Assembly: GCA_963205385.1 (NCBI GenBank)
Contig: CAUJKE010000206.1
Location: forward strand, 43,659-107,658
Reading direction: 5' to 3'
From: Planctomycetota bacterium
GTDB lineage: Bacteria; Planctomycetota; Planctomycetia; Pirellulales; Pirellulaceae
DNA: 64,000 nucleotides
This document shows, in pieces, positions 1 to 64,000 of this stretch. The notes beneath the pieces are model-generated. The model made no database searches. It was given only the letters and a program-made list of their open reading frames with translations, and was not told where the DNA came from. Positions within the stretch are counted from its first letter, which is position 1. Every line of letters starts with the position of its first letter. The translations under genes were made by a program, and so were the position numbers.

Positions 1-59
1 GCGGTCCATAACGCCGAGGCAATCAACGACAGCGCTGTCAGAAAGAGCCGTGCATTCAT
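1..59 (-). CDS. N-terminus of a secreted protein, truncated by the left window edge
   Basis: Reverse complement from 59 reads ATG AAT GCA CGG CTC TTT CTG ACA GCG CTG TCG... = MNARLFLTALSLIASALWT, a signal-peptide-like start, with a purine-rich AGGA-type stretch upstream; same strand and just downstream of the cytochrome operon. Confidence 0.55.
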   Translation of the reverse strand, partial: MNARLFLTALSLIASALWT

Positions 60-177
60 GATCGATTTCTCCAGGAAGGCTAATGGTCGCCAGCGATAAA
101 TTCCATTGCAAATTCGCCCGCAGTTCGACGTGCTGAAGTGCGGAGCGCCAGGTTCTGAGCAGGTCACGCGCTCGATC

Positions 178-2985
178 TCAATTCGCCAACAAACGGGCCG
201 CTGCCGAACCAGGGCGATTGGACTCAGTCAATCGCGCGCGGAGTCGCCACGGGCCGTAGTTGTCATGTACTTTGACCAGGATGCGGTTTTCGCCTGCGGC
301 CAGATTGATAGGCACGATGTCTTTGTCGTAGTCGAACGGCTGCTCCACCAGGCGTTGCAGAACCTTGTCGCCGTTGACGAACAGTTCGAACATGTCGTCG
401 CCACTGAGACGCAGGTACACGACTTGTGCGCGGTCCGAGGTCACGGTCGTATAGGCGTAGCCCGTGACCCTGTCCAGCTTGCCGAAGTGCGCCTCGAAAT
501 CGAGTACGCCGGAGGGATCCTCTAACTTGACCTCTTTCCAGGTGGCAGGCTTGTTGTTCTTGCCGGGATAACTGGCGGCCAGGTCGATCGTTTGTTCCGG
601 CCCGAGGGCGGTGCGGATCGCGCTTCCGTCGGCATTTTCAAACGGGCCACAGATCTTCCAATCGCGCAGCAACCCCGCGTCGGCGGTGATCTCGTGGAGA
701 TAGCCTGCGATCAAGTCGACTTCTTCCGGCTTGATCCAACCACCGCGCTTGCCGCGCATCTCTTCCACCGTCTTCGTCCAGTCGGCAGGTGTTTTGCGTT
801 GGCTTAGTGCTTTGGTCAAAGCGTGGCATTCCGTGCAACGGTTTTCGATCGCCGCGACCGCGTCGGTATAAACATCGGGAATCGTCTTGTTGTGCGCCGC
901 CGCCAATTTGGCGCTTTGGTCGCGGTCGTAGCTGAGATATTCGTCGTTGCCTGGCAGATTGTCCCATTGGGCGCCAAGGTCGGCCCACAACGTGAACTTC
1001 GCCAGTTCGTCGTCGGTCAAGGGAGCGTCAGGCGGACATTGGTTCACCTTCGCGTCGTACAACGGACTATAGCCGTGCAGTCGCCAGATCAACGGCGACT
1101 TCCGCGCAAAGCCGGGATGAATGAACTTTCCGAGTCGGGGAGAAGCCGCCGCGCTAAGGTTCAAATACGCCTTGTTAAAGATCGCGGAACGTAGCGAAGA
1201 CGATTCATTTCCATAGTGAACCGTTCGCTGGTAGACCAGTTGATCGCCGTGGGAGAGATCCAACCCCGCCGCAGCCTGTTGCTCGTTGTGGCACCGCACG
1301 CATTTGGCTTCAATGATCGGCGTTAGGTCGCGGCGAAAATCGATCGTGTGTCGCTCTTCGGGCGGAACGTTTAACGCCGCCGGGGGCGTCAACGCGGCGA
1401 GCGGAACCGCCGACAAATCAGGAATCGTGGTGCGACTTTCATGACAACCGACACACACGCGACGTTCGCCGGGACGAACCCACGCCCACGTCAGCGCGTC
1501 TTGCAAAGCCATTCCCTTGTCGTCGATGGTCTGCCAATGCAGCACCGTATCGGCCGGCACTTCCACATAGAACGAACCATCCTCGGCGACCGGCGCTTCG
1601 CCTACTACGCGCTTCTGCTCGAAGTTGCTGATCGAATTGGAAGACGAACCAAACGATGAATAGCCGACCCCCGGCGGAAAAGTGCGGAAGAACGGATCGT
1701 CATCGTGAATGCCAAAACCCTCGATGATGCGAATCTTCTTTATTTGGCCAGGCTTGATGAAGGCTTCTTTATCCAGTTGCCCGACATAGGCGTTCAAACA
1801 TAACAACGTGCCGGAGGTCTTGCCGTACTCGATGTCATGGTCGGGGATGATCTTGGGGACCGGTCGGGACTCGATCGGGATCGGATTGAGCGCTTGGTAT
1901 TTTGGATCGTTGTAGATCGGTTCGCCGACGGTCTTGTTTTCGAAATCAAACCAGTAAATTCCATACTTCACCATCGCGCCATCTGGATTCATGTACGCGC
2001 TCCACGCCGGCTTCGCCGACCAGACGACCATCAAGCGGCCGTCTTGCATGGGGTACGGATCGCGGTAGCGTCCGCCGGCGCTGTTGGGGTTATAAATATT
2101 AACGTCGGGCGTGAGAACCTTGAGCGTTTTGGGATCGTTCGGATCGCCAGGCGTGATCATGCCGAGTTGGCCACCGCCATAGCAATGATGAAACGTGCTG
2201 TCGATGAAGACGATTCGTCCATCCGGCATCTCGCGCTGTTTCCAGCGGAAGCCACCGCGCTGATTGCCCCAGAAATCAACAAATCCCGTGCCATCCGGAT
2301 TCATAGTGAAAAATGCAGACGCCCCCGACGTATGATACCGCATGCCGTGATGCTGCCAACTTTGGAACAGCACCCGCCCATCGCCCATCACGATGAATTC
2401 CGAATCTGAACTGATGTTAAAACTGATCTGCTCGACATTCGAACCATCCGCGTTGCAGCGATGCGCCAGGCGGGCATGGTCGCGGTCATATTCGTCGCGC
2501 CTCTGGTGGGGCGTCATCGCCACGTGATGCGTGGACGAAAAAATGATGCGCCCGTCCGGCAGGTAATTCGGCGAACAGACATCGGCCATCCCCTGCGTGA
2601 CCTGCCGTTTGCCAGTGCCATCGATATTCATCTCCCAAACTTCCCAGCCGTCTTTCGCCGTCTTGCGCCCCGCGAACAGAATCTTCTGCCCGTCGCAAGA
2701 AATTTCCGGCTCTTCAACGCCATAGAAATCTTCCGTCAGCACGGTCAGTTCGCCTTCAGGCGTCGGCGGCGAAAGCTTGACGATTTGCGAACCGGGAACG
2801 TGAGCGGAATTTCCGAAGTGATACATGAACGGTTCGTAGTAGATCCCAGGCTTGCCGTCGGGCTTGTTCGGGATGCGCACAAAGATGACGGCGTCGGCTT
2901 GGGTCACCTCCGCCGCAGGCAGTGTCCCGGGATGAAACAGCAAAACGAGCGCCGCCAAGGTCGCGAATGTATTCATCTTCTTCAT
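178..2985 (-). CDS. HzsA-like (hydrazine synthase alpha-related) secreted multihaem protein with PD40/TolB-like propeller repeats and a C-terminal beta-sandwich domain
   Basis: Start chosen at MKKMNTFATLAALVLLF (signal peptide, GGAAAGGATC upstream). PD40-like repeats in the N-terminal half; three CxxCH motifs (CVGCH, CVRCH, CTECH). Confidence 0.8.
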   Translation of the reverse strand: MKKMNTFATLAALVLLFHPGTLPAAEVTQADAVIFVRIPNKPDGKPGIYYEPFMYHFGNSAHVPGSQIVKLSPPTPEGELTVLTEDFYGVEEPEISCDGQKILFAGRKTAKDGWEVWEMNIDGTGKRQVTQGMADVCSPNYLPDGRIIFSSTHHVAMTPHQRRDEYDRDHARLAHRCNADGSNVEQISFNISSDSEFIVMGDGRVLFQSWQHHGMRYHTSGASAFFTMNPDGTGFVDFWGNQRGGFRWKQREMPDGRIVFIDSTFHHCYGGGQLGMITPGDPNDPKTLKVLTPDVNIYNPNSAGGRYRDPYPMQDGRLMVVWSAKPAWSAYMNPDGAMVKYGIYWFDFENKTVGEPIYNDPKYQALNPIPIESRPVPKIIPDHDIEYGKTSGTLLCLNAYVGQLDKEAFIKPGQIKKIRIIEGFGIHDDDPFFRTFPPGVGYSSFGSSSNSISNFEQKRVVGEAPVAEDGSFYVEVPADTVLHWQTIDDKGMALQDALTWAWVRPGERRVCVGCHESRTTIPDLSAVPLAALTPPAALNVPPEERHTIDFRRDLTPIIEAKCVRCHNEQQAAAGLDLSHGDQLVYQRTVHYGNESSSLRSAIFNKAYLNLSAAASPRLGKFIHPGFARKSPLIWRLHGYSPLYDAKVNQCPPDAPLTDDELAKFTLWADLGAQWDNLPGNDEYLSYDRDQSAKLAAAHNKTIPDVYTDAVAAIENRCTECHALTKALSQRKTPADWTKTVEEMRGKRGGWIKPEEVDLIAGYLHEITADAGLLRDWKICGPFENADGSAIRTALGPEQTIDLAASYPGKNNKPATWKEVKLEDPSGVLDFEAHFGKLDRVTGYAYTTVTSDRAQVVYLRLSGDDMFELFVNGDKVLQRLVEQPFDYDKDIVPINLAAGENRILVKVHDNYGPWRLRARLTESNRPGSAAARLLAN

Positions 2986-3074
2986 GGCTTGATCCTTTCC
3001 ATGCAGCGTGGTGCGGACGACACGCGCGTCCAGCCTCGATCCACGGAGTTTCCGAGAATTGTCACGGCGTCCAA

Positions 3075-4925
3075 TCACAGCGTCTTCAAATACTCCACCA
3101 AATCCAGCAACTGCGCTTCACTCAGATCCGAAGTCTCGGCATGATTGTCCGTGGGGTTATGCTTTTGAAAGATCTCCAACAACGTCTTCGCGCGGCCGTC
3201 GTGCAGGTACGGGGCGCTATCCCACACGCCGAACAGGTGCGGCACATCGAATTCCGTGGCGCGAATCGTGTCGCCGTTGGGCAACTTCAAGTCCTCCGGA
3301 CGTCCGCGCCCCAAGCCAACATCACGCCGCTCCCCATTGGAAAATCGCCCAGGCGTATGACACTGGGTGCAGCGCTCATCTTCCTCGAAGATCAACTTCC
3401 CGCGCTCGGCCGCGGCGGAGATTTCGCCCTGCGGGCCACGATACGGATTGGGCATCAGCGGCAATTCCGTCACGAAGGCCGTCAGCGCGGCCAGGTCGGA
3501 TTCGCTCAACGTTGGGCCGCGCATCGCGCCGCTCACGGTCGGGCCGCATTCGTCCGCGCCGATGGTCGGCGCTTCTCCTTGCCAGCGGAACGGTCCCGTC
3601 CCTTTGACGCCCAGGAAGCTGCGGATATTCTTGGGGTTGCCTAGTCCGTCGTCCTCCAAGTCCCAGCTCAAGCCCGTGGTGTGGCCATCGGGATGGCACG
3701 AGGCGCAAGTGAATTGCCCCTGAAAGCAGATCGCCGCGGAATGAAAGAGAATCTCGCCACGCCGCAACTGCGTCAGTTCCGCCGGCCCGCCGACGTCGAT
3801 GGTCGCGGAGACGCTTTTGGTCGCGGAATCAACGACCGAAACTGAGTTGCCCAAATGATTGGCGACAAACACCCGCTGGCCGTCCGCCGACATCGCCAGG
3901 CCATACGGGTTCGCGCCTACGGGGATTCGACCCACGACGAAGGCCGGACTGAGGCTCAGCTTTGCCCGCAACTGGCCACGCTGTTCCACAGGCGTCCGCT
4001 CGATCAGCGCCAGGGCCTGGTCCAGGTCAACCACGAGGACTTGATCGGCGCCGCCGCAGGCCAGATAGGCGAATTTGCCGTTGGGCGAGAGGGCGACGTC
4101 GTAAGGATTGGCGTAATACCGCGTGAACTCGTCCAGCAACAACGTCACGTGTTGTGGCGGTTCGCTATCGAAGTACACGAAGCTGATCGCATTCGTATTG
4201 ACCCAACCTTGCTGCACCTGGGTTAGCGGCGCGAACGGATTGGGCTTCAAATGAGCCACCAGCGCTACGCCCGGCCGCACCTCCGCCACGCCGCGGAGAG
4301 TGCTGGTCATTTCCAGCGGAACCCGCCGGGTGACATTGCCGGCGGCCAGATCAACGACATTCAGCCAACGTGTCGTGTCGTAGTCGTCGCAGGTGACCAG
4401 CAACCGCTTGCCATCGCCAGTGAGCGCTAAGTGGCGAGGGTTTCTGTCAACCACGATCGACTTCGTCACAGCGAGGCTTTGCGGGTCGATCAGTTGCACG
4501 ACTTCGTCTTTGCCCACGCAGGCGACACAAATCGTGCCGTCGGCCGTGACCAGGACGTCATAAGGTTGATTCGCCAGCGGAACATTCTGCCGCGTGTTGC
4601 CGGTGGCGGTGTCGATCACCGATAGCGTGTCCGCCACGCGATTGGCTACGTAAACCGTGCCGCCATCGGGGCTGATGGCAACGCCCGTCGGACCTTCCCC
4701 GGCCGCAAATTCGGCCACAACCTTTCCCGCGCCGACATCAATCTTCGAGACCGAATTGGCGGTTCGGTTGGCCGTGTAGACCCAGTTGCCATCAGCGCTC
4801 GCGACCACCTGCAGCGGGCTGCGATCAATCTCGGCCGCGCTTGCCAGGCTTGCATGAATCCAATGGCTGGCGGAAACGGAAATCAGTAAACAGCAGAGCG
4901 CGGCGACATGGCGTGTCCTGGGCAT
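3075..4925 (-). CDS. YVTN/YncE-type beta-propeller fused to a dihaem cytochrome c peroxidase-like domain
   Basis: Repeats such as 'SPDGGTVYVANRVADTLSVIDTATG' and 'SADGQRVFVANHLGNSVSVVDSATK'; CASCH and CTQCH haem motifs; signal peptide. Confidence 0.85.
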   Translation of the reverse strand: MPRTRHVAALCCLLISVSASHWIHASLASAAEIDRSPLQVVASADGNWVYTANRTANSVSKIDVGAGKVVAEFAAGEGPTGVAISPDGGTVYVANRVADTLSVIDTATGNTRQNVPLANQPYDVLVTADGTICVACVGKDEVVQLIDPQSLAVTKSIVVDRNPRHLALTGDGKRLLVTCDDYDTTRWLNVVDLAAGNVTRRVPLEMTSTLRGVAEVRPGVALVAHLKPNPFAPLTQVQQGWVNTNAISFVYFDSEPPQHVTLLLDEFTRYYANPYDVALSPNGKFAYLACGGADQVLVVDLDQALALIERTPVEQRGQLRAKLSLSPAFVVGRIPVGANPYGLAMSADGQRVFVANHLGNSVSVVDSATKSVSATIDVGGPAELTQLRRGEILFHSAAICFQGQFTCASCHPDGHTTGLSWDLEDDGLGNPKNIRSFLGVKGTGPFRWQGEAPTIGADECGPTVSGAMRGPTLSESDLAALTAFVTELPLMPNPYRGPQGEISAAAERGKLIFEEDERCTQCHTPGRFSNGERRDVGLGRGRPEDLKLPNGDTIRATEFDVPHLFGVWDSAPYLHDGRAKTLLEIFQKHNPTDNHAETSDLSEAQLLDLVEYLKTL

Positions 4926-5079
4926 GCTGGCTCTCCGGCGGGGCGAGAGGGAAGGGTGGGAGCGGCGGATGGCGGGAAGGCGAGAAACTCGACTTAGTTA
5001 GCATAGTATTGGCGGCAATTTTTCCCTGTCAAGATGGAAGCCATGGCAATCGGCCGGCGAACCTGCCTCCGGCGAAGCC

Positions 5080-6807
5080 TTAAGCAGGCGAGAGCTGTTG
5101 TTCGAACAAATGCAGTTTCGCAACCCCTTGGCGGTGCAGAAAAGCGCCGAGCGTCTCGCCCACAGTACGATCTTGCTGATAGTACACGAGCAATGGCCGC
5201 AGCGACGCGACCACCTGGTCGAGCGGCACGAGATCCTTGTACAACTGGTTCAAGCGGTGGCCTAAATGATCGCCTCCGACATAAATGGCGAACTTATCCT
5301 GCGCCTGCCTGGCGTCCACGGTTCTGCCGACCAAAGCAATGTCCGCGAGGTAGCACCGCGCGCAACCGTTGGAACAGCCCGTCACGCAGATTTTACAGTT
5401 CTCGCCGGCGAGCCCGAGCCTGTCCAGTTCGGCCTCCAAGGCGGCCAGCAACTGCGGCACGATGCGTTCCGCCTCGGTAATCGCATTGCTGCAGGAAGGG
5501 AGCGCGGGACACGCCATCGCGGCCCGACGGATGCCGCTTAATGCGCTGGCCGGCGCGACATTGTGGCTTTGCAAGAGAGCGTCGATGTCGTCGCGCTGCG
5601 CCGCCGCGATGCCGCACAGCAAGACGTTTTGTTGCGGCGTCAAGCGCACCTCGACGCCCTGCGTCGTCAGGATCTGGCGGAGCGCCGTCTCCAACTGGCC
5701 GCACTGCTCGTTGCTCACGCGGCCGTTTTCGACCGGCACGCCCAACATCCAACGCCCATCATCCGAAGCACGCCAGCCCAGGTGATCCTCGCGCCCGGTC
5801 ACGACAATTCCCCGCGGCGGCGCCAGCCTTCGGCTACATCGTAGTTGCACCTGGCGCTGGAATTCCTCCAGCCCCCAGTTCTTGATCAAATACTTCAATC
5901 GCGCTTCGCCGCGGCACGTCCGATTGCCGCAATCGCGATACACAGCCGCGATCGCCCGCACTACCTCCAGCACGTCGTCAGCGGGAATAAACGCTAGCGG
6001 CCGGGCAAGCGTGGGATCGTGGAAGGCGGCTGAAGGAACCGAACTCATCCCGCCGCCGACGAGCATTTCGTAACCGACGACCTCGCTCCCCTCGCGAACC
6101 ATCAACAGGCCGATGTCTTGCGCGTAAACATCGACGCAGTTATCTTCCGGCAGGGCGACGCCGATCTTCAGTTTGTGGGGCAGATAGACCGTGCCGTACA
6201 GATCATCGACCATGCCCGAATCGAACGCGTGGGGCGCGGACGGTGCATCGGCGGACAACCACACTTCCTCATAAGCGCTCGCGTCAGGCATCAGCGTTTG
6301 CGCGATCGCGTGAGCCATGGCGTGCAATTGCCGATCCAGCGTTTTATCACTGGCCAACGCCGGGCAACACATCACGTTGCAATTCACATCCCCGCCGCTG
6401 GAAAACGTCGTCAGTCCCAGCTTTGCAATCCCGCGAATGACTTCCCGCAAATCGCTTTTATCAAGTTGGCTAAGCTGGATTCCTTGACGCGACGTGATGC
6501 GCAGCGGTTCAAGGTCGAACGCGGCGACGATATCCAGCAGCCCCAGCATTTGTTCCGCCGTCAAACGCCCGCCGGTGGGGCGGACGCGCACGGTGAACTG
6601 GTACTGTTTGTCGAGTCCGTTTTGCCGCCGCTGGAGCCGCACATCCCGGTTGTCATGCTGAATCACGCCATGAAATTTCAACAACTGCACATTCTCAGGC
6701 GAAAACGCCGGCCGCGACGAATCGAGCTCGGCCGCAATCGTGCCGCGCAGCGAATGACTCTCGGACTTGATTCTCTCGATCAGCGATAACTGTTTCGTTT
6801 CAGCCAT
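5080..6807 (-). CDS. Nitrite/sulfite reductase haemoprotein (sirohaem/4Fe-4S)
   Basis: Two ferredoxin-like repeats; cluster motif ACPALPSC...CVTGCSNGCARCYLADIALVG. Start at MAETKQLSL (6807). Substrate (nitrite or sulfite) not decided from sequence. Confidence 0.88.
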   Translation of the reverse strand: MAETKQLSLIERIKSESHSLRGTIAAELDSSRPAFSPENVQLLKFHGVIQHDNRDVRLQRRQNGLDKQYQFTVRVRPTGGRLTAEQMLGLLDIVAAFDLEPLRITSRQGIQLSQLDKSDLREVIRGIAKLGLTTFSSGGDVNCNVMCCPALASDKTLDRQLHAMAHAIAQTLMPDASAYEEVWLSADAPSAPHAFDSGMVDDLYGTVYLPHKLKIGVALPEDNCVDVYAQDIGLLMVREGSEVVGYEMLVGGGMSSVPSAAFHDPTLARPLAFIPADDVLEVVRAIAAVYRDCGNRTCRGEARLKYLIKNWGLEEFQRQVQLRCSRRLAPPRGIVVTGREDHLGWRASDDGRWMLGVPVENGRVSNEQCGQLETALRQILTTQGVEVRLTPQQNVLLCGIAAAQRDDIDALLQSHNVAPASALSGIRRAAMACPALPSCSNAITEAERIVPQLLAALEAELDRLGLAGENCKICVTGCSNGCARCYLADIALVGRTVDARQAQDKFAIYVGGDHLGHRLNQLYKDLVPLDQVVASLRPLLVYYQQDRTVGETLGAFLHRQGVAKLHLFEQQLSPA

Positions 6808-7170
6808 TCGAATTCCTCTAGTCCGGAACGTTCTTTCAGATAATGGCAAGCATCGCGGATTTCAACTCACGAAAGAAAGTGGAGGCTTCTCAGCGGAGCG
6901 AACAAACGGCAGGTGGGCGAAAACGGCAGGCAGGCAAGGCGGGCCGGCGGCACAAACCAGCGAACCTAAACTGCACTTATAGTGTTTAGGCGGTGGGAAT
7001 GCAAGATTAAAAGATGCCCCAGCAGATGTTTGGGGGACCGCTAGGGGAGCGGGCCGGTTGGGCGATTGCGCTGGCCTGTCGTCTGTAGCGAACGCGCAAT
7101 CTTGCCGGAATTGGCTGAATGGGTCCGGCGACTCTGGCCAGTCGCCTGGGACGCCGGTCCCAAGAAACAC

Positions 7171-7194
7171 CAAACCCCGCGAGGGAGCGCGGGG
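7171..7194 (-). terminator. Intrinsic terminator downstream of the NarL-type regulator
   Basis: CCCCGCG-agggag-CGCGGGG (7075-relative arms at 7175-7181 and 7188-7194); on the minus strand the stem is followed by the T-rich TTTGGTGTTTCTT. Confidence 0.6.
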
Positions 7195-7262
7195 CTGGGG
7201 CGAATTAGCTCGATTCGTCGGGCGTTTTCATGCGGGCCTATGAGGAACGTCGCGTGACCGGC

Positions 7263-7895
7263 TTAGACCAGGCCCTTGCGGACGGCCCACACGGCGGCTT
7301 GCGTGCGATCGCTCGCGTCGATCTTGCGAAGGATGTTTTGCACATGCTCCTTCACGGTTTCGATGCTGATGTTCAGCGAATGACCGATCTCACGATTGCT
7401 CAATCCAAGCGCCACGTGACGCAGCACTTGCAGTTCGCGATTGGTGAGCGGGATTTGCTCGTCGACTTGTTCGCGCCGCTTGCTCATCGTCCCCTTTACG
7501 CGATTGAGCACGCTTTCGTTGTGCGGCGATTGCCCTTCCGCGGCGCGGTGGATCGCGTTGATAATCTCTTGCCGCGTCGATCCCTTCAGGACGAAGTCCG
7601 AGGCGCCAAGTGCGACGCTGCGGGCGATGTACGTCGGATTATCGTAGGTCGAGAGCATCACCACGCGGGTCGTCGGCGACTTGCCCCGAATTTGCTCAAG
7701 CGCGGACAGGCCATCGGCCTCTGGCATGCGGATGTCCATCAGCACCACGTCTGGATTGTACTTCATGGTCGCCTCGACAGCCTGATTACCGTCGGCCGCT
7801 TCGGCGACGATTTTGATATCGGTGTCCTTCAGCAGACTCGCGAGCCCGCTGCGAACGACCTCATGATCATCGGCCACCAACACTTTAATACTCAT
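7263..7895 (-). CDS. NarL/FixJ-family response regulator
   Basis: REC domain (VLVADDHEVVRSGL, DVVLMDIRMPEADG) plus LuxR-type HTH (LTNRELQVLRHVALGLSNREIGHSLNISIETVKEHVQNILRKI). Confidence 0.95.
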   Translation of the reverse strand: MSIKVLVADDHEVVRSGLASLLKDTDIKIVAEAADGNQAVEATMKYNPDVVLMDIRMPEADGLSALEQIRGKSPTTRVVMLSTYDNPTYIARSVALGASDFVLKGSTRQEIINAIHRAAEGQSPHNESVLNRVKGTMSKRREQVDEQIPLTNRELQVLRHVALGLSNREIGHSLNISIETVKEHVQNILRKIDASDRTQAAVWAVRKGLV

Positions 7896-8400
7896 ACCTT
7901 ACCGTCCTTCATTTGATGGGCCACGAATGCGGCGTGGTCGACCGACGAGTACCGTCCGCCTGCTTCGCCACAGTGAGCAAAATTGCTCTGGTTCCAAATA
8001 TGCCCCGCTAACGATTCTCAAGCACGAAGAGCGTTTCCAGGTCGCTTTGAGATCGCGACATCCCAATCGCACCACAACCTAATCGTATACACTCCCTCCT
8101 TAGTGATAACTATATTAACCGCCCCTAATGCCGTGACTAGCCCCGTCCAATCGGACTGATTAGTGAAATCCCCGCAAAAACCGCCGTGCGCCACGAAAAT
8201 TACCTGATTAGGGGGAAGGCCGCAAATTTGCGGGGGTAACTGGACATTTTGGCGATGGCACAAATGGTAGTTTAGGCAAACGAGGGCGTTTCGACTGCCT
8301 GGCCGGATGTTGACTAGCGGAATCTATGACGTAGATAAACTGCGACGGCGCCTCGTGGCCGTTTGCAATTGTCAACATTCCGCTCCTGGGAGTCGCTTCC

Positions 8401-9786
<1,386 letters not shown>

Positions 9787-10128
9787 GGCCGGCTCGCAGG
9801 TTCTACGCCGCTCGTTGCCGTTGGTCGGGCGTTGGGGATCGGCGACATGGAACCGCGCCCGGGTATGTGGGCAAACACGCTACATCCATCACCATCATTA
9901 CCAGCGGAACGAAATCGCGCGCGTTATGGCGCGCGGCGCTCTTTAGCGGGTTCTGTCGAATCGGCCGAATGCGTCTCTGGCGCAGGGCGCGCTACTTTGC
10001 TTGCCCAACCATCGGCGAGCAGGTCGATATCTACGTTGCCACATGCGTCCTCGGGCCGGACAGTCGCTCCCACGTTTGTCGCCGGCGCGCGGGCAATTCT
10101 GAAACACGTCGACAGGAATCCCCCACCC

Positions 10129-10455
10129 ATGTCCAAGTCTGTTTTTCGCGTTGTGACGCGCGCCGCCGACGGTTCGCTCCGCATCAAGGATTACCCCACC
10201 TCCGAGCCGCTCCTGCGCATGCACACGCAGATCGGCATCGACGATTGCAGCACCGATCTGGCGCTTCGCGGGCTGCCGGTCTTTCGCGGGCTGGTCGGAC
10301 CGATGCCTGACGGCAAGTGCATCATTCGCTACGAATCGCCAGAAGTTTTCGAGACGTTAACGAAGGAATGGTCGGCCGCCAAAACGGCGCGGCGCACGCG
10401 TCGTCGGACCCAAGCCCCTGCCGCGGCGGAAACCGAAGCGCAGACGGCCAGTTAG
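10129..10455 (+). CDS. Conserved hypothetical protein
   Basis: In-frame ATG at 10129 (MSKSVFRVVTRAADGSLRIKDYPTSE...); low-complexity basic/Ala-rich tail. Confidence 0.55.
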   Translation: MSKSVFRVVTRAADGSLRIKDYPTSEPLLRMHTQIGIDDCSTDLALRGLPVFRGLVGPMPDGKCIIRYESPEVFETLTKEWSAAKTARRTRRRTQAPAAAETEAQTAS

Positions 10456-11039
10456 CGCGTAATCGCGCTCGCTCGGGGCACCAGCGTCGAGTTGCCTGTC
10501 GAGCCTTGCGCGGTGCGCGTCGTCGCCGCGCCCGGCGCAGGAACGGCCACCATTTGTGGTTGGTCGTAGAGTTGAGACGCGGGAGAACTTGCCGCAGGCA
10601 GGCGGCCGCGGGCCAGCATCGTGGCCTGGCTCGTTACAGGCGTGGCGAAGACGAGCGGCGGCAGCGCGTTACCTGCGTGCGGCTGCAACGTGACCTGGTT
10701 GCGCGTCACCGGCACGTACGACGTTTGCAGGCGTTCTTCCCAACGGGTTCTGGCAACATATCGAAACGCAGGCGCCGGCGGCGGCGCGGGGCTCGCCCAC
10801 GCGAAGCGTTGCGCGTTGGGATTCCAAGCATCGAAAGGACGCGCCACCGGAGTCCAAATGTTCCGCACGGCGCGATACTCGCGAACCGGCACAATCACCT
10901 GCTGCTGCACGGGGCGCCAGGTCGTCACCGGCTGGGAGACCGCCGCTAAGTCACCGCCATAAACCGCAGGCACGAAGCCTATCAGTGTGCTGACCGAGCA
11001 GCACGCTAGCGCTGCGAGCATCGAAAACGAACGGAACAT
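10452..11039 (-). CDS. Secreted hypothetical protein
   Basis: Start at MFRSFSMLAALACCSVSTLIGFVPAVYGG (signal peptide); Pro/Val/Gln-rich mature region. Confidence 0.6.
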   Translation of the reverse strand: MFRSFSMLAALACCSVSTLIGFVPAVYGGDLAAVSQPVTTWRPVQQQVIVPVREYRAVRNIWTPVARPFDAWNPNAQRFAWASPAPPPAPAFRYVARTRWEERLQTSYVPVTRNQVTLQPHAGNALPPLVFATPVTSQATMLARGRLPAASSPASQLYDQPQMVAVPAPGAATTRTAQGSTGNSTLVPRASAITR

Positions 11040-11122
11040 AAGCACGGAATTGAGAGCACGAAGATAAGATGAGGTGCGAAAGTTCGCCGCACCGACTATT
11101 ATCGGCAGGGAGGCCAGTGACG

Positions 11123-11398
11123 ATGAGCCGCAAACAAGATATTTCCGCTTTACGTTGTCCAGTGACGCTGTCGCCGCTGCAATATGCCAGCGCTGCAATG
11201 CTGGCAGGCATCAACCGCGCGATTGCCCTCGGAGAGGTGCAAACGCGGGAGAGCCAAACGGTGAGCGAGCCTCTGGAAGATGCCTTGGTGAATTCCGACG
11301 AGACGCTGCTCTTTCCGCTCCGCGGCGGCGTGATCTGCCTGCTCGCCGCCGAAGCGGTGGAGATCGCGGAACACTGGCCGCCGACGGCCGATGGGTAG
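11123..11398 (+). CDS. Trm112-like (UPF0434-type) small protein
   Basis: RCPVTLSPL at the N-terminus and 'TLLFPLRGGVICLLAAEAVEI' near the end match the layout of Trm112 proteins. Confidence 0.55.
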   Translation: MSRKQDISALRCPVTLSPLQYASAAMLAGINRAIALGEVQTRESQTVSEPLEDALVNSDETLLFPLRGGVICLLAAEAVEIAEHWPPTADG

Positions 11399-11473
11399 AT
11401 CCACCGGCAGTTGATACACTGGCAAGCACACTGGCACGCAGCGCCGCGCGTCGCGTTTTCCCGAGGAGTCGCC

Positions 11474-11812
11474 ATGTCCACGATATTCAAAAAAATCATC
11501 GATCGTGAAATTCCCGCCAAGATTGTGTTCGAAGACGGACTCGCGCTCGCGTTTCACGATGTCAACCCGCAAGCGCCGACCCACGTCCTCGTCATTCCCA
11601 AACAGGAGATCGCTGGCCTGGATGCGGCCGGCGAAGGCGACGGCGCGCTGCTGGGGCACTTGCTCCTGGTCGCCAAGCGGGTGGCTTATGAACTGGGGCT
11701 GAAAGACGGCTACCGCGTCGTCATCAACAACGGCCCCGACGGCGGGCAAACCGTTGACCATCTGCATGTGCATGTGTTGGGGGGGAGGGCGATGGGGTGG
11801 CCGCCGGGGTAG
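11474..11812 (+). CDS. HIT-family (HINT-like) nucleotide-binding protein
   Basis: [18 protein letters not shown]...; histidine triad HLHVHVLGG. Confidence 0.96.
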
Positions 11813-12048
11813 ATGCGGGGAATTTGAAACAAATTCAAATTCGGGGAAATTCAAAGGCTCAAAACGAAGAGCGACGACGTAGCGGGTGGACGCGGCTGGA
11901 TTTCGCTCGCGGTTGCGTCGGCTGGCGGCAGTCGGCTGGCCAAAACTTTGACAGCGGGCTGTTCGCTCGGTACGCTACAGTCGTCTCCTGCCTAGGCGTT
12001 TCTGCCCTCAATCACACTCCATCCGCTGGCAAGCGAAGGTCTGGCTGC

Positions 12049-13284
12049 ATGCGTATTTTCCCGCTTTTGCTCGTTGGTCTGGCGTTCGTCGCTGCTGAAT
12101 CGCGCGCCGCCGAGCCGTACTGGAATATGTTCCGCGGGCCGGACGGCTCTGGTCACTTTTTGGCCAAGGACTTGCCCATCGAATTTGGCGAAGGGAAGAA
12201 CGTCATTTGGAAAAACCCTTTGGACGGCAAAGCCTGGTCGAGTCCGGTCGTCTGGGGCGAGCAGGTCTGGGTCACGAACGCCAGTGAGGACGGCAAGCAG
12301 CTCGATGCCGTTGGCTTCAATCTCGAGACCGGCAAGATCATTCACAACATCCGCGTGTTCGATATCGCCGAACCGATGTTTTGCTATCCGTTCAATAGCT
12401 ATGGCAGCCCGACGCCTGCGATTGAAGAGGGGCGTGTGTATGTCAGCTACGGCTCCGCGGGGACGGCCTGCCTCGACACCGCCACCGGCCAAATCCTCTG
12501 GAAGCGGCAAGATCTCAAGTGCGATCACTTCCGCGGTCCGGGGTCGTCGCCTGTGCTGCACGATGGCCTGCTCCTCTTGCAGTTCGATGGATTCGACGTG
12601 CAGTTCGTGGTGGCGCTGGACGCGGCGACCGGCAAGACGCGGTGGATTCGCAAGCGGGCGTTCGACTTCCGCACCGATAATGGCGACAACAAAAAAGGCT
12701 ATGGCACGCCGTCGGTCTTTCGCATCGAAGGGCGAAACGTGGCGGTCTGCCCCGCGGCGGTCGCCACGGAAGCCTTCGATGCCGACACCGGCGAGTTGCT
12801 GTGGACAGTGCGCACCGGCGGGATGAACGCCTCCGCGCGCCCCTTAATGAGTGCTGGGCTGATCTATCTCACCAACGGCATGGGTCGGCTCGTGGTCGTG
12901 AAACCGGGGGTAGGGGACATCACCGCGGACAACATCGTGTGGGATAGCAATAAAGGGGTTTCGAAGCGCACGTCACCGCTGCTCGTCGACGGGTTGCTCT
13001 ATATGGTCACCGATGACGGCATCGCCAACTGCTTCGAGGCCCAGACAGGCGATAAAGTTTGGACGCATCGCCTGGGAGGTGAATTCGCCGCATCGCCGAT
13101 CTATGCCGATGGCAAGATTTACTTTTCGAGCATGGAAGGCGAAGTTACCGTCATCGCCCCCGGCCGCAAATATCACGAACTCGCCAAGAACTCGTTCGAA
13201 GAAGGCTTCATGGCGACCCCGGCTGTGGCTGGAAACTCGTTGATCTTCCGAACGAAGAAGGCCGTGTATCGGGTAGGGAAGTGA
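12049..13284 (+). CDS. Secreted PQQ-like beta-propeller protein
   Basis: Signal peptide MRIFPLLLVGLAFVAAESRAAEP; 'WNMFRGPDGSGHF', 'GKAWSSPVVWGEQVWVTNAS', repeated propeller blades. Confidence 0.88.
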   Translation: MRIFPLLLVGLAFVAAESRAAEPYWNMFRGPDGSGHFLAKDLPIEFGEGKNVIWKNPLDGKAWSSPVVWGEQVWVTNASEDGKQLDAVGFNLETGKIIHNIRVFDIAEPMFCYPFNSYGSPTPAIEEGRVYVSYGSAGTACLDTATGQILWKRQDLKCDHFRGPGSSPVLHDGLLLLQFDGFDVQFVVALDAATGKTRWIRKRAFDFRTDNGDNKKGYGTPSVFRIEGRNVAVCPAAVATEAFDADTGELLWTVRTGGMNASARPLMSAGLIYLTNGMGRLVVVKPGVGDITADNIVWDSNKGVSKRTSPLLVDGLLYMVTDDGIANCFEAQTGDKVWTHRLGGEFAASPIYADGKIYFSSMEGEVTVIAPGRKYHELAKNSFEEGFMATPAVAGNSLIFRTKKAVYRVGK

Positions 13285-13307
13285 GAAATGCCCCGTTCCC
13301 AAATAGA

Positions 13308-13346
13308 GAACCGCCGCTGAAACGCAAGTTGTTTCAGCGGCGGTTC
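13308..13346 (+). terminator. Long perfect hairpin downstream of the PQQ propeller gene
   Basis: GAACCGCCGCTGAAAC-gcaagtt-GTTTCAGCGGCGGTTC, a 16-bp perfect stem with 7-nt loop; weak U tract. Confidence 0.6.
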
Positions 13347-13456
13347 GTTCTCGGCGACTAGCGCCATCTCACGGAGCCACGGGCCATCGCCACGGGGGAG
13401 CGGGTTGCTGGAGGGCCAACTTCAGACAGCACGCGGCTCACTTGATGGAATAGTTG

Positions 13457-13475
13457 GCCACACTTAAAGTGTGGC
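13457..13475 (-). terminator. Compact hairpin at the 3' end of the DUF1328 gene
   Basis: GCCACAC-ttaaa-GTGTGGC directly after the minus-strand stop at 13478. Confidence 0.45.
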
Positions 13476-13477
13476 GG

Positions 13478-13648
13478 CTAAACCACCGGACGGCGGACAC
13501 CGCCGAAGATCAAGCTGACGATAAACATGATGAGAAAGACGAAGAACAAAATCTTCGCAATCCCGGTCGCGGCTCCTGCGAGGCCGCCAAAGCCAAGCGC
13601 CGCGGCAATTAAAGCGATCACCAAAAATGTTAAAGCCCAAGACAACAT
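13478..13648 (-). CDS. DUF1328-family small membrane protein (56 aa, absent from the ORF track)
   Basis: Manual reverse-complement translation: [56 protein letters not shown], preceded by AAAGGAGACAGTC. Confidence 0.92.
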
Positions 13649-13698
13649 GACTGTCTCCTTTCACCAAACCAGAAGGTACGGTTCCAAACACGATGCGG

Positions 13699-13848
13699 TT
13701 AAAACAACAGCAACAAAATAAGCACGATCACCAAGATCGTCCCGAGTCCGCCGCTCGGGCCATAGCCCCAATTGCGGCTATACGGCCAGGCTGGTAACGC
13801 TCCCACGAGCAGCATCAACAGCAAGATTAAAAGTAAAAGTTCGAACAT
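13699..13848 (-). CDS. DUF3309-family small membrane protein (49 aa, absent from the ORF track)
   Basis: Manual reverse-complement translation: MFELLLLILLLMLLVGALPAWPYSRNWGYGPSGGLGTILVIVLILLLLF*, preceded by GGAAAGGAGAGTCCG; 'ALPAWPYSRNWGYGPSGGLG' is the family signature. Confidence 0.92.
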   Translation of the reverse strand: MFELLLLILLLMLLVGALPAWPYSRNWGYGPSGGLGTILVIVLILLLLF

Positions 13849-14237
13849 CGGACTCTCCTTTCCCGCAACAGTGGATTGGCCTCGAACTGTCGTTCTCTGC
13901 TGGCCGTTATCACTGTCACGACAGGAAGTAGTGCACGCTGCGTGCCAAACTCGGCGAATTGATGCAAGTCGTTGCAGCGGCAGGAGCTAAGCCGTTTTGA
14001 AGCGCGCCGCGAGTTGCGTCTTTGCTGATTCGTCAACGAGCACCTTGGTGGCTGGGACGTCATCGCGCCGCCGCTCGGAAAGGAAGCCAAAGCCACATCG
14101 CATTGCTTAAGTTCTTGACAGCCAAAGCGTTACACGAATGCGGGCCCGTTTGGCATCAAACCTGCTCTGTAATACTCGCGCACGCAGGCAACGCGACAAC
14201 GCTAACCTGCGTTTCTCTACGCGAAAGGAGCAAAGTC

Positions 14238-14588
14238 ATGCGCGAGTTTTTAGGAAGCCTGGCCATCTTGGCCATCATCATCTTTGCTGGCTTGTATTTT
14301 GCCGGCTGGTTGACCTACGAACAGTCCGACAGCGCGGCTACCATCGAAATCAAAACGAAAGCGATCCAAGAAGCCGCAGATCATGCCGTCGCTGAAGGCG
14401 AAGCCATCATCGATAGCGCGACTCAGCAAGCTGCGCAGAACGATAGTGAAGCAACGTCCCATGATGCTACAGTCGAGAAAGTCGAAATAGCACTGCCGCA
14501 AAATCGTGAGCACAGCACTGACCAGAACCGCGTCATCCGTCATACGACGGACGCAGAACATCCCGTGACGACAACTTCGCCTGAGTAA
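14238..14588 (+). CDS. Small single-TM hypothetical protein
   Basis: GCGAAAGGAGCAAAGTC ATG; MREFLGSLAILAIIIFAGLYFAGWLTYEQSD followed by a charged helical tail. Confidence 0.6.
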   Translation: MREFLGSLAILAIIIFAGLYFAGWLTYEQSDSAATIEIKTKAIQEAADHAVAEGEAIIDSATQQAAQNDSEATSHDATVEKVEIALPQNREHSTDQNRVIRHTTDAEHPVTTTSPE

Positions 14589-14639
14589 CGGCGAATTGCA
14601 TGGCGTCATCGTTTTTGAGAACCGCAGGAGAATCACAGC

Positions 14640-14897
14640 ATGAAGTTTGTCGTTTCGAAGTTGCTCCTAGCAAGTCTATTTGTCATGGGGATCGCGGCCA
14701 TCGGTTGCGATGGGCGTCCGGTCGCCGGACCTACGCAGGATAAAGCGAAAGTCGATGTGGATGTCGGCGGGGGAAAAGGAGTGCAAGTGGATGTCGAGGG
14801 GCGTGAACCAGCCGATCCGACCAGGCGTAAAGCCGATGTCGATGTGGATATCGGCGGCGGCAAAGGAATCAATGTGGATGTGAACAAAGAGCCGTAG
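14640..14897 (+). CDS. Small lipoprotein with an internal duplicated VDV-GGGKG repeat
   Basis: MKFVVSKLLLASLFVMGIAAIGC lipoprotein signal; repeats KVDVDVGGGKGVQVDV and KADVDVDIGGGKGINVDV. Confidence 0.75.
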   Translation: MKFVVSKLLLASLFVMGIAAIGCDGRPVAGPTQDKAKVDVDVGGGKGVQVDVEGREPADPTRRKADVDVDIGGGKGINVDVNKEP

Positions 14898-15068
14898 ACG
14901 CCGCGTCGCATCTATCGGCGGGAAACCGATGTGGAACAACAGTCACCGTTACCAGCGGTGGACGGTTCCCAGCGCCTGCAGGCGTTGGTCGTTCGCAAGA
15001 ATGGCCGACGCCTCAGGCGTTTCTTGCCCTAGCCTGCAGCACTTACCGCCGCCTCCTACACCGCGACC

Positions 15069-16178
15069 TTACAACTTGAGTTCCAGCGGAAAATCCGATA
15101 GCAGCTCAATTCCCTCATCCGTCACGAGGTAGTCGTTTTCCAACCGCATGCCAGCTTGCAGTTCGGGTGCATACAGCCCCGGTTCGCAGGTAAAGACGTC
15201 GCCGACTTCAAACGTGTCGTCCCAGTGCGGGTTGAGATGGGGCGTTTCATGCGGAAAGAGGCCGATGCCGTGACCGAGGTGGTGCACGAACTTGCCGTGC
15301 GGAGCACGATCGAGCATCGCCTGGACTTCGTGAAACAGCGTTTTGCAACTCTTACCCGGTTTGACAGTCGATTCGATATGCCGAAAGACTTCTTGAATTG
15401 CGTTCCATGCGGATTGCTGCGCGGCGCTAACATCCGTCACGGCGATCGCGCGGCAGTTATCGGCGAAGTAGCCACGGAAGGCGGGGCCGAGGTCCAAAAT
15501 GTAAAGCTCGCCTGGCTGCGCCACACGGCCATGGCGCGGCGGGCCGCCCATCGCCCCACAAGCGTAATCGTTCCCCGTGCCGGTCAGCATCTCGCCATAC
15601 TCGCGCACGGCCACGGCTTGAAGTTCGTTGAAGACCTCCAGTTCGCTCACGCCCGGCTCAATCATCTCCCGCGCGCGCTCATACATCTTGCCGGTCGCCG
15701 CGATCGCCTTTCGCAGTCGCGCAAGTTCATCGGGATCTTTCTTGCGGCGCAGTTGATACAGTTCCGGTTCCAAATCGACAAGCTCTCCCCCCAGCGGCGC
15801 GAGATGCTGCGTGAAACAAGAGAACTCCACCGCCAGGCGCTTGGGCTTCCGGTCCGCGAGCGCGTCGAGCAGCACTTGCGCCGCGGCCTGGCGTTGATCG
15901 TTGCGGAGCGTGGAATGCCACTGCGCCGCATAGGTGCGAACGTCATCCGCCGCAGCGACCGCAGGCGGTTCGTTCGGCGCGATCAGCGTCATTCGCCCGT
16001 CGCTCGCGAGCGCCGCCAGCGGAGAATGCGTCCACGCGAACCGCGGCCCCGCCAGATACTGCACATGTTCATGCAGACCAACAATCGCCACATCCGCCCC
16101 CAGTCGCTCCATGACCCTCAACACCCGCTGTTGGCGAGCACGACAAGCGGTGACATTGATCTCATAAGACTCAGCCAT
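15069..16178 (-). CDS. M24-family metallopeptidase (Xaa-Pro peptidase-like)
   Basis: 'LDLGPAFRGYFADNCRAI', 'HHLGHGIGLFPHETP', 'FTCEPGLY' metal-ligand regions. Confidence 0.92.
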   Translation of the reverse strand: MAESYEINVTACRARQQRVLRVMERLGADVAIVGLHEHVQYLAGPRFAWTHSPLAALASDGRMTLIAPNEPPAVAAADDVRTYAAQWHSTLRNDQRQAAAQVLLDALADRKPKRLAVEFSCFTQHLAPLGGELVDLEPELYQLRRKKDPDELARLRKAIAATGKMYERAREMIEPGVSELEVFNELQAVAVREYGEMLTGTGNDYACGAMGGPPRHGRVAQPGELYILDLGPAFRGYFADNCRAIAVTDVSAAQQSAWNAIQEVFRHIESTVKPGKSCKTLFHEVQAMLDRAPHGKFVHHLGHGIGLFPHETPHLNPHWDDTFEVGDVFTCEPGLYAPELQAGMRLENDYLVTDEGIELLSDFPLELKL

Positions 16179-16444
16179 GACAATCTTCGGAAAACGTGTG
16201 ACGAAAACAGCAGCCGCCCAGCCAGCAGGCATCGGGTATCGTAAGGAACCAGGCGAATTCGTACAAGGATGAAGCGGCGCCGTCACAATCAGGCGTTCCG
16301 AGTTTTTGGAAGGCCTCGTCAAGCGTCTGTATTCCCTGGGGTCGATTTCCTTGCCTGATGATCACGATTCGGCTACGCTAAAGTCTTGCGGGAACATCGG
16401 TTTCTGACCTCCCCTCGCTGGCGCAAACTCCCTCCTAGCCGCTC

Positions 16445-18862
16445 ATGCTGATCGCACGCTTATTTCGCGGGTCGCTGCGCCCCGCTCTGGTCGCTCTGAT
16501 GCTAGTCTTCTTCGCGGCGGGGTCATTACGCGCTGCCGAACCGGTCGATTACGCGCGCGATATCAAGCCGCTGTTGGCTGCGAATTGCTTTCAGTGTCAT
16601 GGGCCGGACAAGCAAGAGTCTGATCTGCGTCTGGATGCCGGGCGGTCGATTCTGGCGGGCGGCAATAGCGGCCCCGCGGTTGTGCCGTCTCACAGTGACG
16701 AGAGCCTGCTGATTCAGGCTGTCGAAGGCGAGGCGGATGTGGTCAGCCGGATGCCGCCGGAGGACGAAGCGGAGCCGCTCGCCGCGGAACAAATCGCGCT
16801 CTTACGGCGCTGGATCGACGCCGGGGCGAAGTTTCCGGAAGATGACGCTCCGCTCGCCGCGAAACAGCGCAATGTCGACCATTGGTCGTTTCAGCCGATA
16901 GCCCGCCCCGCGCCGCCGCCGGTGACGAATCGCGCTTGGGTCGCGTCCCCGATCGATGCGTTCGTTCTGGCCAAACTGGAAGCAGCGCAGATTCAGCCCT
17001 CGCCGGCGGCCGATCGCGTGACGCTCATCCGCCGCCTCTCGCTTGACTTGATTGGCCTCTTGCCGACGCCTGAGGAAGTGCAGGCGTTTGTCGCCGACGA
17101 GCGCCCCGACGCTTATGAACGACTGGTGGACCGCCTCTTGGCTTCGCCCCGCTATGGCGAGCGGTGGGGCCGGTTGTGGCTCGATCAGGCTCGCTATGCC
17201 GATTCGCATGGTTACACGAACGATGGCCCGCGCTCGATCTGGCCGTATCGCGACTACGTGCTGCACGCCTTCAATCGCGATCTGCCGTTCGATCAATTCA
17301 CCATCGAGCAACTCGCAGGCGACTTATTGCCCGATGCGACGGCGGAGCAGATCGTCGCGACCGGTTTTCATCGCAACACCCAAATCAACGACGAAGGGGG
17401 AAGCGACGCCGAGCAGTACCGCGTCGAAGCGGTTGTCGACCGCGTCTCCACCACCGGCATCGTCTTCATGGGACTGACCTACGGCTGCGCCCGTTGCCAC
17501 GATCACAAGTTCGACCCCATCAGTCAACGCAACTTCTACGAAATGTTCGCGTTCTTCAACAGTCAGGACGAACCGAACTACGACGCGCCGCTGGTTGCTC
17601 CGAATGCATCCAAACTTCCCGCGCAGCGCGAAGAAATTAGTCGCTTCGCAGCGGCGCTGAAAGCGCTCGACGCCAAGGCCGACAACGCGGAGCAGGCCAA
17701 GCAGGAGCTCACGGCCAGGCTTGATGCCGCCAAGAAGCAAGAAGCGGCTATTCGCGCCCGCGAGTTCGCGAGCACGATGGTCCTTCGCGAGCGCAGCCAG
17801 CCGCGTGAAACCTATGTGCATATTCGCGGCGAGTTCTTGCGCAAAGGCAAACCCGTCACGACCGCGACGCCGGAATTCCTCCCCCCCTTGAAGCCCAGCG
17901 ACAACTCCGCGGGCAGCGTTCCCACCAGCCGGCTCGACTTGGCGCGGTGGCTCGTGGCGGACGAACATCCCCTCACGCCGCGGGTGATCGCCAATCGCCA
18001 ATGGCAAGCGTTCTTTGGCCAAGGGCTGGTCCGCACCGACAACGACTTTGGCCTGCAAGGGGAGAATCCTTCGCATCCAGAATTGCTCGATTGGCTCGCT
18101 CGGTCGCTGCTCGACCACGACTGGAGTCTCAAAGCGTTGCATCGTGAGATTGTGTTATCCGCGACCTATCAACAAGCCTCGACGGCGCGTCCCGAACTGG
18201 AGCCGATCGACACCAACAATCGCCTCCTCGCGCGGCAAAACCGTTTGCGCTTGGATGCCGAGTTGATTCGCGACGCGGCCCTTACCGCCGCCGGGCTCCT
18301 CTCCACCAAGATGCACGGCGCGAGCGTCTTCCCGCCCCAACCGGCCGGCGTGATGCAACGCACGCGCAACCCCGGCCGCAAGTGGAATACCAGCACCGGC
18401 GAAGATCGTTATCGCCGCGGGCTGTATACGTTCTTCTGGCGTTCGACGCCACATCCGTTCCTCAAGTCGTTCGATGCTCCTGATTCGAATACCGCCTGCA
18501 CGCGCCGCGAGCGCTCGAACACGCCGATCCAAGCGTTGACGCTGCTCAACGATGAAGCCTTTGTGGAAGCCTCGCAGATGCTGGCCTTGCGCTTGTTACG
18601 CGCGTTGCCTGAAGGCGACGATCCCGCGCGTATCGATCAACTCTTCCGCTGGTGTTTGTGCCGCGAACCAGGTTCCGCGGAACGCGCTGCCGTCGAGGAA
18701 CTTGTGCAAGCCGAACGTCAGGCGTCTCAGGCATCCAAACCGGAATTGACGTTCATTACCGCGCAGCAGTTGCCGGAAAGTGTTACGGCGCAAGAAGCCG
18801 TCGTCTGGGCGACGGTCGCGCGGGCGATGCTGAACCTTGACGAATTCATGACGCGCGAGTAA
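16445..18862 (+). CDS. Planctomycete cytochrome protein with DUF1549 and DUF1553 (PSCyt1-PSCyt2-PSD1)
   Basis: 'VDYARDIKPLLAANCFQCHGPDKQESDLRLD', 'ERWGRLWLDQARYADSHGYTND', 'NRQWQAFFGQGLVRTDNDFGLQGENPSHPELLDWLA'. Confidence 0.96.
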   Translation: MLIARLFRGSLRPALVALMLVFFAAGSLRAAEPVDYARDIKPLLAANCFQCHGPDKQESDLRLDAGRSILAGGNSGPAVVPSHSDESLLIQAVEGEADVVSRMPPEDEAEPLAAEQIALLRRWIDAGAKFPEDDAPLAAKQRNVDHWSFQPIARPAPPPVTNRAWVASPIDAFVLAKLEAAQIQPSPAADRVTLIRRLSLDLIGLLPTPEEVQAFVADERPDAYERLVDRLLASPRYGERWGRLWLDQARYADSHGYTNDGPRSIWPYRDYVLHAFNRDLPFDQFTIEQLAGDLLPDATAEQIVATGFHRNTQINDEGGSDAEQYRVEAVVDRVSTTGIVFMGLTYGCARCHDHKFDPISQRNFYEMFAFFNSQDEPNYDAPLVAPNASKLPAQREEISRFAAALKALDAKADNAEQAKQELTARLDAAKKQEAAIRAREFASTMVLRERSQPRETYVHIRGEFLRKGKPVTTATPEFLPPLKPSDNSAGSVPTSRLDLARWLVADEHPLTPRVIANRQWQAFFGQGLVRTDNDFGLQGENPSHPELLDWLARSLLDHDWSLKALHREIVLSATYQQASTARPELEPIDTNNRLLARQNRLRLDAELIRDAALTAAGLLSTKMHGASVFPPQPAGVMQRTRNPGRKWNTSTGEDRYRRGLYTFFWRSTPHPFLKSFDAPDSNTACTRRERSNTPIQALTLLNDEAFVEASQMLALRLLRALPEGDDPARIDQLFRWCLCREPGSAERAAVEELVQAERQASQASKPELTFITAQQLPESVTAQEAVVWATVARAMLNLDEFMTRE

Positions 18863-18867
18863 CCGCC

Positions 18868-20310
18868 ATGCCACATCTGCCCCTCGAACTCCGCCAATAC
18901 CTCACAAACGCCGCGCGGCGCGACTTTCTCTATCACTGCGGTCTGGGCCTGGGTTCGCTGGCGCTCGGCGCGATGCAGGCCCAAGCCGCGGCGCCTGCGA
19001 CAAGCAATCCCACCGCGCCGCGCCCGCCCCACTTTCCCGCTAAAGCCAAAGGGGTGATTCAGCTCTTCATGGCCGGCGGACCGAGTCAACTCGAACTGTT
19101 CGACTACAAGCCGAAGCTCCAGGCGTTGCACGGCAAGCCGGTGCCGCAGTCCTACCTCGAAGGCAAACGCTTCGCATTTCTCAAGCCCAATGCGACGCTC
19201 CTCGGCACGAAACGCAAGTTCGCCCAACATGGCGCCAGCGGCGCGGAACTCTCGGAACTCTTGCCCCATACCGCAAAAATCGCCGACGATATCGCCATCG
19301 TCCGCACGATGCACACCGACAACTTCAATCACGGCCCGGCCAAGCTCATCGCCCAAACCGGCTTTCAAAACTTCGGCGCGCCGACGTTCGGCTCCTGGCT
19401 CCTCTACGGGCTCGGCAGTGAAAGCGAAAACCTCCCCGGCTACGTCGTGCTCCTCTCCGGCCCGCGCGGGCCACGCGGCGGCGCGTACCTCTGGTCCAAC
19501 GGGTTTCTCCCCAGCCATCTGCAAGGAACGCCGCTACGTTCCTCCGGCGAGCCGATCCTCAATCTGGCCAACCCCGCCGGCGTCGATGCCGCGCGGCAAG
19601 AGCGCACGGTGCAAACGATCGCGCGCCTCAACGCCCTGCGTCACGCGGTCACCGGCGATGACGAAATCGCCGCCCGCACCGCGAGCTATGAACTCGCGTT
19701 TCGGATGCAGACCAGCGCGCCGGAATTGGTGGATATTTCGGACGAAACGCAAGAAACGCTTGATCTTTACGGCGTGAAGCCGGGCGAGTCGTCGTTCGCG
19801 CACAACGTGCTACTCGCGCGGCGACTCATCGAGCGCGGCGTCCGCTGCGTCACGCTCTTTCACACCGACTGGGATCATCACGGCGGCGGTGAAAACCTCG
19901 AAGGCTACCTCGACAAGCTCTGCCGCGAGACCGATCAACCCTGCTCGGCGCTGGTGCAAGATCTCAAGCGCCGCGGCATGCTCGACGACACGCTGGTCGT
20001 CTGGGGTGGCGAATTCGGCCGCACGCCGATGGGCGAAGTTCGCGCCACCGTCGGCCGCGATCACCATATCGACGCCTACACCATCTGGCTCGCAGGGGGC
20101 GGTGTTCGCGGCGGCCAAACGCTGGGGGCCACCGACGAACTCGGCTTCTACAGCGAAGATGGCAGCGACCGCCACCACGTCCACGACCTCCACGCCACCA
20201 CACTGCACCTCATGGGCCTCGACCACGAACGCCTAACATTCAAGCACCAAGGCCGCAACTTCAAGATCACGGACGTGGCCGGCGAAGTGATTCAGCCGCT
20301 GGTGGGTTAA
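18868..20310 (+). CDS. DUF1501 domain-containing protein
   Basis: 'RRDFLYHCGLGLGSLALG', 'LFMAGGPSQLELFDYKP', 'GGEFGRTPMGE'; follows the DUF1549/1553 gene by 5 bp. Confidence 0.96.
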   Translation: MPHLPLELRQYLTNAARRDFLYHCGLGLGSLALGAMQAQAAAPATSNPTAPRPPHFPAKAKGVIQLFMAGGPSQLELFDYKPKLQALHGKPVPQSYLEGKRFAFLKPNATLLGTKRKFAQHGASGAELSELLPHTAKIADDIAIVRTMHTDNFNHGPAKLIAQTGFQNFGAPTFGSWLLYGLGSESENLPGYVVLLSGPRGPRGGAYLWSNGFLPSHLQGTPLRSSGEPILNLANPAGVDAARQERTVQTIARLNALRHAVTGDDEIAARTASYELAFRMQTSAPELVDISDETQETLDLYGVKPGESSFAHNVLLARRLIERGVRCVTLFHTDWDHHGGGENLEGYLDKLCRETDQPCSALVQDLKRRGMLDDTLVVWGGEFGRTPMGEVRATVGRDHHIDAYTIWLAGGGVRGGQTLGATDELGFYSEDGSDRHHVHDLHATTLHLMGLDHERLTFKHQGRNFKITDVAGEVIQPLVG

Positions 20311-20343
20311 GAACGAAGAGAACGATGGTTTGCGACCAAGACC

Positions 20344-20364
20344 CCATCCGGCTCGCCCGGATGG
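20344..20364. repeat. Dispersed hairpin element, copy 1
   Basis: GACCCCATCCGG-ctcgc-CCGGATGGTGA; 8-bp stem, 5-nt loop. Confidence 0.5.
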
Positions 20365-20662
20365 TGAATCAGTTGGCGAGCTAGGCGCGCATGGGATTAT
20401 GGGACATGGCTCTGTCCTCCTAGGAATTCGGCCGGAGTGTATATCAACAGACCAGGATACCCAAGCTCCGCAAGCGTTTTGTAGACCCGCGGCAGGGTGT
20501 GTGCGTTGGCAATGTGACGACAATTCTGAATCAATAGAAATTGTACCCCGCCGACTGCCGCAGCTCACAAACACCGCCGCACCGCCGCCAAACGATCGCT
20601 AATATGCTACGATACGACTACTAGCCAATGCTTTACCAACGCCAAATGTTCACCATTCTTCC

Positions 20663-21325
20663 ATGCCGCGCACCATTGCCATTGGCGACATTCACGGTTG
20701 TTCCGCGGCGCTGGCCGCGGTGCTGGATGCCGTGGCGCCGACGCCGGCCGATACGATCGTCACGCTGGGGGACTATATCGACCGCGGGCCGGATAGTCGG
20801 GGCGTGATCGCGCAGCTCATCAAGCTGAAAGAGCGCTGTCAGCATGTGGCCCTGCTGGGGAATCACGAGATCATTTTGCGGGATGTGAGCGAGGGACGCG
20901 CGCCGCTGGCGTTTTGGCTGGAAGCTTGCGGCGGCGAGGCGACGCTGGCCAGTTATGGCGGAGCGCTCGATTCGATTCCCGCCGAGCACTGGGAGTTCCT
21001 CAACAGTTGCCGCAAGTATTATGAAACCAAAACGCACATCTTTCTGCATGCGAACTACGCCCCTGCGCTTGCGCTCGACAAGCAACCGGACGAACTCTTG
21101 TTCTGGATGCATCTGCTGCGGATTCCAGCGCCGCATATGTCCGGCAAGCAGGTCATTGTCGGGCACACGCCGCAACGCGATTGCCAGATCCTCAACGCCG
21201 GCCACGTGGTCTGCATCGATACCTGGTGTTGCGGCAATGGCTGCCTCACCGCTTACGATGTCGCTACGCAGGCAGTCTGGCAGGCGGACAAGAGCGGCGT
21301 GCTCACAAAGTCGCCTGCACAGTGA
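20663..21325 (+). CDS. Metallophosphoesterase / PPP-type serine-threonine phosphatase
   Basis: GDIHG, GDYIDRGPDS, GNHE motifs; terminal GHT. Confidence 0.95.
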   Translation: MPRTIAIGDIHGCSAALAAVLDAVAPTPADTIVTLGDYIDRGPDSRGVIAQLIKLKERCQHVALLGNHEIILRDVSEGRAPLAFWLEACGGEATLASYGGALDSIPAEHWEFLNSCRKYYETKTHIFLHANYAPALALDKQPDELLFWMHLLRIPAPHMSGKQVIVGHTPQRDCQILNAGHVVCIDTWCCGNGCLTAYDVATQAVWQADKSGVLTKSPAQ

Positions 21326-21369
21326 CTCTTGCGCGCAATGACTCGTCTGCGCAATGACGCGCTGCCGCT

Positions 21370-22773
21370 CTAGTTCCCCTTCTTAAACTTCCACGTCGTC
21401 GAAGGTGTGTACGCGGCGCGCATATCGCCGACCAGCCTGGCGACGACTTCGGGATGTTCTTTCGCAACGTCGTGCTTCTCGCCGAGATCGCTCGACAAGT
21501 CGAACAACTGCGGCGGCGTTCCATACGGTTGCTCGACGAGTTTCCAGTGGCCGGAGCGCACCGCTTGCGAGCCGCCCCGTTCGTAGAACGCCCAGTAGAG
21601 ATAGTCGTGCTTCTTTTGGAGTGAATCCTGACCGAGCAGCGTGGGGGCGAAGGAGATGCCGTCGATATCTTTCGGCACGGCGGCGGAATCGCCTGCGAGC
21701 GCGGCGAAGGTGGGGAGAATATCGACATGACCGGCGATGAGATCGGTTTTCTGTCCGGCCGCGATATGCCCCGGCCAACGCGCAATCATCGGGACGCGGA
21801 TGCCCCCTTCGTACAAATCGCGCTTGGTGCCGCGCAGCGGGCCGCTGGAGTTGTTCATCGTCGCGTTGTAGCCCCCTTCGTTGTGCGGGCCATTGTCGGA
21901 CGTGAACATCACGAGAGTGTTCTTATCAAGACCATATTCCGCGAGCGCCTGCATCAAGCGGCCGACGTCGCGGTCCATGCGGGTAATCATGGCGGCGTGC
22001 CCTTTGCGCGGCGCGGGCCAGTCTTTGTTCGCAAACTCGCCAAGGTCGGGAACTTCCATCCCTTCCCGGCCGGCTTCGTTGTTGGCGTGAGGAATGGTGA
22101 GCGAAAGATAGAGAAAGAACGGTTCGCCACGGCGGCGCTTTACGAAATCGAGCGCCTCGGCCATGATCAGGTCGTGGCTGTACTCGACTTTCTCACTCGC
22201 CTGGCCGTTCCCCTGCGGACCTTCGTTAGGAACGACGTTCTTCAACTTCACGCGCTCGTTGCCGTGATAGAGAAACGTGGGATAGTAGTTGTGCGCGTGA
22301 ACCTGGTTGAGATAGCCGTAGAACTCATCAAAGCCTTGTTTGGTCGGATAACCTGTCGAGCCTTCCTCGCCGAGTCCCCACTTGCCGAACAGCCCCGTCG
22401 TGTAGCCGGCCTTTTTCAACACTTCCGCGACGGTCACATCCTCCGGCCGGAGCGGGTCGCGGGCGTTGCCGCGAATGAGGCAGTGCCCGGTGTGGTAGCC
22501 GGTCATCAACACGCAGCGCGACGGCGCGCAAACGGTCGAACCAGCGTAGTAATCAGTAAAGGTCAGCCCCTCCTTCGCGAGTTTGTCGATGTTGGGCGTT
22601 GGGAAACTCCGCTGGCCAAAGCAACTCAAGTCGCCATAGCCTAAATCGTCGGCCATGATGAAAATGAGGTTGGGCCGGGGCGGCTCTTGGCTCCACGCGG
22701 CGTCCTGGAATGCCAACAAAAATCCAGCGGCGACGAAGCCAACGTAAGCGAGAAGTAGGGATTTGTGTGTCAT
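21370..22773 (-). CDS. Secreted sulfatase (Cys-type, arylsulfatase family)
   Basis: Signal peptide; 'NLIFIMADDLGYGDLSCFGQ'; formylglycine motif CAPSRCVLMTG. Confidence 0.95.
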   Translation of the reverse strand: MTHKSLLLAYVGFVAAGFLLAFQDAAWSQEPPRPNLIFIMADDLGYGDLSCFGQRSFPTPNIDKLAKEGLTFTDYYAGSTVCAPSRCVLMTGYHTGHCLIRGNARDPLRPEDVTVAEVLKKAGYTTGLFGKWGLGEEGSTGYPTKQGFDEFYGYLNQVHAHNYYPTFLYHGNERVKLKNVVPNEGPQGNGQASEKVEYSHDLIMAEALDFVKRRRGEPFFLYLSLTIPHANNEAGREGMEVPDLGEFANKDWPAPRKGHAAMITRMDRDVGRLMQALAEYGLDKNTLVMFTSDNGPHNEGGYNATMNNSSGPLRGTKRDLYEGGIRVPMIARWPGHIAAGQKTDLIAGHVDILPTFAALAGDSAAVPKDIDGISFAPTLLGQDSLQKKHDYLYWAFYERGGSQAVRSGHWKLVEQPYGTPPQLFDLSSDLGEKHDVAKEHPEVVARLVGDMRAAYTPSTTWKFKKGN

Positions 22774-22983
22774 GGGGTGTTGTTGATTGGGGCGTGAGAA
22801 ATGAGGCAGGCGGTCAGGAGCTAGTTGTAGTGTAGCCGCCACTGACGCCGGATGCCAATTCACGACCACGGCCATAGGAACCGTCCGCAACTCCATGCGC
22901 CCGTTGCCGCCTCAGCGCGACGGGCGAATTCCGGTAAACTGAAAGGCTACCCAAACGCGACTCACCCACCCTTATATTCCACC

Positions 22984-23418
22984 ATGAGTGCTGTTTACGA
23001 AAATTTTGGCGTGTCGTTCATGTATCCCGAGAATTGGCAACTGGCCGATGAATCGGGACCGCAAGACGCTGGCCCCAAGACCATCTCCGTCCACAGTCCC
23101 AGCGGTGCGTTCTGGTCGCTGCAAGTCTGCGACCCGCCGGCCGATCCGCAAAGCCTGGCCGATCAATTCAAGCTCACGATGGCGGCGGAATACGAAGGGC
23201 TGGAAGCATTCGCCGCGGCCGAAGAAGTCGCCGACCTGAGCCTGCTGGGCTACGACATGGACTTCTATTGCCTGGACTTTGTCATCTCCGCGAACGTGCG
23301 CGCGGCGCGCGTGGGCCAGCGGGTGTACGTCATCTCCTGCCAGGCAGAGACGCGCGAGTTCGACGAGCTGTCGCCGGTCTTTAAGGCGATGACGATTAGT
23401 CTGCTGCGCGAAAAGTAA
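22984..23418 (+). CDS. Conserved hypothetical protein (PsbP/DcrB-like 'FMYPENW' fold)
   Basis: MSAVYENFGVSFMYPENWQLADES...; 144 aa, no signal peptide. Confidence 0.6.
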   Translation: MSAVYENFGVSFMYPENWQLADESGPQDAGPKTISVHSPSGAFWSLQVCDPPADPQSLADQFKLTMAAEYEGLEAFAAAEEVADLSLLGYDMDFYCLDFVISANVRAARVGQRVYVISCQAETREFDELSPVFKAMTISLLREK

Positions 23419-23420
23419 AA

Positions 23421-23452
23421 AAGCGTCCTCGGACAATTGCCCGAGGACGCTT
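23421..23452. terminator. Bidirectional terminator between convergent genes
   Basis: AAGCGTCCTCGG-acaattgc-CCGAGGACGCTT, 12-bp perfect stem; A-rich left flank gives a T tract for the minus-strand transcript. Confidence 0.8.
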
Positions 23453-23483
23453 GAGATTTCGCGGTGCTCACGTCCGGCGTCGT

Positions 23484-25004
23484 TTAGAATTCGACCATGT
23501 ACTTCTCGGTCATCTTACGGCGAATGTCCGCAGTGGAATTGCCGATCGCTTGGCGCAGTTCGGCGAGGGTCATCCCCATGTACGCCCGCGCAGTCTTCTC
23601 CGCCTTTTGCCGCTCGCTCAAGCCCTGCGGCGCGCCCACCTGGTAGCTATAAGTGTTGTAGACGCCGCTATAGCCGCCATACCAACCACCGACCATCCCG
23701 ACAAAATCCGATCCTGTCGGCATGATCGTGACCGGCCGTTCGAGGTTGGAGGAGTTGTCGGCCGCCTTGGCGTACGCCGCCCGGCCTTTGTAGGCATAGG
23801 TGCGGAAGGCTTGCGCCACGTTCCCGCCATACTCGGTCAACTCAGGGTCGACGTTGAGCAGCGGCAATTGATCGATCTTGCGGGCGTAACGATCGTACCA
23901 GCCGGTCGAGTTTTGATACTTGCGATTCTCGGGATCGGCCATGTCGTTGAGCAAAGCGGTGATCTCGCGGAAGTACTGCTGGGAAGCAATCGCCTTGGGA
24001 TTGTTCGAGGCTGCATCGCTCGCGGTCGTGGTTGGCTCCGGGGCGGGAAGCGTCGGCGGATCGATGATGCTCAACACGCGGCGCAGGCCACCGGCGCTGA
24101 GGTCGCCGCCGAGGAAGATCGTGTTGCCGCCCATGCTCACCTGCCAGCCTTCGATCTCGTCGATCATCAACCCTTGGCGTTTGATGACCTCGATGATCAG
24201 CGGCTTGGCGTAGTCCTTCATCATGCTCGGATCGACGGCGAAATCGATCCGGAGCTTCGCGTTGAGCGTATCGGTCGCCTTGACCCCCAGCGCGATCCCT
24301 TGGATGCTACTGAGAACTTGAGCGAGGGCGTCCTTGTCGATGTTCCGGCGTGCTTTGAGCGTGTCGAGATTGTCGAGTCGCTGCCGCAACCGCGTGGGAT
24401 TGGTGAGGCCGGCCAGGTCGAGCGCGAGCATCACTTCGGTTCCCACGGTTTCGGGAAACTCCGCCATCTTGGCCAGGTACGGCGAGAGCTTGATCTGCGT
24501 ATCGCTCCCCGCATGCATCGCCCAGCGCAGCGCCTTTTGCCGATTCGCCGGCCCGAGCGCGCCAAAACGGTTCGAACCAAGCTTGATGAGATACGCGTCT
24601 GACGGCAGCAGCACGGCCGGCAGGTCGCCAAACTTCTCCACCACGCCGCCAATCTTGGTGTTCAGCGTCTCGACCGAGATGTCACTGTTGGTCTCGATCA
24701 TCGAGACTTCCCAGATGGGGTGCATGGTCGCAATGTTCAATTCGGACCCCATGACAACGGTTTTAATGTCTTCCCGCGGAACCAGGTGCTTATCCACGCT
24801 GCTCGTGCCTCGCAACGTGTGCTTGCGAAACTCCTCCGCGAACACGCTCCCCCGCAACCTATCCGCCTGAATCACCACCAAGGCGTTGGCGTCCTCGGGA
24901 ATGGGGGCGATCAAGTGGGTGAGCAAATCCTGAGCCTGAACTGTGGAACCAGCCAGCAGGGCCAGCATTACGGCCCAACACAGCCGCCGCGAAGCGAGAA
25001 TCAT
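23484..25004 (-). CDS. Secreted hypothetical protein, planctomycete type
   Basis: Signal peptide MILASRRLCWAVMLALLAGSTVQAQ; long continuous ORF, no domain recognised. Confidence 0.65.
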   Translation of the reverse strand: MILASRRLCWAVMLALLAGSTVQAQDLLTHLIAPIPEDANALVVIQADRLRGSVFAEEFRKHTLRGTSSVDKHLVPREDIKTVVMGSELNIATMHPIWEVSMIETNSDISVETLNTKIGGVVEKFGDLPAVLLPSDAYLIKLGSNRFGALGPANRQKALRWAMHAGSDTQIKLSPYLAKMAEFPETVGTEVMLALDLAGLTNPTRLRQRLDNLDTLKARRNIDKDALAQVLSSIQGIALGVKATDTLNAKLRIDFAVDPSMMKDYAKPLIIEVIKRQGLMIDEIEGWQVSMGGNTIFLGGDLSAGGLRRVLSIIDPPTLPAPEPTTTASDAASNNPKAIASQQYFREITALLNDMADPENRKYQNSTGWYDRYARKIDQLPLLNVDPELTEYGGNVAQAFRTYAYKGRAAYAKAADNSSNLERPVTIMPTGSDFVGMVGGWYGGYSGVYNTYSYQVGAPQGLSERQKAEKTARAYMGMTLAELRQAIGNSTADIRRKMTEKYMVEF

Positions 25005-25235
25005 GTTGTTTTTCCTGTAGAGATTGCGGAAGAGTTGCCACGGCAGCGGCAATATAGACATGCCTTAATTCTAATCTGCCGCACCACAGGCGTACAACCG
25101 GCTTTTGGCGGGTTGAAAGGGAAAAAGGGGGCTGAAACGGTGTTTCGCCTTGGTTTGGCGGCGCATGCTAGTTGCGTCGCCAGGGACGCAGAAATTGTCG
25201 CTAACTCAATGTGACGTCGTCCGAGCGCTATGGAT

Positions 25236-26144
25236 TTATGGAATGCGATGCCCTTGCGCTGCTTCCCACAAGGCGTACCAATCCTCGCGCTCCAGCGTGA
25301 TGCGCGTGGATTGGGCGGCGCTGGTGATGCGCTCGAGCTTGTTCGTGCCGATCACCGGCAGCGGCCGGCTGGGGTGCGCCATGATCCAGGCGTAGGCTAG
25401 TTGGTCCAGCGGGGCGTCGTTGTACTTGGCGGACATGGCCGCCGCCGCGGCCGCGATGCGCTGCGCCGCCTCGTTCGTCGCGTCGAACAGCTTGCCGCTC
25501 GCCAACGGGCTCCAAGCCATCGGTTGCATCCGCTGCCGTTGGCATTGATCGAAGACGCCGTCAGATATCGGATCCATGTGCAGCAGATGGAACTCGACTT
25601 GATTGGTGACCAGCGGCTGTTCCATGAGGCTATTGAGCAGTTCGAACTGCTGAACGTTGTAGTTACTGACGCCGGCGGTCTTGATCTTCCCTTGCCGCAG
25701 GAGTTGATTGAGCCCCGCCGCCGTTTCTTCCCCGCTCGTCAGCCAATCGGGACGGTGGACTAAGAACAGCTCCACGCGGTCGGTTCCCAAAAGTCGCAAC
25801 GACTTCTCGACGCTCTTCACCAGCCGCGCCGCGGTGGCGTTGTAATGCGCCGTTTTGCGCTCGGGATGAAATTTGTTGGGGACATAGATCCCCGCCTTGG
25901 TGACGATCTCCAGCTTTTCCCGCAGCGCAGGCGACGCGGCCAGCGCGCGGCCGAGCGCCTCTTCCACCTCGTACGCGCCATAGATCTCCGCCGTGTCGAT
26001 CGTCGTCAGGCCAAGTTCGACGCACTTCTCAAGGCGGCCGAGAATCGCCTGCGGCGTGGGATTGTCTTTCAGCAAACGCCAGGTGCCGAAGGCGATGCGG
26101 GAGAATTCGGGGCTATGCGGGGCGAGCCTGGTGCGCGGAATCAT
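25236..26144 (-). CDS. Aldo/keto reductase
   Basis: 'FGTWRL', 'TTIDTAEIYGAYEVEEALGRAL', 'IVTKAGI', 'VELFLVHRPD', 'AGVSNY'. Confidence 0.95.
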   Translation of the reverse strand: MIPRTRLAPHSPEFSRIAFGTWRLLKDNPTPQAILGRLEKCVELGLTTIDTAEIYGAYEVEEALGRALAASPALREKLEIVTKAGIYVPNKFHPERKTAHYNATAARLVKSVEKSLRLLGTDRVELFLVHRPDWLTSGEETAAGLNQLLRQGKIKTAGVSNYNVQQFELLNSLMEQPLVTNQVEFHLLHMDPISDGVFDQCQRQRMQPMAWSPLASGKLFDATNEAAQRIAAAAAAMSAKYNDAPLDQLAYAWIMAHPSRPLPVIGTNKLERITSAAQSTRITLEREDWYALWEAAQGHRIP

Positions 26145-26314
26145 AAGCGTGGTGGAGCCAAAGTGGAAACGAGAGCAACGAAGGCGTCAGCGTCGAGCGC
26201 CTCGACGATTATAGCCATTTTCTCGAACTCGTCTGCCGGCGCTGCCGCGCGCCGGCAGATTGTTTCGCTCACCATCGGTTTCTCATTCCACCCCGCGGCG
26301 CAGCCTCGTCCGCT

Positions 26315-27727
26315 TTAGCCGACAGGCTGCGTCGCCGTCTCGTGGGGAAGTTTGGACGTCACCCAGGCTTTGAAGCCTCCGACCATGTCCAAGACATCGT
26401 CGCGCCCCGCCTGCGCGAGCAGGCTCGCGCCGATGGCCGAGCGGTAGCCCCCTTCGCAATGCACGACGACGGGACGATTCGCGTCCACCTCGGCGGTGCG
26501 GTCGCGCAGTTGAATGAGCGGAATGTTCACGCTGTTGGCGATGTGCCCCGCGGCCCATTCCTTTTCACTGCGCACGTCGAGAACCGTCGGCGCAGCGTCG
26601 CTCGCGAGCTGTTCCGCGAGCGCCACGGCGGTGACCCGCTCGATCTTGGCCACCAGTTCAGGCCGATCGCGCAAAGCGTTCATCCCGTCGCCCAAATAGC
26701 CGGCCACATTGTCAAAGCCGATCCGGCCCAATCGCATGACGGCCTCGGCCTCTTGACCGGATTCGGCAATGATGACAATGGGATGCTCATGGTCGAGCAC
26801 GGTTCCGCACCATTGAGCATACTTGCCGCGGATGCCGACGTTGATCGAGCCAACTAAATGGGCGCCTTCGAAGTCAATCGCGTCGCGCACGTCCAATAAT
26901 TGCGCGCCTTGGCTCTGCAGCCGCAATACCTCCTCGACGGACAACGCCTGCAGGGACTGAGCCATGGAGGCTTCCAAGCTCAGACGTTCTTGGCGATTGA
27001 GGATGGCGTCGTAAACAAAATAATCCGGAGCTTCAGGCTGCTCCTCGGTCACAAGCTGTTTGAAGTCCGCGCGGCTCATCGGCTGCAAGGCGTAGTTGAA
27101 CTTCTTTTGCTCGCCGATGGTGGAGACGGTTTCGCTACTGAGATGCTTGCCGCACAACGACCCCGCGCCGTGGGCGGGGTAGACGAGTGTTTCGTCCGGC
27201 AACTTCACCAGCTTGTTCGTTAGCGAATCGTACAACATGTCCGCCAGGTCATCTGCCGTTACGCCGATCGAGGCCAGCAGGTCCGGACGGCCAACATCGC
27301 CGATGAACAACGTATCGCCGGTGAGCACCGCCAGCGGAGTCTCGGCGCTCTGCCCCAGGTCGTACACCAGAATCGAGATGCTCTCCGGCGTATGCCCAGG
27401 CGTTTCCAGGATTTCGAGGCGCACGTCGCCGAACTCGATCCGGTCTCCTTCAGCGAGTAGATGCGCCTTGAACTCCGGTTCAGCGCGACGGCCGAGGTAG
27501 ATTGTCGCCCCACATTGATCGCGCAGTTCGATGTGTCCGGCGAGGAAGTCCGCGTGAAAGTGCGTCAGAAAGACATGCTTGATCTGGCAACCGGCCGCTT
27601 GCGCGTCGGCGACGTATTGTTCGATATCGCGCTGCGGATCGACAACCGCCGCCGTTTTCGTTTTCTCGTCCGTAATCAAGTACGAAGCGTGCGACAGACA
27701 CGCCAGATAGTATTGTTTGAGTTGCAT
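26315..27727 (-). CDS. CstB-like protein: MBL-fold persulfide dioxygenase domain + degenerate rhodanese + active rhodanese
   Basis: THFHADFLAGH in an MBL fold; first rhodanese has IIAESGQEA (no Cys); second has VVVHCEGGYRSA (active-site Cys). Confidence 0.88.
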   Translation of the reverse strand: MQLKQYYLACLSHASYLITDEKTKTAAVVDPQRDIEQYVADAQAAGCQIKHVFLTHFHADFLAGHIELRDQCGATIYLGRRAEPEFKAHLLAEGDRIEFGDVRLEILETPGHTPESISILVYDLGQSAETPLAVLTGDTLFIGDVGRPDLLASIGVTADDLADMLYDSLTNKLVKLPDETLVYPAHGAGSLCGKHLSSETVSTIGEQKKFNYALQPMSRADFKQLVTEEQPEAPDYFVYDAILNRQERLSLEASMAQSLQALSVEEVLRLQSQGAQLLDVRDAIDFEGAHLVGSINVGIRGKYAQWCGTVLDHEHPIVIIAESGQEAEAVMRLGRIGFDNVAGYLGDGMNALRDRPELVAKIERVTAVALAEQLASDAAPTVLDVRSEKEWAAGHIANSVNIPLIQLRDRTAEVDANRPVVVHCEGGYRSAIGASLLAQAGRDDVLDMVGGFKAWVTSKLPHETATQPVG

Positions 27728-27787
27728 GGCAGATGCTCCTGTTTCCAAAAGTGCTCAACGCCGTGACTGGGACGTTGGCAAGGTGAG

Positions 27788-28357
27788 TTAGCCGACGCGA
27801 CACGCGGCGCCGGTTGAACCAGAACCGCCGGAGACCTGATTCCACGGCATGCGCGCTAACAGCATCGCCATCCCGCAAGTATCCGTAATCCCGGCGAACA
27901 TCAGACCGGCGCCGACAAACGCGGAGAGCGCGATCCAATAAGGATGAACAAAAAAGCCCAACGCGGCCCCAATCACAACGAGGGCGCCGGCCGCGATGCG
28001 CACTTGTCGCTCGAGCGACATCGCCTTCTTGCCGCGCGTGATTGGCAGGCCGGTGGTTTCGCAGGCGAGCGTTCCGCCGTCCACGTTCACAACATTTTCA
28101 AAACCGGCGGCCACGAACCTTTCGCAGGCTTGCTGGGCCCGGTTTCCGGAGCGACAGATCACATAGAGCGGTCGCTCGGCATCGCCGGTGCGCTCGGCAA
28201 ACACGGCTTGTGGATCGAGACGGTCGAGCGGCACGTTGCGCGCGAACTCGACATGCGCCTCGCGGAATTCGACCGGCGTGCGAACGTCGATCAACTCGAT
28301 CGGCTCGCCGGATTTGTGAAGATGGTTGAAATCCGCAGCGGAAATCTTACTGGCCAT
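27788..28357 (-). CDS. Rhodanese with C-terminal DUF2892-type membrane domain (YgaP-like)
   Basis: 'IELIDVRTPVEFREAHV', 'LYVICRSGNRAQQA', then a hydrophobic hairpin 'GALVVIGAALGFFVHPYWIALSAFVGAGLMFAGITDTCGMAMLLARMPWN'. Confidence 0.93.
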   Translation of the reverse strand: MASKISAADFNHLHKSGEPIELIDVRTPVEFREAHVEFARNVPLDRLDPQAVFAERTGDAERPLYVICRSGNRAQQACERFVAAGFENVVNVDGGTLACETTGLPITRGKKAMSLERQVRIAAGALVVIGAALGFFVHPYWIALSAFVGAGLMFAGITDTCGMAMLLARMPWNQVSGGSGSTGAACRVG

Positions 28358-28388
28358 GATCTTGCTCCTCGTTTACGTTAAATGTTGT

Positions 28389-28410
28389 TATGTCGTAACC
28401 TGACGATATA
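28389..28410. promoter_or_regulatory. Predicted ArsR-family operator upstream of the rhodanese gene
   Basis: TATGTCG-N8-CGATATA inverted repeat between the arsR stop and the rhodanese start. Confidence 0.6.
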
Positions 28411-28424
28411 TTTTCCCAAAAAAA

Positions 28425-28745
28425 CTACTTCTCGGCGTTCCCGCCAAAACGGGACTCAATGCACGACATGATGCTGGCGAGATGCGGTTCAGCGACGGAA
28501 TAATACACGAAGCGTCCATCCTTCCCCGACGTCAGGAATCCGCACCGCTGCATCAACCGCAGATGCTCCGAAGCCATGTGACTGGGAATCTCGCAAGCTT
28601 CCGCCAACTCGCCGACGGAATACCGGCCTCCCAAAAGCATCTGCACCATCCGCAGACGATGCGGGTGGGCAAGCGTTCGCAAGCACTCCGCCGCCTGGCC
28701 GAGCGCCTCGAGACTGGTCAATTGAGCTTTCACGTTCCGAACCAT
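28425..28745 (-). CDS. ArsR/SmtB-family transcriptional regulator
   Basis: 'LRTLAHPHRLRMVQMLLGGRYSVGELAEACEIPSHMASEHLRLMQRCGFLTSGKDGRFVYYSV' winged HTH. Confidence 0.95.
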   Translation of the reverse strand: MVRNVKAQLTSLEALGQAAECLRTLAHPHRLRMVQMLLGGRYSVGELAEACEIPSHMASEHLRLMQRCGFLTSGKDGRFVYYSVAEPHLASIMSCIESRFGGNAEK

Positions 28746-28767
28746 AAGCGCCTCCTCATACTGCTAT

Positions 28768-28789
28768 TATATCGACAGATAGCGACATG
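28768..28789. promoter_or_regulatory. Predicted ArsR-family operator upstream of the arsR gene
   Basis: TATATCG-N8-CGACATG; its reverse complement CATGTCG-N8-CGATATA matches the 28389-28410 site at 13 of 14 arm positions with the same spacer length. Confidence 0.6.
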
Positions 28790-28920
28790 TCAACCAGCCG
28801 GATTTCCAGAAACCGTTCCCGGCGCTTAAACGCCGGCCTAATACCCACGTGACGGCGGGAAAGGACCGTGAACGGCCCTGAATGCCGGTGTTTTTGACCG
28901 CGCACGCTACCGCGCGCGAC

Positions 28921-29085
28921 CCCCACCAATAACGGCGATTATTAGCCCCTCCGCGCAATCGCGGCCACCACCACCTCCCCTCCGCGACCCCATCGGGCTC
29001 GTCCCGATGGTGAGCGAGTTCCCCCAGCTACGTCTGGCGCAACAGCCCCCCACCAATGACGGCGATTATTAGCCCCGCCGCGCAA
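28921..29085. repeat. Pair of 38-bp direct repeats flanking a hairpin element
   Basis: 28921-28958 CCCCACCAATAACGGCGATTATTAGCCCCTCCGCGCAA and 29048-29085 CCCCACCAATGACGGCGATTATTAGCCCCGCCGCGCAA (36/38 identical). Confidence 0.8.
28990..29010. repeat. Dispersed hairpin element, copy 2
   Basis: GACCCCATCGGG-ctcgt-CCCGATGGTGA; same 8-bp stem and 5-nt loop as copy 1, with a compensatory pair change. Confidence 0.5.
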
Positions 29086-29660
29086 GCATCGCGAAAGCGA
29101 TTCCCCCCAGCGGGCGTTTACGCTCCTTCGCGCTGAGCATATGACGGGTGGTTATGGTACAACCCGATGGCGGTGCAACTGATCGCACACCCCGCTAATG
29201 GTGCATTGCCGTTAATAACGATTCCGGCGACCGTAGGGCGCAAATGCCGCAAGTCTATTTCTGGACGTTGTTTAGGCCGTTTCGCACTTGCGCAAACGCA
29301 CTAATAATCGTCCTCAGAAGGGTGGATTCTGGCGGGAGGCAGCGCGCGGCCCGTGGGTGGCGCGCGCGGGATTGACCACCTAGAAATCACGATATTTCGA
29401 CCATAAATAGTAAACAACTCTTGGCTACATGAAACCGAAACGATATACTTCCGTGCAGTGACAGCGGGAGAACCAATTTGCAATCGCAGGCAATTTGGCG
29501 GCGGCCTGCTATCGAAGTCTTCAAGACATTAGCCCTCGGGCGCAAAATAGCGATTGTGGCGATTGTGTCGCGCACCTTGGCCAGCTTTGCGATTCGCAGT
29601 GGTTGCCTACTCTCTGAAACCGTGAGTCAGCGGCTAAGGTATCAGTAGGAGCCGATTGAC

Positions 29661-30530
29661 ATGCAAATTGTGATTACCGCCGTGGGGCCTGATAACGTCC
29701 GCCTGGCCGACCCGATCATTCACTATGTGACGTCGCAGGGGGCGAATATCAATGAGATTCAGATGTACAACCATGACGCTGAGGCTCTCTTCGCCATGTT
29801 GCTGCGGATCGAGCTTCCCGCGGAGCAATTCGAGGAAATCCGCCACGCGTGCAGCGAGATTGGCAAGCTGAAGAATCTCGGTGTGCGGGTCTGGTCTCCC
29901 GAATTGCGGGCGGCGCGGCCCCGTTTGGCGATTTGCGTCACTTTTCGCCCGGAACCGCCGCTGGCGCTGTTGCGGGCTGTTCGCGATGGCCACGTTAAAG
30001 GGGAAGCCGCGGTGATGATTGGCAATCGCACGGCATGCCGGGGCATTGCCGAGCAGTTCCATGTGCCGTGGGAGTATGTCGGGAACAAAGATGGGAGCGC
30101 CGACGACGAGCGCCTGATCGCCATTTGCGACGAGTACGAGGTCGATTACGTGATTCTGGCCCGCTACATGCGTGTGCTCCCGGCCGCGAGTTGCTGGAAA
30201 TATGCCGGCGGGCGGATTATTAACCTGCACCACGGATTGCTGCCGAGTTTCCCCGGCATTCGGCCGTACCACGACGCACACTGCGCGCGGATGCTGACCT
30301 ACGGCGCGACTTGCCACTTCATCGTGCCGGAACTCGACGCCGGCAACCAGATTATCAATCAGTCCACATTTATGGTTCCGCCGGGAAGCAAGATCGACGA
30401 CATCATTCGCCTTGGCCAGGAAGACAATGAGCCCCGCTGTCTGGTGGAAGGTGTTCGCCGTGTGACCAGTGGCGAGGTGCAACTACATTTTCATCGCGTC
30501 ATTGCAAAAAATGGGGCGGCAAACCGATAG
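29661..30530 (+). CDS. purU: Formyltetrahydrofolate deformylase-like protein
   Basis: N-terminal ACT-like region; formyltransferase core 'GNRTACRGIAEQFHVPWEYV', 'IINLHHGLLPSFPGIRPYHDAH', 'GATCHFIVPELDAGNQI'. Confidence 0.9.
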   Translation: MQIVITAVGPDNVRLADPIIHYVTSQGANINEIQMYNHDAEALFAMLLRIELPAEQFEEIRHACSEIGKLKNLGVRVWSPELRAARPRLAICVTFRPEPPLALLRAVRDGHVKGEAAVMIGNRTACRGIAEQFHVPWEYVGNKDGSADDERLIAICDEYEVDYVILARYMRVLPAASCWKYAGGRIINLHHGLLPSFPGIRPYHDAHCARMLTYGATCHFIVPELDAGNQIINQSTFMVPPGSKIDDIIRLGQEDNEPRCLVEGVRRVTSGEVQLHFHRVIAKNGAANR

Positions 30531-30717
30531 CGTAAACTGCGCGAGTGTGGGATATTCTCCTTGCGTGACTTATCCAAGTTAGAAAACTCAGGATCCTGGG
30601 TGACTCGAATCGAGCGCAGCGGCCCTCACAACGGCGCGCCGCGAGGACTCACCGTACGAACAGAAATATCAAACAGAAATATCGAAAAGATGGCTGGCCT
30701 CTGGCTGGTCGTTGCGT

Positions 30718-30755
30718 CCTCCGCGGATCACTGCCCCGATCTGCGGAGGCGTTTT
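30718..30755 (+). terminator. Strong intrinsic terminator
   Basis: CCTCCGCGGATC-actgcccc-GATCTGCGGAGG (12 bp with one G-U) followed by CGTTTTT. Confidence 0.8.
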
Positions 30756-30823
30756 TATTGATAGCCGGAAGCAAAAGCATTTTCCGCCGCGCGCCGTCTT
30801 CGCACAGCGCCGCGGCGCTTACA

Positions 30824-32911
30824 TCACTCGCTGGGTTCGTCTCCCCAGATGCTCGCCCACAGCGCGGCTTCGTCGCCGCGCGGGGCGGCCGCTGACGGCA
30901 CGGTCGCGGCGGGCTCGAGAGACCGCGTCGTCATCCACCATAAGGCCACCGCGTGAGAATATTCGGCGGCGGACGTATCGGCGGCGGGAACTGGGGCGAA
31001 GGGGGTGAGATTGGTCGCAACTGGATCAGGCGCTGCGAGCAACATCGGGCCAAAGAACTCTCCTTCGCCTGAGTTCCCTCCCAGCCCCGCGTTCAGTTCG
31101 TTGACGACAATCTGCGCATCGGCGCCGGTAAGAATGTTGTTGCAGTCCACATCCCAAAACGGAGGCGGCGATTGGCCGGGAATTGGCGGATTCGGCAAAT
31201 TGCCGACCCCGCGCGCATTGATGTAATTCGAGACAATCACGGCATCCGTCGCGGTCAAGATAGAGTCGAAGTCGACGTCCGTGTTGCGGAATGGATTCTG
31301 CCAGGGACACCCGTTGGTCACGACGGAAAGCTTCGTCTGATCGACGGCTTCTTGCGACGTGTTATCGACGACGCGCACAGTAACATTGTAAACGCCGAGC
31401 GCTTGATAGGTATGCGACGCATTGATCGGGCCTCCGCCTGAACCGGCCGGCAAGTTGACAGGCGTTACGTTTCCGTCGCCCCAATCGACCGTCGCCGTGA
31501 GCAGATTATGATTGCCTGCGAAGGAAAACCTGGCGCCAGCGAGCGCGACCGCGTTGCCAAAGATCGCGGCGTTTTGTTGTCCGGCGTCCACGAGCAGGCT
31601 AACGGTGAAATTGCTAGTCGAGGCTGGGTTGCCGTTGCCGGCGAGGTCGAACACTTGCCCCGCGACCCCTTGCACAGCGATAGTGCCGCCGGGGAGCGTG
31701 TCTCCATCGGTGTTATAGAAATAACGGACAAGCCCATTGCCGAGCAACACGACGCGATCAACGGTTACGCCGGTGACGAGCACATCCTCGACGCCAAACG
31801 TTGCGCTGTTGATGCCGGCGATGTCGTTCCATTGAACATCGACATAACCCAAGTCGCTCGCGACCGTGGAACCAGGCGCGGGGCTGACTAATGTCAAACC
31901 CGGCCCGAGTTGATCGAGCGTCACGCTGAGCGGTTGCACGGTGGTTGCGGGAAGCGTTCCCGCCTGCACGCGCAAGGTGTTTTCGCCAGGTGTGAGCGGG
32001 ACATTGCTGAAGGTGAACGCCCCGGTGGTGTCGGCAGTTACCTGGCCATCATCAAAACCGTCGCCGTCGACGTCGAGCGTCACGGTGGCCAATGCATCGG
32101 TCGTACCCTGAATGGTCACAGCGCTGAAATTGGTGATGCCATCACCCACCGTTCCCGAATCGGTATTCGCCGCCAACGACACGGCCAGCGGTGGGGCGTC
32201 GAAACCGAGGATGATCTGGTTGTCGATCACCACCTCGCTCTCCACATCGCCTGAACCGAGCAGGTCGAAGTACAGCGTCGCCTCCGTCCCTTCCACCACA
32301 CCGGTCAAATCGACGGTGACCACCACGGGAAAGTTCAGCGGAGGCGATTGGCCCGAGGTCGCCGCGCCGGTGACGGACGTGGTCGAACCGAAGAACAGTT
32401 CGCCGCTAGCTTGCAGATTCAAGAACGCATCTGTGTTGGACAAACCGGCCGCGACAGGCACGAGCGACTGCAGAGTGTGGGCGTCGAGCAGCGCGGCCTC
32501 GAACGCGTCCGGCGGAGTTTCTGGCGTGGCCGTCAAGGTGACGCTATGGATCGTAAACCGCAAGGCGGACGCATTCGCGGGAATCAGAAAGGTTTGCGAG
32601 AAGCCTGAAAACGTCGCCGTACCTGATTCGACGAGCACGCCACGGCCGTTTTGGACCACCGCATCCCCAGACAGGTTCCAGCCAAAATTCATGTCGCCGG
32701 GATCGGAAATCTCGAACCGGCCGTTGGTCGTTCCAATCGACGGCCCTTCCCCTTCCGGCCCCGGCAGCGACGGCAGTGGATCCGCAAAGTCCGCGGGAAC
32801 AAATAGACCACCGCCGTCCAAGACACGGCGTGCTTCTAACAACTCAAAACCGCAGAATCGGAATCTTCTGCGGGAACGCGGGACCGTGGGCGAACGCGAA
32901 GGGATGGCCAT
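30824..32911 (-). CDS. LEPR-XLL surface protein with Ig-like and PKD-like repeats and C-terminal dockerin-like calcium loops
   Basis: N-terminal 'FELLEARRVLDGG'; 'NTDVDFDSILTATDAVIVSNYIN' and 'DVDCNNILTGADAQIVVNELN' dockerin-like pairs. Confidence 0.85.
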   Translation of the reverse strand: MAIPSRSPTVPRSRRRFRFCGFELLEARRVLDGGGLFVPADFADPLPSLPGPEGEGPSIGTTNGRFEISDPGDMNFGWNLSGDAVVQNGRGVLVESGTATFSGFSQTFLIPANASALRFTIHSVTLTATPETPPDAFEAALLDAHTLQSLVPVAAGLSNTDAFLNLQASGELFFGSTTSVTGAATSGQSPPLNFPVVVTVDLTGVVEGTEATLYFDLLGSGDVESEVVIDNQIILGFDAPPLAVSLAANTDSGTVGDGITNFSAVTIQGTTDALATVTLDVDGDGFDDGQVTADTTGAFTFSNVPLTPGENTLRVQAGTLPATTVQPLSVTLDQLGPGLTLVSPAPGSTVASDLGYVDVQWNDIAGINSATFGVEDVLVTGVTVDRVVLLGNGLVRYFYNTDGDTLPGGTIAVQGVAGQVFDLAGNGNPASTSNFTVSLLVDAGQQNAAIFGNAVALAGARFSFAGNHNLLTATVDWGDGNVTPVNLPAGSGGGPINASHTYQALGVYNVTVRVVDNTSQEAVDQTKLSVVTNGCPWQNPFRNTDVDFDSILTATDAVIVSNYINARGVGNLPNPPIPGQSPPPFWDVDCNNILTGADAQIVVNELNAGLGGNSGEGEFFGPMLLAAPDPVATNLTPFAPVPAADTSAAEYSHAVALWWMTTRSLEPAATVPSAAAPRGDEAALWASIWGDEPSE

Positions 32912-33343
32912 TGCTGAATCTCGTTACGCCGCGCGCTGAAGCAAATCATGGGAAAATAACATTTGGATTCTAATCAGTTACCCGGTAGTGTCAACAAAAT
33001 GGTGGGGTGCGGAGCCTGGTTGAGTCGTCAGTTCTTCGCCGAGGTTCGCCTGGCGTTGTTGGCTGCGAGTGATCGCTTGTTCAGCGACAAGGGTCCGAGA
33101 CTTCCGCTGCCCCATCTGGCGATTGGGTTTGAGGCGTTTGTGGAACCTCGCGATGTCCGTCGCGACGGAAACGGCTTCCAAAGATGCCGAAGATGCCGCT
33201 TCTCCGGCCTGCCGGGCGAAAGCGGGCGGGAGAAATCCGTGCCGGGTCTTTCCCTGTCCGCTATGATTGAAGATAGCGCCCAGGAGGGGCGCACGCGCCA
33301 GGTCGCTCGGTGTAAACGCAACCCATCACGGGGATTTTCGATC

Positions 33344-36300
33344 ATGTTACGACAATTGCCACGCGGTGGCCTCTGGCGTTTTTGCGCATTCTTGCTGACC
33401 TGTTCGTCCGCGCTGGTGCTGGTATCGCTGGGTGCGAGGCGTTGCGATGCGCAACTCAACCCGCAAAGCCGCGCGGTGCCGCGCGCGGATTACTTCCTCT
33501 CGTTCGCGGCGTATTACGACGGCGACTTCATTGCCGCGCGGAAGAACTTTCAAAGCGCCGCCAAGGGAGGAATTCGCAGCACGGAAGGGCGGTGGGTCGA
33601 TTCGATCTGCTACCACACCATGATCGGCGAATCGTATTATCAACTGGGCCAGCGGGAGTTGGCGCTCGAACAATACACCAATGCGTTGCGGCTCTTTTCT
33701 TCCCAGAAGAACTGGCTGCTGCGCGTCGACTTTCCCGACTCGATCGACGCGGCGAGCGTGCCTGCCATGGGCAACATCACCTGGGGTCGGTCCACGCGGA
33801 AGACGATCATTGGCCGCTTCCCGGATACGATGCTCAGCGCTCAAGGGCGAATGGATAACGATCAGGTGATTCGCCAAGGAGGCGTGATTGCGCCGCCGCA
33901 GTATTACCCGCTGCGCGTGAACGAGATCGTGCGTTGCACCGCGCTGGCGATTGCTCGACGTAATGAAATCATGGGACCGGTATGCGAGCATGATCCGTTC
34001 ACGATGGAACTCGTGAACACGCTGGCGAGTCGCCCCGCGCCGCCGAACCATTGGTCGCAAGCGTGGATCAGCGTGCAACTCGGCATGGCCTTGGCTTCGG
34101 CTGGGAAGAAGGCGGAAGCGGCGGCCGAGTTGACCAAAGGGCTGCAAGTGGGGGCGACCTTCGATCACCCGCTCACGCCGCTCGCCTTGCTGGAGCTCGG
34201 CAAGCTCGCGTTTAGTGAGGAGAAATACGACGCGGCCGCGGTGTACTTTTATGAAGCCACGTTTCCCGCGGTTGCGTTCGAACAGTACGACGTGCTGGAA
34301 GAGGCCTTTCGCTGGGGTGAGTTGACGCATGTCGTGAGCAACAAGCCTGGCGTATACGCGCCGCTCGTGCCGGCGCAGCAGTGGGCGCGAACCAAAGGCC
34401 CCAAGACGTTGCAGGCGTCGCTGTTCATTTTGGCGGCGGAGAATCTATCCAATCTTGGCAAAGTGGCCGAGGCGGGCGCGATGCTGGAACAAGCGGCGAA
34501 AGCGCTGAACCGGCGGGATATGCAAGGGGGGCAGATCGGCGCGCGCTTCAATTATGAAACGGCACGGGTCGCGTTTTCGCAAAACAAACTCGCGGCCGGC
34601 AATACGGCGCTTGCGGCCTGCATGGCGTTTCAGCAGGGAGGCTCGCGGCGACTGTATCAAATTAGCGTAGCCGATAACCTTTATGTCAGCGGCCAGATTC
34701 GGGTCGATCGGATTGCCGAATTGCTCTACGACGACGTGCTCCGCGAACCGACCGCCGCCGATTGGCTGATCGACCCGATGGAGACCATGGCGGTTGTCAC
34801 GACGCCGCACGTGGGGCCGATGGAGCATTGGTTCGAAGCGGCCGTCAAACGCAAGCAAGTCGATAAAGCGGCCGAGATCGCCGACCGGATTCGCCGCCAT
34901 CGCTTCTACAGCACGACGCCGATGGGCGGACGCATCCTCGCGTTGCGGTGGATTCTGGAAGCGCCGGAAGCGGTGCTGTCGGATGCCGCCAAGCTGCAGC
35001 GCGCGGACTTGCTGGCGAAGTATCCACGGCTCAACGCGTTAAGCAAGGAAGCCGCTGCGATCAAGGCGAGCTTGGAAGCCTTGCCGCGTGTGCCGGCCGA
35101 TGCGAACGCCGCTAAAACGCAAAGCGAACTCTTTGGGAAACTGGCGACGGTGAGCACCGCGCAAGAGTTGCTCTTGAGCGACGTCGCACTGCGGCGCGAA
35201 GCGTCGGAGTTTGTGTTTCCGCAACTGATCGAGATCAAGGACTTGCAACAACGTCTGAAGCCCGGTCAGGCGATCCTGGCGTACTTCACGACCGCCCGCT
35301 ATGTCGTCGGCTTCGCGATCACCAACGAATCGTGCAAGATGTGGCAAATCACGCCGGCCGATACGATCCAGGTGAAGCAAGATCTCGCGGCGCTCTTCAA
35401 AGCCTGGGGACATCACGACAAGAACGGCATCGTCTCAGGCGGAGATCTCGCCAAGGACGACTGGAAACCGGTGGCCAATCAACTGCTATCCACGCTCACC
35501 AACGGCGCCAAAGCGGAGCATTTCGACAGCCTGCAGGAACTGATCATCGTGCCGGATGGTTTGGTGTGGTACATCCCGTTTGAAGCATTGCAGGTGAACC
35601 GCGACGGGGAGTTCTCACCGCTCCTCTCGAAGTTGAAAGTGCGTTACGCCCCAACGCTTGGCCTGGCGCTGCCGGACGGCCGCACCATGCCGCGCGACGC
35701 GCGGACCGCAATTGTCGCCGGCAAAATGTATCCCAAGGAGGACGAAGCCACGGCGACCGAGGAAGCGAACGAGCTCTCCAAGGTGGTGCCGGGTTCGTTT
35801 GTCGTGCCGAAAGATCCGACCGCGCCGGGGAGCCTGTTCGCGTCCATCATCGACCGCCTCGTCGTGCTCGATGATGTGGAAGACGCGGAGCGCGGGCCAT
35901 ACGAATGGGCCCCTTTCCGCCGTGATAAGGACAAGCCGGCGGGAGCGCTGTCCAATTGGGCGCTGCTCCCTTGGGCGGGACCGCAACAAGTGGTGATCCC
36001 CGGCTTTCACACGCCGGTCGAATTTGGGCTGAAGCGCGGCGGCAGCGGGGATGAGGTGTTTCTCTCGGTGATGGGGCTGATGGCGAGCGGCTCGCGAACG
36101 GTCATGCTCAGTCGCTGGCGCACCGGCGGCCAAACCAGTTACGACCTGATCCGCGAGTTCGTGCAAGAGTTGCCCCACACGTCGCCTGCGAGCGCCTGGC
36201 AGCGGAGCGTGCAACTCGTCACCGCGACGCCGCTCGATACCGGGCGTGAGCCACGATTGCGGGCCACGGCCGAAGATGGCGTGAAAGCCAATCATCCGTT

Positions 36301-36346
36301 CTTCTGGGCCGGCTACCTGTTGGTGGATACCGGTGGAGAGGATTAG
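33344..36346 (+). CDS. Secreted TPR-like protein with C-terminal CHAT-like domain
   Basis: ATG at 33344 gives signal peptide MLRQLPRGGLWRFCAFLLTCSSALVLVSLG; CHAT-like 'IIVPDGLVWYIPFEAL...', 'SVMGLMASGSRTVMLSRWRTGG'. Confidence 0.8.
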   Translation: MLRQLPRGGLWRFCAFLLTCSSALVLVSLGARRCDAQLNPQSRAVPRADYFLSFAAYYDGDFIAARKNFQSAAKGGIRSTEGRWVDSICYHTMIGESYYQLGQRELALEQYTNALRLFSSQKNWLLRVDFPDSIDAASVPAMGNITWGRSTRKTIIGRFPDTMLSAQGRMDNDQVIRQGGVIAPPQYYPLRVNEIVRCTALAIARRNEIMGPVCEHDPFTMELVNTLASRPAPPNHWSQAWISVQLGMALASAGKKAEAAAELTKGLQVGATFDHPLTPLALLELGKLAFSEEKYDAAAVYFYEATFPAVAFEQYDVLEEAFRWGELTHVVSNKPGVYAPLVPAQQWARTKGPKTLQASLFILAAENLSNLGKVAEAGAMLEQAAKALNRRDMQGGQIGARFNYETARVAFSQNKLAAGNTALAACMAFQQGGSRRLYQISVADNLYVSGQIRVDRIAELLYDDVLREPTAADWLIDPMETMAVVTTPHVGPMEHWFEAAVKRKQVDKAAEIADRIRRHRFYSTTPMGGRILALRWILEAPEAVLSDAAKLQRADLLAKYPRLNALSKEAAAIKASLEALPRVPADANAAKTQSELFGKLATVSTAQELLLSDVALRREASEFVFPQLIEIKDLQQRLKPGQAILAYFTTARYVVGFAITNESCKMWQITPADTIQVKQDLAALFKAWGHHDKNGIVSGGDLAKDDWKPVANQLLSTLTNGAKAEHFDSLQELIIVPDGLVWYIPFEALQVNRDGEFSPLLSKLKVRYAPTLGLALPDGRTMPRDARTAIVAGKMYPKEDEATATEEANELSKVVPGSFVVPKDPTAPGSLFASIIDRLVVLDDVEDAERGPYEWAPFRRDKDKPAGALSNWALLPWAGPQQVVIPGFHTPVEFGLKRGGSGDEVFLSVMGLMASGSRTVMLSRWRTGGQTSYDLIREFVQELPHTSPASAWQRSVQLVTATPLDTGREPRLRATAEDGVKANHPFFWAGYLLVDTGGED

Positions 36347-36369
36347 CGTTTGTTCAACTTAGCGCGCCA

Positions 36370-37164
36370 CTACAACCGAAACCGGACCGGCAACTGCTCT
36401 TCACTGGCCACCGGCTGGCCATCTTGTAGCGCTGGTTCGCCGCGCCAGATGCGGACGGCGGCGGCGGCTTCGGCGTCGAGCACCGGATGCCCGCTGCTGC
36501 GCAGCACGGCGACATCGGTGACGCGCCCCTGGGCGTCGATGGACAGCTTGAGGAGCACGGTTCCTTCCCAACGGTTCTGCTTGGCGATGTCAGGATAACG
36601 AGGAGGACGATTGTTGTGCAGCTTAGCCGGCGTGTGGCTGTCGACGCCAGCGACTTGCGGTGGAACGCTCGCGGCGGCCGCACGCGGCTGAACCTCGCGC
36701 GGCGTGCGCGGGAGCGTCGCCTCTGTCCGCGCGGTTGCACTCGACGGCGGCGCGCTCGCGGCCTGCGCATCGCGCTGGGCCTGGGGCAACTTGGGCAAGG
36801 GAATCTCAACGACCTCGCGCGGCCGCGCGGTGGTCGCAGGTTCCTGGTCGAGCTCGGCGGTCGTTTTATCGATGTACGTGCGGTGCTCGAACTGAACCTC
36901 GTGCGGCGTGACCAACATCGGCGACTCGACCGGCGGCAGGTCCGGCAGCGGCGGCAACTCCAGCGCAGGCTGCGCGAAGCTCAAACTCACCACCACTTGC
37001 TGCCCGGCGAATGGGGAGCGGCGGACTTCCAACACCTGCCGCGCCGCAGGCAGCAGCGTGAAGCCAAGCGCCGTGAGCGCCACCACGTGCACCCCCAGCG
37101 AGACAAGCAGCGCATGTCGTAGCGGGGGAGCCAGGGTTGTCACGGATCGCAGCAGCATACTCAA
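36370..37164 (-). CDS. TonB-family energy transducer
   Basis: Single TM anchor, Pro-rich middle, C-terminal 'NRPPRYPDIAKQNRWEGTVLLKLSIDAQGRVTDVAVLRSSGHPVLDAEAAAAVR'. Confidence 0.94.
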   Translation of the reverse strand: MSMLLRSVTTLAPPLRHALLVSLGVHVVALTALGFTLLPAARQVLEVRRSPFAGQQVVVSLSFAQPALELPPLPDLPPVESPMLVTPHEVQFEHRTYIDKTTAELDQEPATTARPREVVEIPLPKLPQAQRDAQAASAPPSSATARTEATLPRTPREVQPRAAAASVPPQVAGVDSHTPAKLHNNRPPRYPDIAKQNRWEGTVLLKLSIDAQGRVTDVAVLRSSGHPVLDAEAAAAVRIWRGEPALQDGQPVASEEQLPVRFRL

Positions 37165-37376
37165 AATCGCAGGCCAAAGGGCGAGTTAGTTGGGGTTATC
37201 GGCCCAGTCGAAGGGAAACCTTCATTGTGACGTTAAATCCGGCCAGAGGCAAGGCAAGACGAGCCTCCAAATGGCGATTGATCGCACCCCAATGGCGGAC
37301 GACGAAAGACAAGCCCAAGGCCATCGCTTATATTGATTCGCCTTGGCTATTCCGTATGTCTTTTCAGGAGAAACCC

Positions 37377-37757
37377 ATGACAACTTATCCCGATGATGCT
37401 GATGGTCAAGTGCTGGCGGAGTTGGCCTCAATGGGGGTCGAGATGTCACTACCGCTGCTGATTGAATTCCCCGTCGCGGTGCCCGACGAAGCGGCCGCCC
37501 ACAAAGTGCACAGCGCGCTGACAAAAGCCGGCTACGATTGCCAGACTGAGTACGATGAAGGCGAGCCCGACTTCGATGACGAATTCGATACCGATGACGA
37601 AGAGTTCGGTCCCGCCTGGACCGTTTTCGCCAGGGTCACGATGGTTCCAGAGTATGACGAGATCGTGCGCATCCAGGCCGAACTGGATCAACTCGCGCAG
37701 CCCCTCGGCGGCCACTCCGACGGTTGGGGCGTGATGCTCGACGACGAAGATGAGTAA
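37377..37757 (+). CDS. RraB-like (ribonuclease E inhibitor B family) protein
   Basis: CAGGAGAAACCC ATG; acidic 126-aa protein with VPDEAAAHKVHSALTKAGYDCQTEYDEGE and terminal 'LGGHSDGWGVMLDDEDE'. Confidence 0.75.
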   Translation: MTTYPDDADGQVLAELASMGVEMSLPLLIEFPVAVPDEAAAHKVHSALTKAGYDCQTEYDEGEPDFDDEFDTDDEEFGPAWTVFARVTMVPEYDEIVRIQAELDQLAQPLGGHSDGWGVMLDDEDE

Positions 37758-37880
37758 GACCAGCGTTCGGGCTGTCTGATCAGCCGACGATGCACGAAAA
37801 GAAACAGGGCGGTCAGGGTGATTACGCTGCATCGCCAGGGGTGAATGAGCTCTCGATGCTCACGCCAGCCACCAAACCAC

Positions 37881-37909
37881 GACCCCATCCGTGTTGCCTG
37901 GATGGGGTC
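37881..37909. repeat. Dispersed hairpin element, copy 3 (possible terminator of the RraB-like gene)
   Basis: GACCCCATCC-gtgttgcct-GGATGGGGTC, 10-bp perfect stem. Confidence 0.5.
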
Positions 37910-38085
37910 CAAAATGATACCAAAGGCAGGCGGAAGAGCCGTTCTCGGTTCATTCGCACGTCGCTGGGGGCGCGCGTCGTACCGTTGTGTCATCCTACCG
38001 TTGGCGTGCAATGACCGCCGAAGCTGGTTACAATGGCCGTTTCGGCTTCCGCTACTCCACCCTCCCACCACCTCGGAATTCCTTC

Positions 38086-39369
38086 ATGTCCACCATACAT
38101 TTCACCCGCCGTCGTTTTCTGCAAACCACTGCCGCGGCTTCGACCGTGTTTGCCGTGCCTTATGTTGTGCCGTCCAGCGTCTTTGGCGCGAACGAAAAAA
38201 TCCACACCGGGCATATCGGCCTCGGTGGGCAAGGACGCGGAAACCTGGGGGCGTTCATGAGCAACGCCGTGGCCGTGTGCGACGTTGACCAGAGCCGCCT
38301 CGCGACCGCCGTGAAATCCGTGACCGACAAAGGGAACAAGTGCGAAGGCTACGGCGACTACCGCAAGCTGCTCGACCGCAAGGATATCGACGCCGTTGTC
38401 ATCAGCACGCCGGACCATTGGCACGCGCTGACCACCATCCATGCGTGTCAGGCCGGCAAGGATGTATATTGCGAGAAGCCGTTGTCGCTCACGATCGTCG
38501 AGGGACGCAAGATGGTGGAAGCGGCGCGGGCGAACAAGCGGATTGTGCAGACCGGTTCGCAACAACGCTCGTCCGCCAACTTCCGCGAGGCGTGCGAACT
38601 GGTGCGCAACGGTTATATCGGCAAGCTTCAAAAAGTCACCGTCGGTATCGCCAACGCCAACCATCCCGGCGAACCGATCCCCGATAGCGACCCGCCGGCC
38701 GAACTCGATTACGAGATGTGGCTGGGGCCAGCACCGTATCGGCCGTACAACAAGAAGCGCGTGCACTACAACTTCCGCTTCTTCTGGGACTACAGCGGCG
38801 GGCAAATGACCAACTGGGGCGCGCATCATATCGACATCGCGCACTGGGGCATGGGGATGGACAACAGCGGCCCGGTCTCCGTGGAAGGGACCGCCGAGTT
38901 CCATCCCAAGAAGTGGCACGAAGTGACCGAAAAGGTGCGGCTGACGTACCTGTATCCCAATGGCGTCACGATGATCGTCGGCCAGGGCCAAAAGGACATC
39001 CCCGGCGGTACGGTCTTCATTGGCGATAAGGGGACGATCGAAGTCAACCGCGGCAAGCTCACCAGCACCCCCGGCGACATCATCAAGACGAAGCTCAAGG
39101 ACGGCGACGAGCGGCTCTACGTCAGTAGCGGCCATCACAAGAACTTCTTGGAGTGCATCCAGACTCGTGAACTGCCAATCTGCGATGTCGAAATCGGTCA
39201 TCGCACCGCCACCGCTTGCCACCTAGGCAACCTCGTCGCCCGCATTGGCCGCAAGATCCAGTGGGATCCGGTGAAGGAGCAAATCGTCGGCGACGACGAG
39301 GCCAACCAGATGACCAGCCGCCCCTATCGCGCGCCGTGGTCGCTGGAGAAGAAGTTAGCGCTGCGATAA
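38086..39369 (+). CDS. Gfo/Idh/MocA-family oxidoreductase with Tat signal
   Basis: FTRRRFLQTTAAASTVFAVPYVV; 'VISTPDHWHALTTIHACQAGKDVYCEKPLSLTI'. Confidence 0.97.
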   Translation: MSTIHFTRRRFLQTTAAASTVFAVPYVVPSSVFGANEKIHTGHIGLGGQGRGNLGAFMSNAVAVCDVDQSRLATAVKSVTDKGNKCEGYGDYRKLLDRKDIDAVVISTPDHWHALTTIHACQAGKDVYCEKPLSLTIVEGRKMVEAARANKRIVQTGSQQRSSANFREACELVRNGYIGKLQKVTVGIANANHPGEPIPDSDPPAELDYEMWLGPAPYRPYNKKRVHYNFRFFWDYSGGQMTNWGAHHIDIAHWGMGMDNSGPVSVEGTAEFHPKKWHEVTEKVRLTYLYPNGVTMIVGQGQKDIPGGTVFIGDKGTIEVNRGKLTSTPGDIIKTKLKDGDERLYVSSGHHKNFLECIQTRELPICDVEIGHRTATACHLGNLVARIGRKIQWDPVKEQIVGDDEANQMTSRPYRAPWSLEKKLALR

Positions 39370-39826
39370 TAGCCGCGTGAACCCCAATGTTGCCAACAAA
39401 ACGGAGCCGAAGTCGCCTTGACTTCGGTTGCGCATGGTCGTTTTCGATGAGGGGTCGGCCGGACGTAGAGATTTGCAGCGCGGTGGCACCGTCGAGGGTG
39501 GCAGGCTTGCCAGTGCGGGAGCGCGAGTTCGTGTGGCTTTCATCATAATCGTTCACCGAGAGTACGCCATCCTGGGTTGGCGAGTCGAAGCCTGAACTTT
39601 AGCGGTGCGTTGCCTTCGCCGGTCGAGCCGCTGAGTGCTGAAGACTGGTTGGCACTCGCTGGCCGAGATTGCTCAAGATGTCACGTTCGATTTGTGTAGC
39701 CGGGGACACCTGTTGCCATTCAACGACAAAGTAGCATGCCTACTCGCGATCCCGCACTGGCAAGCCAAGTGGCACGCCTGGCAGTTTCGCGTGTGTCACT
39801 CCGGCGGCGCTGCGCGCATTGCACGG

Positions 39827-40567
39827 TCAGGCCTCGATTTCTGTGGAACAGCAAAGATCGGGGCGACCGTGCCACTCGTGAACAATGTTCCGCATGAGGA
39901 GCGCGCAGTCAAATTCAACCGTGCCTGCTGGAAATCGCGTCGCATCCTCGAAGAAGCTGGATTGGATGGCATCGACATCGAGCGGTTCGACATGCCAGTT
40001 TTGGCAGTGCAATTCAAGGCCGTCGAATTTGCCGTTGATGCCGGTGTGCGAATATCCCAGCGAGCCCTGCGCGAAGAATTCGGAAGCCGCGTGAAGGGAG
40101 TCGAAAACCGAAGCCGGCGGAATCGTTGACGCGACGCGACCAGAAACATGAACCGTTGTCGTACCGTCGTCGCTCTGCATCTGGACCGAGTAATGAGCGT
40201 TGGTTTCGACGACCGTGAATCGTGCATGGTGATGGATTCCAGGAAAGATCCGGCCACCAGCCAACGCATTGAGCCGGGAGTCTGTATCGCGACGGGGTAT
40301 ATAGACGCCGTGCATCTTTTCGCCTTCCGCTTCCCATTCAACGGCAATTCGGTGGGCGGCATTTTCCGAGCTGATTCCCCACGCCCAAGGCAGGAACTTC
40401 GGTCGCACCTGTTTCAAACGAATGAGGCAGATGCCGCCTATCGCGAAACCGTTGATGATCTGCGGTCGAAACGGCGGCGGCAACACAGCGGCCATGCACG
40501 CTGGATCAACGTGATAGTTCGCGAGAATGCGTCGATCAATGATCCCGCTGATGGCTGGTAATCGCAT
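39827..40567 (-). CDS. DUF2071-like protein
   Basis: 'LANYHVDPACMAAVLPPPFRPQIINGFAIGGICLIRLKQVRPKFLPWAWGISSENAAHRIAVEW'. Confidence 0.75.
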   Translation of the reverse strand: MRLPAISGIIDRRILANYHVDPACMAAVLPPPFRPQIINGFAIGGICLIRLKQVRPKFLPWAWGISSENAAHRIAVEWEAEGEKMHGVYIPRRDTDSRLNALAGGRIFPGIHHHARFTVVETNAHYSVQMQSDDGTTTVHVSGRVASTIPPASVFDSLHAASEFFAQGSLGYSHTGINGKFDGLELHCQNWHVEPLDVDAIQSSFFEDATRFPAGTVEFDCALLMRNIVHEWHGRPDLCCSTEIEA

Positions 40568-40769
40568 GGAATCGCCGTGGGCCGAAGTTGCAGACAGTCA
40601 ATGGTCGCAACCCACATTGTAGCCGTCGGTGACTGGTTGGTCACACGACTTCCTGCGTGCACCCAGCCGCCGGTGGAGGCTGAAGGCGTCTGGGGAATTG
40701 TTGGGGTGAGTTAATTCCCTTGCCATTGTGCGGTCATGGGAGAAAGAACTTGCTCTCGGATTTAGCTCC

Positions 40770-41717
40770 ATGACCCACTCCCTTTCTGGCCAACGAATCG
40801 TCATTGCCGGTGGCAGCGGATTCTTGGGCGTGTCACTCAGCCAGCACCTGGCTGGGTGTGGCGCGGAAGTCGTCATCCTGTCGCGCCACGAACCGAATTG
40901 TTCTGGCCCGTGGCGGTTTTGTGCGTGGGACGCGCGCTCCCTGGGAAATTGGCGACAGGAATTAGAAGGGGCGGCGGGCCTCGTCAACTTAACCGGTCGC
41001 AGCGTCAACTGTATCAAGACGCCTGACCATGTCGACGAAATCCTGCGGTCGAGAGTCGAATCCACACACATCCTGGGCAAGGCGTTGCACGAAGTCCATG
41101 CGCCTCCGGCCGTGTGGGTGCAGATGAGTACGGCTCATATTTACGGCGATCCACCGGTTGCTCGTTGTACTGAAGAATCGGCGTTCGGCCACGGGCTGGC
41201 GCCGGATATCGGTCGAGCGTGGGAAGCAGCATTTCAGGCGAGCATCTTGCCGGGCCAACGAGGCGTCGTTCTGCGCCCCAGCTTTGTCCTGGGCCAGGAT
41301 CGTGGCGCCGGGGGCGGTGCGCTTGACACCCTTACGATGCTGACCCGGTGCGGGCTTGGCGGCCGGGTCGGCAGCGGCCAGCAAGGAATGAGTTGGATTC
41401 ATGAAACAGACCTCAATCGCCTGTTCGAGCGTGCGCTGACCGACGATTCCATGAGCGGCGCCTACATCGCATCGTCGCCACATCCGGTTTCTCAAGCGGA
41501 GTTTATGCGCAGGCTGCGGCGAGCCGTGGGAATGCCCTGGGGGCTTCCCGCGTTCACTTGGATGGTGCGAATTGGCGCGCCGCTGTTCTTGAAAACCGAT
41601 CCAGAACTTGCACTCTATGGCCGTTATGTGCTACCGGAGCGACTGGGCAAGGAAGGTTTCACGTTTCACCTGCCTGAGTTGGATTCCGCCCTGAAAAACC
41701 TGTTCGGTCGGACTTGA
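40770..41717 (+). CDS. TIGR01777-family epimerase/SDR (DUF1731 C-terminus)
   Basis: '[30 protein letters not shown]', '[11 protein letters not shown]', '[18 protein letters not shown]'. Confidence 0.93.
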
Positions 41718-41936
41718 CGGTTAATTCGACTGGCGACGCGGCAGAGATCCCGGACGGGGACACGATTCTGCGGCACGGTCAACAAAAAACGAGCAGCGAG
41801 CGTATGCGTGCTTCCCAGTTCCGCGCGCCGCCCCACAGCGGACCGGGGAGCAACTGTCGATATCTACCACCAGGCGCCTCGGCTCCTTAGAATATGCCTC
41901 ATTCACCCCATCCACTTCCGACAATGCCTCCGCCTG

Positions 41937-42467
41937 ATGAAAATTTTGCTCGATGAACGTCAGGTGCGCGCAGGCGTGTTGCGGATGGCCGAGGCGATTG
42001 GCGCGGAGTATGGCTCGCGCCCCTTGACGGTGATCGCGGTGATGACCGGGAGCGTCGTGCTCCTGGCCGACTTGATTCGGCTGCTCGCCATGCCGCTGCG
42101 CGTCGGGGTGTTGCAGGCGTCGAGCTATAAAGGGAGCACCGAGCGCGGCGAACTGATAATCAACGCGGATCTGATGCCCGACGTGACCGACCACGACGTG
42201 CTGGTGGTGGACGACATCTTCGACACCGGCCACACGCTGACCAAGGTCGTGGCCCGTTTGCGCCAACTGCGGCCGACTTCCGTCCGCACGAGCGTGCTAT
42301 TGCGCAAGGCGGGGCGGCAGGAAGTGGCGTACGAACCGGACTTCGTCGCGTTTGAGATTCCCGACGAATTCGTCGTCGGCTATGGGCTCGACTATCGCGA
42401 TGCGTACCGCAACCTGCCTTACATCGCCACGCTGGACGAGGACGACATCGCCAGCACACTGCCATGA
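41937..42467 (+). CDS. hpt: Hypoxanthine phosphoribosyltransferase
   Basis: PRPP motif 'VLVVDDIFDTGHTLTKV'; 'VIAVMTGSVVLLADLIR', 'SSYKGSTERGE'. Confidence 0.95.
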   Translation: MKILLDERQVRAGVLRMAEAIGAEYGSRPLTVIAVMTGSVVLLADLIRLLAMPLRVGVLQASSYKGSTERGELIINADLMPDVTDHDVLVVDDIFDTGHTLTKVVARLRQLRPTSVRTSVLLRKAGRQEVAYEPDFVAFEIPDEFVVGYGLDYRDAYRNLPYIATLDEDDIASTLP

Positions 42468-43642
42468 ACTCGCTGCGCATCGCGCTAGTTTCGCGCCGGT
42501 ATTGGCCGCAGGTTGGCGGGGTCGAAGTGACGACGGCCCGCCTGGCGACGGAGTTTCGCCGCTTGGGCCATCAGCCACGCGTGCTGACGGCGCAGTGGGA
42601 GAGTAGTTGGCCGACTGAAGTCGTGCATCATGAGTTTCCCGTCACTCGCCTGGTGCAGCCGCAAATTCGCGGGTGGGGAACCATTCGCTACCTGCACGCC
42701 CTCTCGCGCTGGCTCCGCAAGCATGTGTCCGAATTGGATGCGGTGGTCGTTTCCACTTTGCGGCACGACGCCTACGCGGCAATCGCCACGTTGCGAAACA
42801 CGCCCGTCCCGGTCATTGTTCGCGCCGCCGGCGCCGGTGCAACGAGCGATGTCGCGTGGCAGCGCGAGGCGCGCTTCGGCGGTCGTGTTCAGCGCGCTTG
42901 CCTCACGGCGGACGCGATCATCGCACCCAGCGCCGGCCTGGAAGATGAACTGCTGCTCGCTGGCTATCCGCGGGCGCGCACGCATTTAGTCCCAAGCGGC
43001 GTGGAACTTGTTCCGCTCCGCCAGGTCGCAGACCGCGGCGCGGCGCGGCGCGCGGTGGCCGATGCGAACCTGTCGCTCGAAATGGTTCCAGACGCGCCGC
43101 TGGTCGTATTCACCGGCCGTCTCGAGGAGCAAAAGGGGCTGGCCGACCTGGTGGCCGCCTGGGATTTATTTTCCCGCAAACAGCCGAACGCCCGCGCGTG
43201 GATGATTGGGGACGGGCCGTTTCGCGAGACTTTGTATGAACTGATCGTCGACCGCGGTTTGCATCATCAGATGTTCCTGCCGGGGGCGTTCGACGACGTC
43301 GCAGGCGTGCTCACCGCGGCCGATCTGTTTGTGCAGCCTGCACACGCCGCGGGAAGTTCGCTGGCGCTGCTGGAAGCGATGGCCGCCGGCGTGCCGATCA
43401 TCGCCACGGACATCCCCGCGCACCGGGAACTGCTGGCGCATGAAGAACACGCGCTCCTCGTCCCGCCGCACGATCCGCCTGCGCTCGTCGCGGCGATCGA
43501 GCGGTTGCTCGTCGATGAACGACTCGCCGAGCGTTTAGTCACCGCCGCCCGAGCCCGCGTGGAAGCGCGGCATTCCATCGAACAAGCGGCCGATCGTTAT
43601 CTGGAGATCATCGAACACGCCATGCGTGCGAAGCGCAAGTAA
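42464..43642 (+). CDS. Glycosyltransferase family 4 protein
   Basis: 'RYWPQVGGVEVTTARLATEFRRLGH', 'VFTGRLEEQKGLADLV', 'EAMAAGVPIIATDIPAHRELL'; overlaps the hpt stop by 4 bp. Confidence 0.94.
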   Translation: MNSLRIALVSRRYWPQVGGVEVTTARLATEFRRLGHQPRVLTAQWESSWPTEVVHHEFPVTRLVQPQIRGWGTIRYLHALSRWLRKHVSELDAVVVSTLRHDAYAAIATLRNTPVPVIVRAAGAGATSDVAWQREARFGGRVQRACLTADAIIAPSAGLEDELLLAGYPRARTHLVPSGVELVPLRQVADRGAARRAVADANLSLEMVPDAPLVVFTGRLEEQKGLADLVAAWDLFSRKQPNARAWMIGDGPFRETLYELIVDRGLHHQMFLPGAFDDVAGVLTAADLFVQPAHAAGSSLALLEAMAAGVPIIATDIPAHRELLAHEEHALLVPPHDPPALVAAIERLLVDERLAERLVTAARARVEARHSIEQAADRYLEIIEHAMRAKRK

Positions 43643-43760
43643 GTCCCGGCGTGAACCGCGCGCAGCGGTAGCGTTGGCGTTGCACGATCTCCAGTTTCAG
43701 GCGCCGCGAACAGCACTTGCTGTCGCGGCGCTTGCTAAAGGACACAATCTCAACAACCGC

Positions 43761-45029
43761 CTACACGAGTTCTTCAATCGGCCGGCGCATATCGACCAGA
43801 AATTGCGGGCGACCGTTAGGATCGATGATGCTCGTCGAGGCGACGTTGATCCCCAGGTTGTGATAGAGCGTGGCGAACACTTCCTGGAAGTGAACGGGGC
43901 GCGCGGCGGCTTCCTCGGCGTACTTGGACGATTCGCCGATCGCCTGGCCAAGCCGCATGCCGCCGCCGGCCAGAAACGCCATCGAAAGCTTCGGCCAATG
44001 GTCGCGCCCGGCCCCTTTGTTGATCCGCGGCGTGCGGCCGAACTCGCCCCACATCACCACGGTCACATCCTTATCGAGGCCCCGGTCGCTCAAGTCCGTG
44101 AGCAGGTTGCTCATGGCGTTGTCGAGTTCGGGGAGTTGCGTCTTGAGCTTGGTGAAGTTGCCGCCATGCGTATCCCAACCGCCCCAGTTGAAAGACACCG
44201 TCCGCACGCCGGCTTCCACTAACCGTCGGGCGGTGAGGAAGTTGGCCCCTTGGCGGCCATAACGCTTCACGATGTCGGGGTCTTCCTTCTTAAGGTCGAG
44301 CGCATCAGCCACTTTGCCGCTCGTGACCACTTCGACCGCGCGCTGCGTGTACGAATCGAGCGCTTCCATCTGGCCGCTGTTATCGACGTCCCGGCGGAGG
44401 CTATCGAGTTGCGCGAGCAGATTGGTGCGACCGCTAAGGCGATCGGAAGTAAGACCGCCAATCAACCTCAGATTGCCGCCACTGGGTTTGTAGGGCTTGT
44501 AGACCGGGCCCAGATAACCCGGTTCGCCTCCGTTGTAGGATATGAACGAAGGCGCGCCGGTGGGCGTGGCGCCTTGGAGTCGCGCCAGCACGCTCCCCAG
44601 CGCAGGGCGACCGCCGACGTTGCGCAAATCTTTGTCCGAATAGCCGCTATGCGTTTGATAATTCGCATGTTGACCGACCGAACCAATCAGCGAACGAATA
44701 ACCGCGAACTTGTCCGCCATGGTCGCCAGTCGCGGGAAGTGCTCGCAAATTTGCAAGCCGCTGACGTTGGTCGAGATCGGGTTGAACTCGCCGCGATACT
44801 CAGAAGGGGCGTCCGGCTTGAGGTCGAACATGTCCTGGTGCGAAGGACCGCCGCTGAGATGGATGTTGATGATCGCCTTTTCGGAACTCCCGATCCCCGC
44901 CTGATCCTCAGCCTTGAGCAGATCGGCCAGCGTGACGCCAGCCATGCCGAGAGCGCCAATTTGGAGGAAACTGCGGCGAGAAACGCCGTCGCAATACGCG
45001 TAGGGACTACTGGTAAAGACGCGAAGCAT
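43761..45029 (-). CDS. DUF1501 domain-containing protein
   Basis: Start MLRVFTSSPYAYCDGVSRRSFLQIGALGMAG; 'NIHLSGGPSHQDMFDLKPDAPSEYRGEF', 'WGEFGRTPRINKGAGRDHWP'. Confidence 0.96.
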   Translation of the reverse strand: MLRVFTSSPYAYCDGVSRRSFLQIGALGMAGVTLADLLKAEDQAGIGSSEKAIINIHLSGGPSHQDMFDLKPDAPSEYRGEFNPISTNVSGLQICEHFPRLATMADKFAVIRSLIGSVGQHANYQTHSGYSDKDLRNVGGRPALGSVLARLQGATPTGAPSFISYNGGEPGYLGPVYKPYKPSGGNLRLIGGLTSDRLSGRTNLLAQLDSLRRDVDNSGQMEALDSYTQRAVEVVTSGKVADALDLKKEDPDIVKRYGRQGANFLTARRLVEAGVRTVSFNWGGWDTHGGNFTKLKTQLPELDNAMSNLLTDLSDRGLDKDVTVVMWGEFGRTPRINKGAGRDHWPKLSMAFLAGGGMRLGQAIGESSKYAEEAAARPVHFQEVFATLYHNLGINVASTSIIDPNGRPQFLVDMRRPIEELV

Positions 45030-45293
45030 GTCAACCTCCTGAAACTGTGCGAAAAGAATGAACAGCCAGCGGGCAGCGCGCTCCCACGACCCAGCAAGTG
45101 TGCGGAAACGCCACGGCACCAAGTGCACGTACTTCCCGTAATCTTACAGATCCGGCTTAATCGATCAAACATTTTTGATGGATTTCCTCCGGCGGGCCAA
45201 AACGCCCCCCAAATCCCGCGAAAATCAGCATCTAACTGCCAGTCCATGAATTGGCATTTGAACTTCCGCGGCATTCCGAGAAAGCGCGCGGAA

Positions 45294-45396
45294 ACCACGA
45301 GACACGAAGTGCACAAAGGAAAGTCACGGCGCGAATAGGCGGACGAACGAGCATTCCTGCATTTCATATTCTTCGTCCCCTTCGTGCCCTCGTGGT
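45294..45396. repeat. Imperfect inverted repeat, about 103 bp, miniature-element-like
   Basis: Left arm ACCACGAGACACGAAG, right arm CTTCGTGCCCTCGTGGT. Confidence 0.45.
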
Positions 45397-45600
45397 AAAT
45401 CCCTCATCGCATCCTCTCGCGCCCCCCGTGCTCCCGCGCGCCGGCATTTTCGGCATAACCTGCGCAGTCGCTCCGCCGGCCGTAAGAATCCCGCGTGAGA
45501 TGGGCAGTGCTCTCTTGCTGAACCCCCGATGCTAACTAGCGTGGAATTTGTGTACGCCTGACGCTCCCTTCCGCATCGTCAGCCAATCACAGGGTTCTCC

Positions 45601-46341
45601 ATGCTGCCTGGTCGTCAACATCTCATCGTCTTGCCCGCGTATAACGAGGAAGGCGCGCTGCGTCATACCGTCGCCAAGCTTCAGGCGTTGCCGGATCAGT
45701 TTGAGATTCTAATCGTCAACGATGGCTCCACCGATCGCACGTCGCAGATTGCCCAAGAACTCACGCGCACGAGCCGTCTGAAGCTGTTCGCGATCGATCT
45801 GCCGATCAACGGCGGCATTGGCGTGGCGGTGCAGACCGGTTACTTGTTCGCCGAGAAGGAAGCGCGCTATCACTTCGTGATTCAATTCGACGCCGATGGC
45901 CAGCACGATGCGGCGTCGATCATCAAGCTCGTGGAAGAATGCGAGCGGCGCGGGCTTGATAGTTGCATCGGTTCGCGGTTCCTCGGCCAAGGGGAAGGCT
46001 TCCGTTCGACGTTCACGCGCCGCCTTGGCATTCGCTTTTTGGCGTATTTGATCAGCACCATCGCTGGAACGCGCGTGACCGACCCCACGAGCGGCTTTCG
46101 TTGCGTCGGGCCGCGAGCATGGAAGTCCTTCGCTCAGCGTTATCCGGACGATTATCCCGAACCTGAGTCGCTGTACTGGTGCATTCGCAATCGCCTGAAG
46201 GTCGGCGAGATTCCGGTCGTCATGTACCAGCGTCAGGGAGGCGTCTCGTCGATTCGCGCCCTGCGGCCGGCCTATTACATGGTTAAAGTCACCCTCGGCA
46301 TTCTCGTAGATCTGTTGCGCCGCCAGGAGTTACACCCTTGA
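45601..46341 (+). CDS. Glycosyltransferase family 2 protein (DPM1/DPG-synthase-like)
   Basis: 'LIVLPAYNEEGALRHTVAKL', 'ILIVNDGSTDRT', 'HFVIQFDADGQHD'. Confidence 0.95.
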   Translation: MLPGRQHLIVLPAYNEEGALRHTVAKLQALPDQFEILIVNDGSTDRTSQIAQELTRTSRLKLFAIDLPINGGIGVAVQTGYLFAEKEARYHFVIQFDADGQHDAASIIKLVEECERRGLDSCIGSRFLGQGEGFRSTFTRRLGIRFLAYLISTIAGTRVTDPTSGFRCVGPRAWKSFAQRYPDDYPEPESLYWCIRNRLKVGEIPVVMYQRQGGVSSIRALRPAYYMVKVTLGILVDLLRRQELHP

Positions 46342-46712
46342 ACGCTCCCACTTTGATGCTCGTCGGCGGCGTGGTCGCCTTTTTAGTCACCATCCACTGG
46401 GTGCGCAATCGCGACATGCGCGAGCGCTATGCCATCGGCTGGCTGTTCATGGCGGCGATTTTGCTGCTCTGCGGCTTGTTTCCCAGCGTGATTATGCGGT
46501 GGGCGCACTTCGCGCATCTCAGTTATTCGTCCGCGGTGCTGGTCGTCTCGCTCACCGCCATCTACTGCTTCTCGCTGTTCGTCTCGGTCGCGCTCACCCA
46601 TCAATATCGGCGTAACGTGCGGTTGATGCAGGAACTGGCCATTCTGAGCCAACGGCTGGAACGTTTGCACAACGCCGCTAAGGCGAACCCCGCCGATGAA
46701 GTCGTCCACTGA
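46338..46712 (+). CDS. DUF2304-family membrane protein
   Basis: TTG start overlapping the previous stop (TTGA) with AGGAG upstream; TM helices and 'YAIGWLFMAAILLLCGLFP'. Confidence 0.85.
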   Translation: MNAPTLMLVGGVVAFLVTIHWVRNRDMRERYAIGWLFMAAILLLCGLFPSVIMRWAHFAHLSYSSAVLVVSLTAIYCFSLFVSVALTHQYRRNVRLMQELAILSQRLERLHNAAKANPADEVVH

Positions 46713-46729
46713 TCCAGGAGTTGCCGCTG

Positions 46730-47761
46730 GTGAGAGTTTCGCTTGTCATCCCCGGTCGCAATTGTCAGGCCACGCTCGCGGCGTGCCTGGAGGCGGTCGC
46801 GCCGCTGTTGGACTCTGGAGAACTCACGGAAATCCTCTTTGTCGACGACGGATCGACCGACCGCACCCGCGCCATTGCGGAACAGTTCCCGGTGCGGATC
46901 ATCACCGGCACGGGGCAAGGGCCCGGCGCGGCGCGCAATTTAGGTTGGCGCAGCGCGACAGGCGACGTGATCTGGTTCATCGATTCCGACTGCGTCGCCG
47001 AACCGGGAGCGCTCCGCCGCCTGCTGAATCTGCTGGATGATCCTGCTGTGGCCGGCGCCGGGGGAAGCTATGGCAACATGTATCCCGAGTCGCTCACCGC
47101 TTGCCTCATCCATGAAGAAATCGCCGTGCGTCATGAGCGGATGCCGCGCGAAGTCAATTACCTCAGCACTTTCAACGTGCTCTATCGCCGCGATGTCCTC
47201 GAAGAGCTGCAAGGCTTCGATGAAGCGCGTTTCACCGTGAGTTCCGAAGACGCCGAATTCGCGTTTCGGCTCGTCGCCGCGAACTATCGTCTGCGATTTG
47301 ATCCCCGCTCCCGCGTCAAGCATTTTCATCCGACCGACTACCGGCGCTATCTCTGCACGCAGCAGCGCCACGGCTTTTACCGCGTGCGGCTCTATGCGGA
47401 TTTTCCGCGCCGCATTTCTGGCGATTCCTATACGAACCTGGTTGACCATTTGCAGCCGCCGTGGGCGATGCTCATGCTGCTGCTCCTTCCCTTCGCACTC
47501 ACGCCGTACTGGGCCATTCCACTTGTCGCCACGCTGCTGCTGGTCGCTTTGCAGCTTCCCATGACCGGCGCGCTGTTGCGGCGTACTGGCCAGTGGAAAT
47601 ATGCGGCATATGTGCCGTTTGGCTTCTTCCGCGCGCTGCGGCGGGGGTTTGGAATGACGGTGGGGATGCTCGATGTCGCCTGGTCAAAGTTGTGTCAGGC
47701 AAGCCATTTGTGCTGGAACCTGATCACGCTTCGCCCCGCCTGGCGGCGCTCGTCGCGCTGA
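46730..47761 (+). CDS. Glycosyltransferase family 2 protein
   Basis: 'RVSLVIPGRNCQATLAACLEAV', 'ILFVDDGSTDRT', 'VIWFIDSDCVAEPGAL'; GTG at 46730 has AGGAG 9 nt upstream (ORF track starts at TTG 46721). Confidence 0.93.
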   Translation: MRVSLVIPGRNCQATLAACLEAVAPLLDSGELTEILFVDDGSTDRTRAIAEQFPVRIITGTGQGPGAARNLGWRSATGDVIWFIDSDCVAEPGALRRLLNLLDDPAVAGAGGSYGNMYPESLTACLIHEEIAVRHERMPREVNYLSTFNVLYRRDVLEELQGFDEARFTVSSEDAEFAFRLVAANYRLRFDPRSRVKHFHPTDYRRYLCTQQRHGFYRVRLYADFPRRISGDSYTNLVDHLQPPWAMLMLLLLPFALTPYWAIPLVATLLLVALQLPMTGALLRRTGQWKYAAYVPFGFFRALRRGFGMTVGMLDVAWSKLCQASHLCWNLITLRPAWRRSSR

Positions 47762-47790
47762 TGATCGTTCAACTCTGAGAGACTCTTGGT

Positions 47791-48594
47791 ATGTCCATCG
47801 CCACCTTAACGCCGTCGTCCACCGACCGTCCCGCTTATGATCGCGGCACGTGGCGACCCAGTGCAGCGTGGTGGGGGCAGAGTGAGCGCCGGGCCCAGTT
47901 AGCGCTGGCTACATGCGCGCCGCAACTGACGAAACCGCTCAACGAACTGCGCGTTCTCGACCTCGGCAGTGGCTACGGCGGCATGACGCTGAAGCTCGCC
48001 GAGCATTGCCAGAGCGTCGTCGGCTTGGAACCTTGTGCGCAGCGCGTCGCGGCGGCCGAGGAACTGCAACGCGAACTTGGCCGCAAAAACGTGGAGTTTC
48101 GCACCCAAGGCGTGGAATTGCTCGACGACGTCGCCGCCTACGACTTGATTGTTCTGGACAACGTGCTCGAACATCTCGCGAACCAGCGCGACGCGCTGCG
48201 CCGCATGACCCGCGCCCTCGCCCCCGGCGGCGTGTTGTTCATTCTCGTTCCCAATCGGCTGTGGCCCATCGAAGTCCACTACCATTTGCCGCTGCTCAGT
48301 TACTTGCCGCTGCGCTGGGCAAACGTTTATCTCCGGCTGTCCGGTCGTGGCCGCGATTACACCGACGCGAGTTACGCGCCGACGTACTGGTCGCTCAATC
48401 GGCTCTTGCGGCAGGAGCCGGAACTGTCGTGGGAGTATGTCCTCCCGGCCAATCTGTCCCTCGCCCGCCGCGGCCATTCATGGCTCTATCAACTCGGCGC
48501 CGCCGCGATCCGCCGCGCGCCGCGCCTGTGGGCGATCTCGAAGTCGTTGCTGGTCGTGGCGGTCAAACGCGCGCCGCTGGAAGTTCACAGCTAG
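47791..48594 (+). CDS. Class I SAM-dependent methyltransferase
   Basis: 'LRVLDLGSGYGGMTLKLAEHCQSVVGLEPC', 'YDLIVLDNVLEHLANQRDALRRMTRALAPGGVLFILVPN'. Confidence 0.95.
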   Translation: MSIATLTPSSTDRPAYDRGTWRPSAAWWGQSERRAQLALATCAPQLTKPLNELRVLDLGSGYGGMTLKLAEHCQSVVGLEPCAQRVAAAEELQRELGRKNVEFRTQGVELLDDVAAYDLIVLDNVLEHLANQRDALRRMTRALAPGGVLFILVPNRLWPIEVHYHLPLLSYLPLRWANVYLRLSGRGRDYTDASYAPTYWSLNRLLRQEPELSWEYVLPANLSLARRGHSWLYQLGAAAIRRAPRLWAISKSLLVVAVKRAPLEVHS

Positions 48595-48607
48595 GAGCAA
48601 CTGAAAG

Positions 48608-49969
48608 ATGCACCGAGTTCTGGTTTGTCCCTATGGGGACGTGAATCTGCTGGTCACGCTCTGCGAGAAGCTCCGCGCGGCGGAGCCGGCGCGGTACGAT
48701 TTCCATTACGTCTGCCATACGCGCTACGAACGCGAAATCTATCGCGCGCTCGACCTGCCGCATACCTACATCGCTCCCGGTTCGGCCGGAACCTGGCTCC
48801 CCGAGGCAGCGCTGCAGACTTCCATCGAACTCTCCACCTTGCTCGCGCAACGACACTTTGGCGAGCGGTATCCGGAGCGTTTTTCCCGTGCCGCTAATCA
48901 TTACGCCAAACACCTGGCTTGCCTTATTGAACAAGGCGGTTACGACGACGTGCTGCTCTTCAACGGGCGACACAACTTGTTCGTGACGGTTCTGGATCAA
49001 GTCGCCGAGTTGCTCGATTGCCGCAAATTGGTGTTCGAACAAGGCTTGTTTCGGCCGGACTATCTGACCATCGACGGTCGCGGCGTCAACTTTCGCAACA
49101 GCATCGACTCGCTGGAAGGCCTGCTCTCGCCGACGCCTTGGGCCTATCAAACGCGAGCGCTCTACCAAGACCTGACGCGGATGATGCCGCTCGAGGGCGA
49201 CGAACCTTGGGACTGCAAGCGGCGCGTGGGCTTGTTCGGCTTGTCATTGGCCTATGCCGGAATGAAACTGGAGCCAAAATGGCGTCTGTTCCTGCGGAGC
49301 GCGGAGAATCGTGATTTGCTCGAAGCCGCCTGCCTGCCGCCAAGGAAGATCGCCCCCACGACCAACATCTTGGAGAACATCTACGCCGACGAGCGCTACG
49401 ACTACGTCATTCTCTGTCCGCTGCAAGTCGAAACGGATACGCAAATTCTGCTTCATTCGCCGCGCATTCGCGACATGCAAAGCCTGGTGGATACCGTCTC
49501 GGCGGCCGTGACGGCGTTCAACCGCCGCTCGCCGCGCAAAGCCTGCGTGCTATTTAAGATTCATCCGTGCGAGCCGCGCGTGCCCAGCGTGACTCATCCG
49601 GGGGCGTACGTCATCAACGAGTCGAAAGTCCCGGAGATCCTCCACCGTCGCTGCGACCTCGTCATCACGCTCAACTCCACCGCCGGCATCGAAGCGATTG
49701 AGGCCCATACGCCGGTGATTACGCTCGGCGATGCGTTCTATAGTTTTCCCGGCGTGATCAGCAGCCATTGCCCGCAACCGCATGCCCTGGTGGATCACGT
49801 TGAGCACGCGCTCTTGGAGCGCGGCATCGACTTGACGTTGCAGCAGCGCTTTATCGAAGCGCTCAAGCAGAAGTACCAGGTGCGCATCCGCGCCGGCCGC
49901 GAAACCGCACCGCAGGCGCCGCCGGTGATTATGCCAAACGTGCTCGAATCAAGTCCTGCAAGTGTATGA
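48608..49969 (+). CDS. KpsS/capsule-synthesis-like glycosyltransferase
   Basis: 'FEQGLFRPDYLTIDGRGVNFRNS' resembles the KpsS-type EEGxxRPDxITxxxxGVN segment; 'VLFKIHPCEP', 'DLVITLNSTAGIEAIEAHTPVITLGDAFY'. Confidence 0.75.
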   Translation: MHRVLVCPYGDVNLLVTLCEKLRAAEPARYDFHYVCHTRYEREIYRALDLPHTYIAPGSAGTWLPEAALQTSIELSTLLAQRHFGERYPERFSRAANHYAKHLACLIEQGGYDDVLLFNGRHNLFVTVLDQVAELLDCRKLVFEQGLFRPDYLTIDGRGVNFRNSIDSLEGLLSPTPWAYQTRALYQDLTRMMPLEGDEPWDCKRRVGLFGLSLAYAGMKLEPKWRLFLRSAENRDLLEAACLPPRKIAPTTNILENIYADERYDYVILCPLQVETDTQILLHSPRIRDMQSLVDTVSAAVTAFNRRSPRKACVLFKIHPCEPRVPSVTHPGAYVINESKVPEILHRRCDLVITLNSTAGIEAIEAHTPVITLGDAFYSFPGVISSHCPQPHALVDHVEHALLERGIDLTLQQRFIEALKQKYQVRIRAGRETAPQAPPVIMPNVLESSPASV

Positions 49970-50918
49970 TGCCGCGGGCGATCTGCTGGTCATCAATCAC
50001 CGGTAGCACCGCGATTTTGTGTTGCTGCATCAACCGCAACGCTTCGACGGCCAAGGCCTGCGGCCCGATGCTCTTGGGGGTGCGCACCATCGCGGTGGAG
50101 ATCGGGCCATCCAACGGCGCCGCTTCCCGCTCCAGCAATCGGCGCACGTCGCCATCGGTAAAGATGCCAGCGAGCCGACCGGCGGCGTCGATCACGAGCG
50201 TGGTTCCCAACCCTTTGCGGGACATTTCACAAATCGCTTCGCGCACCCGGACCTCTGGCCCGACGCGCGGCAATTCGTTATCGACATGCATCAAATCCGA
50301 TACCCGCAACAGCAATTGGCGTCCCAAGCTGCCGCCGGGATGAAACTGAGCGAACTGTTCGCGTGTGAAGCCTCGCTGCCGCATCAGCGCCATGGCGAGC
50401 GCATCCCCCATTGCGAGCATCGCCGTGGTGCTGGCCGTAGGCGCGATGCCCAGGCGGTCGGCTTCCTCGGTCACGGCCACATCGATCGCCACGTCGCTGC
50501 AGCGCGCGAGGGTCGATTGCAAGTTGCCGGTGAGTGCCAAGATTTGCACGCCAAAGCGTTTGACCGCCGGCAGCAAGTTGTTCACTTCCTCGGTCTCGCC
50601 GCTATTCGAGAGACAGCAGAGCACATCGTCGGCCGTGACGATTCCCAAATCGCCATGGCAAGCTTCGGCTGGATGAAGAAAGACCGCCGGCGAGCCGGTG
50701 CTGGCCAGCGTCGCGGCGATTTTGCGTGCGATCAGGCCGGCCTTGCCCATGCCGGTGACGATAATGCGGCCACGGCAATGCAGCAACAACTCAACGCCCC
50801 GCACGGACTGCTCGTTCGCCCGCGCCTCGAGTTCTTCCAGCGCGCGGCGCTCGGCCGCCAGCACGCGGCGAATTTCGCTCAGAATCACGACTGCATCCAC
50901 ATCCATCGCTACAGACAT
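49929..50918 (-). CDS. kdsD: KpsF/GutQ-family arabinose-5-phosphate isomerase (SIS + tandem CBS)
   Basis: 'GRIIVTGMGKAGLIARKIAATLASTGSPAVFLHPAEACHGDLGIV', 'LSNSGETEEV', C-terminal CBS pair. Start uncertain. Confidence 0.94.
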   Translation of the reverse strand: MSVAMDVDAVVILSEIRRVLAAERRALEELEARANEQSVRGVELLLHCRGRIIVTGMGKAGLIARKIAATLASTGSPAVFLHPAEACHGDLGIVTADDVLCCLSNSGETEEVNNLLPAVKRFGVQILALTGNLQSTLARCSDVAIDVAVTEEADRLGIAPTASTTAMLAMGDALAMALMRQRGFTREQFAQFHPGGSLGRQLLLRVSDLMHVDNELPRVGPEVRVREAICEMSRKGLGTTLVIDAAGRLAGIFTDGDVRRLLEREAAPLDGPISTAMVRTPKSIGPQALAVEALRLMQQHKIAVLPVIDDQQIARGIIHLQDLIRARLA

Positions 50919-51156
50919 CAGGCACCCCAATGTAGCAGGCACACTCCCGTGTGCGGTCCGCGTCCACGCTCAACAACGTCCTCCTCAAAACATACGCCGC
51001 GTTGGCATGAGCTATGCACTGCTTAAGAAACTGAGAATTTAGACGCCGTCAACGTTCCGCTCGGGCGGATTGAGCCGATCGTCCGACGCCACTTCTGGGA
51101 CTTGTATCTCCACTCCACCACACCCACGTTGCGAAAACGCCACACCCAGGCCTCAG

Positions 51157-52074
51157 ATGTACGAACCGAACTTTTTTATCGTCGGCGCGCCCAAGTGCGG
51201 CACTACCGCGCTGCATCACTACCTCTCCGGCCATCCGCAAGTCTTCATGACGGAGTTGAAGGAACCGCATCACTATTGCACCGATCTCCCCGGCTGCGGC
51301 GGCTTCTTTGAGCGAAGAGATTACCTGGCACTATTCGCCGGGGCGCGGGCGGAGCATGTCGTGCGCGGTGAGAGTTCGGTTTATTACTTGTTCTCGGAAG
51401 CAGCGATTCCGCGCATCCTGGCCGAGCATCCCGACGCCAAATTCGTCGTCATGGTGCGCAATCCGGTCGATTTGACGTATGCGTTGCACGCCCAACATCT
51501 CACGGGGCTGAACGAGGACGTCGAAGACTTTGAAACCGCGTGGCAGCTGCAAACCGCCCGCGCCGCGGGACGCGAGTTGCCTGCGAGTTGTTGCGAGCCG
51601 CGGTTGCTGCAATATCGGGAGATCGGCTTGCTCGGAGCGCAGTTGCGGCGGGCGCTGAAGCACGTCGCGCCGGAGCAACTGCACATCATCATCTATGATG
51701 ATTTCCAACGCAGCGTCCCCCAGACCTATACCCGCGTGCTCGAGTTTCTGGAACTGCCGCACGACGGCCGCCACGAATTCCCAATCATCAACGCAAGCAA
51801 ACGCCTCCGCTCGCGCTGGGTGGGACATTTGCTCGACTACCGCCAACTGCCGCCGGTGCTTCGCCGCGCAGGCAGAGCGCTGGGCTTGCATCGCGTGCAA
51901 CAATCGCTGGCCGCGTGGAACTTCCGCGCCGCGCCACGACGCCCGCTCGCAGCACACGTCGCGCGCAACATTGCCGCCACGTTTACTGAAGATATTCAGC
52001 TCTTGTCGGAACTGCTGCATCGTGATCTGTCGCACTGGTTCGCTCGGGAACAACCGCAGATGAGTTACAAGTAA
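51157..52074 (+). CDS. PAPS-dependent sulfotransferase
   Basis: 'NFFIVGAPKCGTTALHHYLSGHPQVFMTELKEPHHY' 5'-PSB loop; 'FVVMVRNPVDLTYALHAQ' 3'-phosphate motif. Confidence 0.94.
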   Translation: MYEPNFFIVGAPKCGTTALHHYLSGHPQVFMTELKEPHHYCTDLPGCGGFFERRDYLALFAGARAEHVVRGESSVYYLFSEAAIPRILAEHPDAKFVVMVRNPVDLTYALHAQHLTGLNEDVEDFETAWQLQTARAAGRELPASCCEPRLLQYREIGLLGAQLRRALKHVAPEQLHIIIYDDFQRSVPQTYTRVLEFLELPHDGRHEFPIINASKRLRSRWVGHLLDYRQLPPVLRRAGRALGLHRVQQSLAAWNFRAAPRRPLAAHVARNIAATFTEDIQLLSELLHRDLSHWFAREQPQMSYK

Positions 52075-52078
52075 CCCC

Positions 52079-53467
52079 ATGTCCCTCAGCGCACCACAAT
52101 TATCTGCGGCGCCGATCAGCGCTGCCCCAAAGTCAGGCGCGAGCGCCGCCGCGCGCCATTCGACTGCGCGGCGCTTCGCTGGCGCCGCGCTGTGGTCGGT
52201 GGTGCTCCGGGTCGTGGGGACAGGGGCGATGTTTGTCGCGCAACTCGCGCTGGCCCGCTGGTTGGGGGCGGAGCAGTTCGGCGAATATGTCGTGATCCTT
52301 TCGTGCCTCTCCATTCTCGCACTGGTCGCGAAAGGGGGCTGGGAGGCTGGCACGCTCAAGTTCGTCGCGGAGTATGTCGCCACGCAACAAGACGGCTCGC
52401 TCGCCGGCTTTCGCAACCGTCGCACACGCCGTACGCTCGCGCTAGTGGTGGTCGCGACACTGATTGCGGTCCTCCTCTGGCCTTGGCTGGCGCCGGCGAC
52501 CACCGTCACGCTCCCCTTGGTTGTCATGCTGCTCGCGGCCATCGCCTTGCTCGCCCTCAGCGATCTCGCGTCGGCCGATCTACGCGCGCGACAACGCGTA
52601 CTGCAAGCGGATGCGCCGGTGCTCGTGCTGCGCCCGCTCCTAGCCGTAGGCATGTTCGGCGGCCTGTTGTGGTTTGGTTGGGCGGCGGCGACGTCGACCG
52701 CCGCGCTCGCAACTTTTGTCGTCGCGAGCGGGATCGCGTGGTTAGCGCTCCACACCAGGCTGCCGCGCACTGCCAGCCAGGCCGCCGCGTCGCTGGCGAC
52801 GCACGATGAGCAGCGGTGGCGCAGCGTACTGGGGCCGCTGTGGTGGATCAGTGTCTGTACGGTGATTTTGCAGCAGGCCGACGTCGTGCTGCTGGGTCTC
52901 TTCGTCGATGCGTCTTCCGCCGGCGTGTACAGCGCGGCGGCGCGCATTGCGCGGGTGATTCCGCTCGGGCTAACCGCGATCAACGCCGTGGGAAGCCCGC
53001 TCCTCGCCGAGCAGTTCGCCCAGCACGATCACCCCGCGCTGCAACGTCTTGCGCGGCTGATGGCGTGGAGCGCGTTGCTCGTCACGCTCCCCACGGCCGC
53101 CGCCGCGATTCTCCTGGGACCGTGGATCCTGCGGCTCTTTGGCAGTGAGTTTACCAGTGGCTATTTTGCGTTGGTCGTGTTGGTGGGAGGGCAAGTGGGT
53201 AATGGCCTGACCGGCTCGGTGGGGCAACTCCTGGCAATGACCGGCCAACAATCGCTCTCCGCGAGAATCTTAACCTGCTTCGCAGGCGTGCAACTCGTCC
53301 TGAGCTGTATCCTCATTCCGTGGCTGGGCATCGTCGGCGCCGCACTGGCGACAACGGTCACGCTGGTTGGTTGGAATGTCGCGCTCGCATTGGTGGTGCG
53401 ACGCAATTTGGGAATCAATGCCACTGTGTTTGGTTCGTGGCCGAAATGGTCACACGATCGTCCTTAA
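52079..53467 (+). CDS. Oligosaccharide flippase-family membrane protein
   Basis: Multiple TM segments; 'GAMFVAQLALARWLGAEQFGEYVVILSCLSILALVAKGGWEAGTLKFVAEY', 'MTGQQSLSARI'. Confidence 0.92.
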   Translation: MSLSAPQLSAAPISAAPKSGASAAARHSTARRFAGAALWSVVLRVVGTGAMFVAQLALARWLGAEQFGEYVVILSCLSILALVAKGGWEAGTLKFVAEYVATQQDGSLAGFRNRRTRRTLALVVVATLIAVLLWPWLAPATTVTLPLVVMLLAAIALLALSDLASADLRARQRVLQADAPVLVLRPLLAVGMFGGLLWFGWAAATSTAALATFVVASGIAWLALHTRLPRTASQAAASLATHDEQRWRSVLGPLWWISVCTVILQQADVVLLGLFVDASSAGVYSAAARIARVIPLGLTAINAVGSPLLAEQFAQHDHPALQRLARLMAWSALLVTLPTAAAAILLGPWILRLFGSEFTSGYFALVVLVGGQVGNGLTGSVGQLLAMTGQQSLSARILTCFAGVQLVLSCILIPWLGIVGAALATTVTLVGWNVALALVVRRNLGINATVFGSWPKWSHDRP

Positions 53468-53493
53468 TTTAAAGTCGAACTCGGAGTCACTCG

Positions 53494-55695
53494 ATGTCGT
53501 CCGTCTCCGCACCGTTGGATTCGAGCGCCCCGCACAAGGCAAAACTGGCCTTCGTGCTCGGAGCGCTCTTGGTCGTGATCGGTTTTACCGTCTACCGCAA
53601 CAGCTATGCCGGCGCGTTCGTTTACGATGACTGGCTGTGCCTGCTGCAGCCGGGGCGGGCGATCAATAGCTGGATTCCTGGCCCCGGCGAGGAATGGACC
53701 ACCGGCGCGCGGCGGTGGTTCACGCACTTCACGTTCGTCGCCAACTACAAACTGCATGGCTACCAGGTCTGGGGCTATCATCTCGTCAATAACGTCATCC
53801 ACATCACCGCGGCGCTGCTCCTGTTTGGCCTGGTCCGCCGCACGTTGCTGCTGTCGGCGACGCGCGAGCGCTACGCGCACTCAGCCCCCTGGCTGGCGTT
53901 TGGAATCGCCCTGTTGTGGCTCGTGCATCCGTTGCAAACCGAGAGCGTGACTTACATCGTGCAACGTTTGGAATCTCTGGCCGGCATGTTCTTTTTGCTG
54001 ACGCTTTACGCCTTGCTGCGCGGCTCCGGCAGCAAATATGGTTGGTGCTGGTACTTGCTCGCTGTCGTCGCGGTGTCGCTCGGCGTGGGTTCAAAGGAGA
54101 CGATGTTCCTCGCGCCCCTGGCGGCGCTGGCCTATGACCGCGTCTATCTCTCCTCGTCCTGGCGGGAGTTAGTTCGCAAGCGTTGGGCGTTATATGCGGC
54201 GCTGGTCCCCGCAGCCACCTGGTCGCTGGCGATGCTCGGCCGCACTTTCGCCAACAATCATGCCCCCGCGATGGGTTTTGGCTTTCGCGACATCACGCCT
54301 TGGGAATATTTGCGTTCACAACCAGGCGTGCTTCTCAACTACCTTCAGCTCTCTTTCTGGCCGGCGCAGCAATGCCTGGATTATGGTTGGCCGGTCGAAC
54401 ACGATCCGTGGCGCATTTATGGGATCGGAGCGATCATCGTGGGGCTCGTGCTCGCGTCGCTCGTCATGTTCTGGCGACAGCCTCGCATCGGTCTGATTGC
54501 CATCCTGTTGTTCTTCATCTTAGCGCCGACTTCCAGTTTCATGCCGATCCGCGACTTGCGTTACGAACACCGCATGTATCTGTCGCTCGCGTGCCTGGCG
54601 ATTCTCGTGGTCCTCGCGCTCGACGCACTTAGTCGAAGAATGTTCGCTGCCCGCTCGCCGCGCGTCGCACTCACGGCGACGCTCATCGCCGTGGCGGCCT
54701 GCGGATTAGCGCTGCGCACTTCGCAGCGCAACTGCATCTATCATGATCCCGTCGATGTCTGGCGGGAAATCACAACCGTCGCTCCCTGGCACGCACGCGG
54801 CACCTACAACCTCGGCAAAACACTTACCCAACGCGGCCTGGCTGGGAGTCGCGAGAACTATCAACGGCTCCTCTTAACCGATCCCCGCGGACTGGACCGC
54901 GCCGGCCAGCAACTCGCGCGCATCCCGCTCACCGGCGACCTGGCCGAAGCCGCCCAGTGGTATGTGCGCACGGCCGAGCTCGATCCACACGATGCCAGCG
55001 CGCAATTCAACCTCGGCGGACTCTACGACCGGGCTGGTCAGCGCGATCAGGCGATTGCCGCGTATCGCGCTGCTGTGCATTGTGACAGCAAACATCTCAA
55101 CGCCGGACTCAACCTCGCGCGGCTCTTGGCCGAGCGCGGCGACTGGGAGAATGCGGAGGAGATGTTTCAGCGTGCAATGCGCCTGGCCCCTGAAGATCCC
55201 CGCACCGACTCAAATTACGGTCAGGCCTTGTTGGACCGCGGCGAATACGAGCAAGCCCTGGCCTTGTTTCGTCAAGCGCTGGCCGTGCAACCGACTCACC
55301 TCCCGTCGCTGCGCCGCATGGCGCTGGCGCTGTGGGAATGCGGCGAGCAGCGCGAGGCAATTGCCCGCTTGCGCGACATTCGCCGTCGTCAGCGCCATCT
55401 GCTCGATGTCAACTTCGCCTTGGCGCGCTTTCTGGCACTGACGTCCGACCCCGAACTGCATCAGCCTGAGGAAGCCCTGGCTCTCGCTCGCGAAACGTTG
55501 CGCACCATGCACGAGCCGACGCTCGAAGCGTGGCAAACGCTGGCGACTTGTCAAGCGGAACTCGCCGACTACGACGCGGCCGTCGCGTCCCTCAACCGCG
55601 CCCTCGTCTTGGCCGAAGCCCAGCAAGACGCTGCCAAGTGCGCCGAGCTCAGAGAAACCCGCGCAGCCTGGCAATCCTATGTAGATACGCCGTGA
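53494..55695 (+). CDS. TMTC-like GT-C membrane protein with C-terminal TPR repeats
   Basis: 'SYAGAFVYDDWLCLLQPG', 'LWLVHPLQTESVTYIVQRLESLAGMFFLLTLYALLRG', then TPR 'DPHDASAQFNLGGLYDRAGQRDQAIAAYRAAVHCD'. Confidence 0.88.
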   Translation: MSSVSAPLDSSAPHKAKLAFVLGALLVVIGFTVYRNSYAGAFVYDDWLCLLQPGRAINSWIPGPGEEWTTGARRWFTHFTFVANYKLHGYQVWGYHLVNNVIHITAALLLFGLVRRTLLLSATRERYAHSAPWLAFGIALLWLVHPLQTESVTYIVQRLESLAGMFFLLTLYALLRGSGSKYGWCWYLLAVVAVSLGVGSKETMFLAPLAALAYDRVYLSSSWRELVRKRWALYAALVPAATWSLAMLGRTFANNHAPAMGFGFRDITPWEYLRSQPGVLLNYLQLSFWPAQQCLDYGWPVEHDPWRIYGIGAIIVGLVLASLVMFWRQPRIGLIAILLFFILAPTSSFMPIRDLRYEHRMYLSLACLAILVVLALDALSRRMFAARSPRVALTATLIAVAACGLALRTSQRNCIYHDPVDVWREITTVAPWHARGTYNLGKTLTQRGLAGSRENYQRLLLTDPRGLDRAGQQLARIPLTGDLAEAAQWYVRTAELDPHDASAQFNLGGLYDRAGQRDQAIAAYRAAVHCDSKHLNAGLNLARLLAERGDWENAEEMFQRAMRLAPEDPRTDSNYGQALLDRGEYEQALALFRQALAVQPTHLPSLRRMALALWECGEQREAIARLRDIRRRQRHLLDVNFALARFLALTSDPELHQPEEALALARETLRTMHEPTLEAWQTLATCQAELADYDAAVASLNRALVLAEAQQDAAKCAELRETRAAWQSYVDTP

Positions 55696-56075
55696 GGATT
55701 CGCTTTCCGCCTATCCTGCTCCTGGTCCGATCAAACGCACGCCGCATTCTCGCCACACCAGGATGTGATTTACCGGACGCCCCTTATTGATTGATTGCGT
55801 TGTGGAAAGATCTCGGGTCAAAGCGATTTGTTGGGATAGGTAAAGTCTTCCAGGTCAGCACTGCGGGGGCGAGAACTGAGGGTGTGCGGCCCGGTCCCCG
55901 CAAACTCACCGGCATTCCTTGCGACCGGACCTGAGCCCGAGTTTCTTGCGTCAACAATCGTAATGCGAATCGCTTTTCAAGCTGCTGGCTCTTAAACGGC
56001 GGGTATCTTTGTAGGCTGCGCTGCGCAAGCGCGAACGGATTTCGCCACGAGTCTAGTTCCTCAATGGATTGAACG

Positions 56076-57344
56076 ATGAAGCCGGCCGCCTTGTCGAACT
56101 CTTCCGCGCAGTTGCTGCTGGTCGTGCTGCTTGGCCTCGCGAGCGCAGGTTGCGCGGCGCGGCGGCAAAACTGCGTGCCGACATGCTTGCTGAGACCCGA
56201 TGCAATTATCGATTTGAATGCTGCCGGCGACGAAGCGCGAGTACCGGAGCACGTGCTGCTCAATGCTTCGCTGGAGCGATTAAAGCCCCAGGATGATACA
56301 CCGGTTGAGCAGCACGCCAACCAGCACAACGTCTTGGCGCTCTCCGGCGGGGGGAGTTACGGCGCATTCACGGCCGGCGTGCTCAACGGTTGGTCCGCCA
56401 GCGGTCAACGCCCCCAGTTGAGCATCGTCACCGGGGTCAGCACCGGGGCGCTGATTTCCACGTTCGCGTTTCTGGGATCCGAGTACGACCACGTACTGCG
56501 CGAGCTCTATACGAATATTTCCGCGCGCGACATCTATCATGAGCGTCCCAAAGTCAGCTTGCTGTGGTCCGATTCCGCCGCCTCGTCAGGGCCACTGCAG
56601 AATACCATTCGGAAACAGATCACGCCGGAGATCCTGCGCGCTGTGGCAGCGGCGCATGCAGAAGGCCGGCGGCTCTACGTCGGCACCACGAATCTCGACA
56701 CGGGGCGGTTGGTGATCTGGGACATGGGAGCGATCGCCTCCAGTGGGCGCGGCGACGCTACCGAACTTTATCGCGAGATCGTCTTGGCTTCCGCTTCCGT
56801 CCCTGGCTTTTTTCCGCCGGTCAGTATTGATGTCACGATCAACGATCACCGCTATACGGAGCTCCATGTCGATGGCGGGACCGCGGCGCAGGTCTTCTTC
56901 CGCGCCTCGATGCTCAACCTCCAGGCGGAGGACTTCGCTAATGGCCGCCGCCCGCTCGCAGGCTCGTCCATCTATATCATCGTCGCCGGTAAGGCGTATG
57001 CCGATCCCCAGTGCGTGACTCCCAAGTTGTTCGACATTGCAGGCAATTCGCTCAGCGCTTTGACATACGCCCAAGCTCGCAACGACTTGATCCGTATCTA
57101 CACGCTGACGCTGTTGACCGGCTTGGATTACAACGTTGCGACCATCCCCCAAGACCTGCCGATCAGCGCGGACAGCCTCAAGTTCGAGCAGGCTTCCATG
57201 CGTAAGCTGTATTCGCAAGGCTACCAACTCGCGGCGGCCAATCGCGTCTGGGCGAAGGTTCCGCCGGTTGTCGACGCCTCCCAGCAAAGCATTCCTCGCG
57301 CAGGCGTGCAGTTTTTCGCGCCGGGGGGCATGATTGAGCATTGA
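56076..57344 (+). CDS. Patatin-like phospholipase, probable lipoprotein
   Basis: Signal 'LLLVVLLGLASAGC'; 'LALSGGGSYGAFTAGVLNGW', nucleophile GVSTGA, 'VDGGTAAQVFF'. Confidence 0.93.
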   Translation: MKPAALSNSSAQLLLVVLLGLASAGCAARRQNCVPTCLLRPDAIIDLNAAGDEARVPEHVLLNASLERLKPQDDTPVEQHANQHNVLALSGGGSYGAFTAGVLNGWSASGQRPQLSIVTGVSTGALISTFAFLGSEYDHVLRELYTNISARDIYHERPKVSLLWSDSAASSGPLQNTIRKQITPEILRAVAAAHAEGRRLYVGTTNLDTGRLVIWDMGAIASSGRGDATELYREIVLASASVPGFFPPVSIDVTINDHRYTELHVDGGTAAQVFFRASMLNLQAEDFANGRRPLAGSSIYIIVAGKAYADPQCVTPKLFDIAGNSLSALTYAQARNDLIRIYTLTLLTGLDYNVATIPQDLPISADSLKFEQASMRKLYSQGYQLAAANRVWAKVPPVVDASQQSIPRAGVQFFAPGGMIEH

Positions 57345-57440
57345 AACGCCAACCGGTTTCTCGCCCAGGCGACAGCCAGTAGGATTGAGAAAGTCAAGGA
57401 AGATTGCGAGATATTCGATAACCGCGCACCCAGTTAGCCA

Positions 57441-58520
57441 ATGGCTCACGCCGACTCCCCAGACACCCTGACGGATCGACCACAAGCCCCGACCGGCGCG
57501 CTGGCCGATTTTCCGCCAGGCTACTTCGCGCTCGTCATGGCCACCGGCATCGTTTCGATTGCTTCGCGGGATCTCGGCTTTTCACAAGTCGCCTACGGAT
57601 TATTTGCGATTAATCTCGTCGCCTACGTCACGATCTGGGGCCTGCAAGTGGCGCGTCTCATTCGTCACCCTCAGGCGATGCTCGCCGATCTTCTCAGCCA
57701 CGACCGAGGCGCCGACTTTCTCACCGTCGTCGCCGCGACGGCGCTAATTGGCAGCGCGTTTCATCTCCTGTTGGGGGCGGAGACTACCGCGCTGGTGCTT
57801 TGGTTTGTCGCGATCGGGCTGTGGGTGGTCCTGCTTTATATCTGGTTCGCGAGTCTCGTGATGGTCGAACCCAAGCCGTCGCTGGATCGCGGGATCAACG
57901 GTGGTTGGTTTCTGCTCACGGTTTCGACTCAGTCGCTGGCCGTTCTCGGCACCTTTGTCGCCCGCCTGCTTCCGAACCCCGAGATCGGCGTCTTTGCCTG
58001 CCTGGCGTTCTACATGCTCGGCGCCATGTTCTATCTGTGGATCATCAGCCTCGTGCTGTTGCGGTGGTTTTTCTACCCGATGGATCGCCGCGGAGCGCTC
58101 AGCCCGACCTACTGGATCAACAGCGGCGCCATGGCGATCACCACGCTGGCCGGGGCGCGGCTGATTGTCACGACCACGCCACACGTCGCGTCGCTCGCCC
58201 ACTTCCTGACCGCCTTCAACCTGTTCTTCTGGGTGACGGCCACGTGGTGGATACCGCTCTTGATTCTCGTGAGTGCGTGGCGACTCTTCATCCAGCGCTT
58301 CCCGCTACGTTACGAGCCTGGTTACTGGTCCATGGTCTTCCCGCTGGGCATGTACGCGACGTGCACTTGGGCCTATGCGGAATCGGCGCAGCTCTCTTTC
58401 TTGAAGCCGCTCACTTACGTCAGCCTGCTTTGCGCGTGGCTCGCCTGGACGCTCACCTCGCTGGGCATGCTCCACGCGCTTTGGCGGTGGTTGAGTTCAA
58501 CAAGCAGGATCCGGCCCTGA
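57441..58520 (+). CDS. SLAC1/TehA-family (TDT) transporter
   Basis: '[23 protein letters not shown]', '[19 protein letters not shown]', about ten hydrophobic segments. Confidence 0.9.
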
Positions 58521-58687
58521 ACTTTGCCAGGACGGTCGGCGAAGTCTCGCGCGGGCGTGTCACCTTCAAGAAGTATGCCCGCGAGATCGTGTGGGAATCT
58601 GAGGTGTGGATCGCTGAATTTCCGGATCACATGATTCACTTCAACGGCGATCGCTTCTTGGGCCCATATTCAACGGCCAATCGCTGA
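58487..58687 (+). CDS. Candidate short ORF overlapping the TehA-like 3' end, GTG start
   Basis: [66 protein letters not shown]; protein-like composition past the upstream stop. Confidence 0.4.
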
Positions 58688-58766
58688 CGTCAGCGGCGTC
58701 GGATCTCCGATCTCTGTGGTGAAGCACCACACCTGATGATCTCCATGTCGCCCTATACTGTGCCCT

Positions 58767-59279
58767 TTACCGCGCTGTTTGCAGCGCTGGGTTGTGGAAG
58801 GTAAACCCTTGGCGGGCGCCGTCGTTGACGTAGTCGATCGTGGTGCCGGCGCCGCGCTTGCGCGTGCCGCGGTCGACGACGAGCGTGATACCGTGGCTGA
58901 CGAACGTTTCGTCGTCGAACGGGTCTGAGTTGTCCGTCAGGCTAATTGTCCAGCGCAGATCGCCGCCGAACTTTTCAACCATGCTGACGCGCAATTTGTC
59001 GTGACCACGCTCGGCGGCTAGGAGTTCACGCACCTTCGCGGCCGCTTTCGGTGTTAACACAAACGGCGCCTCGTCCGGCGTCTTGGCGACCCGCACCGGC
59101 CCAGGTTCCGCATGGCCCGCTTGGGCGACCTCGGGCGACTCGATAACCGTAATGGCGGACGTTTCGCCCGATGGCGACGGTTCGACCGCCGCCGTGTCAG
59201 CGTGTGGGCGGCAGCCGACTTGCGCCGCGCCGCTGATTCCCAGTAGCACGAGTGTTCCCATCCATCGCATCCTGAGCAT
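58767..59279 (-). CDS. Putative lipoprotein with a HesB/IscA-like domain lacking Fe-S cysteines
   Basis: Export signal ending VGC; 'FVLTPKAAAKVRELLAAERGHDKLRVSMVEKFGGDLRW...GITLVVDRGTRKRGAGTTIDYVNDGARQGFTFHNPALQTAR'. Confidence 0.65.
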   Translation of the reverse strand: MLRMRWMGTLVLLGISGAAQVGCRPHADTAAVEPSPSGETSAITVIESPEVAQAGHAEPGPVRVAKTPDEAPFVLTPKAAAKVRELLAAERGHDKLRVSMVEKFGGDLRWTISLTDNSDPFDDETFVSHGITLVVDRGTRKRGAGTTIDYVNDGARQGFTFHNPALQTAR

Positions 59280-59385
59280 CGTTTGTTTCCTTGCCAGTAT
59301 CGGCCCCAGCGTGTTCATTCAAGTCATCCTCCCCCCAATGTAACGATCAACGCCCAGCAGCGCCTATGCGAGAATTTTTCCAGGC

Positions 59386-59431
59386 GTTTCACGCGGGCGT
59401 TTCACGCGGGCGATTCACGCGGGCGTTTCAC
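59386..59431. repeat. 13-bp tandem repeat, about 3.5 copies
   Basis: GTTTCACGCGGGC / GTTTCACGCGGGC / GATTCACGCGGGC / GTTTCAC. Confidence 0.85.
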
Positions 59432-59562
59432 TGGCGGCGACGTCGATTGCCGGATTGCGGGACGCCCGGTTGATTGACTTTGCCCCAGCGACCTAGAATC
59501 CGAGCATCGGCCGTTGTTTCTCTTGTTTCTCATCGCTTCCCCCCACTGCCTCCGAGAGCGCC

Positions 59563-61386
59563 ATGACATCCACTTCGACGAATTTCGACAAAGACGCCGC
59601 CTTGCAACAAGTAGCGGCAGGTGCGGCGGCTGGGAAACTGTCAGCGGGGGCCGTTCAGAATATTACGGTATGGCTAACCGAGTCTCGCTATGCCGCCTAT
59701 GCTCCGCAAGTTGCCGCGCATCTGGCCGAGGAGAAATGGCAGGCGTTGGATGATGCTTTTTGGACGATCATCCCCTTTGGCACCGGCGGTCGACGGGGGC
59801 GGATGTACCCGATCGGCTCCAACGCCATCAACGACCGGACCATTGGCGAGAGCGCCCAAGGTCTGGCGGACTATGTAAAGGAGAACGTCAGCGGCGAGTT
59901 GTCCTGCGCCATTGCGTACGACACGCGGCACAACTCGCGGCACTTCGCCGAGTTGTGCGCAGGGATTATGGTTGCCGCAGGCTTCAAGGTGTACTTCCTC
60001 GACGACTACCGCAGCACGCCGGAGCTGTCGTTTCTGGTGCGTTACAAACGCTGCTCGTGTGGCATCATGGTCACCGCGAGCCACAACCCGCCGAGCGATA
60101 ACGCCGTGAAGGTGTACTGGTCGACCGGCGGGCAAGTCCTACCGCCGCACGACAAGGGGATCATCGACCGGGTCATGAACGTGCAGGAGATCACGGTCGC
60201 GAATTTTGAAAGCTCGGTACAAGCCGGGAAAGTTGTTTTCTGCACGGCGGAAGTCGATGCGGCGTTTCAGCGTGAAGTCCTTGCCCAGCGTTTCGAGGGC
60301 CCCCGCGATGTCAGCGTGCTCTACTCGCCGCTGCATGGCGTGGGTGCTTCCGCGGTGCTGCCGGTGCTCGCGGCCGATGGGTTCAAGAAAGTCGAACTGT
60401 ACGGTCCGCACAGTGAACAAAGCGGCGACTTTCCGAACGTGCCGGGGCATGTTTCGAATCCAGAGAATCCCGAAGTGTTCGCGGCAGCGATCGAGCATGC
60501 CAGGCAAACCGGGGCGGAAATCGTCATTGCGACCGATCCCGATTGTGATCGGCTTGGTTGCGTCGCGCCCCGAACCATGGACGTGCGGGGGGAATGGGGC
60601 TTTCTGACAGGCAATCAAATTGGCGCGCTGCTCACGGATTTCATCCTTCAGCGCCGGAAGAAGGCCGGCACGCTGTCGCCGGAGCATTACGTGGTAAAAA
60701 CGCTCGTGACCTCGGCGATGATTCGCCGCATTGCCGATAGTTACGGCGTGCGGACGATTGGCGATTTGCAAGTCGGCTTCAAGTACATCGGCGGCGCGAT
60801 GGACGAGCACGGGCCGGACAAGTTCGTATTTGGAACCGAAGAATCCCACGGCTACCTCGTCGGCCAGTACGCGCGGGATAAAGACGCCGCCGTGGCCGCG
60901 ATGCTGCTCTGCGAAATGGCCGCCGCGATCAAGGCGGAAGGGAAGTCGATCCTGGAAAAGCTCGACGCCTTGTACTGGCAGCACGGTTATCATGCGGAGC
61001 ACTTGCTGAGCGTGCAGATGGAAGGCTCCGAAGGGATGGCCAACATGCAAATGCTGATGGCCAGGTTCCGCAGCGCCCCGCTGGCGACACTGGCCGGGGT
61101 GCAGGTCAAGACGATTCGCGATTACAAGAATCTCGTGACCACGCCGGTGGGAGGCCAGCCGGTTCCGCTCGTGGGACCGAAGGGGGACATGGTGATGCTC
61201 GACCTGGCCGAAGACGGAAACTACATCGTGGTGCGTCCCAGCGGCACAGAACCGAAAGTGAAGTTCTACATGTTCACCTTCGTCCCGGCCGAGGAACTGC
61301 ACAACCTCCAGACGACAAAGAACGACATGGCCACCCGCATACGGCTATTTGAGGAAGATTTGCGGGCTTACGCGTTGCAGGTTTAG
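59563..61386 (+). CDS. Phospho-sugar mutase (phosphoglucomutase/phosphomannomutase family)
   Basis: 'GTGGRRGRMYPIGSNAIND', active-site TASHNP, 'ATDPDCDRLG', 'VRPSGTEPKVKFYM'. Confidence 0.96.
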   Translation: MTSTSTNFDKDAALQQVAAGAAAGKLSAGAVQNITVWLTESRYAAYAPQVAAHLAEEKWQALDDAFWTIIPFGTGGRRGRMYPIGSNAINDRTIGESAQGLADYVKENVSGELSCAIAYDTRHNSRHFAELCAGIMVAAGFKVYFLDDYRSTPELSFLVRYKRCSCGIMVTASHNPPSDNAVKVYWSTGGQVLPPHDKGIIDRVMNVQEITVANFESSVQAGKVVFCTAEVDAAFQREVLAQRFEGPRDVSVLYSPLHGVGASAVLPVLAADGFKKVELYGPHSEQSGDFPNVPGHVSNPENPEVFAAAIEHARQTGAEIVIATDPDCDRLGCVAPRTMDVRGEWGFLTGNQIGALLTDFILQRRKKAGTLSPEHYVVKTLVTSAMIRRIADSYGVRTIGDLQVGFKYIGGAMDEHGPDKFVFGTEESHGYLVGQYARDKDAAVAAMLLCEMAAAIKAEGKSILEKLDALYWQHGYHAEHLLSVQMEGSEGMANMQMLMARFRSAPLATLAGVQVKTIRDYKNLVTTPVGGQPVPLVGPKGDMVMLDLAEDGNYIVVRPSGTEPKVKFYMFTFVPAEELHNLQTTKNDMATRIRLFEEDLRAYALQV

Positions 61387-61500
61387 GGTGGCTGGTGTAG
61401 TTGGCTGGGCAGCCTCGTTGATTTCCGCACACTCGCCAGCGGCACCGAGGTCTAGGCCTGCCACTTCGTTCGCTCTTGCCTTCTTGGATACAATGACGTC

Positions 61501-62931
61501 ATGGCGGACGAAGACGACGATCTTGAAGACGAAGCGGTGGAGAGCGACGAGCCAACGGCGGAAGAATTGCTGCCGCAAGCTAGCGACGATGCGCCGGAGG
61601 CGATTCCCGACGAGCCGCATCTGTTCGCTTATCGACGGGCGGCGCAAAAAGTGCGCGAGAATTTCCCCGCTAAGCCGGGCGTGTATTTGATGAAGGACTC
61701 GCAGGGACGAGTCATCTACGTCGGCAAGGCGGTGAACCTCCGCAGCCGCGCGGGGAGCTACTTTCTGGAAGCCGCCCGCCGCGAGCAGCGCACGCAGTGG
61801 GTCGTCGATATCTGCGATGCGGACTATATCGAGTGTGCAAGCGCGGTGGACGCGCTGTTGATGGAAGCCCGGCTGATCAAGGACATTCAGCCCAAGCACA
61901 ACAAGGAACTCAAGGACGACAAGACCTTCCCCTATTTGCAGATCACCACGCACGAGGATTTTCCACGCGTGGAGGTGACGCGCACGCCGCGCGAGCGGGG
62001 CGTGAAGCTCTATGGCCCCTTCGCCCATGCCGGCCTGTTGCGTGGCGCCGTGCAGGTGATGCAGCGGATTTTCAAGTTCCGCACCTGCACGCTTGACATC
62101 GAAGAGAACGACGAGCGCTGGCGGTGGTTTCGCCCTTGCCTGTTGGCGAGCATCGGCCAATGCACGGCCCCGTGTAACTTGCGGATCAGCAAGGAGGAAT
62201 ATCGCCGCGACATCCACCGCTTGCAGATGTTCTTGGAAGGCAACAAGGACGAACTGGTTGCGGAGATGAAGATGGAGATGCTCGAGGCGGCGAGGCAGCT
62301 CCACTTCGAAAAAGCGGCGCGCTTGCGGGATGAAGTTCGGCTCTTGGAAAATCTCGATAAGCGCGGGGCGATCGACACGCACGCGCAGCCGGAGGTTTTC
62401 TATATCGATCCCAAGAAGGGACTGGCCGGGCTGAAGAAAGTGCTCAAGCTGAGCGAGGCGCCGCGCCGCATTGAAGGGGTCGATATCGCCCACCTCGGCG
62501 GCGGTGAAACCGTGGCCAGTCTCGTGCAGTTCATCGACGGCTTGCCGTTCAAGCCGGGCTATCGGCGGTTCAAAATCCAAGGCGTGGCGGGAGTGGATGA
62601 CTTTCGCAGCATTCACGAAGTCGTCGCGCGTCGCTTTCGCCGCTTAGCGGACGAGGACGAAGCGTTCCCGGATCTGCTCCTCATCGATGGCGGCAAGGGC
62701 CAACTCAGCGCCGCGCTGGCGGCTTTTCGCGACATGCAAATCACGCCGCCGGCGCTCCTCTCGCTCGCCAAGCGGGAAGAAGAAATCTACCTCCCCGGCC
62801 GCGACGAACCCCTCCGGCTCAGCCGCCATGCGTACGCGTTGCGGCTCTTGCAGTACGTGCGGGATGAAGCGCACCGGTTCGCGCAACATTACCATCATCA
62901 GTTGAGGAGGAAGTCGACGTTGGGGGACTGA
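61501..62931 (+). CDS. uvrC: Compact UvrC-like excinuclease subunit
   Basis: GIY-YIG domain 'KPGVYLMKDSQGRVIYVGKAVNLRSR...DALLMEARLIKDIQPKHN', UVR region, RNase H-like core 'RRIEGVDIAHLGGG', 'LLLIDGGKGQLSAAL', 'RDEAHRFA'. Confidence 0.88.
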   Translation: MADEDDDLEDEAVESDEPTAEELLPQASDDAPEAIPDEPHLFAYRRAAQKVRENFPAKPGVYLMKDSQGRVIYVGKAVNLRSRAGSYFLEAARREQRTQWVVDICDADYIECASAVDALLMEARLIKDIQPKHNKELKDDKTFPYLQITTHEDFPRVEVTRTPRERGVKLYGPFAHAGLLRGAVQVMQRIFKFRTCTLDIEENDERWRWFRPCLLASIGQCTAPCNLRISKEEYRRDIHRLQMFLEGNKDELVAEMKMEMLEAARQLHFEKAARLRDEVRLLENLDKRGAIDTHAQPEVFYIDPKKGLAGLKKVLKLSEAPRRIEGVDIAHLGGGETVASLVQFIDGLPFKPGYRRFKIQGVAGVDDFRSIHEVVARRFRRLADEDEAFPDLLLIDGGKGQLSAALAAFRDMQITPPALLSLAKREEEIYLPGRDEPLRLSRHAYALRLLQYVRDEAHRFAQHYHHQLRRKSTLGD

Positions 62932-63053
62932 CCTTGCGGGAATGACTTCTGGAGGGAATAACGTCCGACGGCGGAATTGCGAAATTCGGATCTGCGTTCA
63001 GCGCCAACTCACCTTTACTCTCCTCCCCCACCTCCCCTACAATTTCCCCGAAC

Positions 63054-64000
63054 ATGGTAGTCGCAACTCCGGCCAATGTGGCGGCGGAGCGGCTTCGAGA
63101 GCTGCCCCGTTGCGTCAATTCGCACGCAGGCTTCGCGGAGGTGGTGGCGGCGCTGTCGCAAGGGCGGCCTGCCACGCTCGACGGAGTCTGGGGCTCAAGC
63201 TGCGCGCTCATCGCGGCGACCCTCGCCGAGCATGCACCCTCCCTGCTCTTGGTGGTGACGCCGGAACTAGGCGAGCTTGATACGGTCGCCGATGACCTGG
63301 CCCTCTTCACGGCGCTCGGTGTCGAGCGTTTTCCCGCTTGGGAGACGCCCCCGAGCGAACATCGCATTCGGGACGATATCTACGGCGAGCGGTTGCGGAC
63401 GCTCAAACATCTCCTCTCCGCCGCGCCACCGCGAATCCTCACGACGTCCATTCAAAGCCTCATGCAGGCAGTTCCGCCGGCGAGCGAACTGGCGCGACAA
63501 ACGCGGCGGCTGGAAATTGGCGCTAAGTTTGATATCGACGATCTGCTTAGGTGGCTCGTCGCCCAAGGCTTTCACAACACCAGTGCGGTGGAACTCCCCG
63601 GCGAGTTCGCCGCCCGCGGTGGGATTGTCGATATCTTCGCGCCCGACTGGGATCAGCCGGTGCGGATGGAGTTTTTTGACGACGAGATCGAATCGCTTCG
63701 CCAGTTCGATGTCGCTTCGCAGCGCAGCTTGGAGCGTTTGAGCGCGATCGATGTCACCGTGCTCAAGCCGGATAAAGGGGTGAAAGCGCACTTACGCGAG
63801 TATTTGCCGCCGGACACCTGGGTGCTGCTGCTGGAACCGGAGCGGATCGCGACGCAAGGGCGGCAATATATTGAACGGACCGAGATGCCGGAGGCGTTAT
63901 TCGGCCCGCCGGTGGTGCTGGAGAGTTTGGCCTCGCTCCCGATTGTCACCGCGGCGGGGCTCTCCGCTGGCACGTACGGCGCGCAGTGTCATCTGCAAAT
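63054..64000 (+). CDS. mfd: Transcription-repair coupling factor, N-terminal part, truncated by the right window edge
   Basis: Manual translation from ATG 63054: ...LLVVTPELGELDTVADDLALFTALGVERFPAWETPPSEHRIRDDIYGERLRTLKHLL...LLRWLVAQGFHNTSAVELPGEFAARGGIVDIFAPDWDQPVRMEFFDDEIESLRQFD...; open to the window end. Confidence 0.9.
   Translation, partial: MVVATPANVAAERLRELPRCVNSHAGFAEVVAALSQGRPATLDGVWGSSCALIAATLAEHAPSLLLVVTPELGELDTVADDLALFTALGVERFPAWETPPSEHRIRDDIYGERLRTLKHLLSAAPPRILTTSIQSLMQAVPPASELARQTRRLEIGAKFDIDDLLRWLVAQGFHNTSAVELPGEFAARGGIVDIFAPDWDQPVRMEFFDDEIESLRQFDVASQRSLERLSAIDVTVLKPDKGVKAHLREYLPPDTWVLLLEPERIATQGRQYIERTEMPEALFGPPVVLESLASLPIVTAAGLSAGTYGAQCHLQ

Follow-up and report, generated by a model that had tools for sequence, protein, structure and literature searches.

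Two inverted repeats in a planctomycete sulfur operon are very probably the operators of the adjacent ArsR-family autorepressor, which would govern a sulfide/persulfide detoxification regulon through promoter occlusion and be released by way of its cysteine thiols. Many planctomycetes share such a palindromic switch in the promoters of sulfide/persulfide detoxification genes; its reader is evidently a small ArsR-family repressor with a conserved cysteine set of its own in place of the pair found in known sulfide sensors. The repeats lie within a 64,000-nucleotide stretch of a Planctomycetota genome, analysed as a whole and referred to here as the window.

The operon and its two inverted repeats

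Gene order on the minus strand is arsR, YgaP-like rhodanese, MBL-rhodanese, with the following features:

28766..28793, minus strand: arsR promoter, -35 TTGACA, 16-nt spacer, -10 TATAAT, overlapping operator 1 (12/12 matches)
28768..28789, minus strand: predicted operator 1, CATGTCGCTATCTGTCGATATA, within the arsR promoter (motif and orthologue conservation)
28425..28745, minus strand: ArsR-family regulator, 106 aa (Pfam HTH_20/HTH_5, NCBIfam HTH_metalloreg, AlphaFold model)
28430..28449, minus strand: terminator-like hairpin with T tract at the arsR end (-10.9 kcal/mol)
28389..28410, unstranded: predicted operator 2, arsR/rhodanese intercistronic (motif; 48/109 orthologous gaps at up to 1 mismatch)
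27788..28357, minus strand: rhodanese with YgaP-like transmembrane domain, 189 aa (Pfam Rhodanese and YgaP-like_TM)
26315..27727, minus strand: MBL fold with two rhodanese domains, 470 aa, persulfide-dioxygenase/CstB-like (Pfam, PDB matches)

Both repeats described in an earlier sequence-only reading are present, 28389-28410 reading TATGTCGTAACCTGACGATATA with 0 mismatches to TATRTCG-N8-CGAYATA and 28768-28789 reading TATATCGACAGATAGCGACATG with 1 mismatch; because the genes are read on the minus strand with arsR first, operator 2 falls in the gap between arsR and the rhodanese gene. Taken alone, this loose pattern is non-significant in the window (5 occurrences at up to 3 mismatches versus 3.06 expected), and the evidence for the strength of the predicted motif is drawn from the comparison of orthologues.

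The product of 26315-27727 shows the CstB-type layout, an MBL domain with two rhodanese domains after it (Pfam, PDB), and it is likely to act as a persulfide dioxygenase/CstB-like enzyme, since its nearest PDB matches are the MBL-rhodanese proteins 3tp9 (E=2e-89) and 3r2u (E=1.5e-64), with human ETHE1 also matched (E=1.3e-14). At the active-site cysteine position the first rhodanese domain reads IIAES and the second VVHCE, and therefore the second domain alone looks catalytic from its sequence. The putative terminator at the arsR end is plausible in the window and weakly conserved at best, and an Rfam search of the region matched no RNA family. Two near-identical intergenic stretches containing CACCAAT.ACGGCGATTATTAGCCCC lie upstream of the operon, at 28920-28950 and 29045-29080.

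Promoter architecture and conservation of the operator

The arsR promoter (28793-28766) is a perfect sigma-70 promoter, TTGACA-16-TATAAT, and operator 1 sits between and partly on its hexamers, sharing its outer bases with both the -35 and the -10 element; this embedding of the operator in the promoter was absent from the earlier reading. Of 99 related genomes, 63 contain the regulator, and another 80 loci come from public records, which carry planctomycete titles in nearly every case. Comparison of 110 loci, some of them near-duplicates (93 distinct upstream 34-mers), yields a refined motif, TRTCG-nnAnnTnn-CGAYA, and a single logo upstream of arsR, TTGACATRTCGnnAnnTnnCGATATAWT, in the same promoter frame as in the window. 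The spacer is constrained rather than free, with an A and a T fixed inside it, a feature the earlier reading had missed.

Upstream of arsR the core TRTCGnnAnnTnnCGAYA occurs without mismatch at 81/110 loci and with 1 mismatch at a further 20/110, against about 0.2 expected from shuffled sequences, so that at least 101 of the 110 orthologous genes carry it at up to 1 mismatch. The gap between arsR and the next gene, which encodes a YgaP-like protein in 101 of 127 orthologous loci, holds the core at the same tolerance in 48/109 loci, versus 0.2 expected. Conservation upstream of orthologues, one of the checks put forward for the site, is thus borne out, as are the others that need no bench work, and the proposal of a self-regulated switch is supported. 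A conserved inverted repeat inside the promoter of the regulator's own gene is also the pattern associated with autoregulation in the ArsR/SmtB family, here recognised at the level of sequence.

Further palindromes accompany some of these loci. Three (L011, L043, L046) have an operator-like palindrome (TATATCGACTCATCGCGATATT or close to it) about 150 nt upstream of arsR, in L043 in addition to the usual promoter site. Among distant arsR relatives, L265, L266 and L270 retain TTGACATATC..GATAT upstream with altered inner palindrome bases, e.g. TATCTAAATGTTTAGATA, suggesting that operator and regulator drift together; shifted operators are found in some, e.g. TTGACATATCTAAATGTTTAGATAT in L265.

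The presence of the site tracks that of the regulator: ATRTCGnnAnnTnnCGATAT occurs in 45 of the 63 genomes with the regulator versus 1 of the 36 without (Fisher p = 4e-12, the 99 genomes being related and the counts therefore not fully independent), while the reversed control sequence occurs in 3 genomes. These data bear on the possibility that the repeats are mere conserved promoter sequence, their outer bases serving as -35 and -10 hexamers and not as parts of an operator. The coincidence of those bases with TTGACA and TATAAT at operator 1 is what such an explanation would predict; it is nevertheless highly improbable, given that the TCG..A..T..CGA dyad lies within the promoter spacer, where ordinary promoters would not conserve it, that the arsR-rhodanese gap contains the dyad again, there beside weaker hexamers, and that genomes without the regulator hardly ever contain the string.

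A regulon of sulfide and persulfide genes

In the whole 6.03 Mb host genome the refined core has 4 exact matches, 2 in the window and 2 on another contig (C10). The C10 pair, 124 bp apart, stands in front of a TauE/SafE exporter gene heading an operon that continues with a small unknown protein, a methyltransferase and a CoA-disulfide-reductase/rhodanese fusion, and its first site lies in a TTGACA...TATAAT frame like that of the arsR promoter. As the motif was refined on arsR sites, the C10 pair constitutes independent confirmation. The genome-wide scan suggested for the motif thus confines its refined form to two sulfur operons in the host, and the regulon would appear to reach unlinked sulfur operons, a point absent from the earlier reading. 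Exact matches to ATGTCG-N8-CGATAT on two other contigs (C66, C406) lie within coding genes and lack the inner T, and were set aside as background. A second MBL-rhodanese persulfide-dioxygenase-like gene (G000:C392:15463-16836) stands without an exact operator copy.

A scan of 397 genomes of the order gave 94 occurrences of the promoter-operator string TTGACATRTCGnnAnnTnnCGATATA, against none of its reversed control. Among the 75 occurrences that were classified, 71 precede arsR (54) or sulfide/persulfide genes (17, with L234 and L245 assigned by hand and the others tallied by script), the latter comprising genes for YgaP-like rhodanese, TauE, PDO, DUF1641-SQR, SQR, CoADR and rhodanese-MBL. The remainder comprises 1 string before an RND-type membrane-fusion protein, 2 at contig ends and 1 without assignment. 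The few RND-type targets have no clear sulfur link and count against the sulfur-regulon model. At two loci from two genomes (L152 near 3001, L231 near 301) the operator precedes RND-type membrane-fusion protein genes; such genes also occur further down a rhodanese operon in L159 and L240. Taken with the genomic context and the position of the operator, this census suggests that the regulator controls sulfide/persulfide genes.

Fold and cysteines of the regulator

The regulator scores above the Pfam cut-offs for the ArsR/SmtB winged-helix fold (HTH_5, 28.7 bits, cut-off 22; HTH_20, 34.1 bits, cut-off 27), and its AlphaFold model is a winged-helix ArsR fold (mean pLDDT 90) with helices at 12-25, 28-39, 44-51, 55-67 and 88-100, matching SmtB, YgaV and BigR at TM about 0.7-0.8; the best PDB matches include M. 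smegmatis SmtB. The translation has the cysteines given by the sequence-only reading, with C21 and C95 lying in helices 1 and 5, C51 closing helix 3 and C68 immediately following helix 4. C21, C51 and C95 are invariant in 110/110 orthologues and C68 is kept in 109/110, figures to be read with the caveat that the peptides in the pattern search for the 80 public loci included Cys and so favoured its retention, whereas the searches of the 99 genomes did not.

The persulfide sensors YgaV, SqrR and BigR depend on two cysteines, one in helix 2 and one close to the C-terminus in helix 5, C31 and C98 in YgaV (PMC9774250, PMC10509353). The position of YgaV Cys31 is occupied here by an invariant Gln35 and that of Cys98 is absent; membership of the SqrR/BigR/YgaV group was therefore rejected, and the doubt already voiced about these cysteines proves well founded, a different Cys set being conserved. 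The NCBIfam BigR model gives the regulator 46.5 bits versus a cut-off of 155, a cut-off that is narrow, since the E. coli control genome likewise has no match above it.

Twenty looser relatives across the phylum (39-66% identity) almost always keep C95 and mostly C21, and often lose C51 and C68. Some of the distant-relative operons with lost cysteines still carry CoADR and PDO, so sulfur control cannot depend on all four; C95 and C21, being retained most, are the leading candidates for a core sensing site.

It is unlikely that the protein is instead an ArsR/SmtB metal or metalloid sensor in which C21, C51, C68 and C95 serve as soft-metal ligands, the sulfur genes being its metal-stress response. 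Its richness in cysteine, a generic NCBIfam match to 'HTH_metalloreg' and the presence of SmtB, NmtR and Rv0081 among its nearest solved relatives would fit such a role, and the offset of the PDB match, taken without gaps, presumably places C68 at a CmtR ligand position. The models for CmtR and other metal sensors nevertheless fall far below their cut-offs on this protein, no metal exporter, metallothionein or arsenate reductase was recognised in the window operon, and, apart from one RND-type, one unassigned and two cut-off cases, every one of the 75 targets classified is arsR or a sulfur gene.

Four conserved cysteines without the SqrR-type pair could also belong to a general redox or peroxide switch, or an Fe-S- or zinc-bound one, as opposed to a sulfane-sulfur sensor, and the ArsR protein RexT does sense peroxide (PMC8960804); the targets, however, are sulfide/persulfide enzymes of the same kind as those of the S. 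aureus CstR set (PMC5480029), and a general switch of that sort is judged improbable.

Proposed mechanism and the second operator

Since operator 1 is embedded in a sigma-70 promoter, repression by occlusion of RNA polymerase is the natural model for the ArsR autorepressor. Direct binding of an ArsR dimer to TRTCG-nnAnnTnn-CGAYA between the -35 and -10 elements would block RNA polymerase at arsR-ygaP-PDO and, in trans, at the TauE/SafE-CoA-disulfide-reductase operon elsewhere in the genome, the regulator thus repressing rather than activating its targets. As reactive sulfur species build up, thiol chemistry on C21 and C95, and probably also on C51 and C68, would release ArsR and allow the detoxification enzymes to be made. 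Because the gene content of the regulon concerns sulfide/persulfide, the inducer may be a persulfide or related sulfur species.

Operator 2 would serve in this scheme as an extra roadblock or titration site. Its flanks hold a weaker promoter-like pair on the plus strand (TTGTTA-16-TATATT, 28385-28412) facing back into arsR, and 33/43 distinct orthologous gap sites have flanks with a likeness to the arsR promoter that runs the opposite way. Since this likeness is weaker than at true upstream sites, a regulated antisense promoter counts as a lead rather than a result; a roadblock or secondary binding site is the more cautious interpretation. DNA looping between the operators was rejected, the spacing having no helical phasing across 54 loci. 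A bolder scenario, offered tentatively as one that may well prove wrong, is that a Planctomycetota branch of ArsR evolved its own sulfane-sulfur sensor from C21 (helix 1) and C95 (helix 5) with C51/C68 as auxiliaries, and with it a phylum-wide regulon having a promoter-fused operator, operator 2 driving a regulated antisense promoter that faces arsR.

Comparison with known systems

A search of open-licence papers for this regulator in planctomycetes found no paper. Among characterised systems, the cluster 4 persulfide sensors of the ArsR family (SqrR, BigR, YgaV, HlyU, SoxR-sHdrR) resemble it in being small ArsR-fold repressors adjoining rhodanese, persulfide dioxygenase and TauE-type genes, and the pairing of arsR with its YgaP-like neighbour is that of E. 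coli ygaV-ygaP. The SqrR operator, an inverted repeat of ATTC-N8-GAAT (PMC9774250), shares the 8-nt gap; the planctomycete system differs from the SqrR/BigR/YgaV group in lacking the helix 2/5 Cys pair, in placing its cysteines elsewhere and in using a TRTCG half-site with the inner A..T. The regulator would appear to work as in SqrR/BigR control while falling outside that group by its cysteines. SmtB, NmtR and Rv0081, the best solved matches, share the fold, but no known metal-site motif was recovered here and their targets are different.

In S. aureus, the persulfide repressor CstR governs tauE-cstA-cstB-sqr and is 'CsoR-like', with a structure that has no relation to that of ArsR-type sensors (PMC5480029). 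Its regulon parallels the planctomycete one in TauE, a CstB-like dioxygenase, rhodaneses and SQR, to which a CoA-disulfide-reductase/rhodanese is added here, whereas the regulator in planctomycetes is of ArsR type. For sulfide/persulfide control in Planctomycetota there is now a specific operator, together with a regulon, that can be put to the test. An ArsR subfamily apparently filling the role of SqrR/BigR without their defining Cys pair bears on how often thiol-based sulfur sensing arose within one fold.
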